From a virus: a stretch of 55,328 nt of DNA. The stretch covers positions 1 through 55,328 of the IMG/VR virus record IMGVR_UViG_3300011269_000004. One strand, written 5' to 3'. Below are positions 1 through 55,328 of this stretch, piece after piece; the first letter of the stretch is position 1, and every line of letters begins with the position of its first letter. The translations under genes were made by a program, and so were the position numbers. A model generated the notes under the pieces. The model saw only the letters and a program-made list of their open reading frames with translations, was not told the DNA's origin and did no database searches.

Positions 1-38
1 GCTGCTCCGGCTGCTCCGGCTGCTCCCGCTGCTCCGAC
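1..38. repeat. Terminal direct repeat, left copy
   Basis: The first 38 bases are identical to the last 38 (55291-55328). They lie inside the 9-base tandem array of the CSx-repeat gene. Removing one copy joins the two gene halves in frame. Butting the ends together without removing it gives a different frame that stops at 58-60. This favours a circular or permuted molecule whose contig was cut inside a repeat. Confidence 0.75.
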
Positions 39-401
39 TGCTCCGGCTGCTCCGGCTTAGAGAACACAGCGCCAGCAAAAGGTGATTACAAAGTTCCAAT
101 AGTTCCGGTTATTCCTAACATCCACAAGCGCATTTATGCAGCAGTTACAGCACCTTCCCCTAAGAATCCGCTAGATATGCGCGATTGGCACACCTGCGAG
201 ATGACGCATTGCCGTGGCGGATGGGTTGTTACGCTAGCGGGGGATGAAGGAAAAGCGTTGGAGAAATTCCACGGGACTTTACTGGCCGCGCAGTTGATTT
301 ACGAAGCTAGCGACACAAGCAGGAAATTTAATCCTTGCCGATTCTTTGACTCAAATGAAGAGGCGCTGGAAGATATGAAGAAATTGGCGGAGGCGCTATG
401 A
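3..401 (+). CDS. CSx-repeat protein, C-terminal part
   Basis: Frame 3 is open from the window edge to TGA at 399-401. It begins with Cys-Ser-x tripeptides, then a linker and a C-terminal domain with a DWHTCEMTHCRGGW motif followed by VVTLAGDEGKALE. Together with 55077-55328 and minus the 38-base repeat, the full protein is about 204 residues: a 33-residue N-terminus, about 19 CSx tripeptides, then this domain. From memory, proteins with the same THCRxGW domain after CSx repeats occur in other phages and proteobacteria; their function is unknown to me. A tripeptide repeat of this kind could form a beta-solenoid, which is inference. The stop overlaps the next start (ATGA). Confidence 0.8.
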   Translation, partial: CSGCSGCSRCSDCSGCSGLENTAPAKGDYKVPIVPVIPNIHKRIYAAVTAPSPKNPLDMRDWHTCEMTHCRGGWVVTLAGDEGKALEKFHGTLLAAQLIYEASDTSRKFNPCRFFDSNEEALEDMKKLAEAL

Positions 402-1180
402 CTCCCGACACTGAAATCGTCCCGCAAGGGACCGTCTCGATCATTCCCCCAACGGATTTGCCTAACCTAGACAATGCCATCAAAGAAACGGAACGTGAGT
501 GTTCCGCGCTCATTCCTTTGGGCGCCAACATTAGGTCTGCGCAAGTCAGCGATGCGTCCACCTACGCACAATTAGGCCAATGGGTCGCCGAGGCCAGCTC
601 GATCGAGAAGGTCCCAGATTTCAAGCTAGGACCGTTCCTCAGCCGAGCTCGCCGAGTCGTAGATTGGTTGCGCACCGAACAGAACAAGCACAGTAATTTG
701 GCGCGAGAGTTGGTTGCTATCGGCAAAGGCAAGATGGCCGAGTACAAGCGCAAAGAAATCGCTGCAGCAGCCGAGGAGCAGCGCCGCATCAATGAGGAAC
801 GCCGCAAGGCAGCCGAGGCCCAAGCGGAAGTGGACCGCAAGGCGCGAGAGAAGGAAATCGCTAAGCAAGTGAAGGTCGGCGAGGTTGGCAAGCGTGAAGC
901 GAATCAGTTGCGCAAGGAAGCGGACATCGAGGCCCAAGCAGCGAAAGCCAACGTGCCAGAGGTTCGTGTTAAGGCGAGCGTGCCCACAGTCGCGGGAATC
1001 CAGATTCGCGCCAACTGGAAGTTTGAAATAGTGAATGCGACTCTTATTCCCCGCCCGTTCCTGATAGCCGATGAGGTCGCCATAGGACAGCAGGTGCGCA
1101 AGGTCGTAGATCAAGAAATGCCCGAGACGCACAAAAAGAGAGTCGAAGCGTTGATACCTGGCATCCGCGTGTATAGCTGA
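398..1180 (+). CDS. Coiled-coil phage protein
   Basis: 260 residues. The middle (about 105-190) is highly charged, rich in Ala, Glu, Lys and Arg, and strongly predicted as coiled coil. The last 60 residues contain NWKFEIVNATLIPRPFL and end in a PGIRVYS-type tail. I recognise this as a conserved C-terminal module of small phage proteins found near recombination genes, without a defined activity. The start overlaps the previous stop as ATGA. It lies two genes upstream of the RecT-like protein, so a recombination-accessory role is possible but unproven. Confidence 0.75.
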   Translation: MTPDTEIVPQGTVSIIPPTDLPNLDNAIKETERECSALIPLGANIRSAQVSDASTYAQLGQWVAEASSIEKVPDFKLGPFLSRARRVVDWLRTEQNKHSNLARELVAIGKGKMAEYKRKEIAAAAEEQRRINEERRKAAEAQAEVDRKAREKEIAKQVKVGEVGKREANQLRKEADIEAQAAKANVPEVRVKASVPTVAGIQIRANWKFEIVNATLIPRPFLIADEVAIGQQVRKVVDQEMPETHKKRVEALIPGIRVYS

Positions 1181-1187
1181 GGGACTC

Positions 1188-1391
1188 GTGCCCCACCATT
1201 TCAGAAAAGATGTAACCGAGGCTTACGAGTTTTGCAAGACCTGCAACAAGTTGACGCTCCATTTCGTTTCTGACGGGCGCTTAGGTCGCTGTAAAGAGCA
1301 CTCAGTGGGCGACGCAGACGGCTTGAGTAAAGAGCAGCGCAAGAGGCGCGACGAGCAAGAGAAAGAGAAAAGAGAACCGAGGTTGTTTTGA
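1188..1391 (+). CDS. Small CxxC protein
   Basis: 67 residues from a GTG start. It has a possible zinc site (CKTC near residue 16, then RCKEH near residue 35) and a charged Arg/Glu/Lys-rich C-terminus. The stop TGA overlaps the ATG of the next gene. Function unknown. Confidence 0.55.
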   Translation: MPHHFRKDVTEAYEFCKTCNKLTLHFVSDGRLGRCKEHSVGDADGLSKEQRKRRDEQEKEKREPRLF

Positions 1392-1579
1392 TGTGGATAA
1401 ACTTTTACGTAGTCGTTTGTAATCGTAAAGACCGCTTGGCGCGCACTCGATTGTTTGCCGACACTATTGCTGGACCGTTGGCTTACGAAAAACGCAAAGA
1501 TGCGGACAATGCTGCGTCTAAAGCGCGAGTCATGTACGGTTGGGCGAAAGTTCTGCGCTGCGTGAGAGAGGCAGAGTGA
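1391..1579 (+). CDS. Small hypothetical protein
   Basis: 62 residues, MWINFYVVV at the start. The ATG at 1391 shares its first base with the preceding TGA. No recognisable domain. The stop overlaps the GTG start of the KTSC gene, so it is supported mainly by its place in a chain of coupled genes. Confidence 0.55.
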   Translation: MWINFYVVVCNRKDRLARTRLFADTIAGPLAYEKRKDADNAASKARVMYGWAKVLRCVREAE

Positions 1580-1893
1580 ACCGCACGCCTATCAAATCGT
1601 CCAGCAACATCCTCTCAGCGGGATACGATGAGGGCACGCGCACGCTTGAGTTAGAATTCCCATCGCTCGCTGTCTACCAGTATTATCAGGTTCCTCCGTC
1701 AATTTACGCGGCCTTCCAAGCCGCAGGTTCCAAAGGGAAATTTCACGCGCTGTACTTGGCTGGCAAGTACGAGTACAAGTGCGTAGTCCAGCGACCGCAA
1801 GGAGAAAAGAGTCATGGCGAAAGCAAAACCGAAGTCCAGAGCAAGAGTGTCGCACGGCGCATCGCAGCACAAACCAAAAAGTCCATCTCCTAG
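1576..1893 (+). CDS. KTSC domain protein
   Basis: 105 residues from GTG 1576, which overlaps the previous TGA as GTGA. It shows the KTSC-family pattern: SSNILSAGYDEGTRTLELEF, then YQYYQVPPSIYAAF and an A-x-SKGKF segment. The family is a small conserved domain, named for residues near its C-terminal end, seen in phages and bacteria and linked by some annotations to nucleic-acid enzymes; its activity is not defined. The last 80 bases overlap the start of the next gene. Confidence 0.75.
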   Translation: MNRTPIKSSSNILSAGYDEGTRTLELEFPSLAVYQYYQVPPSIYAAFQAAGSKGKFHALYLAGKYEYKCVVQRPQGEKSHGESKTEVQSKSVARRIAAQTKKSIS

Positions 1894-3211
1894 TCACGCG
1901 CTTATCAAGCCTGATGTGCTCTCGATTCCCGAAGCGATCGAGAAGGTTTTGATTCAAGGCGACTTGTCGCCGCTCCAGCCGCAAGAGCGTATCGATTATT
2001 ACAAGCGAGTCTGTTCCTCGCTTGGCTTGAACCCGCTCACGATGCCGTTCTCTTACATCCTGTTCCGCGAGAGCGATGGCGCGCCGGCCAAACTCTCGCT
2101 GTATGCCAACAAATCCTGTACGGAACAGTTGCGCAAGATTCACGGTGTCTCGGTTATCCCTCCGCTACGCCGGAGCCGCAATGAGGACATCGTGACGGTC
2201 GAGGCGGATGTGCGCGACCGTTTTGGACGTACCGACTCCGCAAGTGGAAGCGTGCCGCTATTCAGGTTCAAAGATGCCAAGCGATACGAACTTACCGGCC
2301 GCGACTTGTGCAACGCGGAGATGAAGTGCGAGACGAAAGCCAAGCGGCGCGCAACTCTCTCGATCTGCGGGTTGGCGTTCCTAGACGAGAGCGAACTGGA
2401 CACCATGCAGGTACTGGGTGGCGTTACGCCTGACGGCCGAATCTTTCGCTACGCTGGCGAGGAACCAGTACCCCCATCGCGCCAATTGAACGAGAACGCT
2501 GCGCATGGTCATCCAGAAGGCTCAGAACGCGCAAAGCAGGCCGACGCAGCCATAAAGAGGGTCGAGCCGGCAGATAAGGCTATAGAGGTCGAGAAAACCT
2601 CGCCAGCCGTCCCTAAAGCGCAACCTGTGCCACCCATGGAGTTCAAGGGTAATGTGGAGATTGACTGCACGGTGCCTTGGCCGATAGTCCGCGGCGACCT
2701 GCAGGACATAATCGAGAACCTACAGAAACTCTTTGGCGCAGCGCTCGAGTGGGGACAAGACTCATGGTGGCACATCGCTCCGAAGCAGGTAAGCGAATTT
2801 GTTGACTTGTTGAGCAAGAACGGATTCAAGGTGGATGTCAAGATCAAGACGCCATCCAAGAATTCTGCCGGTCAGAAGTCTGCCATGACATCTCCGCCGG
2901 CAGAAGCTCCTGTCGTCATCAGCGGGACCGTTGAACGCGTTGTACCTGACGTGAAATATGCAGTCATTACGCTTGCCACAAAGGACGGCAAGAAGCCGAG
3001 TTGGAAGTGTTTCGACAAGGACATCTCCGAGATTCTGCGGAAAAACCTTGGCAAGTTGGCCGAAGTCATCCTACAAAGCCGCGTCTCGAAAGGTGTCACG
3101 TACACAAATCTCATTGGCTTGAAGAACGTCGCTGGCCAAGAGTACGAAGATTTGAAAGTTCCAGTCATCGAGCGCAAGGACCAACAAGCTGGAGCCAAAA
3201 CGCTTTTCTGA
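1814..3211 (+). CDS. RecT/Red-beta-like annealase candidate with C-terminal OB-like domain
   Basis: 465 residues. GGAGAA lies about nine bases before the ATG. Residues about 45-200 carry the pattern GDLSPLQPQERIDYYKRVCS, then LGLNPLTMPFSYI and KLSLYANKSCTEQLRK. The GLNPxTxPF segment resembles the GLNPFxKEIY signature of RecT/Red-beta single-strand annealing proteins. After a Pro-rich linker, the C-terminal third (about 365-450, from VVISGTVERVV) alternates hydrophobic strands as an OB-fold would. Expected role: binding single-stranded DNA and annealing it during recombination-dependent replication. The superfamily assignment is moderately sure; the domain fusion is inferred from pattern only. 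Confidence 0.65.
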   Translation: MAKAKPKSRARVSHGASQHKPKSPSPSHALIKPDVLSIPEAIEKVLIQGDLSPLQPQERIDYYKRVCSSLGLNPLTMPFSYILFRESDGAPAKLSLYANKSCTEQLRKIHGVSVIPPLRRSRNEDIVTVEADVRDRFGRTDSASGSVPLFRFKDAKRYELTGRDLCNAEMKCETKAKRRATLSICGLAFLDESELDTMQVLGGVTPDGRIFRYAGEEPVPPSRQLNENAAHGHPEGSERAKQADAAIKRVEPADKAIEVEKTSPAVPKAQPVPPMEFKGNVEIDCTVPWPIVRGDLQDIIENLQKLFGAALEWGQDSWWHIAPKQVSEFVDLLSKNGFKVDVKIKTPSKNSAGQKSAMTSPPAEAPVVISGTVERVVPDVKYAVITLATKDGKKPSWKCFDKDISEILRKNLGKLAEVILQSRVSKGVTYTNLIGLKNVAGQEYEDLKVPVIERKDQQAGAKTLF

Positions 3212-3381
3212 GGTAAGGCGCTGTAAGGCCCGCTGTTCTATGGTCAGGCAAGTTAGGTTGAGGTCGGCTGAGTTGCGGTGGGTCGGAGTCGGGTACGGTC
3301 TGTCTTGTTTAGGCTTGGTTAGTTCCGGCATGTTTGTGTTTGGCAGTCCAAGGCGTCCCATGGCGCGGCGAGGTTAAATTT
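3212..3381 (+). repeat. Pentanucleotide-phased GGYNN array, 34 units
   Basis: Starting on the first base after the stop of the RecT-like gene, the sequence divides into 34 consecutive five-base units. Position 3 is C or T in every unit, position 1 is G in most, and position 2 is G, T or C in all but the last. Positions 4 and 5 vary. The array ends just before the ribosome-binding site of the next gene (AGGGAG at 3382). Units are not copies of one another; only the phase is conserved. It reads poorly as protein in any frame. Confidence 0.85.
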
Positions 3382-3397
3382 AGGGAGAAAAAACGAA

Positions 3398-4011
3398 ATG
3401 AGCAAAACAGCAACAGCACTTGCAGAAGTTTCAAACGACGGAGCCTTTGCCGTCGAATCAGCAATCCCCTATATCGTTGACGTTCAAGTGGAAGGGGCGG
3501 CGGCATTCCTCTTCCATCGCTGGAGCGTTGACGGTGTAGAAGCGAAGTCAAAGCTGCAAAGGGCAGTAAGGCCAAGAAGGAAGATGATTTGGAATCCTAT
3601 GTCTACCGCGACAAAGAAGGATTACTTTGTATTCCTACTGAGTATTTCCGCATGTCTCTCATCAACGCCGCGAAGTACAAGCAAGACCCCCGCTCTCCGC
3701 GTAAGTCTGCAATGGATTTGTTCAAAGCTGGAATCGTTGGCATGACAGATCTATGCTGTTTGGGAATCCGCGAATGGGAGTACGTTGATCGGCGCCGTGT
3801 GATGATTCAACGGAACGGCATCACTCGCCATCGGCCAGCCCTCTATGCAGGATGGAGAGTGGCAATGAGTTTCCAAGTTCTCATTCCAGAATACATTTCT
3901 CCGCAACTCTTGAACGAAACAATTCAGAGTGCAGGGCGATTGGTCGGCGTTGGAGATTTCCGTCCGACGTTTGGCAGGTTCAATGTCGTAAAGTTTTCCT
4001 TGGCAGGATAA
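3398..4011 (+). pseudogene. Conserved phage protein interrupted by a -1 frameshift
   Basis: Two overlapping frames make one protein. The first (from 3398) reads MSKTATALAEVSNDGAFAVE and stays convincing to about 3550. The second (ending 4011) continues with ESYVYRDKEGLLCIPTEYFR, SPRKSAMDLFKAG and DFRPTFGRFNVV. Slipping back one base near 3553 (after codon TCA) gives the expected joining segment. I recognise the composite as a conserved phage protein of unknown function, about 200 residues. No classical slippery heptamer is visible, so a one-base deletion in the genome or the assembly is likelier than programmed frameshifting. The gene is flanked on both sides by pentamer arrays. Confidence 0.7.
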
Positions 4012-4142
4012 GGCCCGCCAAGTTGCGGAGAGGTCGGTTGCGGCAGGGTTCGGTTAGGTTGGGCAAGGTCTGCAAAGGCAAAGCATGGTTTGGTTCGGTA
4101 GCGGTTGGACTCGCCTGTATTGGGCGGAGTTGGGTGTGGCAT
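4012..4142 (+). repeat. Second pentanucleotide-phased GGYNN array
   Basis: Begins on the first base after the stop of the frameshifted gene. Eighteen pentamers (4012-4101) have G first and a pyrimidine third in 16 of 18. One extra base then shifts the phase, and eight more pentamers (4103-4142) keep the pyrimidine at position 3. It has the same design as the 3212-3381 array but a different sequence. Confidence 0.75.
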
Positions 4143-4197
4143 CGGCACGCTGAGAATACGGACTGCTAGTCCGAGGCGCGATGAGTTAAGGTGAGGT

Positions 4198-4455
4198 ATG
4201 GATTCATTATCTGAAGAGGAGAAGGCCACTTTTAAAAGAGCCACGGAGCGGCGCCGTGAGAACGGCATACGGCTCAAGCGTATTACGCTCTTGGCTCAAC
4301 CTTCGCAAGTAGAGGGCTTTACGGAGCTTTTCGATTCGTGGGTAATCCGCTGGGGCAAGAGCCGTGCACTGGACGAGCTTATACGCATTATGTCGATTGT
4401 CGAAGCGAGAATACGAGACAAGGAAAATGCACCGCCGCCCAACAAGAAAGGATGA
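4198..4455 (+). CDS. Hypothetical charged protein
   Basis: 85 residues, N-terminus MDSLSEEEKATFKRATERRR, helical and charged throughout. No known domain. It is the first gene after the second pentamer array and overlaps the following HNH-like gene by 29 bases. Confidence 0.6.
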   Translation: MDSLSEEEKATFKRATERRRENGIRLKRITLLAQPSQVEGFTELFDSWVIRWGKSRALDELIRIMSIVEARIRDKENAPPPNKKG

Positions 4456-4780
4456 AGCAGCCACGAAAGCGGCCGGATTCAAGAGTCGCTATTCATATGT
4501 CTCGACGCGCGTTCATCCTGACTCAGATCCGCCGTACCAATGCGTTTATCTCGCTGGTCCTGACGATGTGTGGAAGCGACGGCGAGAGGTTTTTGAGCGC
4601 GACGGATTCAAGTGTGTACTGTGCGGGAGCACGCGCAACCTACAACTTCGGCATGGCGGAAAGACGAAAGTAGAGCGTTGCTGGTGCATGGAGAATCTTT
4701 CTTGCCGCTGTTCGGAGTGCCACATGATCAAGGAACACGGAAGATTCCCAAGGTGGTCCGCGAAGCGGAGCCAGCCATGA
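4427..4780 (+). CDS. HNH-like nuclease
   Basis: About 117 residues from ATG 4427; an in-frame start further upstream (4364) is possible. The C-terminal half shows VFERDGFKCVLCGS, LQLRHGGKTK and CRCSECHMIKEH, the Cys-pair and His arrangement of a small HNH domain. Such proteins cut DNA, often as free-standing homing endonucleases. Sequence N-terminal to the domain is not recognisable. The stop overlaps the next start (ATGA). Confidence 0.65.
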   Translation: MHRRPTRKDEAATKAAGFKSRYSYVSTRVHPDSDPPYQCVYLAGPDDVWKRRREVFERDGFKCVLCGSTRNLQLRHGGKTKVERCWCMENLSCRCSECHMIKEHGRFPRWSAKRSQP

Positions 4781-5145
4781 ACGACAATTACCGTGAAACT
4801 CTGGAAGAACGAACAGCGCGAATCAATAGAGACGGGGCCAAGCTGAAAGCAGAGTTCCGCATTCGGCTTGAGCGACTGGAACACGAGCACGTACTAAAGT
4901 TGCTCGATTTGTTTCAAGAGTTCAAAAGACGGTCGGAACTGGTCGCCAACAATCACAGAGCCAAAAGCGACACTCTCGACATGCTGCACAATACGCTGAA
5001 TGTGAAGGCGCATGAGTTTTCTCCAGTTCACGCTGGAGAGAATGGGGTGGCTAGCACTTCTGGACAAAGTGCGGGGACCGGCCACCCCAACGTAATCTCG
5101 CGCAACCCGGAAGGAAACTATAAGCAGGCGGCAGAGAGGAAGTGA
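4777..5145 (+). CDS. Coiled-coil hypothetical protein
   Basis: 122 residues, ATG 4777 overlapping the previous stop. The first 80 residues (ETLEERTARINRDG, LKAEFRIRLERLEHEH) form a long charged helix; the C-terminus is disordered and rich in Gly, Ser and Asn. Function unknown. The stop overlaps the GTG of the MazG-like gene. Confidence 0.6.
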   Translation: MNDNYRETLEERTARINRDGAKLKAEFRIRLERLEHEHVLKLLDLFQEFKRRSELVANNHRAKSDTLDMLHNTLNVKAHEFSPVHAGENGVASTSGQSAGTGHPNVISRNPEGNYKQAAERK

Positions 5146-5489
5146 AGAAGATGAGCGAGCGCTTCAGCAACGAGTTGACCGACGCGGAGCTTGAGCGCCT
5201 GGCAGTGCTTTCCGAAGAGTTGGGAGAAGCGCAGCAATGCATCGGTAAGATTTTGAGGCACGGTTACAAATCGGGCAACCCGTTAGTCGATTACATCTCC
5301 AATCGCTTCCAGTTGGAGCGGGAAATTGGAGACATCCAAGCAGCTATCGGGATGTTGGTCCATGCTGGAGATGTTTCGCAGCCTGAAATTGAGCGCAGGA
5401 TTGGCAAAAAACTAGTGAGCATCCAACGTTGGCTCCATCATCAAGACGGGCTGCACGAGAGGTCTGCGCCGCAAAAGGAGGAGAAGTGA
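5142..5489 (+). CDS. MazG-like nucleotide pyrophosphohydrolase
   Basis: 115 residues, GTG 5142 in a GTGA overlap. It contains LSEELGEAQQ followed about 30 residues later by LEREIGDIQAA, the ExxE plus ExxD metal-binding arrangement of all-alpha NTP pyrophosphohydrolases, with KILRHGY between, as in many phage MazG-like enzymes. It would hydrolyse a nucleoside triphosphate to the monophosphate and pyrophosphate in the cytoplasm. Phage versions are thought to clean up nucleotide pools or blunt (p)ppGpp-type stress signals; the substrate cannot be told from sequence. Confidence 0.75.
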   Translation: MKKMSERFSNELTDAELERLAVLSEELGEAQQCIGKILRHGYKSGNPLVDYISNRFQLEREIGDIQAAIGMLVHAGDVSQPEIERRIGKKLVSIQRWLHHQDGLHERSAPQKEEK

Positions 5490-5686
5490 GTGAGCGGGAC
5501 AAGAAGTTTATAGCTGAGGTACGCACGGCAGTAGCGAACTATATGCGCTCAGAGGGATGTTCATGCTGCCGCAACCAAGACAAGCACGATGAAAACAAGG
5601 CGCGACTGGCCTTCCTATTAGGCGTGTTCAAATACAAGGACGGCTCAGGATACGACTTCGGGAAATTTGAGAGTAAGCGCCCATGA
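5486..5686 (+). CDS. Small Cys-rich protein
   Basis: 66 residues from GTG 5486, preceded by AAGGAGGAG and overlapping the previous TGA. It contains SEGCSCCRNQDKHDENKARL, a possible metal site next to a helix. A short C-terminal segment (YKDGSGYDF) follows. Function unknown. Confidence 0.65.
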   Translation: MSERDKKFIAEVRTAVANYMRSEGCSCCRNQDKHDENKARLAFLLGVFKYKDGSGYDFGKFESKRP

Positions 5687-6855
5687 CCCCAACCGAGCAG
5701 CGAGCAGGCAAGAGCACCAGAACCGTAGCCGACGTTATCGCTGAATGGCGAGCGTCTGGCGTCAACAATGACGACGGGGAGTTAGCGAGCCGAATCAACT
5801 ATTTCATTGCGACGGAGACGAAAGGCTGGCGGGGAACCGGGGGCTTACAGGAGCGAGTGAAGCAATGGCGCGGCATTGCGCGGCGTGTCGATTCGCCGCT
5901 GTTCAATGCGTACAGCCAATGCGCCGACGAACTAGAGGCCGACATCGCGGAGATGGGGGTGGGCGTGAGCAACGTCGGCATTCTATCGCTGCTGAATGAG
6001 CATTGGCTGTTTGGAATAGAATGCAACCACGAAGCGAAAACAGACCAATCAATTTGTTCTTGTGGACTGAAATCACCGGAACGGGAGAGCGTAGGAGCGG
6101 CTGTTCAAGATTGGATTAAGCATTTGCGCACGCTGGCAGTCACCGCACCATCCTCCGAGCAGCAGCCCCACGTTGCCACGCTGGAAGAAATAAGTTGCGC
6201 AGATGCCGCTGAAATAGTACGCGAGGCCGCTGTCCCTGCATCGGTACCTTTGGACGCGGCGGCTGTACCCTTTTCGGTTGCTGTGAAATTAGACCAAATG
6301 GCGAGGCGTACGACGATTCTTGCTATGGAACTAGCTTACAAGTGCCTGAAATCCTTCACGATTCAATCTACGCATCCAGAAGCCAACCGTGTACGCGATA
6401 TTTGTTACACACTATTGGGCGTTAAGTACCACCGAGCAGAACCAGACGAAAGTGGAGAATGGATGCGTCTTGGTGTACCTGTGCCCGTCGAAACGCCATC
6501 GGTGGAGAGGGTGCCGCGCGCGGACATTCCGCGAGACAAAGCCCATGCCATTGTGCGGATGTGGCTTGAACTGGAGGGCGGAACTCCGCAAGAGCAGCGA
6601 GACAGGCTCGTGGAGGACATCGCGGATGCACTGCGGGCAGCCTCCGACCGCGAGCGCGTGCTGCGGGAGGTCGCAAGTAACGTCCCCGACCCAGAAGTTG
6701 GAGGCTTCTGCGATTCATGCGGTGGAAGGCTAGAGCTAATTGAGACACAGCGTCACGGCATGAAGGCATTTATTTGGCAGCACAAAGAAACATGCTGGTA
6801 TGGGAAATTACAGACGGCGCTCGCCCTCGATGCTGTGAAGGAACAACCTAAATGA
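5683..6855 (+). CDS. Hypothetical protein, possible zinc-binding C-terminus
   Basis: 390 residues, ATGA overlap with the previous gene. No known fold. Visible elements are a helical N-terminal region (ADVIAEWRASG), a Cys/His cluster near residue 115 (ECNHEAKTDQSICSCG), and a C-terminal pair FCDSCGG plus HKETCW that could bind zinc. Codon use matches the neighbours. The gene ends in an ATGA overlap with the HNH gene. Confidence 0.6.
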   Translation: MTPTEQRAGKSTRTVADVIAEWRASGVNNDDGELASRINYFIATETKGWRGTGGLQERVKQWRGIARRVDSPLFNAYSQCADELEADIAEMGVGVSNVGILSLLNEHWLFGIECNHEAKTDQSICSCGLKSPERESVGAAVQDWIKHLRTLAVTAPSSEQQPHVATLEEISCADAAEIVREAAVPASVPLDAAAVPFSVAVKLDQMARRTTILAMELAYKCLKSFTIQSTHPEANRVRDICYTLLGVKYHRAEPDESGEWMRLGVPVPVETPSVERVPRADIPRDKAHAIVRMWLELEGGTPQEQRDRLVEDIADALRAASDRERVLREVASNVPDPEVGGFCDSCGGRLELIETQRHGMKAFIWQHKETCWYGKLQTALALDAVKEQPK

Positions 6856-7319
6856 ATCTCACCGCCGCTGAGTTGACGCATTTTTGGGAGAAAGTGGATA
6901 AGAATGGCCCAATTCCAGAGACCAATCCAAAATTAGGAGCCTGTTGGCTTTGGAATGGCAAAATTGACCGCTACGGTTATGGCAAATTCAGCGTAAAAAG
7001 AAAGATGGAGTCAGCCCACCGAGTCGCATATCAGGTCACCGTGGGGCCGATTGCTAAAGGGTTGACCGCTGACCATCTTTGCCGAGTTCGTAGGTGCATC
7101 CGTCCCAGTCACATAGAACCTGTCACGAACAGAGAAAACGTCTTGCGTGGCGATACTTTCCCGGCGAGACAGTTGGCGCAAACCCATTGTGTCAATGGGC
7201 ACGAATTCAACGAGGCCAACACATATCATTGGAATGGACATCGCGGGTGCCGAACATGCAAGCGGTTATATTGGAGACGGAAACATCCGCCCGCGCTAGA
7301 AAAAGAGGATGGAAAGTGA
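6852..7319 (+). CDS. HNH homing-type endonuclease
   Basis: 155 residues. N-terminal half: CWLWNGKIDRYGYGKF, AHRVAYQVTVG, LTADHLCRVRRCIRPSHIEP and TNRENVLRG, a textbook free-standing phage HNH endonuclease. The C-terminal half (CVNGHEFNEANTY, then GCRTCKRLYW) is the zinc-binding tail often attached to it. It would make a site-specific nick or break in DNA and promote its own spread. It is not inserted in an obvious host gene; it sits as one unit in the early operon. Confidence 0.88.
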   Translation: MNLTAAELTHFWEKVDKNGPIPETNPKLGACWLWNGKIDRYGYGKFSVKRKMESAHRVAYQVTVGPIAKGLTADHLCRVRRCIRPSHIEPVTNRENVLRGDTFPARQLAQTHCVNGHEFNEANTYHWNGHRGCRTCKRLYWRRKHPPALEKEDGK

Positions 7320-7483
7320 ACGATAGGCTCGATGCGATTAAGGAATTGATGAGTCAGTTTAGCGGGCCGGACCGCTATCAGGAAGTGCTGAAACTGATGC
7401 TTGAAGAATTGCGCTATCTACGCGACAAAAATGCCGAGTTATCAAATGCAGCGGCAGAATTTGCAAGATTGGTGCGCTTATGA
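7316..7483 (+). CDS. Small helical protein
   Basis: 55 residues from GTG 7316, which overlaps the HNH stop. Sequence is helical (RLDAIKELMSQFSG, LKLMLEELRYLRDKNAEL), probably a short coiled coil. Function unknown. Confidence 0.55.
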   Translation: MNDRLDAIKELMSQFSGPDRYQEVLKLMLEELRYLRDKNAELSNAAAEFARLVRL

Positions 7484-7713
7484 CCAGCGACAGTGCGGAG
7501 AAGCAGCTAATAACTGAAATCGTTGAGTCGTTTTGTCTGCCAGAGCGCCGAATGGAAGCTGTTCTGCGCTACGGAGCCGACCGTGAGCGGGAAGGGATGG
7601 AGAAAGCGGCGCAGACGGCAATTAAGTTTTGCGGGCAAGTTACACCAGGCTGGAAAGAATGCGGTGGAGGCATTGCAGCAGCCATTCGTGACCTGAAAGC
7701 GGAGGTGAAATGA
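7480..7713 (+). CDS. Hypothetical protein
   Basis: 77 residues in an ATGA overlap. Pattern RYGADREREGMEKAAQTA with a downstream C..C pair (FCGQVTPGWKECGGGI) is similar in style to other small phage proteins that begin with an 'ADREREG' helix. Function unknown. Confidence 0.6.
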   Translation: MTSDSAEKQLITEIVESFCLPERRMEAVLRYGADREREGMEKAAQTAIKFCGQVTPGWKECGGGIAAAIRDLKAEVK

Positions 7714-7949
7714 TGGCCAAGCAAAAGCCGCTATTAAGAAATGAACTACATTTGGCTGCCAAGGAAATCATAGACCATCTTTTACAAAAGGATTTCAGCA
7801 CTTATTTCGTGGAGCGCCAAGCCAAGAAAATCATTCGCATATGCAAGAAGAGCAGATATGAGGCTTGGGTTAAAGATAGCGGACTAGCGGGACTATCACT
7901 AGAAGAGTTGAAGGCACGGTTTATTATAGAGGTCGCGGGGGTGAGATAG
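7710..7949 (+). CDS. Hypothetical basic protein
   Basis: 79 residues; a second ATG three bases on (7713) is better spaced from GGAGG and may be the real start. Helical and basic (KKIIRICKKSRYEAWVK). No recognisable domain. Ends with TAG one base before the next ATG. Confidence 0.6.
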   Translation: MMAKQKPLLRNELHLAAKEIIDHLLQKDFSTYFVERQAKKIIRICKKSRYEAWVKDSGLAGLSLEELKARFIIEVAGVR

Positions 7950-8300
7950 ATGAGCCATGCGGAGAATCAGCGTAATTATCGGCTTCGTCATCCTGAAAGG
8001 GCGGCAGCAATAACTAAGGCGTCTCGCCGTAAGACTGGGAAGAATACGTCAACAAAAGTAACATGGCGTAAGCGTTATCCAGAAAAAGACCGTGCCCACA
8101 GAGTCGTGTTCAATGCCCTCAGAAACGGCCAACTTGTGCGCCCGCGCGCATGTTCTAATTGTGGGAAGGTATGTATCCCGCAGGCCCACCATCCCGACTA
8201 CGAGAAGCCGCTTGAGGTTATTTGGCTGTGTCGTCCGTGTCATCTGGCAGAGGATGGCAGACAAGTGCGTGTTGTTTGTGAAGGAGACCCACGGCCATGA
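7950..8300 (+). CDS. Zinc-finger/HNH-derived small protein
   Basis: 116 residues. Basic N-terminus (NQRNYRLRHPERAAAI), then ACSNCGK, AHHPDYEKPLEVIWLCRPCH: two Cys pairs framing an AHHxDYxKPLxVxWLC motif common in phages. This motif resembles the metal-binding core of HNH or recombination-endonuclease-VII-like proteins. Possibly a small DNA-binding or nuclease protein. Overlaps the next gene by ATGA. Confidence 0.7.
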   Translation: MSHAENQRNYRLRHPERAAAITKASRRKTGKNTSTKVTWRKRYPEKDRAHRVVFNALRNGQLVRPRACSNCGKVCIPQAHHPDYEKPLEVIWLCRPCHLAEDGRQVRVVCEGDPRP

Positions 8301-8545
8301 CCCGTGAGGAGCAGGCGCGGGAGTTGTTCGAGCGCATCATAGACGGCGATGACCCGTTTGATGCTAAGGATTTAGAGCGGGTGTTGGCCGCGTGCGCGCT
8401 GGAAGCTCGGCGTAGCGGCATCGTGCAGGGACGCGAACAAGTGCTGCTCATGTTGAGTGATGACCTGGCAAAGGAAATACGCGACGAACTTGCAGAGCAT
8501 GATGGCAGGCAGGATTTAGGCGCAACGAAGGGAAGTGGAAGATGA
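8297..8545 (+). CDS. Hypothetical protein
   Basis: 82 residues, ATGA overlap. Acidic and helical (EEQARELFERIIDGDDP, AKDLERVLAACALE). No known domain. Its stop overlaps the start of a small membrane protein. Confidence 0.6.
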   Translation: MTREEQARELFERIIDGDDPFDAKDLERVLAACALEARRSGIVQGREQVLLMLSDDLAKEIRDELAEHDGRQDLGATKGSGR

Positions 8546-8721
8546 ACGCAATGGGGCCGTTTAGAGTGGCTCTGGCCGTGCTCGTTATCGTGATGGGCGG
8601 CGTGATGGCTTCAAACGGTTTTGCCGGGATCGGTATCGGGCAAATGATTTTAGGCGTGCCTTATCTAACTCTGCAAATTTACCGCTTGCGCCGCCGCGAG
8701 CGGGAGCAATCCCAAGGATGA
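8542..8721 (+). CDS. Small membrane protein
   Basis: 59 residues from ATG 8542, overlapping the previous stop. Two hydrophobic stretches (about 8-22 and 29-45) are followed by a basic RLRRRERE tail, which would place the C-terminus in the cytoplasm. The gene is bracketed by ATGA overlaps on both sides, which supports it despite its size. Role unknown; it is far from the endolysin, so I do not call it a holin. Confidence 0.65.
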   Translation: MNAMGPFRVALAVLVIVMGGVMASNGFAGIGIGQMILGVPYLTLQIYRLRRREREQSQG

Positions 8722-8915
8722 GCGAACAGGAGCGACGAGAGTTAGATAAGGCGCTGACCAAGGAAATTACTACGCCGACGCCTTATCTTCATCCGGATGG
8801 GCCGCAGCGTGGACGTAATTTCTTGTTCCTCACGGACTTGGAGCGTGCGGAAATAATCAGACGCCTTGATGAAGTCAGGCTGCAAGTCCTTCGTGACAGG
8901 CGATTCCAAGCATGA
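8718..8915 (+). CDS. Hypothetical protein
   Basis: 65 residues, ATGA overlap. Contains HPDGPQRGRNFLFLTDLER; helical C-terminus. Function unknown. Confidence 0.6.
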   Translation: MSEQERRELDKALTKEITTPTPYLHPDGPQRGRNFLFLTDLERAEIIRRLDEVRLQVLRDRRFQA

Positions 8916-9082
8916 GAAAGCGCGACAGCCGCGAAGCACTCGCAGCAGCGATCCGCGAAGAGAAGTCGCTGAATGCCTGCGCGAAACACCCGCGCACCGT
9001 GTACTTTGACGGCCCTGAGTGTCCAGCGTGCGAAGCAGCACGTGAATTTTTAGAGTTGACGAAAAACATGGAAAGGAGGTAG
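8912..9082 (+). CDS. Small zinc-binding protein
   Basis: 56 residues from ATG 8912 in an ATGA overlap. It contains NACAKHP and, twelve residues on, PECPACEAAREF, a likely four-ligand zinc site. Ends with TAG. It is the last gene of the first coupled block; the next 500 bases appear non-coding. Confidence 0.6.
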   Translation: MRKRDSREALAAAIREEKSLNACAKHPRTVYFDGPECPACEAAREFLELTKNMERR

Positions 9083-9601
9083 GCTTTTTCGCAGGGAGCA
9101 AGTTCCCGCCTGGCTTACGGCGTTCCCACCTAGACCGTAGGCCCGTTGTAAGTCAGGCACTTGTCTCCTAGAGAGCCTACGGTCTAATGGTCAAACCCAT
9201 TTACCAAAAACTTTCCTCTTCGGACTGGCCGGGGAGAGTTGTTCATCTTCACGCTGCGAGAAGGCATCGGGAGTGGGCATCAGGGGTCTGGTGGTCTACC
9301 CTTCAACCTGGCGTGTCCGCTGTTGCCCTCCAGCCGAGCATGAACCTGCTACAGCTCGCCTTAAATCCCCGTTCCTTCAAAGTAGGGTGTAAGTGTCTCT
9401 CCAGCGCTGCCGTACCACCAATGACGCACGGATGCGAAAGAGACAAACGGATGCAGGGGCCAGTTTCAAATCACTTTCCTATGCCTATACTTGCGCTGCT
9501 AGTCTTTGCTTGAGGCTTACGCCGCGACATTAATATGTGTTTCGGGTGAACCTTAGAAGCAAAAACTAGAACCAAGAGGGACCAGGGAAGAAGGCGTCTT
9601 T
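9083..9601 (+). ncRNA. Candidate structured non-coding RNA with pseudoknot
   Basis: About 519 bases between coupled genes, with no convincing protein. Four arms at the 5' end interlock: 9108-9118 pairs with 9148-9158 (11 positions, one wobble, extendable inward), and 9131-9142 pairs perfectly over 12 bases with 9175-9186. The order A-B-A'-B' is an H-type pseudoknot with linkers of 12, 5 and 16 bases. A GGGA/TCCC hairpin (9091-9109) partly overlaps arm A. Downstream, GTCTCT near 9397 pairs with AGAGAC near 9445 around a nested CGC/GCG and CCGT/ACGG helix. The class is not recognised; candidates include the large phage RNAs of unknown function, such as GOLLD or ROOL types, without specific evidence. 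Confidence 0.5.
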
Positions 9602-10198
9602 ATGCAACAAGAAAGGATACTTATAGTGAGTACATTACACCGAGCACTTAGACCAGATGCGCAAGCATTCGACGAAGTGCGGATTACAACAGTACCGCGC
9701 TACAAGACTTCCGGTATGAGCGGGGACGAATGGCGCATGTCAGCCAAGATTCAGTTCATGCGCAAGGGCCGGGTGGTCCACGAAAGTAGGGCAAGCACAG
9801 TGGAACATGCCTGCGGATTTGTTATGAGTGAGTTTTACAAAGCCTGCGATGAAGGCAAAGCCTACTTCGCCGGGGAAGAGGATTTCTGCGACCAAGAGGG
9901 ATGCTCTGAATTGGCGACGGTGACGTATCGCGTGAAGAAGCGTTTCTCTCGGGACAACCCTTTCGAGTGGAATGAAGAACTCAAAGAACTTACCGTCCGC
10001 AGATTTTGTGCGAAGCATTCTCGACGTGGCGATTGCGCCTTCGATGATGCCGATGCGAACTACGAGTTGCTCTACGGTGAACCGGAGGGGCCAGATGCGA
10101 AAGACATCAGCCCCTCTAGTTTTGGCGGAATCATCCGCATGGAGGGCCAAGATGGAGAGAACCAAACTCCGACTAGCAATACGCCTACAGGAAATTAG
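9602..10198 (+). CDS. Hypothetical protein with Cys/His cluster
   Basis: 198 residues. GAAGAAGG lies upstream of ATG 9602. It contains FCDQEGCSELATVTY and RRFCAKHSRRGDCAF, a probable zinc site spanning residues 98-150, and a disordered tail. Not a family I can name. Ends with TAG. It overlaps the next gene by 47 bases. Confidence 0.6.
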   Translation: MQQERILIVSTLHRALRPDAQAFDEVRITTVPRYKTSGMSGDEWRMSAKIQFMRKGRVVHESRASTVEHACGFVMSEFYKACDEGKAYFAGEEDFCDQEGCSELATVTYRVKKRFSRDNPFEWNEELKELTVRRFCAKHSRRGDCAFDDADANYELLYGEPEGPDAKDISPSSFGGIIRMEGQDGENQTPTSNTPTGN

Positions 10199-10445
10199 TA
10201 AGACATTAGCTGAACGCGCCGAACAAGGGGAGTTCTCTGACTATGAAAGCGGCCATGCAACCCCTAAAATTGTCTTGGTCGGAGAACTTCAAGAAATCGC
10301 TAACAACAGTGGCATTCCATCACGCTGTCAGAAAGCCCACAATCTCGCAGTGGAAGTGATGGAAGGAAAGTGGGACGAGACGCGCGATGAAGCGGAAGCA
10401 TGGTTTCAGCGCGAAGGGAAAGATTTATTGAGAGGAGACAAGTGA
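10152..10445 (+). CDS. Hypothetical protein
   Basis: 97 residues from ATG 10152; longer in-frame extensions upstream fall inside the previous gene. Helical N-terminus (LAIRLQEISKTLAERAEQG) and a WFQREGKDLL tail. Function unknown. Its stop shares a base with the next ATG (TGATG). Confidence 0.55.
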   Translation: MERTKLRLAIRLQEISKTLAERAEQGEFSDYESGHATPKIVLVGELQEIANNSGIPSRCQKAHNLAVEVMEGKWDETRDEAEAWFQREGKDLLRGDK

Positions 10446-10609
10446 TGACCGACGAGCACTTCCAGCCAATAGACATCACCGAGACAGTGAGGCCAGAGGA
10501 AGATGAAGGCCACTTCCACGCTTGCCGAGGATGCCGCGATGCCGTGCAATGTTGGTGTGACCATCCCGACGACGATTCAGAAGTGTATTGCGAGGAGTGC
10601 GAAGAATAG
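10445..10609 (+). CDS. Small Cys/His-rich acidic protein
   Basis: 54 residues. Ends in a dense metal-binding segment: FHACRGCRDAVQCWCDHPDD followed by YCEECEE. Very acidic. Probably zinc binding. Unknown role. Confidence 0.55.
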   Translation: MTDEHFQPIDITETVRPEEDEGHFHACRGCRDAVQCWCDHPDDDSEVYCEECEE

Positions 10610-10668
10610 TCTTGCAACCGCGTTAGGAAAGGCATAGGCTCACGCGCACTGCAGCATTCCAAGAACAC

Positions 10669-10714
10669 GCGACGCTCGGGTTTGGGACTCAAAAGAGGGA
10701 TTCTCGAGCGTCGC
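10669..10714 (+). promoter_or_regulatory. Perfect 10-bp inverted repeat (stem-loop)
   Basis: GCGACGCTCG at 10669-10678 is the exact reverse complement of 10705-10714, with 26 bases between that can form a small inner CTC/GAG stem. No T-tract follows, so it is not a standard terminator. It sits in a gap after 10609 and may be an operator, a processing site or a transcription attenuator. Confidence 0.45.
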
Positions 10715-10726
10715 TCCTGAAAACAA

Positions 10727-11113
10727 ATGATAAAGCGCAGAACACTTGAACAAGGTTTAATGAAGCAATATGAAGTTTCTGCTCGTCTAGCAAAAACTAG
10801 CCAGCAGGTGTTACGACTGTATGGAATCATCGACAAACTCCATGCCATCTCAGTAAAGAGAAAGCAGGCAGAAATCTCAGTACTTCGTAAGATTCACCGT
10901 AATCTATACAGAATAAGGCCGCAAATCTTAAAAGTAATTAGATTAAAGGAGAAGCAATGGCAAAACTTACCAAGAAAACACTCAAAGATTTCCCCGAGGT
11001 CATGTTCATCGCAAAGAAAGAGGAGGGAGACACTGAATGGTTCAACGCCAACGAAGAAGCTGCCGACTGTATGGACGATGATGGTCCTCAAGTCGTGGCT
11101 CACTACAAACTAG
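10727..11113 (+). CDS. Doubtful ORF, helical basic N-terminus
   Basis: 128 residues if real. The first 77 residues read like a protein (LMKQYEVSARLAKTSQQVLR), but there is no ribosome-binding site and the last 50 residues lie out of frame over the well-supported gene at 10957. The gap 10610-10956 may instead be mostly non-coding. Kept at low confidence. Confidence 0.25.
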   Translation: MIKRRTLEQGLMKQYEVSARLAKTSQQVLRLYGIIDKLHAISVKRKQAEISVLRKIHRNLYRIRPQILKVIRLKEKQWQNLPRKHSKISPRSCSSQRKRRETLNGSTPTKKLPTVWTMMVLKSWLTTN

Positions 11114-11184
11114 TTGGCGTATACGAACTCCGCAAGACTGTGCGAACAGTTCAATCAATCAATGCAAACGGCAAGAAAATCTAA
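10957..11184 (+). CDS. Hypothetical acidic protein
   Basis: 75 residues with a strong AAAGGAG seven bases before the ATG. N-terminus MAKLTKKTLKDFPEVMF, an acidic centre (ADCMDDDGPQVV) and a LVGVYELRKTV segment. Function unknown. It looks like the first gene of a new translation unit after the 10.6 kb gap. Confidence 0.65.
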   Translation: MAKLTKKTLKDFPEVMFIAKKEEGDTEWFNANEEAADCMDDDGPQVVAHYKLVGVYELRKTVRTVQSINANGKKI

Positions 11185-11254
11185 ATAAACCGTGATACTC
11201 TCCGCGCAATGCTCGTCCGCTTCTATACCCGAAGCGAACAGAAGAGGAGACAGG

Positions 11255-11602
11255 ATGCCGAAAACAAAAAGAAACGCAGCATCATCGTTGCCGAAACACG
11301 CACCAAAAAGAACAGGGCGGCGCGGTATCAAGCCGCTTGAGACAGAAGCGGGAAGCGCCACGAAGCGACTCCCTGGGATGGAGGATCACCACTTGCCAGA
11401 CTTAGAAGAGGCTGCTCTGAATTACGCGCGCGTCCGTGATGAGCGCATGGCTATGCTCAAGCGCGAACTCGACCTGAAAGACGTGCTCCACACGTTGATG
11501 AAGCGGCACAGTAAGACTCTGTACCGCGTCGAGGAAATGGAAATCAAAGTTGTCGCACGTGATGAGACGGTGAAAGTCAAACTCTTGAAGGACAAAGATT
11601 GA
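11255..11602 (+). CDS. Hypothetical basic coiled-coil protein
   Basis: 115 residues from ATG 11255, preceded by GAGGAGACAGG. Basic, disordered N-terminus (MPKTKRNAASSLPKH), then a helical region (YARVRDERMAMLKRELDLK) and a short C-terminal strand pair (VEEMEIKVVARDETVKVKLL). The pattern of a helix followed by such strands is frequent in phage proteins of unknown role. TTGA overlap with the next gene. Confidence 0.65.
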   Translation: MPKTKRNAASSLPKHAPKRTGRRGIKPLETEAGSATKRLPGMEDHHLPDLEEAALNYARVRDERMAMLKRELDLKDVLHTLMKRHSKTLYRVEEMEIKVVARDETVKVKLLKDKD

Positions 11603-11784
11603 AGCACTGGCACATCCAGCTACGCGGCGAGACAGTCGGGACGCTTTCCTGTCCGCAGTGTCTCCCTGACTCGCTTGATTACGTCTTGCGCACTGAGGAA
11701 GGTAAGCTCATCGGAATTTTTACTGGTGCTCCGGGCCTTGTAATAGTAGAGTCTGAATCTCAGCCAAAAGAGGAGGCAATTTGA
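11599..11784 (+). CDS. Small hypothetical protein
   Basis: 61 residues from TTG 11599 (TTGA overlap). One Cys pair (LSCPQCLP). Function unknown. Its stop overlaps the TTG start of the lipoprotein gene. Confidence 0.5.
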   Translation: MKHWHIQLRGETVGTLSCPQCLPDSLDYVLRTEEGKLIGIFTGAPGLVIVESESQPKEEAI

Positions 11785-12182
11785 TACGAAAAGTTAGGTT
11801 TCTGTCAGTCCCACTGTTGTGCTCGGCATTGCTGTGGCTAGGCTGCGCAGTCCAGCATTCTAAGGCCCCGCAGATCGACGCCAAGACCACCTACGCGTTG
11901 AATCTCGAATCGCAGGTGTCGACGGCAAACAAGGATTATACGACACTGTTTACCGACATCGGCAACGCTCATCGCGCCGGCCAGTTGACAGATGGCGACG
12001 TCGCTTCACTGAATGCCATCGGCAATCATCTTCGCGGCCTTCTCACCGAAGCTGACCGCCTGACCAAAGTCTACGCCACAAATTACGACGCAAATGTTGC
12101 AGCGCAGATCGGCGCATTGCTAGCGCAAATCTCTGTCGACATTACGCAAATCACGAGTCAGAAAGCAGGAGCGAAACGATGA
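11781..12182 (+). CDS. Lipoprotein
   Basis: 133 residues from TTG 11781. The N-terminus has positive residues, a hydrophobic core (VPLLCSALLWLGC) and a lipobox-like LGC, so it should be lipidated at Cys22 and anchored in a membrane. The mature part is helical and polar. It is upstream of the RyR and endolysin genes. An outer-membrane spanin role is possible, but spanins are usually shorter and Pro-rich. Confidence 0.65.
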   Translation: MIRKVRFLSVPLLCSALLWLGCAVQHSKAPQIDAKTTYALNLESQVSTANKDYTTLFTDIGNAHRAGQLTDGDVASLNAIGNHLRGLLTEADRLTKVYATNYDANVAAQIGALLAQISVDITQITSQKAGAKR

Positions 12183-12541
12183 GAGCCGAGCAAGCTGCGC
12201 AAATCGCACATGAAGTGAACCGAGCATATTGCCATCGTATAGGCGATGACTCGCAACCGCCTTGGAATGCTGCTCCTGAATGGCAGAAACAATCAGCCAT
12301 CAACGGCATTACGATGCATTGGAAGGTGCTTCATGCAGGTGGCATCGTTCCTCCGTCTGCTTCGCATGATTCTTGGCTAGCCGAAAAGAGAGCGGCTGGC
12401 TGGAAATATGGTCCCGTAAAGGATGCCGAGAAAAAGGAACATCCCTGCTTTGTGCCGTATGATGAATTGCCCGCAGACCAACAGACCAAGGATTATCTGT
12501 TTGGCGCGGTCGCCGCAGCAACATGGAATGGTGGACAATGA
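12179..12541 (+). CDS. RyR-domain protein
   Basis: 120 residues, ATGA overlap. It matches the RyR domain pattern along its whole length: AHEVNRAYCHRIGDDSQPPW, WQKQSAINGITMH, SHDSWLAEKRAAGWKYG, HPCFVPYDELPADQ and KDYLFGAV. The domain is a repeat unit of animal ryanodine receptors. It occurs alone in many phages, where its ligand and role are unsettled. Being in the distal early operon beside lysis-related genes is typical of phage copies as I recall them. Confidence 0.88.
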   Translation: MRAEQAAQIAHEVNRAYCHRIGDDSQPPWNAAPEWQKQSAINGITMHWKVLHAGGIVPPSASHDSWLAEKRAAGWKYGPVKDAEKKEHPCFVPYDELPADQQTKDYLFGAVAAATWNGGQ

Positions 12542-12738
12542 ACATATCCGCAATCGTTTTCCTTGGCGCCGAACTGTTCAAGCTCGTCTTGAATCACTTG
12601 TCGGCGCAAGGCTCGCTGAACACGCTGACGCAGGCTCAAGCCGAGGCAATGGTGGCAAAGTTGGCTGCCGACCTGCCGAGCCTTTTGCCGACGCCGGAAC
12701 AGTTGGAAAATCCGACACCGCCGCCAGTTACGCAGTAA
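12538..12738 (+). CDS. Small hypothetical protein
   Basis: 66 residues from ATG 12538 in an ATGA overlap. Hydrophobic N-terminus (ISAIVFLGAELFKLVL) that could be a short membrane helix, then a Pro-rich tail. It might belong to the lysis group but shows no holin signature beyond one helix. Confidence 0.55.
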   Translation: MNISAIVFLGAELFKLVLNHLSAQGSLNTLTQAQAEAMVAKLAADLPSLLPTPEQLENPTPPPVTQ

Positions 12739-12856
12739 ACGCTATCCCCGCTGCCCAGACAAGGGAACGGAGAAAAAGGGAGCTTAGCGCATTTGGACTC
12801 TCGTTGAGTGCCATGCATTAACCCTGCCCAGGTGCGCTACGGCTCTCGGAGTTTGC

Positions 12857-13363
12857 ATGATTCTTTCTGCTGTTCTATCTCAAGACGGCACGTACCGCTA
12901 TAAACTTACGCGTGTATGGCAACCCGAGCTTCCGCCTGTCGTGTTTATCATGCTCAATCCAAGTACGGCTGACGCCATGCGTGACGACCCGACAATCAAA
13001 CGATGCTGCGGTTTCGCGCTGAATTGGGGTTACGGAGGAATCGAAGTCTATAATCTGTTTGCATTCCGGGCGACGCATCCAATTCATCTACAGCGCGATA
13101 CCGCTGTGGGACAAGAAAATGACAGCCATCTCTCAAACATCGAAAAGAACCGAGAAATTATTTGCGCTTGGGGTACGTTCCGCGAATCGCTTGGGCATCG
13201 AGATAAAACGGTAATCGAACTCTTGCTCAGACAACAACCGCGCCATCGCCTGCAATGCTTAGGAATGACGCTGACGGGCTATCCTCGCCATCCAGTGCGC
13301 CTAGCCTATTCCACGAAACGTGAGGATTTTCCACTCATCTCTAAGGAGGATTCAGATGGGTAA
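12857..13363 (+). CDS. DUF1643 family protein
   Basis: 168 residues, CGGAG seven bases before the ATG. It shows the whole DUF1643 signature: VVFIMLNPSTADAMRDDPTI, RCCGFALNWGYGGIEVYNLF, a VGQEND segment, ICAWG and a C-terminal LTGYPRHPVR. The family is a small conserved domain of unknown biochemical function found in bacteria and phages. A 118-base gap precedes it; I see no clear promoter there. Confidence 0.85.
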   Translation: MILSAVLSQDGTYRYKLTRVWQPELPPVVFIMLNPSTADAMRDDPTIKRCCGFALNWGYGGIEVYNLFAFRATHPIHLQRDTAVGQENDSHLSNIEKNREIICAWGTFRESLGHRDKTVIELLLRQQPRHRLQCLGMTLTGYPRHPVRLAYSTKREDFPLISKEDSDG

Positions 13364-13796
13364 ATCCTTAGACGCACTAGCCTCATACTTCCGTCCTCAA
13401 GTAGATTCCTTCGTCGCAGACTGCCTAGCCGCTGGACTGCCCTTGACGATTGAGGATACCGATCGCGACCAAGCCACCCAAGCCGCAGATATAGCCGCTG
13501 GACGTTCCTGGACGACCCACAGCAAGCATCTCCCGCAGCCACCGGAGATGAGGTCAGAAGCCATAGATTGCGTCCCTATGGCGCTCCTGAGCGTAAAGCA
13601 GTGGGGATGGTACGGGACCATCGAGACTAGCGACCCACGCTGGCTCCAGATGGGCGAGATTGGCGAGAAGAACGGTATGGAGTGGGGCGGGAGATGGCCG
13701 AACAACCCGCCGCACAGTCGTTCGGACCCCGGCCATTTCCAGTTCAAGCCGCCTGACAACTCTGAAACCGTGCAGGAAGTTAGCGCGGAAGGCTAA
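13356..13796 (+). CDS. Endolysin, M15 (VanY/L-Ala-D-Glu-type) peptidase
   Basis: 146 residues from ATG 13356, six bases after GGAGGA; it overlaps the DUF1643 gene by 8 bases. Metal ligands of the M15 family are visible: THSKHL with His58, then AID with Asp71, and DPGHFQ with His127. EWGGRW (109-114) precedes the last. It would cleave peptidoglycan stem peptides at lysis. No signal peptide or binding domain, so release must rely on a holin. The gene converges on the holin-like genes of the late operon. Confidence 0.88.
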   Translation: MGKSLDALASYFRPQVDSFVADCLAAGLPLTIEDTDRDQATQAADIAAGRSWTTHSKHLPQPPEMRSEAIDCVPMALLSVKQWGWYGTIETSDPRWLQMGEIGEKNGMEWGGRWPNNPPHSRSDPGHFQFKPPDNSETVQEVSAEG

Positions 13797-13797
13797 C
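13779..13797. terminator. Weak hairpin at convergent gene ends
   Basis: GTTAGC and GCTAAC form a perfect 6-bp stem with a 7-base loop, overlapping the endolysin stop, where plus and minus operons converge with only 7 bases between stops. No T-tract, so an intrinsic terminator is doubtful. Confidence 0.3.
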
Positions 13798-13803
13798 GCA
13801 CGG

Positions 13804-14067
13804 TCATCTGGCCCGTTCGATTCTATCTAATGCCTCAGCGATGGACTTGAGTTTGTTGTCCATCGCGTCGAAACGCTTCTCCCAATACTCCGTACTTTGT
13901 TCTCCGCTTGTCGCAATGCGTGATGGCTGTGACTCAATCATCAAAGGTGACCGCTTTGCCTCATGGTTGTTGCGCCGCAGTGTTTTGATTATCTGGAGCA
14001 CGAGCCACAGCCCTCCCAGGAAAGCAGCCAAGCCGATTGAAAGGGACGCGAGTTTAGATAGATCCAT
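13804..14067 (-). CDS. Membrane protein with coiled coil, holin or spanin candidate
   Basis: 87 residues. One membrane helix near the N-terminus (LASLSIGLAAFLGGLWLVLQ) followed by a basic stretch, a linker and a C-terminal helix (RFDAMDNKLKSIAEALDRIE). A short N-terminal transmembrane segment plus coiled coil fits an inner-membrane spanin or an accessory holin. It is the last gene of the late operon and lies next to another membrane protein and, on the other strand, the endolysin. Confidence 0.6.
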   Translation of the reverse strand: MDLSKLASLSIGLAAFLGGLWLVLQIIKTLRRNNHEAKRSPLMIESQPSRIATSGEQSTEYWEKRFDAMDNKLKSIAEALDRIERAR

Positions 14068-14068
14068 G

Positions 14069-14320
14069 TCACGGTTTTGGTGTCGCTACTCCGCCGTTCG
14101 CACCGCGTCTCTCTTCGCCTGTCCATGGAGTGGGATGGGTCTTGAGGTACAAGGCTGCTCCGACACCGCCGCTGATGGCAATGCTCAGTCCTAAATGCTT
14201 CCAGCCACCCGGAGTAGTGACATTGAAGTGCTCGGGGTCTGAAATCATCAAGGTGATGCTGTTAGCAGAGGCCCCGACAAATCCACCGATGACGCCATTC
14301 AACCAAGTTTTCCAGTTCAC
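14069..14320 (-). CDS. Holin candidate
   Basis: 83 residues from GTG 14320, with AAGGAGG well placed. Two hydrophobic segments (about 6-25, GVIGGFVGASANSITLMI, and 43-58, LGLSIAISGGVGAALYL) are joined by a short polar loop containing DPEHFN, and the C-terminus is charged. Size and topology fit a two-helix holin. Its neighbours (spanin-like gene, endolysin on the opposite strand) support a lysis role. Confidence 0.6.
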   Translation of the reverse strand: MNWKTWLNGVIGGFVGASANSITLMISDPEHFNVTTPGGWKHLGLSIAISGGVGAALYLKTHPTPWTGEERRGANGGVATPKP

Positions 14321-14334
14321 ACACGCCTCCTTTT

Positions 14335-17148
14335 TTACGGTCCTGCTTTGATGACCCCTCTCCCTGAGATCGAGCCGACCCCGATCACGTTCCCGATTCC
14401 TGTGCCTGATAGTGCCACAGTTTGCGGATTGTTTGCGGCGTTATCTGAGACAGTGAGAGTCGCTAAAACTGGAAGGAGCGTATGCGGCGTGAAGGTCATG
14501 GTGATGGCGCAATTTAGGCCGGCTGCCAAGGATGCAGGACAGTTGTTTGTCTGAGAAAAATCCGCCGTGCCTACAATACTGATGCCGGTGATGGTCAACA
14601 AACTTGTCCCAGTATTAGTGAGTGTGGCTGTTTGACTAGGGCTGGCAAGCCCGATTGCCGAGTTTCCAAAAGCAATAGTGCCGGGAGACAACGAAACATT
14701 TACTGTCTGCGCCCCTGGATCGGCAATCCTGTTCCTTGAAACAATAAGTTCATCGTACCAAGTGAACGCTTGGGTATAAACCAAGGCCAAATTTCTTGTG
14801 TTCCCGGTGTTAGCGGTTAGGGCGACCGTATTCCCGCTTTGGCTGAAGGTAAAGTCGGTCGTGTTGGGCAGGGACGCGATAGCAAGGTTCGTTACATTGA
14901 AAGTTCCCCCGTCAAGCGTCGTTCCCGTGATCGTTACGCGATCCCCGACGATGAAGCATTCCCCTGATTCGTTGTTCAGGTGCCCCATAGTAGCTGGCCC
15001 CGTGCCCAAGCGAACGGTCACAACTCCAGCCGAACGAGCCAGATTAGCAACAGGGAAATCACCAGTGCAACGTCCTGTTTGAAAGGGCGTGAGCCAAATT
15101 TTCCCGTACTTGTTGGGCGGTGTGCTGGTCCTAACCAGGTCGTAGCCGGTCTGGCACGCTGGTTCGCTTACTTGAGTATTCTGGCAGGTTAGTCCCGCAG
15201 AACCCGGCTGTGGGCTGTAGTCCTGAATCAATACAGAGGGTTGGCCTTCCCGCGCACCCCACATCTGAATTGTGCTGTCATGCTTGTATACGCCATTGTT
15301 TGAATACCAAGTTCCGATCTTGATGTGAACCTGGAACGTCATCCACTCGTTCGGGAAGTATCCAAAGCAAGGAAGGACGGGTTGTCCGAAACTATGCTGG
15401 GTAAATAGACATTGTGGGCTGCGCGGACTGTTTTGCAGGTAGAAGTCTGTTGGCGGGGAGCCGATGGGTTCGTACAGCCCCTCATAGGAACTATTCTTTA
15501 TCCCGCAGCTATGGTACATCTGAGAGAGTTGGTTTTGAGATGAATTCTGAACGATTACCCCAATATCCACGCAGGAATTTATACAAGGAGTGCTGAACGA
15601 AGAACTGCATCCCGACCCGGCGATGTCTCCGCCAGTGATTATTGCTTGTTTCCATCCCCCACCTCCGCCTCCGCCAATACGGTTAAAAGTATCTATGAGC
15701 CCATTAGGGCCGCTGAATCTTTGTCGCCACTGAACATAAAACTCACAAGAAGTAGGGGCAATGGCGCAAGAATCAAATTGAGTCAACAAGTCAGGAGAGA
15801 AATTAGCAAAATAAGACCCAGAGGGGCTCTCACTGGAACTCGCAGGCACGCTAAACCTCACGGAGCCCCCGCCAGATGCAAACACACCATTGTCGATTAC
15901 CGGAGCCGTGTCTCCAGTCGTGACGCCCGTGTTGTTGCCAAATACGCCGGAAATCTCCAACGCCGAATCAAATCCTATGCAACGAACTATCCCAGATTGA
16001 GAGCACCGCGATTGGAAGTCTGTCGTGAGCCTCAGTGTAAAGGCATCTTGCATCCAGTCGTTAACCAAAACAAAAATGTTCGAGGTGGGTGAGTAGCGGA
16101 ATCTTCCGAAAGTTCCATTAGCCTGCGGCACCCCCGGTCCACCGGGATAAGTAACCGTGGTGCAGGCATTCGTATCTGGATTGAACAGCAGTATGCTGTT
16201 CCCGCCTGTCCACCCGACCAGTAGCTTTTGTACTGGATCATAGACAATCGCTTGGTCGCTTCCAGTCTTCAGCGCCCCGCAGGTTGTGACCGATGCGCTG
16301 ATGTCGGTCAGCGTGTAGTTTGGGTCGGCACCGGAAATATCTGCCTTAAGTATTTTGCCTCCGCCAAACAAGAAGAACAGTTTCCTGCCGGGGTCGATGA
16401 CCGCTGTACCACCACAGCCTCCTGGAGTGTTCGGCGAAAGTTGCGTGTAGGTATTCGTGCTTCTCACGTAGCGATAGAGAAAGGCTAAATCGTACAGCAA
16501 GACGGAGTTCGTATTAGGATCGTAATCCGAGGCCTCACAAATGCCGGTAGATGGAGCCGTGCCGACAACTGTCACCGGGTCTTTCCTCACCCACGCAGTT
16601 GTGGGGTTGACGATGTTGGAGAGGTCGAGCGTCCAAGTATCTTGAATGCCGCCTCCGCTGCCGCAGGCGAAGGCTCCCCCGAACACAAACATCTTGTCCT
16701 CGGCGGTGCCCATGTACGAAATTCCACCGTATGTGTGGCGAGAGCTTGGCGTCCCATCTGCATAGGCAGGTGTACAAAGAGGACTTGGGTTGGCGGCGTT
16801 GTTTAGGCGGGTTAAAGTTACCGGATTCGCGCCTAGATTCAGAGAATATACTTCATTTCCGTAATAAGCATTATGCCCGCCACCCCAGACAATCAAGCGA
16901 TTGCGGTTTACGTCGAAAATTCCTCCACTCCAGCTTGCTATAACCGCTGAACAGCCCTCAACAGCGCGCCAAGGCTCCGGGGTTACATTGTCTGACAATA
17001 GATCAATACAGATCGCCGAAGAATTCCCAACTTGCGTGCCGCTGTCAGACAAATGCGTGTTGGGCAGTTGCGTCCAACCGAGAGTCTGGCCACACACCGC
17101 GTTCGCCAGCAAAAGAGCCACGACTACAACGAACAAGCCCTTAGTCAT
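14335..17148 (-). CDS. Secreted-type Kelch/lectin adhesin with choice-of-anchor D domain
   Basis: 937 residues from ATG 17148, with GGAG nearby; a longer frame from 17199 lacks that site. N-terminal signal peptide (LFVVVVALLLANAVCG, then Q). Residues about 30-390 carry Kelch-like repeats (VWGGGHNAYYGNEVYSLNL, MFVFGGAFACGSG, FFLFGGGKILK). The middle contains a concanavalin/polysaccharide-lyase-like stretch with WMTFQVHIKIGTWY. Near the C-terminus SLSPGTIAFGNSAIG and FSQTNNCPASLAAG mark an ASPM/SPD-2/Hydin-type domain typical of Acidobacteriota secreted proteins. Probably a receptor-binding or surface-modifying protein. The signal peptide is unusual for a virion protein. Confidence 0.7.
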   Translation of the reverse strand: MTKGLFVVVVALLLANAVCGQTLGWTQLPNTHLSDSGTQVGNSSAICIDLLSDNVTPEPWRAVEGCSAVIASWSGGIFDVNRNRLIVWGGGHNAYYGNEVYSLNLGANPVTLTRLNNAANPSPLCTPAYADGTPSSRHTYGGISYMGTAEDKMFVFGGAFACGSGGGIQDTWTLDLSNIVNPTTAWVRKDPVTVVGTAPSTGICEASDYDPNTNSVLLYDLAFLYRYVRSTNTYTQLSPNTPGGCGGTAVIDPGRKLFFLFGGGKILKADISGADPNYTLTDISASVTTCGALKTGSDQAIVYDPVQKLLVGWTGGNSILLFNPDTNACTTVTYPGGPGVPQANGTFGRFRYSPTSNIFVLVNDWMQDAFTLRLTTDFQSRCSQSGIVRCIGFDSALEISGVFGNNTGVTTGDTAPVIDNGVFASGGGSVRFSVPASSSESPSGSYFANFSPDLLTQFDSCAIAPTSCEFYVQWRQRFSGPNGLIDTFNRIGGGGGGGWKQAIITGGDIAGSGCSSSFSTPCINSCVDIGVIVQNSSQNQLSQMYHSCGIKNSSYEGLYEPIGSPPTDFYLQNSPRSPQCLFTQHSFGQPVLPCFGYFPNEWMTFQVHIKIGTWYSNNGVYKHDSTIQMWGAREGQPSVLIQDYSPQPGSAGLTCQNTQVSEPACQTGYDLVRTSTPPNKYGKIWLTPFQTGRCTGDFPVANLARSAGVVTVRLGTGPATMGHLNNESGECFIVGDRVTITGTTLDGGTFNVTNLAIASLPNTTDFTFSQSGNTVALTANTGNTRNLALVYTQAFTWYDELIVSRNRIADPGAQTVNVSLSPGTIAFGNSAIGLASPSQTATLTNTGTSLLTITGISIVGTADFSQTNNCPASLAAGLNCAITMTFTPHTLLPVLATLTVSDNAANNPQTVALSGTGIGNVIGVGSISGRGVIKAGP

Positions 17149-18631
17149 ATTTCTCCAGCCGTGAGATTTTGGAGAAACTTTTATTACCGGCAACCGCAAC
17201 GAATGGCGAAAATACCGCTATCGTTCCGATTTGGTCACGACCCAAGGTGATTGTCCAAGTATATTGCAGCGAGGATGAAGAAATACGGTCGGCGGTCGCG
17301 TAGTTGTCGTCGGTTCGCTCGGTGACTTTCGTCCAGCCTGCAGCCGGGGTTATGAACGGGGTGGTCTCCTTAGACTGTGGATTGTGGCAGGTGCCAAATA
17401 GATAGGAGTTGCTCATAGTCGGCGTGAGCGCCGGGATGGTCGAAATCGTTTCCGTCGAGAATGCATCTACCAATGCATGGTCCACGCCGCCGAACTTATC
17501 GAAAGCGTTGGCGTTATCAACCTCATGACAGATAATGTTCCTAAAAGTTGATAAATCTGAAAAGTTCAAGGTCACCGTGACCGGGCCATTGGTGATGTTT
17601 GGACTGAAAAATACAATCTGATCCTGCCCAAACAGTGTATTGCCTACTCTAGACAAAATCACATAGGAATTGGATTTGTCGTCGGAGGCTGTGGTTGGAT
17701 AGACGGGAGTAGCAGTCTCAAAGTGGGCCGAACATATAACCGCATGACCGGAGCCTATAGCGGTACTGAAGGTGGTAGCAATCGAGGTGGCCCCAGGACT
17801 GCCAAGCGTAGTGGCGGCAAATTGGATTCTTCCAGTTGAGCCGGTACCCCCACCAGTCGGCAGCGTTGTCTCTGCGAGGGAAAGTATGGAGACTCCGCCT
17901 GAAGTTCCCGCGCTTTCGTTCTGGCTGACGTTGGCGACCGCCCCCGCAGTGGTGCGAATGTTGTAGGCGAGAGACAATGATTGCCCTGAGCCAGAAGTGT
18001 TTCGGTATTGCGCCGAGAGACTGGTTTTGGACCACCCGGAACCAGACAACGTACCCCAAGTGTTCGCCGCCGAAGCCGCCCACAGTCCTATCGTAACGGT
18101 AGATGGCGCCACGGTAGTTATCCCGGTGATCGTTTCGGTGAACGGAGAACTTGGTGCGGCGAAATTGTTGTAGTTTGGACCGACGTCTCCCACCCAAAAC
18201 TTCGTCCCGCTCGTAGGACGGAACACCATCATCACGACAGTCAATGCTGTTGTGGTGTCAGCATTGGTGAGAGTAACCGATGGATTCGCTCCCCAAGTCC
18301 CGTTGAAAGTAGTCCAGAACACCCGCGCGACAAGGGCTGTGGCGACTCCGCCAGAACCTAATCCCCCGGTAGCATCCACCAACTCCTGTGTAAAACTCCA
18401 GCCTTGGCCTCCCGGCTCGGATATTCTAACGTTGCCGACAGTGCCGGAGCGATTCTGGGCGATCATTACCGCCAAGTCGCCTACCAGCATGGACGTGGGT
18501 GGCACCACCGCTACCGTAGCGCCTACTTGCGCGCCATTGTCAGCGGGAGCTGAAGCCACCCCAAAAAACGTAATAGTGGCGTTGGCTCTAGATGCTAAGA
18601 GCAACAATAAAACTAGGAGCCTTTTCATCAT
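17141..18631 (-). CDS. Signal-peptide-bearing tail-associated protein
   Basis: 496 residues with MMKRLLVLLLLLASRANA as a clear Sec signal peptide (cleavage expected after ANA). The mature part has two similar beta-rich halves: the first around VPPTSMLVGDLAVMIAQN, the second around TAIGSGHAVICSAHFETA and DDKSNSYVILSRV. Each resembles the jelly-roll segments found in Acidobacteriota and phage surface proteins. It overlaps both neighbours by a few bases, so it is co-translated with them. Likely part of the same adhesin group. Confidence 0.65.
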   Translation of the reverse strand: MMKRLLVLLLLLASRANATITFFGVASAPADNGAQVGATVAVVPPTSMLVGDLAVMIAQNRSGTVGNVRISEPGGQGWSFTQELVDATGGLGSGGVATALVARVFWTTFNGTWGANPSVTLTNADTTTALTVVMMVFRPTSGTKFWVGDVGPNYNNFAAPSSPFTETITGITTVAPSTVTIGLWAASAANTWGTLSGSGWSKTSLSAQYRNTSGSGQSLSLAYNIRTTAGAVANVSQNESAGTSGGVSILSLAETTLPTGGGTGSTGRIQFAATTLGSPGATSIATTFSTAIGSGHAVICSAHFETATPVYPTTASDDKSNSYVILSRVGNTLFGQDQIVFFSPNITNGPVTVTLNFSDLSTFRNIICHEVDNANAFDKFGGVDHALVDAFSTETISTIPALTPTMSNSYLFGTCHNPQSKETTPFITPAAGWTKVTERTDDNYATADRISSSSLQYTWTITLGRDQIGTIAVFSPFVAVAGNKSFSKISRLEKYD

Positions 18632-21600
18632 GGAGTCGTTGTTTCCATGAACTCAAACGTTACAGTCCCGTTTCCGCCAGTAATCGCCCCTCCGAGGTTG
18701 ATAGCAAGTTGCTGCGCTGTCCCGCGAAGGATGATGGGCTTTAGCGGCTTCAGGATGTAGATGTCATTCGGTCCAGCGGTTGCAGAGGCATTGCAACCTA
18801 GTTGGTAGTTATCGACATCCCCAACCGCTGTTCCTACCGTCGGACCTGTCCCGGTATAAGACAGTGGCGCACTTACTCCTGCCGCATAGTTCGAGTCATC
18901 TGGGACTACCGTCATCGCAGCGGAAGTGCCCGAAGTATCCGCCGCCGAACGCTTGATTATTTCGACGTTCACGATCCCGGCGGTTGTCTGCGTACAGGAA
19001 AAAATAACGCGCGTAAGAAGGACTGTATTCGTGGCGTTCCCTGGCATCACGGCGATGTCGGTAGTGGAACTTAGCGCGAACTTTTTAGATGTGTGGTAAC
19101 TGGTGGTCGTGGTATCGCCATAGGGCAAGGCAAAGATGCGCCCTTGCGGGTCGCTTTTCACCGCTTGCAGGTTTCCTGCCGTGTCTTTCGCTCCAGCCAT
19201 CGTTGCGCCTGTGGGAACCGCCGAGCCAGTGGCGCCGTGTCCCCAGTTGGCAATCGCTGAGTTGTTCGAGGCGAGTGCATCGCGTTCCGTGCCAGCATCA
19301 GCAGTACCATTGTTCACTGATCTGGCGGTGCCGGCAATCTGAGCGTCGTTGACCGGGCAGTTGGCAGCCGTGCAGGTAACGTTGAACTGCCCAGTTCCAG
19401 CGTTGACCGTCACGGAATTAGTCACGTTTACGTTCGGAATTGGGGTGAAGTCGAGCGTCAGTGTTCCAGCCGAAGGATAAGTGACGCAAGCGAAGATCGC
19501 TTTGATTTGAGCCGCTGTCTGTAGCGCAGCCGCAGCAGTGAAGGTCTGCGACGTGGTTCCGTTCGCCGGCGTGACGGCAAATGTAGAACCATTGTTGAGC
19601 GCGTTGCTCTGCGAGTCCACAGCTTGAATCTGTAAGGTGCAGGTAGCCGGGGAGCCAGTAATGGATGCCCAAGTAAGTTGCAGCGTCCCTGTCTGACTGA
19701 AAAGTGGGTTGCGGATTGCCGCGCTGGTGCGCGTCACGGTCACATCTTGCGCAGTCCAGATATTCACGAACGCGAGGCTTACGATCGGGTCTTGAAACGA
19801 CGGGTCGGCGCTTGCCCCATTGGAGATGAGTACCTGTCCTGCTGTGCCTGTCGCCGGAGTAACAACCGCAGAAGTATTGCCTTCACTCAAAACGACTCCA
19901 TGAGCCGTTCCAGGGACAGCGATGTTGCCTGTGCCTAACTTTTGGAATAGTCCCACACTTGAAAGTTGCCAGCCGTTTCCGTTGTTATCTGTTTGGAATG
20001 GGATGGCGGTCGAAGTGTTCAATGTGGATGCTTGCAACAGGATGTTGCTCGCTCCGGTCGCTGCCGTGTTCTCGCCAAATTTGAACGCAGTCGTCGAGCC
20101 GGTCAGCGCCCAGTTCCATATTTGCGGGTTGATCGTGCTGTTGATTGTGTTGCTCGCGGTCGCTGCGGTGATGGTATGCAGCGGCGGCGCTCCTCCGGCC
20201 CCGCCGCAGGTTCCTCCAGAATCCTGAATCACCGTAGACGCTGACCATTGCGCGCAGTGACCTACTGTGATTGCTCCGGTAGGCGTAACGATTCCAGCGC
20301 CTGCAAGCGTCGCGGCGCCAGTTCCGCCGTTTACCACGGCTAGAATTCCCGACACGGAGTTAGCGTTGCCGAGCGGCAAGGCACCGAATACCGGGTCGGC
20401 GCTTGCGCTAACAGAAAGTAATGGCTGATTTGCCGTGGCGTCTGGTCCCGCGAAGGCAACCGCAGAGGTTCCTTCCCCAAGCATCACGCCATGCGCTGTA
20501 TTCGTTACGTTCCCTGTTCCTCCTCCTACTGCTCCTAGATTGCAGAATGCTGGATCGGAAGCCGCTCCGTTCGAGCATAACGGCTGGCCTAATGTTCCAG
20601 CGGAAGTAGAAGTTAGTTGAGGAAACGCTACACCAACTAAAGCGACACCGTGCGCGGTCGGGCCGCTGTTTGTCCATTGCGTGTTGTCTTTGAAGGTCGT
20701 GCCGTTCAAGCTCGATTGAATCGTGTGCGTGGCGGAATTGCCGATGCAGAGGATGTCCACGCCTGCCTGTGGCGATGGGCAACTGCTTTCATTGCCGCTC
20801 AACGTAAGCGCTCCGCTCCCGGTGTAAGTCGTCTGCGGTGTGTGCAAGAATGCGCCGGCATCGAACCACGAAGTTTTCACCGCATTGATTTGCAGGTCAA
20901 AAATGTCTCCTGTTGGACTAGCGGCCGTATTCAGCGTCAGAGGCACAGCGCTTGCCGAGCCAGCGGTAAGCGTCAGAACAGGATTCGTGCCTGCAAGCGA
21001 ACCGACTAGAGGCGAGAGGAGCGACGGGCTTGCGCCATTGCCAAACAGCAGTTGATTTGCCGTGAGGCTCGGCGTCCACGCATTCGCTGTGATTCCTCCA
21101 GTACCGATAGGAGCCAAGACCCCCGCAGTACTCATCTGCGCGCCATTCGCCGTCCCTTGCGCAGTTGCCGTGAAGGGCTTCATCGTCGACGTCGCGCCCG
21201 TATGGAAGAAACCGAGGCTTCCGGTACTCGTTGATGCGCCATCGGTCCATTCCAAAGCGTTGCGCGTCCCGGTCATCACCCCATGCGTGAAAAGAGAAAG
21301 ATTGGTGCCCATCGAGAGGGACAAGTCAGCGGAAGGATTTGATAGGTTAGACCATGAGGTAGAAGTGCTTCCAGAGCATGAGCCAAAGGTGGGCACTCCA
21401 CCGTTAGTTTCGACAAAGCACAAAGTTCCCGCGCCGCCGGCCGCAGTGGTCTGAATTATGCTCGTTCCATTCCCGAACAGGATGCCGTTGGACGTGAAGG
21501 GGGCGCCTAATGCGACGTTTCCGCTGGCGTCTGGAAGTGTCCACGTTCTTGCCGCTGTAGCTGCCGAGGCGAACGTGCCAGGGCCAGGATTGAGCAAGAG

Positions 21601-22869
21601 CGTGCCGGCGTTGTATGTCTTGACTCCTGTGATTGTCTCGGCAAAGTTCAATTCTGATAGTGTCCCAGCGTTATTCGGGAATGTCGCGGTCCCTCCGCCG
21701 CCCCCAGTCAGTAAAGTGCCGCCGATGCTGAAACTGTTAGGCCAGAGCAAATTATCACTGGGGTTTTTAGACAAGCATACATCCGCGTTGTTGGCGTTGT
21801 TCCTCCAGCAATGTGAGTCTCCCGACGCAAGCCTTGTTGCGCCGCTCGATGCGGGATTTGTCGCAGAACTAACGAAAGCGTTGGATACCGTCGTCGACGA
21901 GCCTGTGAGTACGCCAGAGAAGGTCGCTGCCACGCCAGTCGTCGTGCCTGTCACCGCCAAATTGCTATTCACCGACACTGGTTCGTTCATATTCAGAGTT
22001 GTGCCGGTATCGTTTATCTTGGCTACCGCCAAGCCACCAGAGCCGTTGTTCTTTTGTACGTCGCCTGATACGCCAGCCGCGTTCGCCGCGCCGCCGCCAG
22101 AAGCCGGGAAGGTCTGCGCGTGCCAGTTGGTCCCGTCATACCAGAAGGAAGCGTTCGTTGTGCTGTTTGCCGCGCCTTGAATCGCCGGCTGGTCTATGAA
22201 ATTTGATGGCCATGCGAATGAGAAACCACCGACGTTGTTTTGAGTAAGCGTGAACTGCGCGATGGCACCTGTCTGGATTGGCCCTCCACCTTGTCCGATC
22301 ACCGAGGTAGAGGTCGCATTACAATTCAGTGCGACGGTGAATGCTGTGTTGGCCGTTATAGGCGGCAATCCGCCCATTCCGAAAACTATGTTGGAAGCAC
22401 ATGGAATAGTTTTTACGACAAACGCTCCGCCACCGCCACCTTGCGCGGGAAGAAGCGCGGCGCAAGCCTGTAAAGCGGAAGTGATGACCTGTGAAGCTCC
22501 GGTGACCGTCATGGCGCAACTGAAGTGGGTCTGCCCATCCCGTGAATTCACCAAGAATATCCACTGGCTTGCTTGCCCTCCGGTGTGACCGTCGCTGACC
22601 GCCAGGTTATCTGCTAATGAAAGACTGAAAGCCGCGAAAGAGTCGCAGGACGATAAAGGATACTGAGTTTGGAACTGCGAACCTGATAGCGTCGGAATCT
22701 TTGTGGCCGTGGGAGAAGGAACAAAGTTCGCGGACATCGTGCAGTTGATGTATAGCGCTCCAGTAGGGTCTTTGACGATGCCGCTGACGGTCGTGAATTG
22801 AGCCCTGCTCGTGCCAGCAACGGCCAGCAACAGGATGGAGAACGCGAGGAATCGAGCGAGTCTTTTCAT
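18628..22869 (-). CDS. Very large repetitive tail-fibre-like protein with signal peptide
   Basis: 1413 residues. Signal peptide MKRLARFLAFSILLLAVA, site TSRA|Q. An N-terminal domain (SGIVKDPTGALYINC) resembles one shared with the next gene upstream. The long body is low in charge, rich in Gly, Ser, Thr and Ala, and built of degenerate repeats: TAHGVMLGEGTSAVAF, TAHGVVLSEGNTSAVV, ANQLLFGNGASPSLL, QVLISNGASADPSF, plus VVNGGTGAATLAGAG, which recurs in many phage fibres. A compact C-terminal domain (about 1290-1413) ends the chain. Most likely the trimeric tail fibre. Confidence 0.75.
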   Translation of the reverse strand: MKRLARFLAFSILLLAVAGTSRAQFTTVSGIVKDPTGALYINCTMSANFVPSPTATKIPTLSGSQFQTQYPLSSCDSFAAFSLSLADNLAVSDGHTGGQASQWIFLVNSRDGQTHFSCAMTVTGASQVITSALQACAALLPAQGGGGGAFVVKTIPCASNIVFGMGGLPPITANTAFTVALNCNATSTSVIGQGGGPIQTGAIAQFTLTQNNVGGFSFAWPSNFIDQPAIQGAANSTTNASFWYDGTNWHAQTFPASGGGAANAAGVSGDVQKNNGSGGLAVAKINDTGTTLNMNEPVSVNSNLAVTGTTTGVAATFSGVLTGSSTTVSNAFVSSATNPASSGATRLASGDSHCWRNNANNADVCLSKNPSDNLLWPNSFSIGGTLLTGGGGGTATFPNNAGTLSELNFAETITGVKTYNAGTLLLNPGPGTFASAATAARTWTLPDASGNVALGAPFTSNGILFGNGTSIIQTTAAGGAGTLCFVETNGGVPTFGSCSGSTSTSWSNLSNPSADLSLSMGTNLSLFTHGVMTGTRNALEWTDGASTSTGSLGFFHTGATSTMKPFTATAQGTANGAQMSTAGVLAPIGTGGITANAWTPSLTANQLLFGNGASPSLLSPLVGSLAGTNPVLTLTAGSASAVPLTLNTAASPTGDIFDLQINAVKTSWFDAGAFLHTPQTTYTGSGALTLSGNESSCPSPQAGVDILCIGNSATHTIQSSLNGTTFKDNTQWTNSGPTAHGVALVGVAFPQLTSTSAGTLGQPLCSNGAASDPAFCNLGAVGGGTGNVTNTAHGVMLGEGTSAVAFAGPDATANQPLLSVSASADPVFGALPLGNANSVSGILAVVNGGTGAATLAGAGIVTPTGAITVGHCAQWSASTVIQDSGGTCGGAGGAPPLHTITAATASNTINSTINPQIWNWALTGSTTAFKFGENTAATGASNILLQASTLNTSTAIPFQTDNNGNGWQLSSVGLFQKLGTGNIAVPGTAHGVVLSEGNTSAVVTPATGTAGQVLISNGASADPSFQDPIVSLAFVNIWTAQDVTVTRTSAAIRNPLFSQTGTLQLTWASITGSPATCTLQIQAVDSQSNALNNGSTFAVTPANGTTSQTFTAAAALQTAAQIKAIFACVTYPSAGTLTLDFTPIPNVNVTNSVTVNAGTGQFNVTCTAANCPVNDAQIAGTARSVNNGTADAGTERDALASNNSAIANWGHGATGSAVPTGATMAGAKDTAGNLQAVKSDPQGRIFALPYGDTTTTSYHTSKKFALSSTTDIAVMPGNATNTVLLTRVIFSCTQTTAGIVNVEIIKRSAADTSGTSAAMTVVPDDSNYAAGVSAPLSYTGTGPTVGTAVGDVDNYQLGCNASATAGPNDIYILKPLKPIILRGTAQQLAINLGGAITGGNGTVTFEFMETTTP

Positions 22870-22879
22870 TGTGTCCGTC

Positions 22880-25222
22880 CTAGTTCGAGGGCATCAGCGT
22901 GAATACCATCGTCGGCAGAAAATCGCTTGATGAATTTATCATCGTTACGGAATCTGCAGCATTGGAAGTCAAATAGCACAGATTGATTGTATGTGATGCT
23001 CCGTCTCCGGTTATCACAGAAGAAAGTGAAAAAGATTCTGGATTTGTTGCCGCCGTTGGTACGGATTGCGTGCGCTGCAAGTTGACCGTACTTCCGCTGC
23101 ACGAACCGTCGTTGATTCCCACGGAAGCAGTTGCTATTGCCGTGCTTGTCGTAATTGCTCCGCTGACTTGAATACCGAGTTTCCACCCGGTTGGGATCGT
23201 TACTGTATTAGTTAGGTTGGTTCCATCTACCGCTGTGAACGTAGTAGAGGCGCTGGAATAGTTGCCCGCGCCGCTGCCTTTCTTGAGCGTGAGGCCCATT
23301 GTCGAAGTAGCCGCTGTGTTCTGAATTGTGGAACCGAGCAAGAGATTCGCCATTTTTACTTTGCCAGTGATGTCTTGTGCTGTTCCATTCCCTATATCCA
23401 TGACTCCTGCTGCGTCTCGCGATGATCCTATATCTATGCCCGTTCCCGTGGGGTCGCCGGAAGCAAATCCCATTACTGAGGTATTGCCACCTTTGAATTG
23501 AACGCCAGTCATGTAGAAATTTCTTGTATTGGAGCCGCTCAGCCCCCAAGCTTCCGGTGTATGTGCCTCAAATCCAGTAACGGCATCCTGCCATGAGACA
23601 TAGGTGTTGGTTCCGAGATCGGAAAGCCATGTGGTGATTTGCTCGCCCAGCGGGAGATTGATATTATCGGTAATGATCGTCCTATCCGCGTTTGCTGTGG
23701 TGGCAATCAGTGCGCCCGTGCCGCGCGGCAAAAGATTGTGCCGGATAACCGTATGTACGGCGTTGTCTACCCGAATAGATATTGCGCAGTTGAATATCCC
23801 GTTACATCCCAGATAGTTGTTGTCGAAAACAAAATTAGTGGTCTTGTTGCCAGTCGTGCCTCGCAAATCAATGAGGGCACTGAAAGTTTCCGTGGTATTC
23901 ACCACCTGCTCGATGTCGTTAAAAGCGAAGTAGCCTTGCCACGAATTAAGGATTACCGTTCCTCCAGTAGTAGTGATGTTGTTTCCGATAGCCTGAAATC
24001 CATGCGAACCGCCGTCTCCGTGGCATCCCTGTGTCACATTCTGGATTGTCAGGTCCCTTGGACCAGTGATGTTGTTTCTCAGCAACAGGATGGAATCTCC
24101 CATATTCAAAAGGGACATGCCCCCAACTAAGGTATTGTCCTGGAAAGTGGCGAGGTATAGGGGATTGCAACTCGGCAGCGTATTAGTGTTGAAAATCGCA
24201 TAGTTTCCTAGTGTGTTGCCTACGGAACCTATCCTTATTCTTTCAACTGTCACGTGGGCAATGGAGCCATTCGTTTCGTCTAAGTTGATGCCGTATCTTG
24301 CCGGCGAACCTGATACGGGCTGGATGTAGAAATCGTGCAGGTAGAAACCATATTCCGTCCCCGTGGAAGCGATGCGGATGACATCTTCAGTGCTAGGTAC
24401 GTTAGCTGCCACTTGTAAAATTGTGACTTCCCCGCCTTCTCCGCTAAGTTCAAAGCCGGTAGTACAGCCACCTGGAGGATTGTAAAAGATTTCTTGGGCA
24501 CTAGTGGTATCGGTTAGATTATAAGTCCCCGCTGGCATGTGGACATGACCGCCGCATCCGGCAGCGTTGAGAGCTAATTGAATTCCTGTTTGCGTCTTGG
24601 CATAAGTCACTCCATCCACTACTACCGTGGCGTTTAACTTTGCGAACGTGTTGTTGCCGGTGAAGTTGTTGTTTCCGCCCGCTGTCGTATCTCCGGTCCA
24701 AGCCGTGCAATTCCCCGCGCTTACGGTCTGGCAGAAGCGAAGGCTCTGCGCTGTAAGGCTGTAATAAGTTTGTCCCACCTGCGCCGCTACTTCCGTGTCG
24801 TTGTAGGCCGCTACGCCCGATCCCGCCTTCAGACGCGGACTCGGCGGAGTAAGATTTAGCACCGTGCTCGATGTCGTGATGGACTGGTAAGTGATGTAGC
24901 AGCCGCCTGGTGGAAGCGTGGTTGCTGGGCAGGCGATGACCTGCCATTGACTCCCGAGAGGGAAAATCTGTGTGTTATCAGGAACGCTCGCGGAATACGT
25001 TCCAGTTGCTGATAAAGTAGCGCTAATAGGCGTCTGCGGATTGAACGCGCCGCCCGACCAGCGATACGGCGGATTGTTCCCTGAGAATGTGAAGGTGATC
25101 GTGCCACCATTCCAAGTCTGCGAATCAGGCGAATCTGTGACCGTGCCGGTCAGCGATACGCTCTGCGCGTAGGTCGGCGCAGCCGAGAACAGGAACAGCA
25201 ACAAGGTTAGGCACTTCCGCAT
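22880..25222 (-). CDS. Tailspike, right-handed beta-helix, with signal peptide
   Basis: 780 residues from ATG 25222 (GAGG six bases upstream); the frame opens at 25273. Signal peptide MRKCLTLLLFLFSAAPTYA, then Q. Residues about 20-110 form a beta domain similar to that of the downstream fibre gene. Residues about 190-520 show a pectate-lyase-type beta-helix start: GIQLALNAAGCGGHVHMPAG, FELSGEGGEVTIL, followed by N-rich coils (VFDNNYLGCNGIFNC). Probably a receptor-binding or polysaccharide-degrading spike. Ends with TAG. Confidence 0.75.
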   Translation of the reverse strand: MRKCLTLLLFLFSAAPTYAQSVSLTGTVTDSPDSQTWNGGTITFTFSGNNPPYRWSGGAFNPQTPISATLSATGTYSASVPDNTQIFPLGSQWQVIACPATTLPPGGCYITYQSITTSSTVLNLTPPSPRLKAGSGVAAYNDTEVAAQVGQTYYSLTAQSLRFCQTVSAGNCTAWTGDTTAGGNNNFTGNNTFAKLNATVVVDGVTYAKTQTGIQLALNAAGCGGHVHMPAGTYNLTDTTSAQEIFYNPPGGCTTGFELSGEGGEVTILQVAANVPSTEDVIRIASTGTEYGFYLHDFYIQPVSGSPARYGINLDETNGSIAHVTVERIRIGSVGNTLGNYAIFNTNTLPSCNPLYLATFQDNTLVGGMSLLNMGDSILLLRNNITGPRDLTIQNVTQGCHGDGGSHGFQAIGNNITTTGGTVILNSWQGYFAFNDIEQVVNTTETFSALIDLRGTTGNKTTNFVFDNNYLGCNGIFNCAISIRVDNAVHTVIRHNLLPRGTGALIATTANADRTIITDNINLPLGEQITTWLSDLGTNTYVSWQDAVTGFEAHTPEAWGLSGSNTRNFYMTGVQFKGGNTSVMGFASGDPTGTGIDIGSSRDAAGVMDIGNGTAQDITGKVKMANLLLGSTIQNTAATSTMGLTLKKGSGAGNYSSASTTFTAVDGTNLTNTVTIPTGWKLGIQVSGAITTSTAIATASVGINDGSCSGSTVNLQRTQSVPTAATNPESFSLSSVITGDGASHTINLCYLTSNAADSVTMINSSSDFLPTMVFTLMPSN

Positions 25223-25224
25223 TT

Positions 25225-25611
25225 TTACCTCGCCATCACCGTAAGGTTGGTCGCCGCTGCGGTCGTAATACAAAGCCCGTTAGCCGTCTGCGCGTTATAG
25301 GTGTAGACCTGCCCGGCTACCTGCGGTTGCGCGATGGTCGCGATGGTCACTCCGCCGGTACAGTTACTTGCCGCCGTATCGACTACGGTAATCACCCCGG
25401 TTAGCGTTCCTCCATTGATTACGATGGAATGGAACGTGGCTGCACCGCTTTTGACTTGCGTGTTAGTTGCAGTCGTGATCGGCGTGTATACGAAGCCGAC
25501 TGAGCCAGCCAGTTGCGCGTTTGCTGGCCTCTCCCACACCGCAAAGAATGCAATGACTGCGACGAGCACCGTCTCAAGAATTGCGATTCTTAGAATCCAT
25601 TTTTCTTTCAT
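25225..25611 (-). CDS. Small secreted-type protein of the tail cluster
   Basis: 128 residues from ATG 25611 (ATGA overlap). N-terminus KEKWILRIAILETVLVAVIA followed by FFAVWERPANA|Q is a signal peptide or a membrane anchor. The remainder is Thr- and Val-rich with beta character (SIVINGGTLTGVITVVDTAA). It is the first of five consecutive signal-bearing genes. Function unknown. Confidence 0.65.
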   Translation of the reverse strand: MKEKWILRIAILETVLVAVIAFFAVWERPANAQLAGSVGFVYTPITTATNTQVKSGAATFHSIVINGGTLTGVITVVDTAASNCTGGVTIATIAQPQVAGQVYTYNAQTANGLCITTAAATNLTVMAR

Positions 25612-27542
25612 AGAGTTGGGGTCTCCTTTGATAGCCAATCCAGAACTTTAGGCCCAGTCATAACGTGCTTCATTCCCTGCATCGCGGCGATAGCCTCGGC
25701 TACGCGCAGCGCCGCTGTTGGATCGCCCTTCACCAAGTCGTGTAGCGCGAACAGAACGCCTACGCCGCTGCCGAGATTGCCAACATTCTTCAACTTCTTC
25801 TCGACGCCCTCGCGGATGAATTGCGAACGGTTGAATGGCTCAATGTCAGGCGGAGAAGGCAAATTGACTTTTGCTGAAGTAATCTCTGGTGGCTCTTTCG
25901 GCGCTTCTGGCTCCTCAAACTCGCCGGGGAACTTCGGCATCTTCGTCTCAGGAACATCCTCGTACAGTTTCGGCAGGCTCTTGAGTTTGTCGTTGATGGC
26001 CATGAGGCGCCCGACGTTCGACGGATCGGCACCGAATTGCCGTTTCCCTTCCAGTAGGCGCCTGACTGCCCCTCCAGCCTCGCCCTTCATGATTCCCGCG
26101 ACGCGCTCGCCTACTGGAACGCCTTGTTTCACAACCGCAGGGTCGCGCAACATGCGCAGCATCCGCGGCAAGGGATTCACCGAACTGCGGTCGTACCATG
26201 ACAACTTATAGCCCGACCAATCCTCTTTCAATTTCTCAAAGCGCTCGAGCAGCACTCCGCCAGCCTGCTTGCCGTAGTTGTCTGTGATGGATGCGCGTAT
26301 CTCCGCATCCAGCCCGTCCCGCACGGTTTGCAATGCTTGACGAACGTCGTGCGGCAATTCCTTGTTATAGATGGAGTCGCCAAGCTCCTGCCAGTAGCCG
26401 CGCAACTGGTCCAAGCCGAGCATCTGATTCTCCATGAACTTGATCGAGCCATCCTGCCCCTCGATCATGTATTCCTTCAGCCGGCCGAGCACGTCGCGGA
26501 ATACCTTGATGTTTTCCTTAGAGCCTTTAATGTCCTCTTTTTCCGCTTTCAGGACCGACTCGCCCACTTTGGACAGGTTCCCTTTCAGACTCTTAATCAT
26601 GCTGTTGAATTGGTTCCAGCGGTCGTCCAGTGTCCCGCGCTCGGCCTTTTCCGCCTTGTCGATGTTCTCGGCGGTGTCCTTTACCAGCCGCTCACGGTAC
26701 TGGACAAGGCGTTGCTTTGCCTGATTCAAACGGGAATTCTGTAAACGGGCCGAGGCTTCTTTTGTGGCGCTCTCCCCCAATTTCTTTTCGGCGGTTTCCA
26801 CTCCTGCCGCGTGCTTCGATTTGGCCTCCTCGACATCCTTGGTGTGCTGCTCTTTCTTTTCCTTGATGCCTTTCTCGCGCTCTGCGATTTCTGCGGCGTG
26901 TTCGCCGCGCGCTTTTGCCATGCGCTCAGAGGCTTCGGTCTTGAATGCGGCGGTCTTTTCTCCTGCGGCCTTCTGCGCGGCCGCTTCTGCGGCGTTTACA
27001 TCTTTCGGTGCGCGGTCGGAGATGTCGCGGATGAGCGTTCTACCGCCTTTGAGAACCGTACTTTCGCCTAGTGAGGTAGTTGCGGCCTTCTTGCCGCCGC
27101 GAAGGAGCATGATTTGAGTCAACAAGGATGCCAAGTCGTGACTTGTCTTTTCAGGGTCATCCACTACGCCATAGCCTTTTGACAAGTCTTGAGTTACATC
27201 TCGGCCAGTCGTAGCGAGCGCTGTGGGCACGGCCACAAGCGGATTTGCTTTTAGACTCTTCTTCCACGCTTCGCCGCTAAAGGGATGGCGCCAAGGGCCA
27301 AGCACATCCTTGCCTTGTTGGAGAAATCCTTTTAGCGTGTCCATAACCGGGTCTTGCGATTCAGAAATGCCAGCGCCTGATGCCGCTCCTAGTGCCGCGC
27401 CGCGCCCTATCTTGGTGCCCATACCCTCTTCATCGAGCAGTTTCCCGCCGTTAGCGATGACATGCAGGATATCCCCGCGCGAGACTGTGCCTGTTCGTCC
27501 ATCCTTCAGTTGCACCCGTACTCGGTCCTCGCCATTCGGCAT
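25608..27542 (-). CDS. Internal virion / ejection protein candidate
   Basis: 644 residues. The N-terminus VRVQLKDGRTGTVSRGD resembles the start of many phage internal-core proteins. Residues about 185-400 are an uninterrupted charged coiled coil (RMAKARGEHAAEIAERE, EKKEQHTKDVEEAKSKH), and the C-terminal quarter is Pro-rich. Length, coiled coil and position between tail-nozzle and fibre genes fit a podovirus ejection protein that enters the cell with the DNA. TAATG overlap with the gene upstream. Confidence 0.6.
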   Translation of the reverse strand: MPNGEDRVRVQLKDGRTGTVSRGDILHVIANGGKLLDEEGMGTKIGRGAALGAASGAGISESQDPVMDTLKGFLQQGKDVLGPWRHPFSGEAWKKSLKANPLVAVPTALATTGRDVTQDLSKGYGVVDDPEKTSHDLASLLTQIMLLRGGKKAATTSLGESTVLKGGRTLIRDISDRAPKDVNAAEAAAQKAAGEKTAAFKTEASERMAKARGEHAAEIAEREKGIKEKKEQHTKDVEEAKSKHAAGVETAEKKLGESATKEASARLQNSRLNQAKQRLVQYRERLVKDTAENIDKAEKAERGTLDDRWNQFNSMIKSLKGNLSKVGESVLKAEKEDIKGSKENIKVFRDVLGRLKEYMIEGQDGSIKFMENQMLGLDQLRGYWQELGDSIYNKELPHDVRQALQTVRDGLDAEIRASITDNYGKQAGGVLLERFEKLKEDWSGYKLSWYDRSSVNPLPRMLRMLRDPAVVKQGVPVGERVAGIMKGEAGGAVRRLLEGKRQFGADPSNVGRLMAINDKLKSLPKLYEDVPETKMPKFPGEFEEPEAPKEPPEITSAKVNLPSPPDIEPFNRSQFIREGVEKKLKNVGNLGSGVGVLFALHDLVKGDPTAALRVAEAIAAMQGMKHVMTGPKVLDWLSKETPTL

Positions 27543-28657
27543 TAAGGCTTCTTATCCTCTTGGAAACTTCCCGGCGTATCCGCAGGCTTCGCGGTTCTCG
27601 ATTGTCCTGTGGGTTTGAGCCAAGCAGGTAGAGGTTTGCCGGGACGTGCGTACTCCCACGTATCAGCCGCCGTCGCGCGCTTAGCCTCATAGCCGTTGTG
27701 AACAATCTCTTGAATCATTCCCATCTGGTCCTCTGGCAGCACGCCGCTTGAAGCCTGCGTGTACCAGCGCTGTACCCGCTGCTCGTAACTTCCCGCTCTC
27801 AACTCCTGCTCGATCTCCACGTTGGTCATACGGCCAGCGCCCTGCACCATTGTCCGCACTGCGGCAAATACCAGCGCGAGGCTGGCTTTGGCATTCCCGC
27901 GCTTGGCTGCCTCTACGTTCTTGTCGACGTCATCGGCTACCGTCTTTGCTTGCCGCGCTTCACTTGAGGCTTTGATTGCGTCGCGGGCATCGGCAATCTC
28001 TAACCCCCGCGTCAAAATATTCTGGTTCCTCCGTTCTTCATCCTCAATCTTCAGCCTTTCTTTTTCGTCACTGCGCTTTTGCTCGGCGTCCACCAACTTC
28101 TTCAGGTCAGGCGGAAGTTGAGGGTCGTAAATCGACCATTCCGTGCCCGCTGCATCGGAGATGATTCCTTTGGTCGGCTCAAACTTAAAGCGCGTTTTCT
28201 GCTGCGTTTCTTTGCCCGCTTCCGTTCCGGTCAAGTACAACGCGCGTTCCATCGCTTTCATCGGGTCAATCAAGCCTTTGTCCACCGAGTCGGCCAGTTC
28301 AGTTAGCACGGTCTGGTATTCCTTGGACGTGGACTTTGTGGACATGGCGCGAATCTGCGCGCTCACGCTCTCTTTGCCGATGCCAGGAATCAGCGAAGTA
28401 GTTCCAAATCCTTTCCCTGGCTGGAAGGTCACGCCAGATGTCCCGCCCCCAGGAGTCCCAACAGTGCCAAAAGGCTGCGGCTGCCCCCCCTGCTTGATTT
28501 TCTGTTGCAGTTCCATTAAGCCGAGAGCTAGTTGCAGCATCTTGAGTTTGTCGAAAGCGCCTTGCTGCCGCTCGTCGCGGAGTCCTGTACGGGCACCTTC
28601 GAGCTCGTTGCCCGCCCTGCCAGCACCTTGCGTTATAGCTTGTGCGAATCCGCCCAT
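27542..28657 (-). CDS. Internal virion protein candidate
   Basis: 371 residues from ATG 28657, which shares bases with the previous TAA (TAATG). N-terminus GFAQAITQGAGRAGNELEG is small-residue-rich; residues 190-270 are a charged coiled coil (KKLVDAEQKRSDEKERLKIE). C-terminus Pro-rich. Similar helical, Gln/Ala-rich proteins precede the large ejection protein in many podoviruses. No enzymatic motif. Confidence 0.55.
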   Translation of the reverse strand: MGGFAQAITQGAGRAGNELEGARTGLRDERQQGAFDKLKMLQLALGLMELQQKIKQGGQPQPFGTVGTPGGGTSGVTFQPGKGFGTTSLIPGIGKESVSAQIRAMSTKSTSKEYQTVLTELADSVDKGLIDPMKAMERALYLTGTEAGKETQQKTRFKFEPTKGIISDAAGTEWSIYDPQLPPDLKKLVDAEQKRSDEKERLKIEDEERRNQNILTRGLEIADARDAIKASSEARQAKTVADDVDKNVEAAKRGNAKASLALVFAAVRTMVQGAGRMTNVEIEQELRAGSYEQRVQRWYTQASSGVLPEDQMGMIQEIVHNGYEAKRATAADTWEYARPGKPLPAWLKPTGQSRTAKPADTPGSFQEDKKP

Positions 28658-29325
28658 TATGCCGACACCTGTGACGGAATATTCGCGTCGCCGAACCACG
28701 ATAAGCCGCTATCAGGTCCACCGATGTCTATTAGGCTAGGTTCTGTTGCGCTGCCACTACCTCCGCCGCTCGGCTTAGTTCGACCGCCAGTACCGAAGGA
28801 ACGCAGGAACGCCATAAGTGCGGGAGTCATGTTTTGCGGGTCTTTGAACGTTCCTCCAGGCAAACCCAGTGACGCGAGTACCTGCTGCAAAGCGGTCTGC
28901 TGATTCTGTTGCTGAAATGGCGCTAAGGCTTGAGCCTCTGACGCAGCAAAAATTCCTGGGGCTTGAGACAACCCTCTTTCAGCCAAATCCCCTTGCACGC
29001 GATTATTGATGCTCTGGACGAGCGAGTTGTCGAGCGGGCGTTGCGCCTTCAGTACCATCGCGGTCAGTTTCTCTGGATGGTTTATAAGGTCCATCAATAA
29101 ACTTTGGTACTGCGCGCGCTTGCGCTCCTCGATGACGTTGCCAACCTCGCCGGCGCCGAACAGCCCTCCAAGCAACGCTTTCATCCAATTCGGAGACGCA
29201 GCGGTATCGCCGCCACCGCTGAGTACTGACTTGAGGATGGCGTCGAGACTGCCTCCTCCACCGCCGAAATCGCCAGTGCCGCCACCGCCTGAGAGCAACG
29301 GGCCGAGATTTTGTAGTCCGTCCAT
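28657..29325 (-). CDS. Gly-rich structural protein
   Basis: 222 residues from ATG 29325. Begins with a Gly-rich, low-complexity segment (LLSGGGGTGDFGGGGG), has a central amphipathic region (FGAGEVGNVIEERKRAQYQS, VQSINNRVQGDLAERGLSQA) and a Gln-rich stretch. It is probably an internal or tail-associated virion protein by position. Confidence 0.55.
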   Translation of the reverse strand: MDGLQNLGPLLSGGGGTGDFGGGGGSLDAILKSVLSGGGDTAASPNWMKALLGGLFGAGEVGNVIEERKRAQYQSLLMDLINHPEKLTAMVLKAQRPLDNSLVQSINNRVQGDLAERGLSQAPGIFAASEAQALAPFQQQNQQTALQQVLASLGLPGGTFKDPQNMTPALMAFLRSFGTGGRTKPSGGGSGSATEPSLIDIGGPDSGLSWFGDANIPSQVSA

Positions 29326-29326
29326 G

Positions 29327-29824
29327 TTATGCCGCCACAAGCCCCTTAAACGCATCTCCACTCAACAATGAATCTACGAGTCCTCCGCCGCCGCCTCCGC
29401 TACCAGCCTGAGCAGGCTTTGATGTCGTTCGGCTTAGAAGTTCAAGCAACGAATTTCCACCACTCGTCGCCCCTTCTGGTGTAAGTCCAGTTGAACCTCC
29501 TGCCGTCAATCCGAAAAATTTGTTGATAGCTTCTTGAATATTCCCTGTGGCCGATGGATTGTTCCCCAATCCGGCGTTTGACCCTCCGTATTGCGCGAAA
29601 TACTCTGGACTTAAACTGCCTCCTGTTAAACTCTGTAGGGTCGGCAACTGCTGTCCCACTGCCGCCGTCTGCGCCGCGTTCGTTGTCGGACTCTGGGGCT
29701 GCGGAGTCGTTGTCGCTTTTGGCGTTCCGGGTTTGCTTACAAGCGAATGAATCCCTTCTCCGATGGTCAATGCAGCAGCGGAGGATGTAAGAATCGCCGG
29801 AAGGAGGGCAATTATTTCAGGCAT
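29327..29824 (-). CDS. Gly/Ser-rich structural protein with N-terminal hydrophobic helix
   Basis: 165 residues. Residues 4-22 (IIALLPAILTSSAAALTIG) are hydrophobic; the rest is low-complexity with Thr, Pro, Gly and Ser, ending in a Gly run and LLSGDAFKGLV, which is echoed by the Gly run in the next gene. Likely membrane-interacting or internal virion component by context. Confidence 0.5.
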   Translation of the reverse strand: MPEIIALLPAILTSSAAALTIGEGIHSLVSKPGTPKATTTPQPQSPTTNAAQTAAVGQQLPTLQSLTGGSLSPEYFAQYGGSNAGLGNNPSATGNIQEAINKFFGLTAGGSTGLTPEGATSGGNSLLELLSRTTSKPAQAGSGGGGGGLVDSLLSGDAFKGLVAA

Positions 29825-30267
29825 AGCGGCCCAGCCATCACCAAATGATTTCCACCAACTTGACTTCCTTTCGCTCGCTCGATGAGCTTTCTAAGTTTAG
29901 CTTGCGCGGGAACGGTCGGGTCAACAAATGTCATGTATCCGACGTACCCTCGCTCCAGCAAATCATCCATGAACCTGCGCAACAGCGCGGTCAGTTTGCC
30001 GAGCGAAGTCCCCGGCATGAGTGCCAAGCGGTAAATCATCGCTACGCCGTGGCAAGGCGCCGCAACGAGCACCCCGCAGATAACAGCGGATGCCTGTGAA
30101 GCGGCACCGCGTCGCATAACGATGGAACAGGGTTCTTCCACTACCCATATCCACTCGCCGTCGAGCCTGCCAAGTTGGTCGAAGCCTATGCGCAGTTCCG
30201 CTGGAATCACATCGCCTTTCTGATAGTGGCGAACGACTGTTCCCGTCAGCAGGTCGAGAACATTCAC
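29812..30267 (-). CDS. GNAT-like protein in the tail operon
   Basis: 151 residues, ATGA overlap. Pattern CGVLVAAPCHGVAMIYRLAL, then TALLRRFMDDLLERGYVGYM and VDPTVPAQAKLRKLIERAKG resembles the acetyl-CoA-binding half of GNAT acyltransferases (strand, helix, late strand), though a clean Q/RxxGxG/A loop is not visible. Similar small GNAT-like genes are seen between head-tail genes in other phages as I recall. Activity uncertain. Confidence 0.5.
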   Translation of the reverse strand: MNVLDLLTGTVVRHYQKGDVIPAELRIGFDQLGRLDGEWIWVVEEPCSIVMRRGAASQASAVICGVLVAAPCHGVAMIYRLALMPGTSLGKLTALLRRFMDDLLERGYVGYMTFVDPTVPAQAKLRKLIERAKGSQVGGNHLVMAGPLCLK

Positions 30268-30563
30268 TGAATCACTCCGTTCGTAATGTTCCCGTGCCAG
30301 TGACCTGAACCGCTTGCGTCGATAGAAGGAGTCACTGTCATATTTTCAAAAGATTGCCCGCTGATATTCCACGCCATTGCTTCTTTGCATCCAACAACAA
30401 CCATGTTCCAGTCCTTACCGAGTACTTTCTCAAAGAGGTCGTATTGTTCCTGTGATGACATCACTACGTTCTTACAAGACAGCAAATCTTTCTGACAGTG
30501 CGGGCATTTGAACAGAAATACGTTTGTGTGAATCCAACGCGGCTCTAGTTCTATAAGCCTCAA
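30264..30563 (-). CDS. DUF6527-like small zinc protein
   Basis: 99 residues, ATGA overlaps at both ends. It starts MRLIELEPRWIH, has FKCPHCQKDLLSC (one Cys pair plus more) and ends with MTVTPSIDASGSGHWHGNIT, followed by NGVI. This matches the compact phage zinc-binding family with a C-terminal TPSIxxxxxxHWHGxIxNG motif. It is regularly found among phage tail genes; function unknown. Confidence 0.65.
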   Translation of the reverse strand: MRLIELEPRWIHTNVFLFKCPHCQKDLLSCKNVVMSSQEQYDLFEKVLGKDWNMVVVGCKEAMAWNISGQSFENMTVTPSIDASGSGHWHGNITNGVIQ

Positions 30564-32263
30564 GAAATCGCTCCTGCCAAAACTCCGAGCGGCCGTGGCA
30601 CGACATGGAACCCGATCGCGTCGATAGTGACCTGCCCAGTGCCGCTGATAATCGCGTCGAAGCGGTCGTGCGTGACGCCCACCGGTGCTTGCGCGTTGAT
30701 GTCTCCCGTGGCGGGCAGTGGCACTGAGGTAGCGCCTCCCGCCACTCCCGCCACTCTAGGCTGTATCGTCAACTTCGCTGAAATAGCGTCCACGTAGCCG
30801 CGTACCCACACGCGTCGGCAGTACAAGCGCATGTCCGCATCTTTCGCCGCTGTAGTCGGGCTGCGCACGCTCCAAGCAACCGCGCCCGGAGTTGAAGAGC
30901 CAGCCACAGAGGTCGCCCAGGTCAAATCTCCGGCCTGCCAGCGTTGCATTGTCCCATCGCTGAAGCTGCCGAGAACGGTTACAGGATTTGCGCTCAATGT
31001 GCGCGCTTGCATGGCCGTCGAAATCGGGAAAGGCAAATCAACTACTGCCCATCCTTTTAGAACCAAATCGAAGAATAGCGCACGGGTAAGTTGCCCTCCG
31101 CTGTTTCCGATAGGAATGAAGAACGCACACCCTGGAGGGTTGGCGGTCTGCGCCGCCCACGACGAGGCGATGAAATTGGAATCAGCTACCACGATGTCCG
31201 CAACGTCCGCATCGTTCAGTGGGAAGAGATACGGTCGCATTTGTTCCGAGATGATGCGGTCGTTTACCCCGTCGAATACCGCGATGCCAAGGTGCGCAAG
31301 CCTGCCAATGCCGAAGCCCGGAAGGAACTGGATGGTGCGCGGCGCTGTGCAGCCCATGTCGGTAAGTGCCCGTTGAATGGTAAAGTTTGCAGCGCCGAAA
31401 ACTCCGACGATCTGATAACTCGAAAAATTCTTGAATACTGCGAGCGAGCCTTCCGGCGGGATCCCCTGCGCGGCGATGGTGAAGGACATCAAGCCCATGC
31501 CTTCGGTGCCATCGTCTTTGTCGAGGAAGGCTTGATTGATGGGGTTCCAGCTATTCAGGTTGTTCACGTCGCACATGCGCAGCGAGCACGGGCCGTCCAA
31601 GCCCGTTGCCGTGTTGACGTTGAATGTGTTCCAGGCCCACAGCGAGCCTGCGTATACGGTTAAGTGCGAAGCGCCGGGAGGCGGAGGAGCGGCGGTATTG
31701 AGCAGTCCAGCTTCCTGCCAGATGACTTGCCCATCCGCAACGCGTTGTCCTGTCCCAGTCGGAAAAGTTGGTTGTCCGCTTCCGCTTGTTCCGCCCTGCA
31801 CGGCTTTGTAGTAATGACCGTTAGTGGCCGTGGGCACAATTATGCTGTTCACAGCGTAAGACACGCTGGCCGTCCATACCGGAAATGCCGGCGTGAATTT
31901 ACTGGTGATCGACACCGCAGTAACCGTCAGCGTCCCGCCTGAAGAGGCTCCCGCGCCAATCGCTGCCAGATTACGAATGATGATTTGAGTAGGTCCGGGG
32001 ATATTAAGAATAGCGAATGCTCCGTTGTACACGGAGTTTCCGATGTTCTGGAGCAGTACGCTTCCCGGCAAAAGCGTGATGCCATGATTGCCTGCGAGCG
32101 TGATGGTGACGACTCCAAAGGCATCTACGCTGATTGCCGTAACCACTTGGGCTACAGCGGGGTTGGTTGGCGTGCCGGAGGCATCACTGTAGACTTGCGG
32201 CGGGTATGTATTCCCCATCGCCAGCGCCGCTTGATTTGTGAACTCCACAATTTGCAGTGGCAT
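30560..32263 (-). CDS. Beta-propeller tail protein (nozzle/stabilisation-type)
   Basis: 567 residues. Propeller-like strands with segments characteristic of podoviral gp10/nozzle-type proteins: SLRMCDVNNLNSWNPINQ, LAVFKNFSSYQIVGVFG, DMGCTAPRTIQFLPGFGIG, IAVFDGVNDRIISEQMRPYL. The start (VEFTNQAALAMGNTYPPQVY) looks like the middle of a propeller rather than a true N-terminus; the missing first part is probably the gene upstream. Expected at the distal end of the short tail, closing the DNA channel. Confidence 0.75.
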   Translation of the reverse strand: MPLQIVEFTNQAALAMGNTYPPQVYSDASGTPTNPAVAQVVTAISVDAFGVVTITLAGNHGITLLPGSVLLQNIGNSVYNGAFAILNIPGPTQIIIRNLAAIGAGASSGGTLTVTAVSITSKFTPAFPVWTASVSYAVNSIIVPTATNGHYYKAVQGGTSGSGQPTFPTGTGQRVADGQVIWQEAGLLNTAAPPPPGASHLTVYAGSLWAWNTFNVNTATGLDGPCSLRMCDVNNLNSWNPINQAFLDKDDGTEGMGLMSFTIAAQGIPPEGSLAVFKNFSSYQIVGVFGAANFTIQRALTDMGCTAPRTIQFLPGFGIGRLAHLGIAVFDGVNDRIISEQMRPYLFPLNDADVADIVVADSNFIASSWAAQTANPPGCAFFIPIGNSGGQLTRALFFDLVLKGWAVVDLPFPISTAMQARTLSANPVTVLGSFSDGTMQRWQAGDLTWATSVAGSSTPGAVAWSVRSPTTAAKDADMRLYCRRVWVRGYVDAISAKLTIQPRVAGVAGGATSVPLPATGDINAQAPVGVTHDRFDAIISGTGQVTIDAIGFHVVPRPLGVLAGAIS

Positions 32264-33351
32264 TAGAGCAGTAGCCTCCCGCCACCTGTTCCGCCTCCGC
32301 CACCCGAACCGCCTCCTCCTGTACCTCCACCGCCTCCCGAACCACCGCCACCTCCGCCTACAGAGGTAAACGAACTAAGTAGAGCTGGAAACAGCGCGAC
32401 GATGTTGGAATTGTTGTAGGAGACAGGGAGCGACGCGCTTGAGCCAGCGATCACAGGCATCTTGAACAGCACGATTTGTTGTGTCGTGTCGCTGAAGGGC
32501 GTCAGCGTAGGATTCGTCGTCACTGTTCCGCCAGTGGAAACTGTCCCCACGGGAACCCCCGTTGGACTCCCTGTGGCAATGAATGTATTGGATGACGGTA
32601 TCCCTGTGACCGTCCATACGATGTTCATTCCTGCTACAGAACCTCCGGCGTAAGTAATTCCAATGCCAAGAGCCGGAGTTCCTCCAGTGGTCGTAAAGAT
32701 TGCCGAGGTAGCCGATTGCAGGCTGGCTTGCGTCACAGTAAATGAGTTACTGGTGACCGGCGAGCCGTCATCGGTATAGGTGGCGGTCAAGGAACCTGCA
32801 CTAGGCTGAGGCACAGGCAATCCACTGGCGATTAACAGAAAGATGGAGCCAGAACCGCGGTCGCTATAGATGTTGTATCCCGCAGCATTAGGGACCACAT
32901 TCCAAGTGAGAATGACTTTATGCGCGGGAGATGCTTGAACGTAAGTGGCGATGGGTGACGCCAGCGTTTCGCCGCCTACCCCATCAATCGCCGTCACGCG
33001 ATAGCGAGCCGTGACGTTGACTGGCAGACTTCCGCCTGCTCCGCCGTCCGCAGTGCCCAAGTTTTGTGGCGCGCCCAGAGGCAAATCCAGAGCTTGCGCC
33101 AGCACAAGGTAATAGTTAGAAACACCTGTGGGCTGGAATAGAAAGATGACGAGCATCTTTCCTCGTCCAAGCGTAGGGACTCCGTTGAATTCGTGAATGC
33201 CAAGCGAGCCATCGCAGGTATGCAGAGAACCGCGCTTGGTGAGCAGAAGATTACTCATGCGCGGTACTGTCCCTTTTGGTTGAGACAATACTCCCGCACT
33301 GGCATCGAGGCCGCGTTGAAATGGACCATGCGTAGATCCTTTTACTGTCAT
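32263..33351 (-). CDS. First segment of split beta-propeller tail protein, with Gly linker
   Basis: 362 residues. N-terminus HGPFQRGLDASAGVLSQPKG then SNLLLTKRGSLHTCDG is the usual opening blade of the phage propeller family. Next comes a fibronectin-III-like domain (ARYRVTAIDGVGGETLASP, LTWNVVPNAAGYNIY). The last 30 residues are almost pure Gly with Ser and Thr. The stop overlaps the downstream start as TAATG, so the two chains are made together and may form one structure. Confidence 0.65.
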   Translation of the reverse strand: MTVKGSTHGPFQRGLDASAGVLSQPKGTVPRMSNLLLTKRGSLHTCDGSLGIHEFNGVPTLGRGKMLVIFLFQPTGVSNYYLVLAQALDLPLGAPQNLGTADGGAGGSLPVNVTARYRVTAIDGVGGETLASPIATYVQASPAHKVILTWNVVPNAAGYNIYSDRGSGSIFLLIASGLPVPQPSAGSLTATYTDDGSPVTSNSFTVTQASLQSATSAIFTTTGGTPALGIGITYAGGSVAGMNIVWTVTGIPSSNTFIATGSPTGVPVGTVSTGGTVTTNPTLTPFSDTTQQIVLFKMPVIAGSSASLPVSYNNSNIVALFPALLSSFTSVGGGGGGSGGGGGTGGGGSGGGGGTGGGRLLL

Positions 33352-34595
33352 GGCAAAATTAGACCGCCTGCTGGAGTCGGAGCGAAAACTTGTGTAGTAT
33401 TCGCTCCGCCAACCTGCACGAACGAAGCGACGCCTTTATACGATGCCATCCATGCTTCGCCTTCGCTCTTGAATTGGTCGAATAAGTCCTTGGCTGCTTG
33501 ACGGTCCAGTTCTGAATCACGCGCACAGCCAAGCAAGTACAATTTCAAAATCGCGTCCCATCCGTCAGGAACGGGAAGATTGAGCAGTGATTGCCCAGGT
33601 GAATAAGTTGTCCCGAACACGCGCCGCCCGCACCAAAACAGTGGCAATTCAGTGACTACTGTTCCAGAAGGCCAAGCCACCGCAGGAGAAGCGGAACCTA
33701 CTCCGCGAATTAGCCCGCTCATATTCGCGCCAAGTTGAGAATAAGCGACAATTTCAGTGCCGATCATGGCAAAACCAAATGGCAAGAGGAACACTGCGCT
33801 GTTGGCAATCGGCACACTGGTATCGGTAGCCAGCATGCTTGCGGTAGTCGTTGTCACGCCAGCGTTTCGGTCAGGCTGGTAACTGGTTTCGATTACTTGG
33901 CGGTCAGTGAAGATGCTGATTACGACGCCGGTTAGAATTTGCGAATTGACCGTGTTGCGCCGGAAAAAGTCTCCACGCTTGCCCCCTTGCACCCAATATC
34001 CGCCGTACCATACATCGGTTATCTTCAGCCACTCGCCGGGGAGCACGTACAACGGATTCCCTGCCTTGGTAGGCACGCCTGCGTAGTCGAGTAAGCCTCC
34101 AGTGATGCGAGAAAGTTTTTTCAGCCCTTCATTTAACCAGCCGAATACGGTTGAGGCTCCAAATTGCGGTCCATCCATGTCTGGGTTGTATGCTGTGGAT
34201 CTAGAAGGAGGTATTCCGGCATTGGAAAGCAAAAGGAAAGTAATAGGTGCGACGAAGGTTGTTATATCTCCAAGAACTGCGTTTTCCGCTCCAGAAATAG
34301 TTCCAAGATATATTCTTAATTTAGTGACAAGCGTTGAAATCGTAGGAGCATTCTGCGTTACGCTTACAGTGATGGCGTTCTGTCCCCCTGAGAGAATGAC
34401 AGCAACTTCCGCAGATGGTAAGGATTCGCCCCAAGGAGTAAAAAGCGTGGCTTGCAGAAAATAAGTTCCTATAGAAAAGGACCCTCCAATAGCAGTAGTA
34501 CCTACTGCGGAAAGGATAATCGCAGTGAACGGAGTTGGAGGCAGGTCAGGTATCTGCGCCCGTGCCCCCATGATGACATCGCCTACCAGTGCCAC
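33348..34595 (-). CDS. Head-tail adaptor / neck protein
   Basis: 415 residues, ATGA overlap with the propeller gene. Opening MALVGDVIMGARAQIPDLPP is a conserved start of phage adaptor proteins. A Fn3-like insertion follows (LQATLFTPWGESLPSAEVAV), then FGWLNEGLKKLSRITGGLLD and, near the end, WDAILKLYLLGCARDSELD and KDLFDQFKSEGEAW, which frame the core. Expected to sit between portal and nozzle. Confidence 0.65.
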   Translation of the reverse strand: MALVGDVIMGARAQIPDLPPTPFTAIILSAVGTTAIGGSFSIGTYFLQATLFTPWGESLPSAEVAVILSGGQNAITVSVTQNAPTISTLVTKLRIYLGTISGAENAVLGDITTFVAPITFLLLSNAGIPPSRSTAYNPDMDGPQFGASTVFGWLNEGLKKLSRITGGLLDYAGVPTKAGNPLYVLPGEWLKITDVWYGGYWVQGGKRGDFFRRNTVNSQILTGVVISIFTDRQVIETSYQPDRNAGVTTTTASMLATDTSVPIANSAVFLLPFGFAMIGTEIVAYSQLGANMSGLIRGVGSASPAVAWPSGTVVTELPLFWCGRRVFGTTYSPGQSLLNLPVPDGWDAILKLYLLGCARDSELDRQAAKDLFDQFKSEGEAWMASYKGVASFVQVGGANTTQVFAPTPAGGLILP

Positions 34596-34605
34596 GTTTC
34601 ACTCC

Positions 34606-34806
34606 CTACTGTCCCGGTGCGGTTGCCGGATCCGGCCAAGAGCCAGTATCCGCTTGCGCATCAGTCTGTGCGCTGGCATTCGCCGCCACTTGAGTTTCCG
34701 CATCGCCTACCAGCATGTAAATCTCATTGTCGCTCAGCGCGTGTCCAAGATTCGTCAACCTAGTCTTGAGCGCGTTGAAAATGTTCAAGCGCATCGCAGA
34801 GGGCAT
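34606..34806 (-). CDS. Small protein, tandem paralogue A
   Basis: 66 residues. N-terminal half MRLNIFNALKTRLTNLGHAL then SDNEIYMLVGDAETQV aligns with the next gene upstream (34808-35023). The C-terminus is Ala/Asp/Thr-rich. Ends with TAG. By position a head-tail connector component; no named family. Confidence 0.6.
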   Translation of the reverse strand: MPSAMRLNIFNALKTRLTNLGHALSDNEIYMLVGDAETQVAANASAQTDAQADTGSWPDPATAPGQ

Positions 34807-34807
34807 C

Positions 34808-35023
34808 TCAAACCTCTTTCACGAACGGCCTCACTGGATGCGCGACTATTTCCGTAGCCGCATGGGTAGTAGCGTTGGCCGAATCGGTGTTGATGACATT
34901 CATCACGTCAATCATCAGCGTGTGATATTGAGAATCGGTAAGTGTATGCCCTCCGGTTTCGAGGCGCTTACGTAGCGCGGCCAAGATGTCTAATCCAGTT
35001 TGCGTGGTTGCGAGGTTGGCCAT
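34808..35023 (-). CDS. Small protein, tandem paralogue B
   Basis: 71 residues from ATG 35023, with a strong AAGGAGG. Segment DILAALRKRLETGGHTLTDS then QYHTLMIDVMNVIN corresponds residue by residue in pattern to the neighbouring 66-residue protein. First gene after the capsid-region terminator. Confidence 0.6.
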   Translation of the reverse strand: MANLATTQTGLDILAALRKRLETGGHTLTDSQYHTLMIDVMNVINTDSANATTHAATEIVAHPVRPFVKEV

Positions 35024-35039
35024 TCGATTCCTCCTTAGC

Positions 35040-35069
35040 AAAAAAGGCTGAGCCGTTTCCAGCCCAGCC
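35040..35069 (-). terminator. Rho-independent terminator after capsid genes
   Basis: On the minus strand, 35069-35061 and 35054-35046 form a 9-bp stem (GGCTGGGCT with GGCTCAGCC, two wobbles) with a 6-base loop, followed by six T residues. It lies between the capsid-decoration gene and the neck genes and would lower expression of the downstream tail genes relative to the capsid. Confidence 0.8.
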
Positions 35070-35101
35070 CTTTTCACCAGACGCGAGCGACAAACTTTTT
35101 T

Positions 35102-35575
35102 CTAACTGACTCCTGAAATCTCCAAGTCTAATTTCCCGGCAGGCGTGGTGCCGCCCATGGTTATGTCCGCAGTCAACTGGTTCACGTTGATGTCCACAAG
35201 GAACGGGATCAGGAAATCCAATCCACCAGGAACAACTAGTCCCGCCGCCAGCGATCCGCCATTGGTATACGGAGAACCCGTCGCCGCCGCAGTGGACATA
35301 ACCAAAGGCGTTGTCGGGTTGTAGCGGAAGATGACGACAAACGTGGTGCCATCGGTAAGAATCAAGTCCAATAAGACCACTGTCGGGCTGGTGCCTGTGG
35401 CACCGTAAATCTTTGCGCGCACGTATCCGCGAGAAATGGTAGGCGTGAGGCCTGTGAGCGAGTAACTGGTCGGGCCGGTGCCTGTCACCACGTTCTGCGT
35501 CAGGAACAAGGTATCCGCTTGGAATGGCGAACCAAAGCTCGGAAGAATTGTAGGCAATCGGTTGGTAAACGACAT
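35102..35575 (-). CDS. Capsid-associated (decoration-like) protein
   Basis: 157 residues. Beta-rich: LFLTQNVVTGTGPTSYSLTG, LDLILTDGTTFVVIFRYNPT, FLVDINVNQLTADITMGG. It follows the major capsid gene at 12 bases and is itself followed by a terminator, so it should be made in large amount, as a decoration or minor capsid protein would. No certain homology. Ends with TAG. Confidence 0.55.
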   Translation of the reverse strand: MSFTNRLPTILPSFGSPFQADTLFLTQNVVTGTGPTSYSLTGLTPTISRGYVRAKIYGATGTSPTVVLLDLILTDGTTFVVIFRYNPTTPLVMSTAAATGSPYTNGGSLAAGLVVPGGLDFLIPFLVDINVNQLTADITMGGTTPAGKLDLEISGVS

Positions 35576-35587
35576 GCTCTCTCCTTT

Positions 35588-36700
35588 TTAGCTCAAGCCA
35601 GTGATCGAAGTCGCTGTGCGCGGGTTGACGTTCGAGAGTTGCATCACGACTACAACTCTGCTCACCACAACTTCTTGGTTCGAGGCCATCAGCCAAGGCC
35701 GAATGATGAAGTACCCGCGATTGTGATAATTCATCCAGAAGTATGTCGAGTTCCACATTAGGCCAGTGCCCGCCGTGTTGTACTGATCCGCGAGCACCGT
35801 AGCGTTGTTGAACCGGAAGTGGTAGCGGATGGAGGTCTGCACCGGCTCCTTGTCGCTCATGTTGTCCACGGAGCGGATGATGGAGGTCGAGGTCGAACTT
35901 ACGGAAGTGAACTGTGTTTTGAACTTTCCGTAGTCGAAGTTGTTCAGGATAAGCGTGTCCGGCTCGTCGTAGCCGAATACGATGCCTTGATAAGCGGTTT
36001 CCGCGTTCAGGACCGTCAGAGCTCCGCCTCCGTTGGCCGTTGCCGCCGTGGGATTCCATGCCGTAGTGGTCGAGCGGTTGATGCCCGCGATGGTGTTATT
36101 CTGCGTGGCTATCCACGCGATGATGTTGTCGATGTCGATGGAAGTGTTCTGCGGCGCGGTTCCGTACACGGCGCGCGCTAATTTGGGCAACAAAGACGCT
36201 GCGCAAGTCTGCATCTTGCCCTTCACGACGTCGATTGCGCTCGCTCCGCCGGAACCGAGAATGATGTCCAGCGTGGGAATCGCGCAAACCTGATAGTACG
36301 CGCGCCACACTTGGTTCGCGGGCTGGATGGAGTCGATAACCGCAGTGTTGAGCACCTGGTCGCCCCAGAACGCGCCACCAGTCGGCTCCTCTTGCGTCAA
36401 GAGCGGAAAAACCAACTCGGCACCCGTGACATGCTTGCCGCTGCGCTGCAACGCCCAGTACGTCGGCGAGGGCTTGATTACGATGTCCGACATGAAGGGC
36501 GCGATTTTCTTCTGGGAAATTGCATCTAGGGTATTTACCATGAGGGCACTAGGTGATTGAATACCTGTGCCAGTGACTCCAGCCGCCCACTCAACGGGAC
36601 CGATATACTCGTAGGAATCACGATGGATGATTTCCATCGTCTCTATGTCGAGTACGACGCGAGTTGAAATACGTCGGGCTTTCAAGATTTCTTCTTGCAT
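35588..36700 (-). CDS. Major capsid protein (HK97-fold type)
   Basis: 370 residues from ATG 36700 (GAGGGAG upstream). Pattern fits a phage capsid protein: a short N-arm, YYQVCAIPTLDIILG, a conserved DNIIAWIATQNNTIAGINRS segment, then a P-domain-like part (AYQGIVFGYDEPDTLILNNF, FRFNNATVLADQYNTAGTGL) and a C-terminal strand (WLMASNQEVVVSRVVVVMQL). Scaffold-like genes lie just upstream. Residues 236-320 are strikingly similar to the Tat-signal protein at 47015-47572. Confidence 0.82.
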   Translation of the reverse strand: MQEEILKARRISTRVVLDIETMEIIHRDSYEYIGPVEWAAGVTGTGIQSPSALMVNTLDAISQKKIAPFMSDIVIKPSPTYWALQRSGKHVTGAELVFPLLTQEEPTGGAFWGDQVLNTAVIDSIQPANQVWRAYYQVCAIPTLDIILGSGGASAIDVVKGKMQTCAASLLPKLARAVYGTAPQNTSIDIDNIIAWIATQNNTIAGINRSTTTAWNPTAATANGGGALTVLNAETAYQGIVFGYDEPDTLILNNFDYGKFKTQFTSVSSTSTSIIRSVDNMSDKEPVQTSIRYHFRFNNATVLADQYNTAGTGLMWNSTYFWMNYHNRGYFIIRPWLMASNQEVVVSRVVVVMQLSNVNPRTATSITGLS

Positions 36701-36711
36701 CTTCGTCTCCC

Positions 36712-37224
36712 TCAACAGGCGATTCCTATTACATCGAACTGAACTTTCTCGTGCGGACATTTTCCGTCTGGACTGTGTGCCTTGCCTAGATTGCAGTTAA
36801 AGCAGTGCGCAGCGAAATCTTCTTTCGGGTAGCCGTTCTTCCTCAGCCAGAGGTAGAGGGCCGTACCGCCTCGCGGAATGTGGGCATACAAGTCGGGACG
36901 GTTTTTGTACCCGTAGACGTGCTCAACCGTGAGGAAGCCCTTTTCGCTTTCCCCGCAGCAAGAGCACTTGCCGCCGTAGGCATCAATTACTTCGTCTTTC
37001 AGTGCTACGCGGTAATCAACGTGATAAGCGAGTGTTTTAGCGTGGTCTTTCCAGTACTGCCTCTGGTTGTACTGACGTATTTTTTCTGGATGAGTTTTCG
37101 CATAATTGCGACGGTACTCATTGAATTCAGCGCGGAACTTATTCCTATGGCGGAGTACCTTCTGTACGCCCGCAGCTTTTCGCTGTTCTTCGGTCAGATA
37201 CTTTCTTGGTCGTCCTCTGCCCAT
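36712..37224 (-). CDS. HNH endonuclease inside the capsid operon
   Basis: 170 residues. Basic N-terminus (RGRPRKYLTEEQRKAAGVQ) with an AT-hook-like GRGRPRK, then CSCCGESEKGFLTVEHVYGY, and AAHCFNCNLGKAHSPDGKCP: a zinc-containing HNH of the kind inserted as free-standing homing genes. It sits between the coiled-coil gene and the major capsid gene, in the same direction. It would nick or cut DNA lacking the insertion. Confidence 0.85.
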   Translation of the reverse strand: MGRGRPRKYLTEEQRKAAGVQKVLRHRNKFRAEFNEYRRNYAKTHPEKIRQYNQRQYWKDHAKTLAYHVDYRVALKDEVIDAYGGKCSCCGESEKGFLTVEHVYGYKNRPDLYAHIPRGGTALYLWLRKNGYPKEDFAAHCFNCNLGKAHSPDGKCPHEKVQFDVIGIAC

Positions 37225-37254
37225 GTTCTCCTCCGCAGCTATTTTACACTGCGG

Positions 37255-37572
37255 TTATTTCGTGGGCGCTGCTATCTGCGCTTTCAAATCCGCCAACTGC
37301 TTGTTGAACGCCGCTTCCTGTGCCGCCAGTTCCGCTTGCTTCTCAGCCTGAAACTCCTGCCGCGCTAGAGCGATTTGCGCGTCGCATTGCTGCTTGGTGG
37401 ACTGGATGATGCTCTGCGCGTTCGCGCTGTACTGGGCGATTTGCGCTTGCGCATCGGCGTTGGCTTTGGCGATCAAGTCGCTCTCCGCTTTCGAGAGGTC
37501 GGCCTTCAACGTGGCGAGTTGCCCCGTGATAGCCGTTATCGCTTGGTCGAGTCGGTCGCTGAGTGCTGACAT
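37255..37572 (-). CDS. Coiled-coil protein, possible capsid accessory
   Basis: 105 residues, almost entirely helical heptads (SALSDRLDQAITAITGQLAT, AESDLIAKANADAQAQIAQY, FQAEKQAELAAQEAAFNKQL). It lies between the scaffold-like gene and the capsid gene. A role in capsid assembly is suggested by position only. Confidence 0.6.
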   Translation of the reverse strand: MSALSDRLDQAITAITGQLATLKADLSKAESDLIAKANADAQAQIAQYSANAQSIIQSTKQQCDAQIALARQEFQAEKQAELAAQEAAFNKQLADLKAQIAAPTK

Positions 37573-37581
37573 CCATCACCT

Positions 37582-38397
37582 TTATACTGGCGCTCCGAAT
37601 TCGTCTGGGTTGGCCGCGCCCAAGTCCGCGAGCATCTTGCTCAGTTCGGGATCGGCAGCCACGTCGTCGCCTAGCCCTTCCAGCCCCTTCTCGGCCACCA
37701 TGCTCTTTTCCGGTTTCTTCGGGCCAGTGGCGGAAGTCGGACGGCCGGATGCAGCCAAGCGCCCGCGTGTCTCGCCTTCCTTGATTCCCTGCTGCCGCGC
37801 TTCGGCCAGTCGTGTCTCGAAATCTTCATCACGGGTCAATTCGACGATGGCCTTCTCCACCGACGGGAAGCCGTACTCGTCGAGGAGTTTGTTGGTTGCG
37901 GCAAATTCACGCACCTTCTCAAAGGTCATGTCTTTGTGCTTGCTGCTCTTGGCCAGTTTCGGAGCCAAGCGGTCGAACTGCCCGCGCCAGCGATCCTGCG
38001 CCCAGATGGTTGCCATGCGCTCGGCGGCCGCGCCGAGTTTCGTCACCGTGTCTTTCAGTTCCTTTACCGTGGCATCCACGGTGCCGTAGCGTTTCTTCAC
38101 CGGCGCCCAGAACGGGTCGGTGTCCAATTCGTCATCGGTCGGAGGATTTTTTTCCTTGCCAACCTTGGCCAATTGTTCATCAAGTTGCTGCTTGAGCGCG
38201 GCGGCTTGCGTGGCGAGATTGGTTACTTCGGTGAACTTGTCCTCGGTGGCCTTCATGCGATCGGCAAGTTCTTGCTGCTTCTTGCGCGACATGCCGCGCA
38301 AGTCTGCGAGCGTACCTTTTTCTCCATTCACAACGATTTCAATGCCATCCGCGAAAGTCTTGTCGTCGTCAAGGATTTTCATCAAATCAAGAGCCAT
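37582..38397 (-). CDS. Scaffold protein candidate
   Basis: 271 residues. N-terminal 100 residues are charged and helical (RKKQQELADRMKATEDKFTE, QAAALKQQLDEQLAK), the centre contains DPFWAPVKKRYGTVDATVKE, and the C-terminus is acidic and Pro-rich. This composition, and its place between portal and capsid genes, are typical of scaffold proteins that guide procapsid assembly and are then removed. No protease motif seen. Confidence 0.65.
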   Translation of the reverse strand: MALDLMKILDDDKTFADGIEIVVNGEKGTLADLRGMSRKKQQELADRMKATEDKFTEVTNLATQAAALKQQLDEQLAKVGKEKNPPTDDELDTDPFWAPVKKRYGTVDATVKELKDTVTKLGAAAERMATIWAQDRWRGQFDRLAPKLAKSSKHKDMTFEKVREFAATNKLLDEYGFPSVEKAIVELTRDEDFETRLAEARQQGIKEGETRGRLAASGRPTSATGPKKPEKSMVAEKGLEGLGDDVAADPELSKMLADLGAANPDEFGAPV

Positions 38398-38407
38398 GAT
38401 TCATCTC

Positions 38408-38827
38408 CTAGAACATGCCGGGGCTTCTGTTCGTTCCTCCCTCGGCTCCAGGCTGCGGTTGCGCAGCCCCCATCTGAATTGGGTTTCGTACCGCCGCGTT
38501 CACACTGCTGGCTTGCTGCACTTCCTTGATTACTTTGTCGATCTGCGGAATAAGTTTGCTGATTTGGCCGCTGACGTTGGGCAGCCGTTCGAGGTTCTGG
38601 ACAAGCAGGACAGCAAAAATCTGCTTCATCTTCTTCAACTGCGAAAGCAACTGGCCGGGATCTGCGCCCTTCAATTCTGAAACCTGCGAGGCGTAAGCAT
38701 CACCCGCGCCGGGAGTCTCCATGCCCAACCCCGGACCTGCGCCAGGAGCGCCAGCGGGACCGCCCGCAGCACTGCGATTCTGCATCGCGGACATGAGCAT
38801 CTGAAGCGGGCTGGTGCCAGTGGCCAT
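38408..38827 (-). CDS. Capsid-region structural protein
   Basis: 139 residues. Gly/Pro/Ala-rich ends flank a helical centre (DPGQLLSQLKKMKQIFAVLL, SGQISKLIPQIDKVIKEVQQ). Found upstream of the scaffold in related gene orders; may be a minor head or assembly protein. Ends with TAG. Confidence 0.55.
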   Translation of the reverse strand: MATGTSPLQMLMSAMQNRSAAGGPAGAPGAGPGLGMETPGAGDAYASQVSELKGADPGQLLSQLKKMKQIFAVLLVQNLERLPNVSGQISKLIPQIDKVIKEVQQASSVNAAVRNPIQMGAAQPQPGAEGGTNRSPGMF

Positions 38828-39067
38828 TTATTTCTTTTTCCCGCCGCCTTTGGTTCCGTCCGTCTCGATTTGGTAAATTAAGTCCAGTGGATCGGGGATT
38901 TGCCCCCCATGCACGAATCCGGGAGCTATTTCACCTAAGTCGTTCGGCGGCACAAGTTTGTCGCCTTCGTTGTCCACGCTGATAGGCGAAAGAATATCCG
39001 GCAGGACTCCAGGCATGCCGCGCCCGTAATCATCCGGGTAGAGTGACTTTGAACCTTTCTTAGCCAT
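38828..39067 (-). CDS. Small hypothetical protein
   Basis: 79 residues from ATG 39067 (GGAG seven bases upstream). Contains SLYPDDYGRGMPGVLPDILS and a Lys/Gly C-terminus. Overlaps the preceding gene by 8 bases. Unknown. Confidence 0.55.
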   Translation of the reverse strand: MAKKGSKSLYPDDYGRGMPGVLPDILSPISVDNEGDKLVPPNDLGEIAPGFVHGGQIPDPLDLIYQIETDGTKGGGKKK

Positions 39068-39329
39068 CGCCAAGCTCCTTCACGCCGCCGGTCTTTCCGA
39101 CGCCGTATCTACTCTTGCGTCCTTCAGGGAAATCACGAAATGTTCTGGCGGGTACTTCGTTGTGCTCGGGAACCAAGCCGATATTATTTGCAGGGACTTC
39201 GCCGGCAAGCGCGGGCATGTGGCCGAATTGCTTGCCCTTCCAACTGTCGATGCTCGGAGAGAGCAGCACCACGCGCTGGTCGGTTTTCATCGGCGCGCGA
39301 TTATGTAATCCCTTGCTGTTATCTTCCAC
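39060..39329 (-). CDS. Small hypothetical protein
   Basis: 89 residues from GTG 39329 with AAGGGAA upstream. Polar sequence (HNRAPMKTDQRVVLLSPSID, RTFRDFPEGRKSRYGVGKTG). First gene after the terminator at 39341-39372. Unknown function. Confidence 0.55.
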   Translation of the reverse strand: MEDNSKGLHNRAPMKTDQRVVLLSPSIDSWKGKQFGHMPALAGEVPANNIGLVPEHNEVPARTFRDFPEGRKSRYGVGKTGGVKELGDG

Positions 39330-39340
39330 GGTTCCCTTTC

Positions 39341-39372
39341 AAAGAAAGGGGAGTGTTTTGGATCACTCCCCC
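39341..39372 (-). terminator. Intrinsic terminator after the microprotein cluster
   Basis: On the minus strand GGGGAGTG (39371-39364) pairs perfectly with CACTCCCC (39355-39348) around an 8-base loop, followed by TTTCTTTG. It separates the portal, Pth2 and microprotein genes from the capsid-assembly genes. Confidence 0.7.
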
Positions 39373-39393
39373 TGACTCATTGGTGAGGCGTTG

Positions 39394-39468
39394 CTACTTG
39401 CGCTTGTGGCGCCTGCCGCCCCGACGACCGCGCTTTTCTGCGATCGGCCCGAATTCATTGCGTTCCAT
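39394..39468 (-). CDS. Arg-rich microprotein 4
   Basis: 24 residues from ATG 39468 with AAGGAG upstream: MERNEFGPIAEKRG then a Gly/Arg/Lys tail. An alternative TTG start at 39537 overlaps the stop of microprotein 3 (TTGA) and would add 23 residues that look like a short lipoprotein leader (ILLAVSASC). Ends with TAG. Very basic; likely nucleic-acid binding. Confidence 0.45.
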   Translation of the reverse strand: MERNEFGPIAEKRGRRGGRRHKRK

Positions 39469-39533
39469 AAGGCTTGCTCCTTTCCGTGCGACGGTGTTTC
39501 CACCAGAGCAACTCGCACTGACTGCCAACAAAA

Positions 39534-39647
39534 TCAATATCGAGAGCTGCGCCGCCCTCTTCGCCCGCGCCCGCGCTTGCCTTTGCGCTTCTTGCTGCGC
39601 TCCGGCACGGGCACATCGTCTTTGCCGAGGTCCATGCCTTTCTTCAT
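39534..39647 (-). CDS. Arg-rich microprotein 3
   Basis: 37 residues: MKKGMDLGKDDVPVPE followed by an almost continuous Arg/Lys/Gly tail. The ATG overlaps the stop of microprotein 2 (ATGA), the main reason to believe it. Probably binds nucleic acid by charge. Confidence 0.55.
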   Translation of the reverse strand: MKKGMDLGKDDVPVPERSKKRKGKRGRGRRGRRSSRY

Positions 39648-39763
39648 TTCCTAATTCCTCTACGCCCGTGCATGCGGTGCGCACGGTTTAGACGTTTGGA
39701 CTGCCGCTTACTGGCCATGCGATGCGGCGTGAAACGCTTGACCGCGTAGCGATGCCCTCTCAC
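39644..39763 (-). CDS. Arg-rich microprotein 2
   Basis: 39 residues from GTG 39763 (GTGA overlap with microprotein 1). Contains RYAVKRFTPHRMASKRQSKR, closely matching microprotein 1, so the two are tandem paralogues. Tail rich in Arg and His. Function unknown. Confidence 0.6.
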   Translation of the reverse strand: MRGHRYAVKRFTPHRMASKRQSKRLNRAHRMHGRRGIRK

Positions 39764-39870
39764 CGGCGCCTCCGAGCGCGACGCCGCCCGTGATCGAAAC
39801 GCTTGGCTTGCGTCTTGCTGCCCATGCGATGAGGCCCGAATCTTTTTACTGCGTAGCCGCGTTTGGCCAT
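39760..39870 (-). CDS. Arg-rich microprotein 1
   Basis: 36 residues: MAKRGYAVKRFGPHRMGSKT, then QAKRFDHG and an Arg run. The ATG shares a base with the stop of the gene upstream (TGATG). The shared motif YAVKRFxPHRMxSKxQxKR with microprotein 2 supports selection at protein level. Confidence 0.6.
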   Translation of the reverse strand: MAKRGYAVKRFGPHRMGSKTQAKRFDHGRRRARRRR

Positions 39871-40097
39871 CAGGCAGCCTCCCGGCAATACTCCATGTTG
39901 GTGAGCGCTTGTGCCTGCAAGTGCTGCATGAATTCTCGGTCCTTCAGGTTACAGACGTTGGCGTGAGGCTCGTAGAACGCGGGATACTTCTGGCCGTCGA
40001 TGGCGAACTGCGCCAGCCAGTTCTCGCCTTCCTTGCGGAGAGTGATTAACTCGAAGCGATGGCCTGCGGTCTCAAGTGAGTTGACAACATCGAGCAC
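39870..40097 (-). CDS. Small hypothetical protein
   Basis: 75 residues: VVNSLETAGHRFELITLRKE, NWLAQFAIDGQKYPAF, then a polar helix. Compact alpha/beta look, no named family. It heads the microprotein cluster, coupled through TGATG. Confidence 0.55.
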   Translation of the reverse strand: MLDVVNSLETAGHRFELITLRKEGENWLAQFAIDGQKYPAFYEPHANVCNLKDREFMQHLQAQALTNMEYCREAA

Positions 40098-40112
40098 GCT
40101 GCGAGTGTAAAG

Positions 40113-40340
40113 TTATAGTACCGCTTGCTGTCTAGAGGGGTCTGAACGGAATGTACGATATTCTGAGTGCGGCACGCCAATAATCCAGTGGCCGGTGGCA
40201 TCTTTTTTGATTTTGTAGCCTAATTCGAGAGCGTAACCGCTTGCGCACCAGCGGCGCAAGGTGAGTGAACTTCGGTTGTACTCCCGCGCGACAGTCGAGA
40301 GCGGCACCCAAACTATTTCACCGTCAGGTTGAGGTTTCAA
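40113..40340 (-). CDS. Helix-turn-helix (excisionase/MerR-like) protein
   Basis: 75 residues from TTG 40340, in a TTGA overlap with the Pth2-like gene. VPLSTVAREYNRSSLTLRRW followed by GYKIKKDATGHWII fits a winged helix-turn-helix of the excisionase type: helix, turn, recognition helix, then a hairpin wing. Probably DNA binding. With no integrase nearby, a regulatory role is likelier than excision. Confidence 0.6.
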   Translation of the reverse strand: MKPQPDGEIVWVPLSTVAREYNRSSLTLRRWCASGYALELGYKIKKDATGHWIIGVPHSEYRTFRSDPSRQQAVL

Positions 40341-40807
40341 GAATTGGCTCTCCCGGCTGGAATCGAACCAACATCAGCCTCCGTCGAGGCCCGCGACCCC
40401 TCAGTTAGAACTGAGTGCTCTGCCACTGAGCTACGGGAGAATGTCGTTTCGTTGCAGGCGCATTTCCACGGCCTTAAAACTTTCAGCACACGCGACTGAT
40501 TCTTTTCAATCGGGTAGGTAGCAATCGCTGTTAAATGTTCTCCGTTAATAATCCGGTCTGTGTCCCGGTACTCGACGAACATCACACATTCGTTCGTCAG
40601 GTCTTGACATAATTTTTCAAGTTCCAGCTTTCCCGCAACGGAAAGAATAATGATGTCTTTGTCCTGCACATCCACTTGCGGCAAGAGGCGCTGGAGTTTT
40701 GCTACAACGTGAACAGCGTGAGAAGCGATTCGTCCTGAAGTCATGCACAGTTTGCGGTCGGACAAGTCAAGATTACGCAACACAACGACATAAATACGTT
40801 CAGTCAT
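40337..40807 (-). CDS. Pth2-like (peptidyl-tRNA hydrolase II family) protein
   Basis: 156 residues, ATGA overlap with the portal gene. The first 110 residues follow the PTH2 layout: VVVLRNLDLSDRKLCMTSGR then IASHAVHVVAKL (nucleotide-site helix), DKDIIILSVAGKLELEKLCQ, and VEYRDTDRIINGEHLTAIAT near the end. In cells PTH2 enzymes free tRNA from peptidyl-tRNA; whether the catalytic residues are intact I cannot verify. From residue about 123 the tail is translated from the tRNA-like gene on the same strand (SSVAEHSVLTEGS, GSIPAGR), so the domain proper ends before it. Confidence 0.65.
   Translation of the reverse strand: MTERIYVVVLRNLDLSDRKLCMTSGRIASHAVHVVAKLQRLLPQVDVQDKDIIILSVAGKLELEKLCQDLTNECVMFVEYRDTDRIINGEHLTAIATYPIEKNQSRVLKVLRPWKCACNETTFSRSSVAEHSVLTEGSRASTEADVGSIPAGRANS
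40345..40440 (-). tRNA. Aberrant tRNA-like gene, anticodon uncertain
   Basis: Seven-bp acceptor stem (TCTCCCG/CGGGAGA), D-arm GCTC/GAGC, T-arm GTTGG/CCAGC with TTCGATT loop, discriminator G and encoded CCA are all normal. The anticodon stem CTCAG/CTGAG closes a 6-base loop (TTCTAA) instead of 7. By the normal U33-N-N-N-A37-A38 layout the anticodon would be TCT (Arg) with one base missing; allowing an 8-base loop gives CTA (amber). The variable region is 27 bases and contains a GCCTC/GAGGC stem. It may be non-decoding. It overlaps the 3' end of the Pth2-like gene on the same strand. Confidence 0.75.
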
Positions 40808-42537
40808 CGCGGCCTCTTGAGTTTTCCCATCGCCGCCAATTCCTTCTCGCGCAAATTTTCCTCGGCGAGTTCTTCCGCTTGCGGCAAACCCAAATTTTCC
40901 AACAGATACTTGGTGGGGATGAGTCCTGCTTTACCAAGCCCGCTTACGATACTCCGCAGCGCCGCCGCGCTCATCACTTGCAGAGAACCTTCATCCAGTT
41001 CGATGTCGTAGTCGCTGATGTCGCCCACTGGTTTCCACTGCGAGAATTGCGCTTCGCCGCGCTCGATGCGCATCAGGCGGTCGCTCAAGTTGCGATACCG
41101 CGCGTCCACGTAGAAAATGATTTGCGCGAGCCGCTGTAGTTTCTCGGCAAGCATTCTCCCGCGCAAGCGGGTCATCGGCTGCGACTGCCAAAGCGTTGCG
41201 TCGAATAGTTCTGGAGAAATGTTCCCCTGCCCAGGCTGGCCTTGCCGCGCTGCGGTATAGCCCTGCAACTCCTTCTGCAGCGCGAGCAGCGACGCTGGAA
41301 CGTTCAGCATGTGCTGCGGAAGGGGAGGGATAGGAACCACAGTCGGCGGGTCGGAGCCAGCGTTAATCATCAGCACTTCGCCAGGGAGCCAGCCAATGCC
41401 TTGCGGGTCGAGGCCGGTATTGTTCTTGATGATGATTACGCCGTTGTTCGTCCTGACGATGTTCTCGAATACCTGCGTGTACAAGCGCTCGCTCAAGTTC
41501 TGTAAAGTGCGTGTCAGTTTTACCGGAGGCGGTCCCCAAAAGTTCGTGATCGTGGGCATCGCGGGAATACGAATCAGTGGGAAGGTTCCCAAATCATCGT
41601 CGGGAAGTTGCGGGCACCAATTGTTGCCGTCCGCGAGAATCACGTCCTCGCATTCCGTTATCCAGCGCCCATCAGGATATTTGTACTGGAAGCGGGGATG
41701 CACCAGTTCTTGAATCTCGCTGGCTGTGCCCGCATAGTCTTTTACCTTCTCGCGCGTGTTGTCGAACAGGTAGCAGTGGCGCAGACATACGCGGTTGTCG
41801 CGGAAGATTTTACGATCCTGTGTGCCTTGCTGCGATAGCGGGCTGGCTTCGGGAAACTCCAGCGTGCCGGGTACATTCGCGCCAGGGTCGGCATCAGCCA
41901 TGTACATATGCGGCCGGACAAAGCGTCCGCGTTCAGGAAAGCGCCGGTAAATTTCGTCCAAATAAACCCAATCCTCAAAGATTAGCCATGACCAATCGCT
42001 GTCGGATTTCGCGTAAGGGTCGGGGAAAACTGTTTTCGGTTCTCGGCTTTGCAGCCAGGTAACGCCTTTGCCTTTGCGTGCCGTAGGATTGAAGCCCACT
42101 TGCAGGAAACCAAGATTCGACAGCATGGCCCACACCATTGTTTCAAGGATGCGGTTGTTGAACGAGCCTTGCCGCCAAGCGGACTGGAAATACTTCTCGC
42201 GGTCCTTGTCGCGGTCGCTGCCTTTTGTGATGTACACCTTTGGCGAGGAATCGGTGATGTCGGTTGCTTCGTTCAGGACTAGGGTTTGCAACTGAGGAAT
42301 CTGAACACGAGGACGGAAGGAAGGAAAGTTCGGCTGGTCATCTTCTAGGTTGTAAAATGCCTCGATGTCCTCGAAGTAGTTCTTGCCTAACGCTTTGTCG
42401 CGCTCGTACTGGCTGATTCTTTGCAGTTCGTCGATTTGCCGCGCTACGCGCTTGTCGTCGGAGAGATGGTCTAGCAACGATTTAGTTTTTGAGCCTGTCG
42501 AGACTGCCTCATACCCAACGAACAGAGGATAGCCCAT
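40804..42537 (-). CDS. Portal protein
   Basis: 577 residues. Portal pattern: VQIPQLQTLVLNEATDITDS, FQSAWRQGSFNNRILETMVW, KTVFPDPYAKSDSDWSWLIF, IRIPAMPTITNFWGPPPVKL, a wing region, and GDISDYDIELDEGSLQVMSA near the end. It forms the ring through which DNA enters and leaves the head. Upstream of the scaffold and downstream of the terminase, as usual. Its ATG follows directly on the TAG of the upstream gene in the same frame. Confidence 0.85.
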   Translation of the reverse strand: MGYPLFVGYEAVSTGSKTKSLLDHLSDDKRVARQIDELQRISQYERDKALGKNYFEDIEAFYNLEDDQPNFPSFRPRVQIPQLQTLVLNEATDITDSSPKVYITKGSDRDKDREKYFQSAWRQGSFNNRILETMVWAMLSNLGFLQVGFNPTARKGKGVTWLQSREPKTVFPDPYAKSDSDWSWLIFEDWVYLDEIYRRFPERGRFVRPHMYMADADPGANVPGTLEFPEASPLSQQGTQDRKIFRDNRVCLRHCYLFDNTREKVKDYAGTASEIQELVHPRFQYKYPDGRWITECEDVILADGNNWCPQLPDDDLGTFPLIRIPAMPTITNFWGPPPVKLTRTLQNLSERLYTQVFENIVRTNNGVIIIKNNTGLDPQGIGWLPGEVLMINAGSDPPTVVPIPPLPQHMLNVPASLLALQKELQGYTAARQGQPGQGNISPELFDATLWQSQPMTRLRGRMLAEKLQRLAQIIFYVDARYRNLSDRLMRIERGEAQFSQWKPVGDISDYDIELDEGSLQVMSAAALRSIVSGLGKAGLIPTKYLLENLGLPQAEELAEENLREKELAAMGKLKRPR

Positions 42538-43017
42538 CTATTCGGTCCTCTTCTTTGGCGGGCGTCCGCGCTTCTTAGGCTCCTCGGATGAGAGCCACTC
42601 GGCAAGAAAATCTCCCGGTGCCTGTTGCGAGCCGGATTCGCTCTTGCGGAACGATTCAATCTCCGTGGCCATCCCGATCAAGTCCTTGGGACTCATCAAT
42701 CCCGCGCTGATAAATACGTGTGCGTTCAGCATGAGTTTATCTTCTAGCGCGGCCCATGCTCCAGAACGGCCGTCAGCGCGCAGTTTAACAAACTCGGTGC
42801 CGATGTGCTCTAAAAGGTGGACGGCTTGCGCCCTGCTGATTTCTAGGGCTGCGTCCCTTCTCTCCGAATTTGACGGACTGTTCTCTGGCGGGCTATCTCC
42901 CGCTCCGCTCTCGACAACTCCTCGTCGGTCAACGGCGAGCGACTGCCCGTTCTTTGCGTCGGGGGTACTGCTGCTGCTCTTGGCTGGACTGCTGCGCTCT
43001 GCGGTTGCTGGCGGCAT
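42538..43017 (-). CDS. Hypothetical protein with AT-hook-like C-terminus
   Basis: 159 residues. Disordered Ser/Pro-rich N-terminus, a helical centre (EISRAQAVHLLEHIGTEFVK, KLMLNAHVFISAGLMS) and a KKRGRPPKKR tail resembling an AT hook. The first 175 bases overlap the previous gene in another frame. The TAG stop is immediately followed, in frame, by the portal ATG. Confidence 0.6.
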   Translation of the reverse strand: MPPATAERSSPAKSSSSTPDAKNGQSLAVDRRGVVESGAGDSPPENSPSNSERRDAALEISRAQAVHLLEHIGTEFVKLRADGRSGAWAALEDKLMLNAHVFISAGLMSPKDLIGMATEIESFRKSESGSQQAPGDFLAEWLSSEEPKKRGRPPKKRTE

Positions 43018-43241
43018 TCTGCCTCGACAGGATAGATGGCTGAGTGCTTCGAGTCGAAGCGTAGCACCAGTTCATCCTTTTTGTCATCCACATCCTCGAA
43101 TAGCCGGAAGGATTCTTCTTCCAGTTTGCGCATCTTGGCGCGTTTGATGTGGATTTCTCCGCCGCGCTCTTGCGCGAGAATAGCGAGGATGCGCGTCAGG
43201 TAGCGGATGGCACCTTGCGGAGTGGTGTCAACGGGAGGCAT
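42843..43241 (-). CDS. Hypothetical protein before the portal
   Basis: 132 residues. The first 75 look well folded (MPPVDTTPQGAIRYLTRILA, EEESFRLFEDVDDKKDELVL); the C-terminus is polar (LTDEELSRAEREIARQRTVR). It begins just after the terminase stop. Ends with TAG. Function unknown. Confidence 0.6.
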   Translation of the reverse strand: MPPVDTTPQGAIRYLTRILAILAQERGGEIHIKRAKMRKLEEESFRLFEDVDDKKDELVLRFDSKHSAIYPVEAECRQQPQSAAVQPRAAAVPPTQRTGSRSPLTDEELSRAEREIARQRTVRQIRREGTQP

Positions 43242-43242
43242 T

Positions 43243-45003
43243 TCAAATCCTTCCTAATACCGAGTGCTGTTTCATTCGGTTGGGCCGCATGATGAATGCC
43301 AAATCTCGTTTCAGCGCGTCGTGCAAGGTGGCTTGAGGCTTGAGCGCCGCTTCTATCGAGGCCTGACGCGATTCTTTGGTCTCCAGATAGTTCGCCTTGT
43401 AGTTGGCGATGTTCGGCGGAGGATACTGCGCGCAGGCGATGACAGCAAGCAAAGCGGCAAACAAAATATCATCATGGCCGTGCTCGATCTCCCATCGCCC
43501 GCCGATTCCCATCGTGGCCATGTCCATCTGCCGGAGGAGTTCTTCGTCCTTGACTTCCAGCCCGCCGGGAACATTCTTCATGCCCTCGCGGAGTTTACCA
43601 CGGAAAGTGGAATAGAGCAGATCGCGGGTGCGCGCGGTTGTTTCCCATCCGAGAGAATGCCGCTTGCCTTTTCCGTAGGTGGCATCATCCTTGCCGCGCC
43701 ACACGTAGAGGTTCGGGTAGTAGTAAGTGTCGCGCATCAACTTCTGCGCCCACAGGCCGAGGTTCCCGGTCAACTCGATGTTGACCATCGCGTTGTTGTA
43801 CCAGCGCCCCACTTTATCGAGGTCGTCGGCAATCACTTCAGGATTAACCCAGTCAGAGAAGCGCGCAACAAACTTTCCGGTGGTGCCGTTGAGCACGTAG
43901 TAGGCTGCGAAGTCTCCGGTGGCGAGTCCAGTATCCGCTTCGAGTCCTCGCGCGCAGTCCGCGCCGACGTAATACCAGCACTTGTCGCGCGGCTTTTCCC
44001 AAACGAGCAGTTTGCCCTTGCTGTTCTCGACCAGCATCGGCTTGTCGCCGGAGCGTTCAAGATGTCCTGTGACGATAGGAGCCTTGATGGTCTTTCGCGC
44101 GTACTGCAATTCTTGCGCGTTGAAAGCGGGGTCGCCGGTAGCGACGAAGGCTACAGTAGGAGTCCACGGGTATTCCTGCGAGAATTTCGCTTCGCTTCCG
44201 TCGCACTCGCCTTCAAGCACCAAGCGCATCCACGCTATCTGACCGCGCGTGGCGTTGAATGGCTTCTTCATCAACTCGCGTTCTAGGTCCGATGCTGGCG
44301 CGTCCGAGGCTTCCGATGCCAACCGTTTACAGGCGGGGTCATCTAGCCACGAGAGGAAGATAGGCGTATATCCGTTCCAGTCTTTTCCCTTCTTGTTAGC
44401 TCGGTTCCAGAATTCGTAGAATGTTTGACCGATACCCACACGCCCGAAGGCAGTAGACTCAAGAGCGATGATAGTATCCGGCGCCTTCGAGACTGCGGGT
44501 AAAATTCCGAGGAATGAATCTGACCCAGGATATTGAGCAGCTTCCGACAAATGTAACGCTGTAAGGGTGAGTCCTCGCCCTCCGCCAACGGAGCCGGCGG
44601 TCGCAATATCAAGTCGAGAGTCTCCGTCTTGATGATGAAAGATAAGGTCACGTGTACGAACTTCGCAGCATTCGGCTTTGATGTTGAGAGCTTCTCCGAG
44701 GTCGCGTGGGACACGGAACAATCCCTTCTCTGATACTTCTTTCAGGTGCGCCACGATTTCCGCGTGCGCTTGTACACGAGCGAGACAGTGGCAAAACAAA
44801 AGCGCGTCCATGAACGATGACATGCCTACCCTACGTGCTTTCAAAATCAGGACGCGGATCCATTTGCTTAATTCGTAGGCTTGTTTAATAGCGTCAAACG
44901 CTTTAACTTGATTAGGATTTAAAATAAAAGGCACAGAAACATTCAAGTCTCTGTCTTTCACTGGCAGTTTAGCTAATAGCCTGCGCGCTCGGTCAAGATT
45001 CAT
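43243..45003 (-). CDS. terL: Terminase large subunit
   Basis: 586 residues. ATPase: a KARRVGMSS Walker-A variant at about 55-63 and an LHLSEAA Walker-B/coupling segment near 150. Nuclease: YYVGADCARGLEADTG (Asp near 349), ELTGNLGLW, and HDDILFAALLA near the C-terminus as metal ligands. It pumps DNA into the procapsid through the portal and cuts concatemers. The start is overlapped by 11 bases by the GIY-YIG gene. The packaging type cannot be told from sequence alone. Confidence 0.9.
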   Translation of the reverse strand: MNLDRARRLLAKLPVKDRDLNVSVPFILNPNQVKAFDAIKQAYELSKWIRVLILKARRVGMSSFMDALLFCHCLARVQAHAEIVAHLKEVSEKGLFRVPRDLGEALNIKAECCEVRTRDLIFHHQDGDSRLDIATAGSVGGGRGLTLTALHLSEAAQYPGSDSFLGILPAVSKAPDTIIALESTAFGRVGIGQTFYEFWNRANKKGKDWNGYTPIFLSWLDDPACKRLASEASDAPASDLERELMKKPFNATRGQIAWMRLVLEGECDGSEAKFSQEYPWTPTVAFVATGDPAFNAQELQYARKTIKAPIVTGHLERSGDKPMLVENSKGKLLVWEKPRDKCWYYVGADCARGLEADTGLATGDFAAYYVLNGTTGKFVARFSDWVNPEVIADDLDKVGRWYNNAMVNIELTGNLGLWAQKLMRDTYYYPNLYVWRGKDDATYGKGKRHSLGWETTARTRDLLYSTFRGKLREGMKNVPGGLEVKDEELLRQMDMATMGIGGRWEIEHGHDDILFAALLAVIACAQYPPPNIANYKANYLETKESRQASIEAALKPQATLHDALKRDLAFIMRPNRMKQHSVLGRI

Positions 45004-45733
45004 TGGCGCGTCTCTTCCCCCAAGACTTGCGTGATGCCTGCGCGGCGAGTTCTCTCTGTTCAGGTTTCGCCCAACGACGCAGTTGCGCCTGCCGCTTGCG
45101 CTCTAATGTTTCTGGATTATCTTTCATTCCTGTACGCGATGGGTTTCCTATTCGCATTGCGCTGAGTTTAGCGCAAGTTTCTGGAGACATTTTCTGGCCG
45201 CGATTCCATGCAACCCTTCCTCTGTTGACTTTAAGCGCCTTTTCATAAGCGTGCGGAGGAGGCTTTATTCCATTTCGTTTCAATCCTTCACTAATTGCCT
45301 TCCGCGCTTTTTCTGAGAACGGGCCGCGTGGTCCGGTTTTTATTCCTTTACGGGCCACACTAAGGGCAATGCGCTGGCTTTCTGGCATTCGAATCCCACG
45401 CCTGCACTTTCCCCAACCATCTATGCCGCCTTCTGAAGTATTTGTTAGTGGCACTCCGCTCTGTCGGAAGAAATTAATCCACCACTTTTCGTAGGTTCCC
45501 CAAGCAGAGAGAAAAACCCATTCAAGAACTGACAATCGAGGTTTCTTGCATTGGTCGTGCAATCGACGTAGCCAACGACATACGTGGGTGTTATATCCGT
45601 TGGATTTCTTACAGATAGAATCTTTCAGATGAGTTCGATAGCGTCTGCGCAAATCTGAGGTCTTTCCTACGTAGCGACACACACCAGTATCAGGATCGCA
45701 GAGCGCGTAGATAAACACGCGGCATGGTATCAT
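44993..45733 (-). CDS. GIY-YIG homing endonuclease with NUMOD3-like repeats
   Basis: 246 residues. N-terminal nuclease: VFIYALCDPDTGVCRYVGKT then SDLRRRYRTHLK (GIY-YIG core, with Arg and Tyr in the next helix). The C-terminal half has the spaced KGxKTGPRGPFSEKARKAIS, NRGQKMSPETCAKLSAM and NPETLERKRQAQLRRW segments, which are NUMOD3-type DNA-binding motifs. Homing enzymes of this type cut near their own insertion point. It overlaps the start of the terminase gene and the stop of the gene upstream. Confidence 0.88.
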   Translation of the reverse strand: MIPCRVFIYALCDPDTGVCRYVGKTSDLRRRYRTHLKDSICKKSNGYNTHVCRWLRRLHDQCKKPRLSVLEWVFLSAWGTYEKWWINFFRQSGVPLTNTSEGGIDGWGKCRRGIRMPESQRIALSVARKGIKTGPRGPFSEKARKAISEGLKRNGIKPPPHAYEKALKVNRGRVAWNRGQKMSPETCAKLSAMRIGNPSRTGMKDNPETLERKRQAQLRRWAKPEQRELAAQASRKSWGKRRANES

Positions 45734-46341
45734 CAGTGTCGGCTAAGAGCAGCTAACGGTTTCGACTGTTGATAAGCCATGTAACAGAGCATGGAGCAGC
45801 AGCATATCGTCCGTATGTTCCCATCCTTGTCTTTGTACCCGTTGTCTATGAATACAGCCTTGCCGATGTCTGGCAAGGTGTGACGGCATTGAGCCAAGGC
45901 GTTTCTGGGAACGAGTTCCTTGTGCTCCTGACTCCAGCATTTGTAGATGACAGGTACGCGCGACTGGCGCGATAGGACAATCTGCGCTGCGCGGTCGTAT
46001 TCTCGCTTGAGGTCGTTCAACCTTTCCACGGCTTGCTGTAGCGGGGATTCGTGCCAGTCGAAGGGCATGGTGCGCGTGATGTTGGCTAAAACTTCTTTTT
46101 CTACCTGCGCGTGGCGGGCAGCATCTTCGTTCTGTGCCTTTCGCATTTTGCGCGCACCTTCTTCGGTGGCCAAGTCCGCTCCAATAAGATGTTGAGGAGG
46201 TTGCGAGTTGCTGGCGGTTCCCTCAGTCGTCGCTGTTCCTGTAGCTTGCACTTGCGCCTTTAGCTTTCGGTCAGCGGCGTTCTTGAGGCGCGTGGCTACG
46301 GCCTTAGCGCGTTCAGCGGCGGTAAATTTATGTCCTGGCAT
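45733..46341 (-). CDS. Hypothetical protein upstream of terminase
   Basis: 202 residues from ATG 46341. Basic helical N-terminus (AAERAKAVATRLKNAADRKL), a central helix (PLQQAVERLNDLKREYDRAA) and a Cys/His-rich C-terminal domain (YKCWSQEHKEL, QCRHTLPDIG, ICCCSMLCYMAY). A small terminase subunit would be expected near here, and this is a candidate by position only. Confidence 0.55.
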   Translation of the reverse strand: MPGHKFTAAERAKAVATRLKNAADRKLKAQVQATGTATTEGTASNSQPPQHLIGADLATEEGARKMRKAQNEDAARHAQVEKEVLANITRTMPFDWHESPLQQAVERLNDLKREYDRAAQIVLSRQSRVPVIYKCWSQEHKELVPRNALAQCRHTLPDIGKAVFIDNGYKDKDGNIRTICCCSMLCYMAYQQSKPLAALSRH

Positions 46342-46507
46342 TTTCCTTCTCCTTCTGTCCAGCGTGATAGTTCTTCCAGAACAAAGTACCACGGCACGAA
46401 CAGGAAAAATTCTCGGCAGTCTTTACGTCCTTGTCGAACAGTTCTCCAACCTTGACCATTGGCTGATTGCAGTGCGGACATATTGGCTGTGTTTCTGGAA
46501 GGCTCAC
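46328..46507 (-). CDS. Small zinc-ribbon protein
   Basis: 59 residues from GTG 46507, which overlaps the previous stop (GTGA). MSLPETQPICPHCNQPMVKV, then SCSCRGTLFWKNYHAG: two Cys pairs of a zinc ribbon. Overlaps the next start by 14 bases. Confidence 0.65.
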   Translation of the reverse strand: MSLPETQPICPHCNQPMVKVGELFDKDVKTAENFSCSCRGTLFWKNYHAGQKEKENART

Positions 46508-46755
46508 TGTTTTCGTCCGCTAGTCATCGCGGCCATCGCTTGCTGCTCCATCTGATCCTGCGCCACGCGCTGCGCGAAGGCCATAGATTCCGCGTTGGCT
46601 TGCTCGTTCTTCAGTTTGCGCAACGCCTGCTCCAGCATGTTGATGGCGTAGTCCATGCCCGGAGTGCGCGCGAGGTCGATGGTCATCTTCATGCTCACAG
46701 GGTCGATGACCGTGAGCACTAGCGAGGCTCGCGGCCTGCTGTTCGGAGCGTCCAT
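46504..46755 (-). CDS. Small helical hypothetical protein
   Basis: 83 residues from ATG 46755 (TAATG overlap). Begins with a beta segment (RASLVLTVIDPVSMKMTID) and continues as a helix rich in Gln and Ala. Function unknown. Confidence 0.6.
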   Translation of the reverse strand: MDAPNSRPRASLVLTVIDPVSMKMTIDLARTPGMDYAINMLEQALRKLKNEQANAESMAFAQRVAQDQMEQQAMAAMTSGRKQ

Positions 46756-47015
46756 TACACCCACCCTCTCTTCGGCGGAAGGAAGCGCACCGCTTGCCGC
46801 GCAAGACGTTGCTCCCTGTCGGTCATCTCGCGGCGCCGCTTCAAGATATTCTGCTGGCGCGCCTGCGCCTTGATCTTGGAGCGCGTCCAGACGTGAACGG
46901 ATTGACAAGTGCGGCAGAACAGCGTGTAGGATTTACCGTCTCGATTCTCCGAGAGCACGATGTCGCTGCGCTCGCAGGTACCCTCAAGAAAATTCCTGCA
47001 CTTGGGAATTTCCAT
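46755..47015 (-). CDS. Small zinc-finger protein
   Basis: 86 residues (TAATG overlaps at both ends). PKCRNFLEGTCERSDIVLSE and YTLFCRTCQSVHVWTRSKI give the Cys spacing of a zinc ribbon; the C-terminus is a basic helix. This type, with a CxxCxxxHVWxR motif, recurs in phages. Confidence 0.7.
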   Translation of the reverse strand: MEIPKCRNFLEGTCERSDIVLSENRDGKSYTLFCRTCQSVHVWTRSKIKAQARQQNILKRRREMTDREQRLARQAVRFLPPKRGWV

Positions 47016-47572
47016 TACGCCGCCTTCGCAAAATACTCTTGCGGTAGAGATTTGCGAATAGGGATGCCATACTCGTCAATTTCGTTTACGTTGAAGATGC
47101 CGAAGTAATTAGGATTCGGCCCTAACTTCACAGTCGCCGTACCGGGCAATAAATAATCCCCGTAGAAGTATCCATCTAAGTGAGGATTCTCCACATGGTA
47201 TGTATCGGCTTTGCGGAGCGAATTTGCTTGCAGCCAAGTTCCTGCCGGAAGGTTTTTGTCATAGGTGACGGCAGCACCCTCGAATCTTCGACAGACGTAA
47301 GAGGTATCGCCTTCAGATTCTACAAGGAAAACGTTAGGAAACAGTTTGCAGAACTGCGCGAATAGGTCGGGAGCCATCGCAATCAGGTCCGGCTCCTCAC
47401 GACCGAATACACATTGCTGGTATGCATTTTCAAGCATGGCGAATGTCAGCGGATTGTTTGGTGCGACGGGGGTCGCGGGCAGTACCGCCTCAACGAGAAC
47501 TTTGTGAGCAACGGCGATGACAACTCCAGCCGTAGCCAACTTCTTGAAAAAGTCTCGGCGTGAAAGACTCAT
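47015..47572 (-). CDS. Tat-signal protein resembling the capsid P-domain
   Basis: 185 residues from ATG 47572 (GGAG seven bases upstream, ATGA overlap). The N-terminus SLSRRDFFKKLATAGVVIAV has the twin-arginine SRRxFxK motif, a moderate hydrophobic core and a site near ATPVA. The mature part is similar to residues 236-320 of the phage's own capsid protein: AYQxxVFGxxEPD here at 50-62 against 236-248, then RF at 96 (296), AGT at 110 (310) and NS at 117 (317). It should be exported folded through the Tat system. Function unknown; it is not a full capsid protein. Confidence 0.7.
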   Translation of the reverse strand: MSLSRRDFFKKLATAGVVIAVAHKVLVEAVLPATPVAPNNPLTFAMLENAYQQCVFGREEPDLIAMAPDLFAQFCKLFPNVFLVESEGDTSYVCRRFEGAAVTYDKNLPAGTWLQANSLRKADTYHVENPHLDGYFYGDYLLPGTATVKLGPNPNYFGIFNVNEIDEYGIPIRKSLPQEYFAKAA

Positions 47573-47754
47573 GCCCTCTCCGAGAACGCTTGGCATCCGC
47601 ACAGCAAGCACGGACCTTCAGGATGCGAGGTGGCTCCGTGTCCGCAGGCGCATTGCGTGTCGCGGTCTACACGCGTGCGCCCGCTCAACAAATGTTCCGG
47701 GTCAGGAAGAGAGTCCGGTGGCCGTTCACGCCGCGCTGAGGGATTCTTCGGCAA
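47569..47754 (-). CDS. Small Cys/His-rich protein
   Basis: 61 residues from TTG 47754. Pro/Arg-rich N-terminus, then CACGHGATSHPEGPCLLCGC, a compact zinc site. Overlaps the next gene by ATGA and the previous one by 29 bases, so the start could be later. Confidence 0.55.
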   Translation of the reverse strand: MPKNPSARRERPPDSLPDPEHLLSGRTRVDRDTQCACGHGATSHPEGPCLLCGCQAFSERA

Positions 47755-47944
47755 TGGTCTGGTCCTCTAGCACTGGAAACATTCCGATGTGACGCTGGTA
47801 TTGCTCCAGAACGTTTGGATAAGAGCGGCCGGCGCCGCACTTATAGCAGTTGAAGCAACTGAGAATCGGCTCGCTTGGAAAGAATGCCGGGGTGTCCTCT
47901 GCGCCACACTCGGTGCAAACGTACTTCTGAAATTTCATCTCCAT
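47726..47944 (-). CDS. Small zinc-ribbon protein, first gene of the late operon
   Basis: 72 residues from ATG 47944. KYVCTECGAEDTPAFFPSEP then LSCFNCYKCGAGRSYP forms a zinc ribbon. Its ribosome-binding site GGAGG (47959-47955) is one arm of a hairpin. First gene after the divergent promoter region. Confidence 0.65.
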   Translation of the reverse strand: MEMKFQKYVCTECGAEDTPAFFPSEPILSCFNCYKCGAGRSYPNVLEQYQRHIGMFPVLEDQTIAEESLSAA

Positions 47945-48023
47945 CGTCGGGGAACCTCCAATCGGGAGGACGATACACCTTTTGGCCTTGCTACGCAAGC
48001 AGGTTCCGTGGTAGCGTGCGCTA
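47945..48023. promoter_or_regulatory. Divergent intergenic region with RBS-sequestering hairpin
   Basis: Separates the late minus operon from the plus operon at 48024. On the minus strand, TTGCGT (47998-47993) and TATCGT (47975-47970) are 17 bases apart, a fair sigma70-like promoter. CCTCC and GGAGG (47969-47965 and 47959-47955) can pair around a 5-base loop, hiding the ribosome-binding site of the first late gene. GGAACC at 47951 and GGTTCC at 48002 are also complementary. No clear plus-strand promoter was seen. Confidence 0.5.
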
Positions 48024-48245
48024 ATGAGCACGAGGTCTAGCATCTACTACTCTCACGAGGACAACATCCACATCTACCTTGGATATATGAACGGGATGGT
48101 CTGTTTCGACTTGCCCGGTTTCTTCTATTCACTGCCTGCCAAAACTTTTTTGGCTTACGTCAAGGCTGCGAAGGGAATAATGGATACAGCGGATTCTCTT
48201 AATGGGCTAGACGCAGTTGAGAATTACGTCAGAAACGAGAGTTAA
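48024..48245 (+). CDS. Hypothetical protein
   Basis: 73 residues: SSIYYSHEDNIHIYLGYMNG, then a helix (LAYVKAAKGIMDTADSL). First gene of the 48-50 kb plus operon. No strong ribosome-binding site. Unknown function. Confidence 0.6.
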   Translation: MSTRSSIYYSHEDNIHIYLGYMNGMVCFDLPGFFYSLPAKTFLAYVKAAKGIMDTADSLNGLDAVENYVRNES

Positions 48246-48248
48246 TTG

Positions 48249-48446
48249 ATGGCTGGATTGCAGAGGAAAATCAGAATCAAGAAGTTCGTTGATCACTGGA
48301 CTGTTCAGTGGCCGTTGCTCAACTTGCCAGATAAAGTCTTGGAAGCGCACTATTCGACGTTCGAGAATGCTGCGCACGCAGCGCTACACGGATTCCCTGA
48401 AGTATTCGGGACAAACGCATGGATGAAACGCTCAACGAACAGGTAG
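48249..48446 (+). CDS. Hypothetical protein
   Basis: 65 residues; an upstream TTG at 48246 is an alternative start. Contains KKFVDHWTVQWPLL and FENAAHAALHGFPE. Ends with TAG. Unknown function. Confidence 0.55.
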   Translation: MAGLQRKIRIKKFVDHWTVQWPLLNLPDKVLEAHYSTFENAAHAALHGFPEVFGTNAWMKRSTNR

Positions 48447-48592
48447 AGGAAGCGTTGCGCCGGCGCATGAGCGAGATCGGGCGCAAGGGCGGACGCGCCA
48501 AGAGCGAGCGCAAGAAGCGCGCCTCGCGCGAGACGCTCAAGAAGGCCAACGCGGTACGCTTGAAGCGCAGGGTGCCAGATGGTAACAATTGA
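48419..48592 (+). CDS. Small basic KGG-type protein
   Basis: 57 residues from ATG 48419. MDETLNEQVEEALRRR then EIGRKGGRAKSERKK and a basic helix. The GRKGGRAKS motif is shared by several families of tiny phage and plasmid DNA-associated proteins. Overlaps both neighbours. Confidence 0.6.
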   Translation: MDETLNEQVEEALRRRMSEIGRKGGRAKSERKKRASRETLKKANAVRLKRRVPDGNN

Positions 48593-48878
48593 AGAGCGCA
48601 ACGCGCTGTACGCGGAAAGGCCGCGCAAGTTCACAGCGCAGGACGTGGGTTATGAACCTTCTCAGCCGTACGGAATCTTCCGTTGCAGCTCTTGCCTGAG
48701 TTTCTACGTGCGGCTGGTGGACTTGAAAGCTACCTGCGATATTTTCCGGTCGCCTGAAACAGACGAGAAAGGCGTGGACCCTGGGTATCGCTGCCGCTTC
48801 TGGACTACAGACGGCGAAACGTTCCCGATGCTGAAGGAAGAAAAAGAAAAGACCGTGGACCGTGGAGGACAAGAGTGA
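48579..48878 (+). CDS. Hypothetical Cys-rich protein
   Basis: 99 residues. RCSSCLSFYVRLVDLKATCD and GYRCRFWTTDGETFP suggest a metal-binding domain. C-terminal charged tail (LKEEKEKTVDRGG). Overlaps the next gene as GTGA. Confidence 0.6.
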   Translation: MVTIEERNALYAERPRKFTAQDVGYEPSQPYGIFRCSSCLSFYVRLVDLKATCDIFRSPETDEKGVDPGYRCRFWTTDGETFPMLKEEKEKTVDRGGQE

Positions 48879-49231
48879 ACACGCAATCAGGTGAAGCGCC
48901 GCTGTTGTTCGATCTGAAGTTTGCCCAACTCTGGACGGACCTTTACTTTCAGTATTACGGGCAGCGCAACGGTTGGATGGCGGGCTTCGTGCTGTTCGCG
49001 TTCAACGTGCAGTTTGGCGCGGGGCGCAACTCGATCACGCTGACTCTTTTCAACTTCAACGTGCTGGCCAGTTGGAACGCGCGGCGCGCGACCGTGCCGA
49101 ATCCTGCGCAAAGCCAGATGCAGGCAAAAGGCCCGAAATTGGAGATCCGCTGCAACTGCGGAAACGTGGCCACCGCGGTAACACCGATCTGCGAAACGTG
49201 CGCCATGAAACTTCTTGCTCCTGCAAACTAG
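48875..49231 (+). CDS. Hypothetical protein with amphipathic middle and zinc-ribbon end
   Basis: 118 residues from GTG 48875. YFQYYGQRNGWMAGFVLFAF and ITLTLFNFNVLASW are strongly hydrophobic/aromatic, followed by RCNCGNVATAVTPICETCA, a zinc-ribbon-like end. No family recognised. Confidence 0.55.
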   Translation: MNTQSGEAPLLFDLKFAQLWTDLYFQYYGQRNGWMAGFVLFAFNVQFGAGRNSITLTLFNFNVLASWNARRATVPNPAQSQMQAKGPKLEIRCNCGNVATAVTPICETCAMKLLAPAN

Positions 49232-49251
49232 CGGGCGAAGCGGAGGAAGTG

Positions 49252-49647
49252 ATGAAGATAGCGAAACTAATTGTGCTCATCCTAGTTCTTGTCACGCAGG
49301 TATTTTTACTCTGGCGAATTCACGCACGACACAAGATACTTGAGCAACTACAAAAGCCCGTACCATTGAGCAGCCTTACTGCACCCTCCGACAATTGGAC
49401 TTTGGATTTCCCTCTAATTACTGGAGTTGGCTCGCTGCAATTCGCGGCTGGCGTAGAACCAGTTTGCGAGATTCTCAGCGGTCAAACCGAGTTGAGAATT
49501 CTCGGCAACCACACATGGAAAGACTGTGCGCGCGAGTTGCGCAAGGCATACCAGTCCACTGAGGAGCAGATTCTTAAAGAGCGCGCTGCACATCGGCAGG
49601 GATGTCTTGAACCGAATGCGAACGTAGAAACACAAGGTAGGATATGA
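49252..49647 (+). CDS. Membrane-anchored hypothetical protein
   Basis: 131 residues from ATG 49252 (GGAGGAAGTG upstream). One N-terminal membrane helix (LIVLILVLVTQVFLLW), then a soluble domain with two Cys. Longer in-frame starts upstream lie inside the previous gene and are not supported. ATGA overlap with the next gene. Confidence 0.6.
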   Translation: MKIAKLIVLILVLVTQVFLLWRIHARHKILEQLQKPVPLSSLTAPSDNWTLDFPLITGVGSLQFAAGVEPVCEILSGQTELRILGNHTWKDCARELRKAYQSTEEQILKERAAHRQGCLEPNANVETQGRI

Positions 49648-49808
49648 ACGCCGACGTAATCGAAGCGAACTTGGAAGGGGTGCTGCCCGCGTTCCTCTAC
49701 GGCGCGACATTGCTGGAGATGGGCTTCAAGTTGACTAGCGAAGGCGAGTGGATTGTGCGGTCTGAATTGTATTGCTTGACGCCCCACGGAGTTTGGAAAG
49801 TTGAGTGA
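49644..49808 (+). CDS. Small hypothetical protein
   Basis: 54 residues from ATG 49644 (ATGA), with LEGVLPAFLYGATLLEMGFK. The stop overlaps the GTG of the methyltransferase remnant. Confidence 0.55.
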   Translation: MNADVIEANLEGVLPAFLYGATLLEMGFKLTSEGEWIVRSELYCLTPHGVWKVE

Positions 49809-50050
49809 GTATCCTTCTCATCCAAGCGGATGCCCGCAGTATCCCCCTCGCTGACAAATCCATCCATTGCTGCGTGTGCAGCCCTCCTTACTGGGGTTTA
49901 CGAGATTACGGAGTTGCTGGACAACTAGGACTGGAGAAAACGCCCGAGGAATACATCTCCGCGATGGTGGCAGTTTTCCGCGAAGTGAAGCGGGTGCTGC
50001 GGGACGACGCAACCTGCTGGATTAATATGGGCGACTTCCGCCCAAGCTAG
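49805..50050 (+). pseudogene. Truncated DNA methyltransferase (N-terminal part)
   Basis: 81 residues from GTG 49805. LLIQADARSIPLADKSIHCC then VCSPPYWGLRDYG is the catalytic motif IV (SPPY) of amino-methyltransferases acting on adenine or cytosine, followed by a QLGLEKTPEEYI and FREVKRVLRDDATCWINMGD stretch normal for the family. The chain then stops at TAG. The usual C-terminal part, with the FxGxG S-adenosylmethionine motif, is absent downstream. Probably a remnant or an inactive fragment. Confidence 0.75.
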
Positions 50051-50061
50051 GTATTCGTCGT

Positions 50062-50256
50062 TCATGAACGTTCCGCTCTCCGAGCAACACGGCGCTGATG
50101 AGCGTTGCCGGAGAATTTATTATGTTTAATTATCGGATCGAGCGTGGCGGGAGCATGTTCAAACGAAGCAGGCCAGCCAACAATACCGGATTGAGGTTCG
50201 GCTACTTTGCGGTAGCCTTTGAGCCAACTTAGAATCCTGAGAATGATTTTCTTCAT
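50062..50256 (-). CDS. Small hypothetical protein
   Basis: 64 residues, ATG 50256 in an ATGA overlap with the RHH gene. N-terminus MKKIILRILSWLKGYRK is a basic amphipathic helix. Its 3' part overlaps a hairpin (50078-50113), which weakens the call. Confidence 0.4.
   Translation of the reverse strand: MKKIILRILSWLKGYRKVAEPQSGIVGWPASFEHAPATLDPIIKHNKFSGNAHQRRVARRAERS
50078..50113 (+). terminator. Hairpin downstream of plus operon
   Basis: CTCCG-A-GCAAC pairs with GTTGC-CGGAG (10 bp, one bulged A) around a 15-base loop, followed by an AT-rich tract. It lies 28 bases after the methyltransferase stop, where the plus operon meets the minus regulatory block. A perfect 12-base palindrome, CGTTCATGAACG, precedes it at 50059-50070. 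Confidence 0.45.
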
Positions 50257-50786
50257 CGTCTTTTCTTCTTCGGCGCAGCCGAGGGCGCCGGTTTCTGTTC
50301 CTTATTTAACACCTGGCGCTTGAACGAGCATAACCCGCATTGGCAATCCACGTCGTGCGAGTCAGACGCCATTCCGCTTAGAGGTCGTTGGCTTTTAATA
50401 GAAACGGGAGTTTGTTTGTCATCCACGACGTCAGGAGTGAAATCCGGGAGCGGATCGGTTCCCTTGTAGGCTCCGGCGGAGGCAACAGGGACAGGAGCAA
50501 TTCGTCGAGACGGACCAGCGCCCCGTCCAGCCACAGGAACGTCTGGTACCCCAGCGCCGTCTTGATGGTCACGATTCTCATGCCCAATTCCTTCAACCTT
50601 AATAAACTCTCGTGGATGCTCTATGTGGATCGGAGGAACAGCAACATATACCGTCCTGCCGCTCGCTACATCGTCTAATTCTCGCCGCATCCACTCCGCT
50701 AACTTCAACCCCACTTTGTCCGCAGATTTTTGCCACCGGTCCAACTGTTCCGTGTCCAGCCTTAATTTGTATGTCCTCGGCGGCAT
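50253..50786 (-). CDS. RHH-type DNA-binding protein with long disordered tail
   Basis: 177 residues from ATG 50786. MPPRTYKLRLDTEQLDRWQK and ADKVGLKLAEWMRRELDDVA fit a ribbon-helix-helix: one strand, then two helices, as in Arc/CopG repressors. The rest is Pro-rich with a Cys cluster (VDCQCGLCSF) and a basic end. Four GTACCCAC repeats lie directly upstream, so autoregulation is likely. Confidence 0.6.
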   Translation of the reverse strand: MPPRTYKLRLDTEQLDRWQKSADKVGLKLAEWMRRELDDVASGRTVYVAVPPIHIEHPREFIKVEGIGHENRDHQDGAGVPDVPVAGRGAGPSRRIAPVPVASAGAYKGTDPLPDFTPDVVDDKQTPVSIKSQRPLSGMASDSHDVDCQCGLCSFKRQVLNKEQKPAPSAAPKKKRR

Positions 50787-50787
50787 C

Positions 50788-50850
50788 GTGGGTACGCTGC
50801 GTGGGTACAATCTCATGCCGTGGGTACAGTGTCAACCGGTTTGTGGGTAC
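50788..50850 (-). promoter_or_regulatory. Operator-like array of four GTGGGTAC repeats around a promoter
   Basis: GTGGGTAC occurs at 50788, 50801, 50820 and 50843 (GTACCCAC on the minus strand). On the minus strand a perfect TTGACA -35 box lies between the last two copies, with copies flanking the expected -10. The first box begins two bases from the RHH start codon. The arrangement is that of a repressor-controlled promoter, probably autoregulated. Confidence 0.6.
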
Positions 50851-51042
50851 ACGCCACACCACCCCAAAATCCTAAACTTCATCGTAAGCAGCTTAGGAAG
50901 AAAATACTACCCGCAGAAATAAAGGGCCGCGTATTCGCAGCCAGAGAGACGGACTCGCGTTGTCGACGCAGGCTCGAAAAAAGATGATGGGGTGCCCTTG
51001 CGATTGTGTTGGCCTGATTGCTTGCCGATCGCGCGCCAGTGT

Positions 51043-51264
51043 TTACGCTGGGATGATGCAGTCTTGCCAAGAGGCTAGATGTCCGCCGACGCAGTGCAAG
51101 GCACGCTTGTACAGCGGTCGCAGCGCTTCGATCGCGTCGCAACCTTGGCGATAGCTCTCGAATGGCCCAGCGACGACGCCAGAGAGCGTGTCTCCGTCTG
51201 CTTGAACTACGAAGTATTCTTTGACGCGCGCGGGCCCGAACCCGCGTTTTATCATGTATTCCAT
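51043..51264 (-). CDS. Small hypothetical protein
   Basis: 73 residues, GAGG nine bases upstream of the ATG. KEYFVVQADGDTLSGVVAGP followed by SYRQGCDAIEALRPLYK reads as a compact alpha/beta domain. Unknown function. A palindromic element lies just upstream. Confidence 0.5.
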   Translation of the reverse strand: MEYMIKRGFGPARVKEYFVVQADGDTLSGVVAGPFESYRQGCDAIEALRPLYKRALHCVGGHLASWQDCIIPA

Positions 51265-51279
51265 AGGTATTTGCCTCGG

Positions 51280-51304
51280 TTAACGTAAGAGTTGATTACG
51301 TTAA
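51280..51304 (-). promoter_or_regulatory. Palindromic operator candidate
   Basis: TTAACGTAA (51280-51288) and TTACGTTAA (51296-51304) form a perfect 9-bp inverted repeat with a 7-base spacer, 16 bases upstream of the gene starting at 51264. Suggestive of a dimeric repressor site. Confidence 0.45.
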
Positions 51305-51680
51305 TTAGACGCGCTAGAAACAAAAGGAGTTGCGCGATAGTGTACATTTCCTCACGTTTTCGCCACTACTAATTGCGGTACTACTCGACGTATGTTTGGC
51401 CCACGCGCTCCTCTTTCGCTCGCTTGCGCTCCGCTCGAATGCGCACCCATTCACGCCTCGCTTCCTCGCCTGGCACGCGCCCGCTCGCTCGAATGGACCG
51501 ATGGCCGGCACGAGCTCCGCTGATATGCCAAAGTCTAGAAGCAAATTTGCGCGTCCAATTTTTTTTACGCACGCCCGGATTTTTCCGCTTTTGCGTGCAG
51601 CGTTGTATAGAGGATGCCTTTTCGATGTTCACAGGAGCACATTGGAACGCGAAAGACAGGGGACTGGCAAGGGAAAAGAT
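51305..51680. other. Stretch without a confident gene
   Basis: About 375 bases. It holds a repeated CGCTCGAATG, a GCAAATTTGC palindrome (51541-51550), a T-tract, and a nested hairpin 51569-51598 (GCACGC/GCGTGC with an inner CGGA/TCCG). A minus-strand frame at 51381-51632 may be coding; otherwise nothing recognisable. Confidence 0.4.
51381..51632 (-). CDS. Doubtful basic protein
   Basis: 83 residues from GTG 51632. The C-terminal half (ARREWVRIRAERKRAKEERV) reads like a charged helix, and codon use fits the strand, but the N-terminal half is poor and there is no ribosome-binding site. Ends with TAG. Confidence 0.25.
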   Translation of the reverse strand: MNIEKASSIQRCTQKRKNPGVRKKNWTRKFASRLWHISGARAGHRSIRASGRVPGEEARREWVRIRAERKRAKEERVGQTYVE

Positions 51681-52205
51681 TTACAGGGCGTGTTTTACAG
51701 CAAAGTGTCTGAATGCTCGATAGGTCATTTTGAGTAGTTTTGCTGCTTTTGTTCGATTACCTTCTGTTTTCTCTAACGCTTCAATGAGTAACACTTTCTC
51801 TGTTGCACAGATACGCTCTTTGAAACTCTTGGTTGTCATATCTACTTCTTTGTGTTGCGGACGGCCTAAGAGTGTCCAGATGTCCCGGTCTATAACGTTT
51901 TTGTTGTATCTTGGCTGAAGCCACGCGATCAGCAACGCCTCTAATTGCGCGGCTTGTTTATCGGTCGCACATTGATAGACGTGTAGGCGACCGCACTCCT
52001 GAATGGCTCTTGCCGCGTTCTCATGTTCTTTACGTGAGAACCGCGTTAGTGGATTTTTCCCTTTCCCTACGTACAACGCGGCCGCACCAGAAAAGAAAAC
52101 GTACACACCTAGAACGGTCAATCCTCTCAATAGGTTGCCGGTTATTTCCACTGGCCTGTCTGTTATGGAAAGCTCTCTGATTCGCGCCTCTACTTGCATC
52201 TTCAT
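51681..52205 (-). CDS. GIY-YIG nuclease fused to Fis-type helix-turn-helix
   Basis: 174 residues. Residues about 32-105 form a GIY-YIG domain: GVYVFFSGAAALYVGKGKNP then ARAIQECGRLHVYQCATDK, LEALLIAWLQPRYNKN. The C-terminus (about 138-174), LIEALEKTEGNRTKAAKLLK then MTYRAFRHFAVKHAL, is the Fis/NtrC-type HTH. The nuclease domain lacks the usual long DNA-binding repeats, so the HTH probably provides binding. It is transcribed divergently from the early operon, with four TGACG motifs between. Confidence 0.75.
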   Translation of the reverse strand: MKMQVEARIRELSITDRPVEITGNLLRGLTVLGVYVFFSGAAALYVGKGKNPLTRFSRKEHENAARAIQECGRLHVYQCATDKQAAQLEALLIAWLQPRYNKNVIDRDIWTLLGRPQHKEVDMTTKSFKERICATEKVLLIEALEKTEGNRTKAAKLLKMTYRAFRHFAVKHAL

Positions 52206-52269
52206 TGACGTATAATGTCACACTTGACGTAAATTGGCCAAAAAAAGTGACTTTAATCGTCAAATGACG
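52205..52269. promoter_or_regulatory. TGACG-box operator region between divergent operons
   Basis: TTGACGTA occurs at 52205-52212 and 52224-52231; CGTCA at 52258 and TGACG at 52265 form an inverted pair with two bases between. A plus-strand promoter candidate (GTGACT, 18-base spacer, TATCCT) has the inverted pair inside its spacer. The GIY-YIG/Fis gene starts inside the first box, so its expression may be controlled by the same factor. Confidence 0.5.
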
Positions 52270-52352
52270 GTATCCTGCGCTGTCTCATATTGAGCAAGTC
52301 TCATGTGCTCAACGCGGAGTGCTTTGGAATCTCTCTTGCTCTATTCTTGCTT

Positions 52353-52416
52353 GTGGAGCGCAGAGAAACTGCAGGCGGACAAAAACTCCAATGTTTCTCG
52401 GGGTAATACGCTCCAC
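52353..52416 (+). promoter_or_regulatory. Long 5' leader stem-loop before the early operon
   Basis: GTGGAGCG (52353-52360) pairs perfectly with CGCTCCAC (52409-52416), and the inner GAGAAAC (52363-52369) with GTTTCTC (52393-52399), giving 15 bp with an internal loop and a 23-base apical loop. It ends 21 bases before the first early start codon and could control translation or mRNA stability. Another IR (TTGAGC/GCTCAA) lies at 52290-52312. Confidence 0.55.
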
Positions 52417-52437
52417 TAAACTTAACAGGAGAGTGTC

Positions 52438-52626
52438 ATGGCTAAATCAGTTGTCACAATCGAGCAAATCATGGCCGCTGTAGAACAGGACGATAACTTG
52501 GGCATTTGTTTGGCGTGCGGAGAAGAGCAAGGCGGATGTGAGCCGGATGCGCGCGGCTATGAATGCGAGTCTTGCGGCCAGCGCAAAGTGTACGGCGCCG
52601 AAGAACTGTTAATGATGTTTGCCTAG
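52438..52626 (+). CDS. Small zinc-ribbon protein, first early gene
   Basis: 62 residues, AGGAGA six bases upstream. GICLACGEEQGGCEPDARGY then CESCGQRKVYGAEELLM: two Cys pairs. This compact motif (CxxCG..Q.GCEPDAR.YxCxxCG) is common in phages, often beside replication genes. Probably nucleic-acid binding. Ends with TAG. Confidence 0.7.
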   Translation: MAKSVVTIEQIMAAVEQDDNLGICLACGEEQGGCEPDARGYECESCGQRKVYGAEELLMMFA

Positions 52627-52675
52627 TCTCTCACAGGGAGCATTCGCGGGAGTGCTTCCGATGAGGTACTCGACA

Positions 52676-52852
52676 ATGCAGACCGTTGAGAACATCATGC
52701 GCACGCACAAGATAAAAGAAGTTATCGCGGAGTGCCAGTTTGAACTCGCGTCTAACTTCGACGCGCCTGCTATCCGCATCATTGCCTATCACGCGTCGCG
52801 CCTAGCAATGACCTATGACGAGTTTGCTCGCTTGCTGGAGGTGGAATCGTGA
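52676..52852 (+). CDS. Small hypothetical protein
   Basis: 58 residues from ATG 52676 (GAGG upstream); ATG 52661 is an alternative. ELASNFDAPAIRIIAYHASR and MTYDEFARLLEVES look like a short helical domain. GTGA overlap with the clamp-loader gene. Confidence 0.55.
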   Translation: MQTVENIMRTHKIKEVIAECQFELASNFDAPAIRIIAYHASRLAMTYDEFARLLEVES

Positions 52853-53514
52853 GTACTACATCCGGTCTCTTTCCAGAAGAACAGCCAAGTTTAGGCTTTC
52901 CTGTTCCTCTCTCAGAACGCTACCGACCTAAGACTATCGACGCGTTCATTGGCCTAGAGAAGCAACGCAAGGTACTCTCTGCATTCGCTCGCCGGCCGGT
53001 ATCGTGCGCTTGGCTTTTTATCGGGCCTAGTGGCGTTGGCAAGTCCACTATGGCGCTGGCACTCGCGGATGAACTGCAAGCGGACTTGCACAAGATCCCT
53101 TCCCAAAAATGCACTGTGCAAGCCGTGGAAGATGTCGTTCGTATGTGCTGGTACTGCCCGCGGACGCCTAACGGTTTCCATGTCGTCCTAGCCGATGAGG
53201 CCGATCAGATGTCGCCTGCAGCACAGCTTGCCTTGCTGTCTAAACTCGACTCGACAGACCCGGCGCCTAATACTATCTGGATTTTTACAGCGAACGATGC
53301 GGAGAGACTGGAAAAACGTTTCTTGTCTCGCTGTCGGGTGTTGGAGTTTTCCAGTTATGGGATGCGTAGCGAGCTCGCTTCATTCCTAGCGCAAGTGTGG
53401 AAGTCTGAGACTGGCACGGATGGCACGATTGACTTTGAACGCGTGAGCAAAAATTCCTGCAACAATGTCCGCGATGCACTCCAAACGCTAGAAGTAGAAT
53501 TGCTGGCCGTATGA
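52849..53514 (+). CDS. AAA+ clamp-loader-like ATPase
   Basis: 221 residues. LSERYRPKTIDAFIG is the usual start of RFC/DnaX-like subunits. Walker A GPSGVGKS at 59-66, Walker B VVLADEAD at 112-119, sensor 1 FTAND at 146-150, and SRC (160-162), the arginine-finger motif of clamp loaders. A lid region follows, but the C-terminal collar domain is missing, so it is shorter than a normal loader subunit. It may act on the host sliding clamp or in a partial loader. It is the only replication enzyme I can identify besides the annealase candidate. Confidence 0.8.
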   Translation: MSTTSGLFPEEQPSLGFPVPLSERYRPKTIDAFIGLEKQRKVLSAFARRPVSCAWLFIGPSGVGKSTMALALADELQADLHKIPSQKCTVQAVEDVVRMCWYCPRTPNGFHVVLADEADQMSPAAQLALLSKLDSTDPAPNTIWIFTANDAERLEKRFLSRCRVLEFSSYGMRSELASFLAQVWKSETGTDGTIDFERVSKNSCNNVRDALQTLEVELLAV

Positions 53515-53645
53515 GTCGCATCCAAATCAGCGGGAAAATTGTGAAGTGTCCTTGCGTAGTCTTGAGGCTCACGACACACAAGCGGTATGAATGCTTACTC
53601 CGCGGAGACCAATTCCACGTTACTCGTAAACGTACAAAAGTTTAG
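53511..53645 (+). CDS. Small basic protein
   Basis: 44 residues from ATG 53511 (ATGA). SRIQISGKIVKCPCVVLRLT and a basic end, beta-like. Ends with TAG. Its position between two supported genes gives it some weight. Confidence 0.5.
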   Translation: MSRIQISGKIVKCPCVVLRLTTHKRYECLLRGDQFHVTRKRTKV

Positions 53646-53706
53646 CGCAGGCCGCCGCGCAGAAGTGCGGCCAAAGTCCGGTCAGGACTCTAAACACGAA
53701 GGCAGT

Positions 53707-54096
53707 ATGCAAAGAGCATCGGTAAAATCACGAGAGGAATTTGTAGGGTTGATTGTTGGGCACGCTTCAGGTCCAAGCGGTATAGGCTCTCAAGATGAAC
53801 GTGCACGGATTAGTGCCGCACAAAGATTATTGAGGTATGGCGCGACTCTGGGACGCATCGCAGAACGCCAGTGCAACGGGTACCAGACTTGGGATTACAA
53901 ATGGGACGAGAAGGCAGCCGCACGCGATGAAGCCAAAGAGGAACGCATCCAAGCCGCTGTCACAAAACTGTGTGTCTCTATTGGAGTAACTCCTGTTTTC
54001 GGCGGAGACCCGCGAGGCAACACGCTCAAGATTGCCGTGCCAGACGGCTATACCAACGACTGGGGACGCGAAGGTATCGGAGTCCCAACGTCATGA
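53707..54096 (+). CDS. Conserved phage protein of unknown function
   Basis: 129 residues from ATG 53707; an in-frame ATG at 53587 lies upstream. ARISAAQRLLRYGATLGRIA then ERQCNGYQTWDY, and at the C-terminus FGGDPRGNTLKIAVPDGYTN then DWGREGIGVP. I recognise this RIAEAQCNG ... DPRGxxxKxxxPDG pattern from other phages, without a known function. The start overlaps no neighbour. Confidence 0.7.
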   Translation: MQRASVKSREEFVGLIVGHASGPSGIGSQDERARISAAQRLLRYGATLGRIAERQCNGYQTWDYKWDEKAAARDEAKEERIQAAVTKLCVSIGVTPVFGGDPRGNTLKIAVPDGYTNDWGREGIGVPTS

Positions 54097-54248
54097 GTTA
54101 CCGCGATTACGGCTTCGAGAAGCGATACATCCCGCAAGAGGCGCGTGTGAGGCGCCTCTTGGCTCGCTTGGGAGTCCTTGCGCTAGTCACTATCCTGACA
54201 TTTATTTTCTACGCTTGGCTTTTCCAAGCGGATTGGTTGCGGCCATGA
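54093..54248 (+). CDS. Small single-pass membrane protein
   Basis: 51 residues from ATG 54093 (ATGA). Basic N-terminal half (EARVRRLLARLG), then a membrane helix (VLALVTILTFIFYAWLF) and a short tail. Cytoplasmic N-terminus expected. Unknown function. Confidence 0.6.
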   Translation: MSYRDYGFEKRYIPQEARVRRLLARLGVLALVTILTFIFYAWLFQADWLRP

Positions 54249-54517
54249 TTACCACCGTGCGCATAGCGCCTGTGGAGAGATGGTGCGAGGCTTCGGCTCC
54301 TCTTAGTCATCGCCACAACATGACGGGAATTATCGGCGTACCAGTGTCTATCTTCGTCACTGATACGCGCTTTGACCGCGTAGAGCCTGCCGGAGATGCG
54401 TTGTGCGGCGGGCGCTGGTGGCTGCTCGAAGAATCTAGCCGCATGGCCCTGCAAGAACTCATCGGCGGATGCGTGGTGGGCGACATGATTTGCGAGCACA
54501 TGCTGGCGATGGACTGA
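54245..54517 (+). CDS. Hypothetical protein
   Basis: 90 residues, ATGA overlap. TGIIGVPVSIFVTDTRFDRV and GGRWWLLEESSRMALQELIG. No named domain. TGATG overlap with the nuclease-like gene. Confidence 0.6.
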   Translation: MITTVRIAPVERWCEASAPLSHRHNMTGIIGVPVSIFVTDTRFDRVEPAGDALCGGRWWLLEESSRMALQELIGGCVVGDMICEHMLAMD

Positions 54518-54891
54518 TGGCCAACAAGACCAGAGCTCTGCAACGTAGTAAAGCATACTTGGAGCGCAACGGCTGGCAAGTGGCCATCGTCGAGCGTTGG
54601 ATACCTCCGCGCGGGGCTATGAAGTTTGGCGTGCGCAAGGATGTGTGGGGCTTCGGGGACCTGCTTGCCTGCCGCAAACCTGAGAACAGTCCGTTTGGCG
54701 AGATCGCCTTGATACAGACTTTCCCAATGGCGCGGTGGAAAGACCATGCAAACAAATTAGCGGCACTTCCTGAGTTGCTTCGATGGAAAGAATCTGACGG
54801 CTTGGTTTTTATGCATGGGTGGGCACTCAAGCCGAAGGATGGCGTACGAGGGGCCAAGAAGGTCTGGACGTTGCGCGAAGAAAGTTTGTAA
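54517..54891 (+). CDS. Nuclease-like protein (PD-(D/E)xK style, tentative)
   Basis: 124 residues. LQRSKAYLERNGWQVAIVER, KDVWGFGDLLACR and EIALIQTFPMARWKDHANKL form the order helix, D-GF-D motif, strand with Q or K, and a final HGW motif (LVFMHGWALK). This pattern is widespread in phage proteins near replication genes and resembles resolvase/VRR-NUC-type folds. Catalytic residues are not certain. Position before the RHH and CSx genes is consistent with an early function. Confidence 0.6.
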   Translation: MANKTRALQRSKAYLERNGWQVAIVERWIPPRGAMKFGVRKDVWGFGDLLACRKPENSPFGEIALIQTFPMARWKDHANKLAALPELLRWKESDGLVFMHGWALKPKDGVRGAKKVWTLREESL

Positions 54892-54897
54892 TAGTTG

Positions 54898-54945
54898 TTG
54901 ACACGTTTTACCACATTATGCCACTATGTGCCACATGAGTACCAC
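54898..54945 (+). promoter_or_regulatory. Promoter with CCAC repeats phased by 10 bases
   Basis: A perfect TTGACA (54898-54903) is followed 18 bases later by CACTAT. CCAC occurs at 54911, 54921 and 54931, exactly 10 bases apart, and once more at 54942. The repeats cover the -10 region and the start of the small RHH gene, as an autoregulated operator would. Confidence 0.55.
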
Positions 54946-55072
54946 GTCAGTGAGAATCGCCAATGAGCAGTACAAAGACTTGAAAGAAATATCAACGAAG
55001 CGAGGGCTGAAGATTGCTCAGGTAATCCGCCGCGCCCTTGCTCGCTACATAAATGAAGCAAGGAAAGGATAA
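54935..55072 (+). CDS. Small ribbon-helix-helix regulator
   Basis: 45 residues from ATG 54935. TSVRIANEQYKDLKEISTKR then GLKIAQVIRRALARYINEA is the complete RHH fold of CopG/Arc-like repressors: a strand then two helices. No ribosome-binding site, so the message may be nearly leaderless. It lies in front of the CSx-repeat gene with 4 bases between. Confidence 0.75.
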   Translation: MSTTSVRIANEQYKDLKEISTKRGLKIAQVIRRALARYINEARKG

Positions 55073-55076
55073 AATT

Positions 55077-55328
55077 ATGGCAACGTGGATTGAAGATAAA
55101 AATGGAAATCGCTGTTCGGTGGAACGATGGGGTTCGCACGAGTCCGCACAAAAAGTGCTGGCTAGTCTTGTAGGCTGCTCCGACTGCTCCGACTGCTCCG
55201 GCTGCTCCCGCTGCTCCGGCTGCTCCGACTGCTCCCGCTGCTCCGACTGCTCCCGCTGCTCCGACTGCTCCGGCTGCTCCCGCTGCTCCCGCTGCTCCGG
55301 CTGCTCCGGCTGCTCCCGCTGCTCCGAC
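55077..55328 (+). CDS. CSx-repeat protein, N-terminal part
   Basis: Starts at ATG 55077 with MATWIEDKNGNRCSVERWGS and runs off the window edge. From residue 34 it is a perfect CSx tripeptide repeat (17 copies, x being Asp, Gly or Arg). Joined to the start of the window after removing the 38-base repeat it continues in frame, giving about 204 residues. The DNA repeat is 9 bases (TGC TCC plus GGC, GAC or CGC), which explains where the assembly ended. Confidence 0.8.
   Translation, partial: MATWIEDKNGNRCSVERWGSHESAQKVLASLVGCSDCSDCSGCSRCSGCSDCSRCSDCSRCSDCSGCSRCSRCSGCSGCSRCSD
55176..55328 (+). repeat. Nine-base tandem repeat array, right end
   Basis: Seventeen units of TGCTCCnnC with G, A or C choices encoding CSG, CSD and CSR. 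It continues at the left edge of the window (about 3-56). The last 38 bases equal the first 38. The true copy number may be underestimated by assembly. Confidence 0.85.

Follow-up and report, generated by a model that had tools for sequence, protein, structure and literature searches.

A stand-alone capsid A domain behind a Tat-type signal in a phage genome

Main

Phage capsid proteins are usually regarded as cytoplasmic structural proteins. Reuse of the capsid fold is seen in encapsulins and in the T4 vertex protein gp24, which retain the complete fold and form shells. Proteins exported by the Tat system are folded, and a Tat passenger is expected to fold in the cytoplasm. Two parts of capsid biology concern us here: capsid A domains sit at the centres of capsomers and affect maturation in phage P22 (PMC4113789), and CapRel, a capsid-sensing immunity protein, touches the β8–β9 loop of the A domain and the P domain of its capsid trigger (PMC9712102). 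Among small exported phage proteins, Ltp is a superinfection-exclusion lipoprotein of Streptococcus thermophilus phages (PMC3952083).

The DNA analysed here is a virus record of 55,328 nucleotides (IMGVR_UViG_3300011269_000004; the window). It encodes P0001, a 185-residue protein in which a Tat-type N-terminus precedes a region related to the capsid protein. With moderate confidence, we regard P0001 as a domesticated stand-alone capsid A domain that would be carried by Tat to the envelope and would serve there as an accessory protein.

The P0001 gene and its operon

The P0001 coding sequence (47015–47572, minus strand) was assigned by translation, by matches to the TIGR01409 and NF033394 models and by its homologue P0003. 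It runs from an ATG at 47572 to a TAA stop at 47017–47015, the codons without the stop occupying 47018–47572, and its product begins MSLSRRDFFKKLATAGVVIAVAHKVLVEAVLP. Directly 5′ of the ATG is CGGAGAGGGC, and a ribosome-binding-site-like stretch, TCGGAGAGGGC, precedes the ATG at 47573–47582 (−). The start overlaps the TGA of a small upstream ORF (ATGA; 61 aa, CxC..CxxC type, 47569–47754, −), and the stop overlaps the ATG of a cysteine-rich downstream gene (TAATG; 86 aa, 46755–47015, −) that is conserved near the terminase in relatives. Judged from the sequence, the genes are packed as in a phage operon with coupled translation, which leads toward the genes for the terminase large subunit (43243–45003, −; PHROG 2, E 3.5e-19), the portal (40804–42537, −) and the capsid. 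In scans for promoters and terminators, fewer sites turned up in the real sequence than in shuffled ones.

An earlier note, made from the sequence, had described a capsid-like domain with a Tat signal encoded apart from the capsid gene, and the gene is indeed separate and upstream of the terminase. The protein divides into three parts. The Tat signal comprises residues 1–29 (47486–47572, −; the end is an estimate), is recognized by TIGR01409 and has no capsid similarity. The HK97-type A-domain part comprises residues 42–136 (47165–47449, −), as supported by BLASTP, hidden Markov models, NF033394, the structural model and Foldseek. The C-terminal tail (residues 137–185; 47018–47164, −) has no relatives, is not common to P0003 and has no confident predicted structure.

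Two other genes of the window adjoin the capsid and terminase genes: an HNH/endonuclease VII-like gene beside the capsid gene (36712–37224, −), related copies of which recur at various places in relatives, and a GIY-YIG gene just before the terminase (44993–45733). In two phages an intron or intein-like insertion of about 1 kb interrupts the large terminase gene, at almost the same residue (280/281) in both (L018, from phage G002, 10108–12864; L075, 1332–3983).

Homology to the capsid protein

Sequence comparison shows homology between residues 42–136 of P0001 and P0002, the major capsid protein of the same phage (370 aa; 35588–36700, −), which was identified by NF033394, by a match to PHROG 9953 (major head protein) and by HK97-fold matches. 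The corresponding stretch of P0002 is residues 227–331 (35708–36022, −), as given by sequence alignment and profile–profile comparison. The motifs AYQxxVFGxxEPD, RF, AxV, AGT and NS, which had been reported to fall in the same order in both proteins, do so: AYQQCVFGREEPD (P0001 50–62) pairs with AYQGIVFGYDEPD (P0002 236–248), followed by RF (96/296), AxV (100/300), AGT (110/310) and NS (117/317), with the claimed offset of exactly 200 residues from RF onward. BLASTP aligns the two proteins with E = 2e-7. The shared part amounts to about 105 of 370 residues, less than the half of the capsid protein that had been suggested.

P0001 without its signal scored 87 against the capsid protein, compared with a mean of 30 and a maximum of 54 for shuffled sequences (z 12.5; 0/2000), whereas the signal part alone is unlike the capsid (z 0.4). 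This test thus splits P0001 into two modules, a capsid-unrelated signal and a capsid-related domain. The curated podovirus capsid model NF033394 matches residues 44–112 of P0001 (E = 0.0018; 17.5 bits, profile positions 183–253 of 311) and also matches P0003 (18.9 bits) and P0002 (86.5 bits). Its curated cut-off is 80 bits, and when a match above that cut-off and near full length is taken as evidence of a whole capsid protein, P0002 is a member and P0001 and P0003 are not.

Profile methods extend the relationship to other short proteins described below. In a search with the capsid profile, P0001 was found with E = 6.7e-7, P0003 with 5.9e-10 and the short proteins of phages G049, G035 and G032 with 1.8e-5, 4.2e-5 and 0.075, respectively. 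Conversely, a profile built from these five proteins matches the capsids of these phages with E values of 1e-7 to 1e-12, and profile–profile comparison gave E = 1.5e-11 and 1e-14, the former for the homology of P0001 residues 42–136 to the capsid protein.

The shared piece as an A domain

In the AlphaFold2 model of P0001, a helix (44–55), a strand (63–66), a second helix (68–77) and three strands (94–97, 100–104 and 113–116) follow one another; in that of P0002, the matching elements are a helix (230–239), a strand (249–252), a helix (254–268) and three strands (295–297, 300–304 and 313–316). The two predicted models have the same order of elements, in agreement with the resemblance first seen in the motifs. 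In the capsid model this block is preceded by a long helix (158–178), taken by us for the spine helix, and followed by the last long strands (344–367), taken for strands of the P domain. In the HK97 fold, this interval holds the A (axial) domain as one contiguous stretch. The shared piece is therefore the A domain, and not the P domain that the earlier note had named. The N-arm, the E-loop, the spine helix and the last P-domain strands are absent from P0001 in both alignment and models.

A Foldseek search of the PDB with the P0001 model returned HK97-fold shells, identified by their descriptions, as its first 31 matches; these include encapsulins, HK97, NF5, PhiTE, lambda and T4 (best E 0.019, probability 0.99). 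Mean pLDDT of the model is 61, with about 80–90 in much of 41–77 and 91–120 and values below 50 from residue 124. As capsid rows were present in its alignment, the model counts as supporting evidence and not as proof. A PDB sequence search with P0001 gave mostly antibody heavy chains (E >= 0.14), which we judged to be chance matches. No family in PHROGs, Pfam or PADLOC was found for P0001 or P0003.

The Tat signal and a second phage

The Tat signal of P0001 consists of the twin-arginine motif SRRDFFKK already reported at its N-terminus, an h-region and then K24. The curated TIGR01409 model (NCBIfam) accepts it, with 18.7 bits over residues 3–22 (47507–47566) against a cut-off of 16.7 bits. When 36 records of phages from this capsid family were scanned with the model in six frames, only four places rose above the cut-off. 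Two of them are the genes for P0001 and P0003, each the single such place in its record (the 55-kb window record and that of phage G020). By chance, with residues shuffled, 0.005 ORFs per window would be expected to carry an RR motif near the start followed by a hydrophobic stretch; the regular expression behind this figure was composed after the motif had been seen and agrees with the published consensus.

P0003 is encoded on IMG/VR contig 3300027824_000235 (L047/L125/G020). It has 152 residues (MSISRREFFKRAATAAAVVAIAPKILSEPFLP..LEEAYQSCVYGYDEPDLILM..FNGAAVTY..GTMMEINS), is 44% identical to P0001 over its length (phmmer E 1.4e-24) and matches NF033394 with E 6.9e-4. This nearest homologue begins at the same methionine as P0001 and has its own Tat signal (SRREFFKR; TIGR01409 19.3 bits), with 19/32 residues of the signal region identical. 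A separate, normal capsid gene lies beside the P0003 gene in G020. Differences between the P0001 and P0003 genes at codon positions 1/2/3 number 10/7/19 in the signal and 35/26/51 in the A domain, as expected for selected coding sequence. These two are the only independent Tat-bearing lone A-domain proteins known; since a distantly related phage has the same arrangement, the combination looks like real reuse of a capsid part and no accident.

We consider it very improbable that P0001 is a broken duplicate of the capsid gene whose frame happens to start with an RR motif. Such decay would fit the tail without relatives and the lack of the gene at the corresponding position in the nearest relatives, but the intact signal-and-domain homologue in a distant phage largely refutes it. 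The third-position bias, the operon overlaps, the rarity of a chance RR motif and the lone A domains near the terminase in several other phages weigh against it as well.

A charged residue after the h-region is a Tat-type, Sec-avoiding feature. K24 is common to P0001 and P0003, and this conservation fits Tat rather than Sec. By eye, a possible signal-peptidase site (VEA before V30) can be seen in P0001 and none is obvious in P0003; a lipobox cysteine after the signal is missing, as P0001 has no cysteine before C54 and P0003 none within residues 1–50. The hydrophobic stretch has a KD19 value of 1.82 in P0001 and 1.39 in P0003.

An uncleaved N-terminus might instead place the A domain at the inner membrane as an assembly or packaging factor that recruits capsid, terminase or another phage protein. 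The KD19 value of P0001, the lack of a clear cleavage site in P0003 and the position of the gene on the same strand as the terminase, portal and capsid genes, in the series that leads to them, would suit such a factor. We nevertheless find it improbable, as a Tat or Sec signal would put the domain across the membrane from the assembling capsid. Also against it are the modest KD19 value of P0003, the location of the P0003 gene on the strand opposite to the late genes of G020, and the accessory nature of the gene, which is absent in close relatives with the same kind of capsid.

Phages of this group do appear to use Tat-type signals, because two further candidates were found. In G015 (L041/L153), a different, cysteine-rich and zinc-ribbon-like Tat-signal protein, MNRRNFLSRLGIGTVATVTSAIVPAS.., is encoded at 1847–2278 (+) and ends about 140 bp upstream of the large terminase gene. 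In G004 (L024, ~51.2 kb), a 198-residue protein encoded at 14210–14803 (+) has an RR motif and, after it, a lipobox-like MSACG, and is a candidate Tat-exported phage lipoprotein.

Lone A domains near the terminase

Relatives of the capsid were gathered from IMG/VR by alignment (65 loci) and then scanned. Direct scans with P0001 found only a twin contig in IMG/VR, nothing in GTDB genomes and nothing in INPHARED at E <= 1; at E <= 10, INPHARED gave three short unconvincing matches. The twin contig (3300011271_000105) has 2 differences from the window over 21,594 positions and, being near-identical, provides no independent evidence.

A profile search of whole contigs revealed short proteins with the same motif and without a Tat signal in G032 (61656–61994, 113 aa), G035 (50637–50888, 84 aa) and G049 (46428–46649, 74 aa), and more weakly in G046 and G013. 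At least three further phages, and probably five, therefore have Tat-less lone A-domain proteins. In 7/7 phages the lone A-domain gene, which may be on either strand, lies upstream of the large terminase at a distance of about 2–6 kb, an estimate that for G032, G035 and G046 assumes circularly permuted contigs. The corresponding position holds no gene of this kind in G002, G003 and G004, three of the closest capsid relatives, or in the more distant L028 and L029, and we therefore regard the P0001 gene as an accessory gene. A gut-phage match to the G032 protein (E 4) was traced to a periplasmic binding protein and discarded.

In a tree of A domains, P0001, P0003 and G049 group together (91/92 support), apart from their own capsids and on long branches; the tree has 99 columns, its finer branching is not settled and long-branch effects are possible. 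P0001 also scores higher against the capsids of other phages than against its own capsid. We rejected the idea of a recent copy of the phage's own capsid gene on account of these scores and the grouping with P0003. From the comparisons, P0001 looks like an old, fast-evolving paralogue.

Gene neighbourhoods show further recurrences. In G020 (L125) and G049 (L122), the lone A domain is part of a small cassette 2–3 kb upstream of the terminase, together with a protein of 59–62 aa (..GKT..DG..YLV..GI..VE) and a basic MT[IV]TEAERQ.. protein. On the plus strand of the window, 49644–49805 encodes a homologue of the former and 48419–48589 a protein resembling the latter. Two very diverged lone A-domain candidates follow the terminase directly, ahead of the portal gene, in L073 (1846–2112, +) and L075 (4113–4361, +).

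Apart from P0003, all five relatives lack the Tat signal; export is thus not common to the group as a whole, and the function that lone A domains share may be cytoplasmic. The main alternative to our reading, in our view rather unlikely, is that they act there as capsid mimics, binding their own or a competing capsid protein or a capsid-sensing host immunity protein of the CapRel kind. They would then tune assembly, poison that of a rival or serve as decoys, and the N-terminus of P0001 and P0003 would be a secondary addition. The Tat-less proteins upstream of the terminase speak for such mimicry, as do the control of maturation by P22 A domains at capsomer centres (PMC4113789) and the contact of CapRel with the A-domain β8–β9 loop and P domain of its trigger (PMC9712102). 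On the other hand, the signal is complete and conserved in both Tat-bearing members, which is unexpected for a cytoplasmic protein.

Discussion

For P0001 itself we prefer a role in the envelope. Since Tat takes proteins that are already folded, for which a compact α/β A domain would be a plausible cargo, the protein probably works within the inner membrane or beyond it. A typical Tat signal fronts a stand-alone HK97-fold A domain; once folded, this domain would most likely pass the Tat translocase and then work outside the cytoplasm, either as a free protein or anchored in the inner membrane through a signal that is not cleaved. In the envelope it may serve as a moron-like phage accessory protein, the capsid domain offering a preformed module for interactions. 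The sequence shows the homology to the A domain and the Tat-type N-terminus, both conserved in a second phage, as well as the operon packing and the descent from an older paralogue; we infer the export itself, where the mature protein resides, when it is expressed and what its task is. For the task, interference with a second infection ranks first, weakly and as a guess, by analogy with Ltp (PMC3952083). We found no link from P0001 to any envelope partner.

Lone A domains turn up near the terminase in several phages, which points to a general function. We tentatively propose that stand-alone HK97 A domains form a recurring, undescribed terminase-proximal class, one branch of which has become a Tat-exported envelope protein and which possibly reaches to gp06 of the archaeal Haloferax tailed virus 1 (HFTV1). 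HFTV1 gp06 (L151, 2843–3073, +) has 76 residues and is encoded between terminase and portal. It resembles P0001 in structure (TMt 0.61) and has a stretch, GFEPDRIVVPGDEW, resembling EPDLIAMAPDLF; it differs in belonging to an archaeal virus, and in having no Tat signal, and its sequence support is weak (hhalign probability 2.2). No further relatives of gp06 were found in the phage collection, and we keep its link to the lone A domains as a lead. Several other uncharacterized phage proteins of 76–100 aa match the A-domain model likewise.

Among known proteins, the closest to P0001 are the HK97-fold podovirus capsids (NF033394, PHROG 9953), a capsid family to which Myxococcus phage Mx8 p48 is distantly related. 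Residues 42–136 of P0001 have the helix–strand–helix–three-strand order of their A domain and the motifs AYxxxxxGxxEPD, F.xA.V, GT and N; unlike them, P0001 lacks the N-arm, E-loop, spine helix and final P-domain strands, has a Tat signal and is encoded by a separate gene upstream of the terminase. With Tat substrates it shares the RR motif, a moderate h-region, a charged residue thereafter and a passenger expected to fold in the cytoplasm; it differs in that this passenger is a capsid domain without a known cofactor and that export is predicted only. Ltp is comparable as a small exported phage protein, an analogy of role only: P0001 has no lipobox and no sequence relation to Ltp was seen. A literature word search, within the limits of such a search, found no account of an exported capsid domain, and P0001 looks like an exapted HK97-fold part, an undescribed reuse of a capsid piece. 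If our reading is true, a capsid domain is at work outside the host cytoplasm. Encapsulins, the best PDB matches of P0001, and gp24 reuse the capsid fold likewise but as a whole, whereas P0001 is a single domain; placed behind a signal for the export of folded proteins, such a domain would add a new exaptation of the HK97 fold to those seen in encapsulins and vertex proteins.
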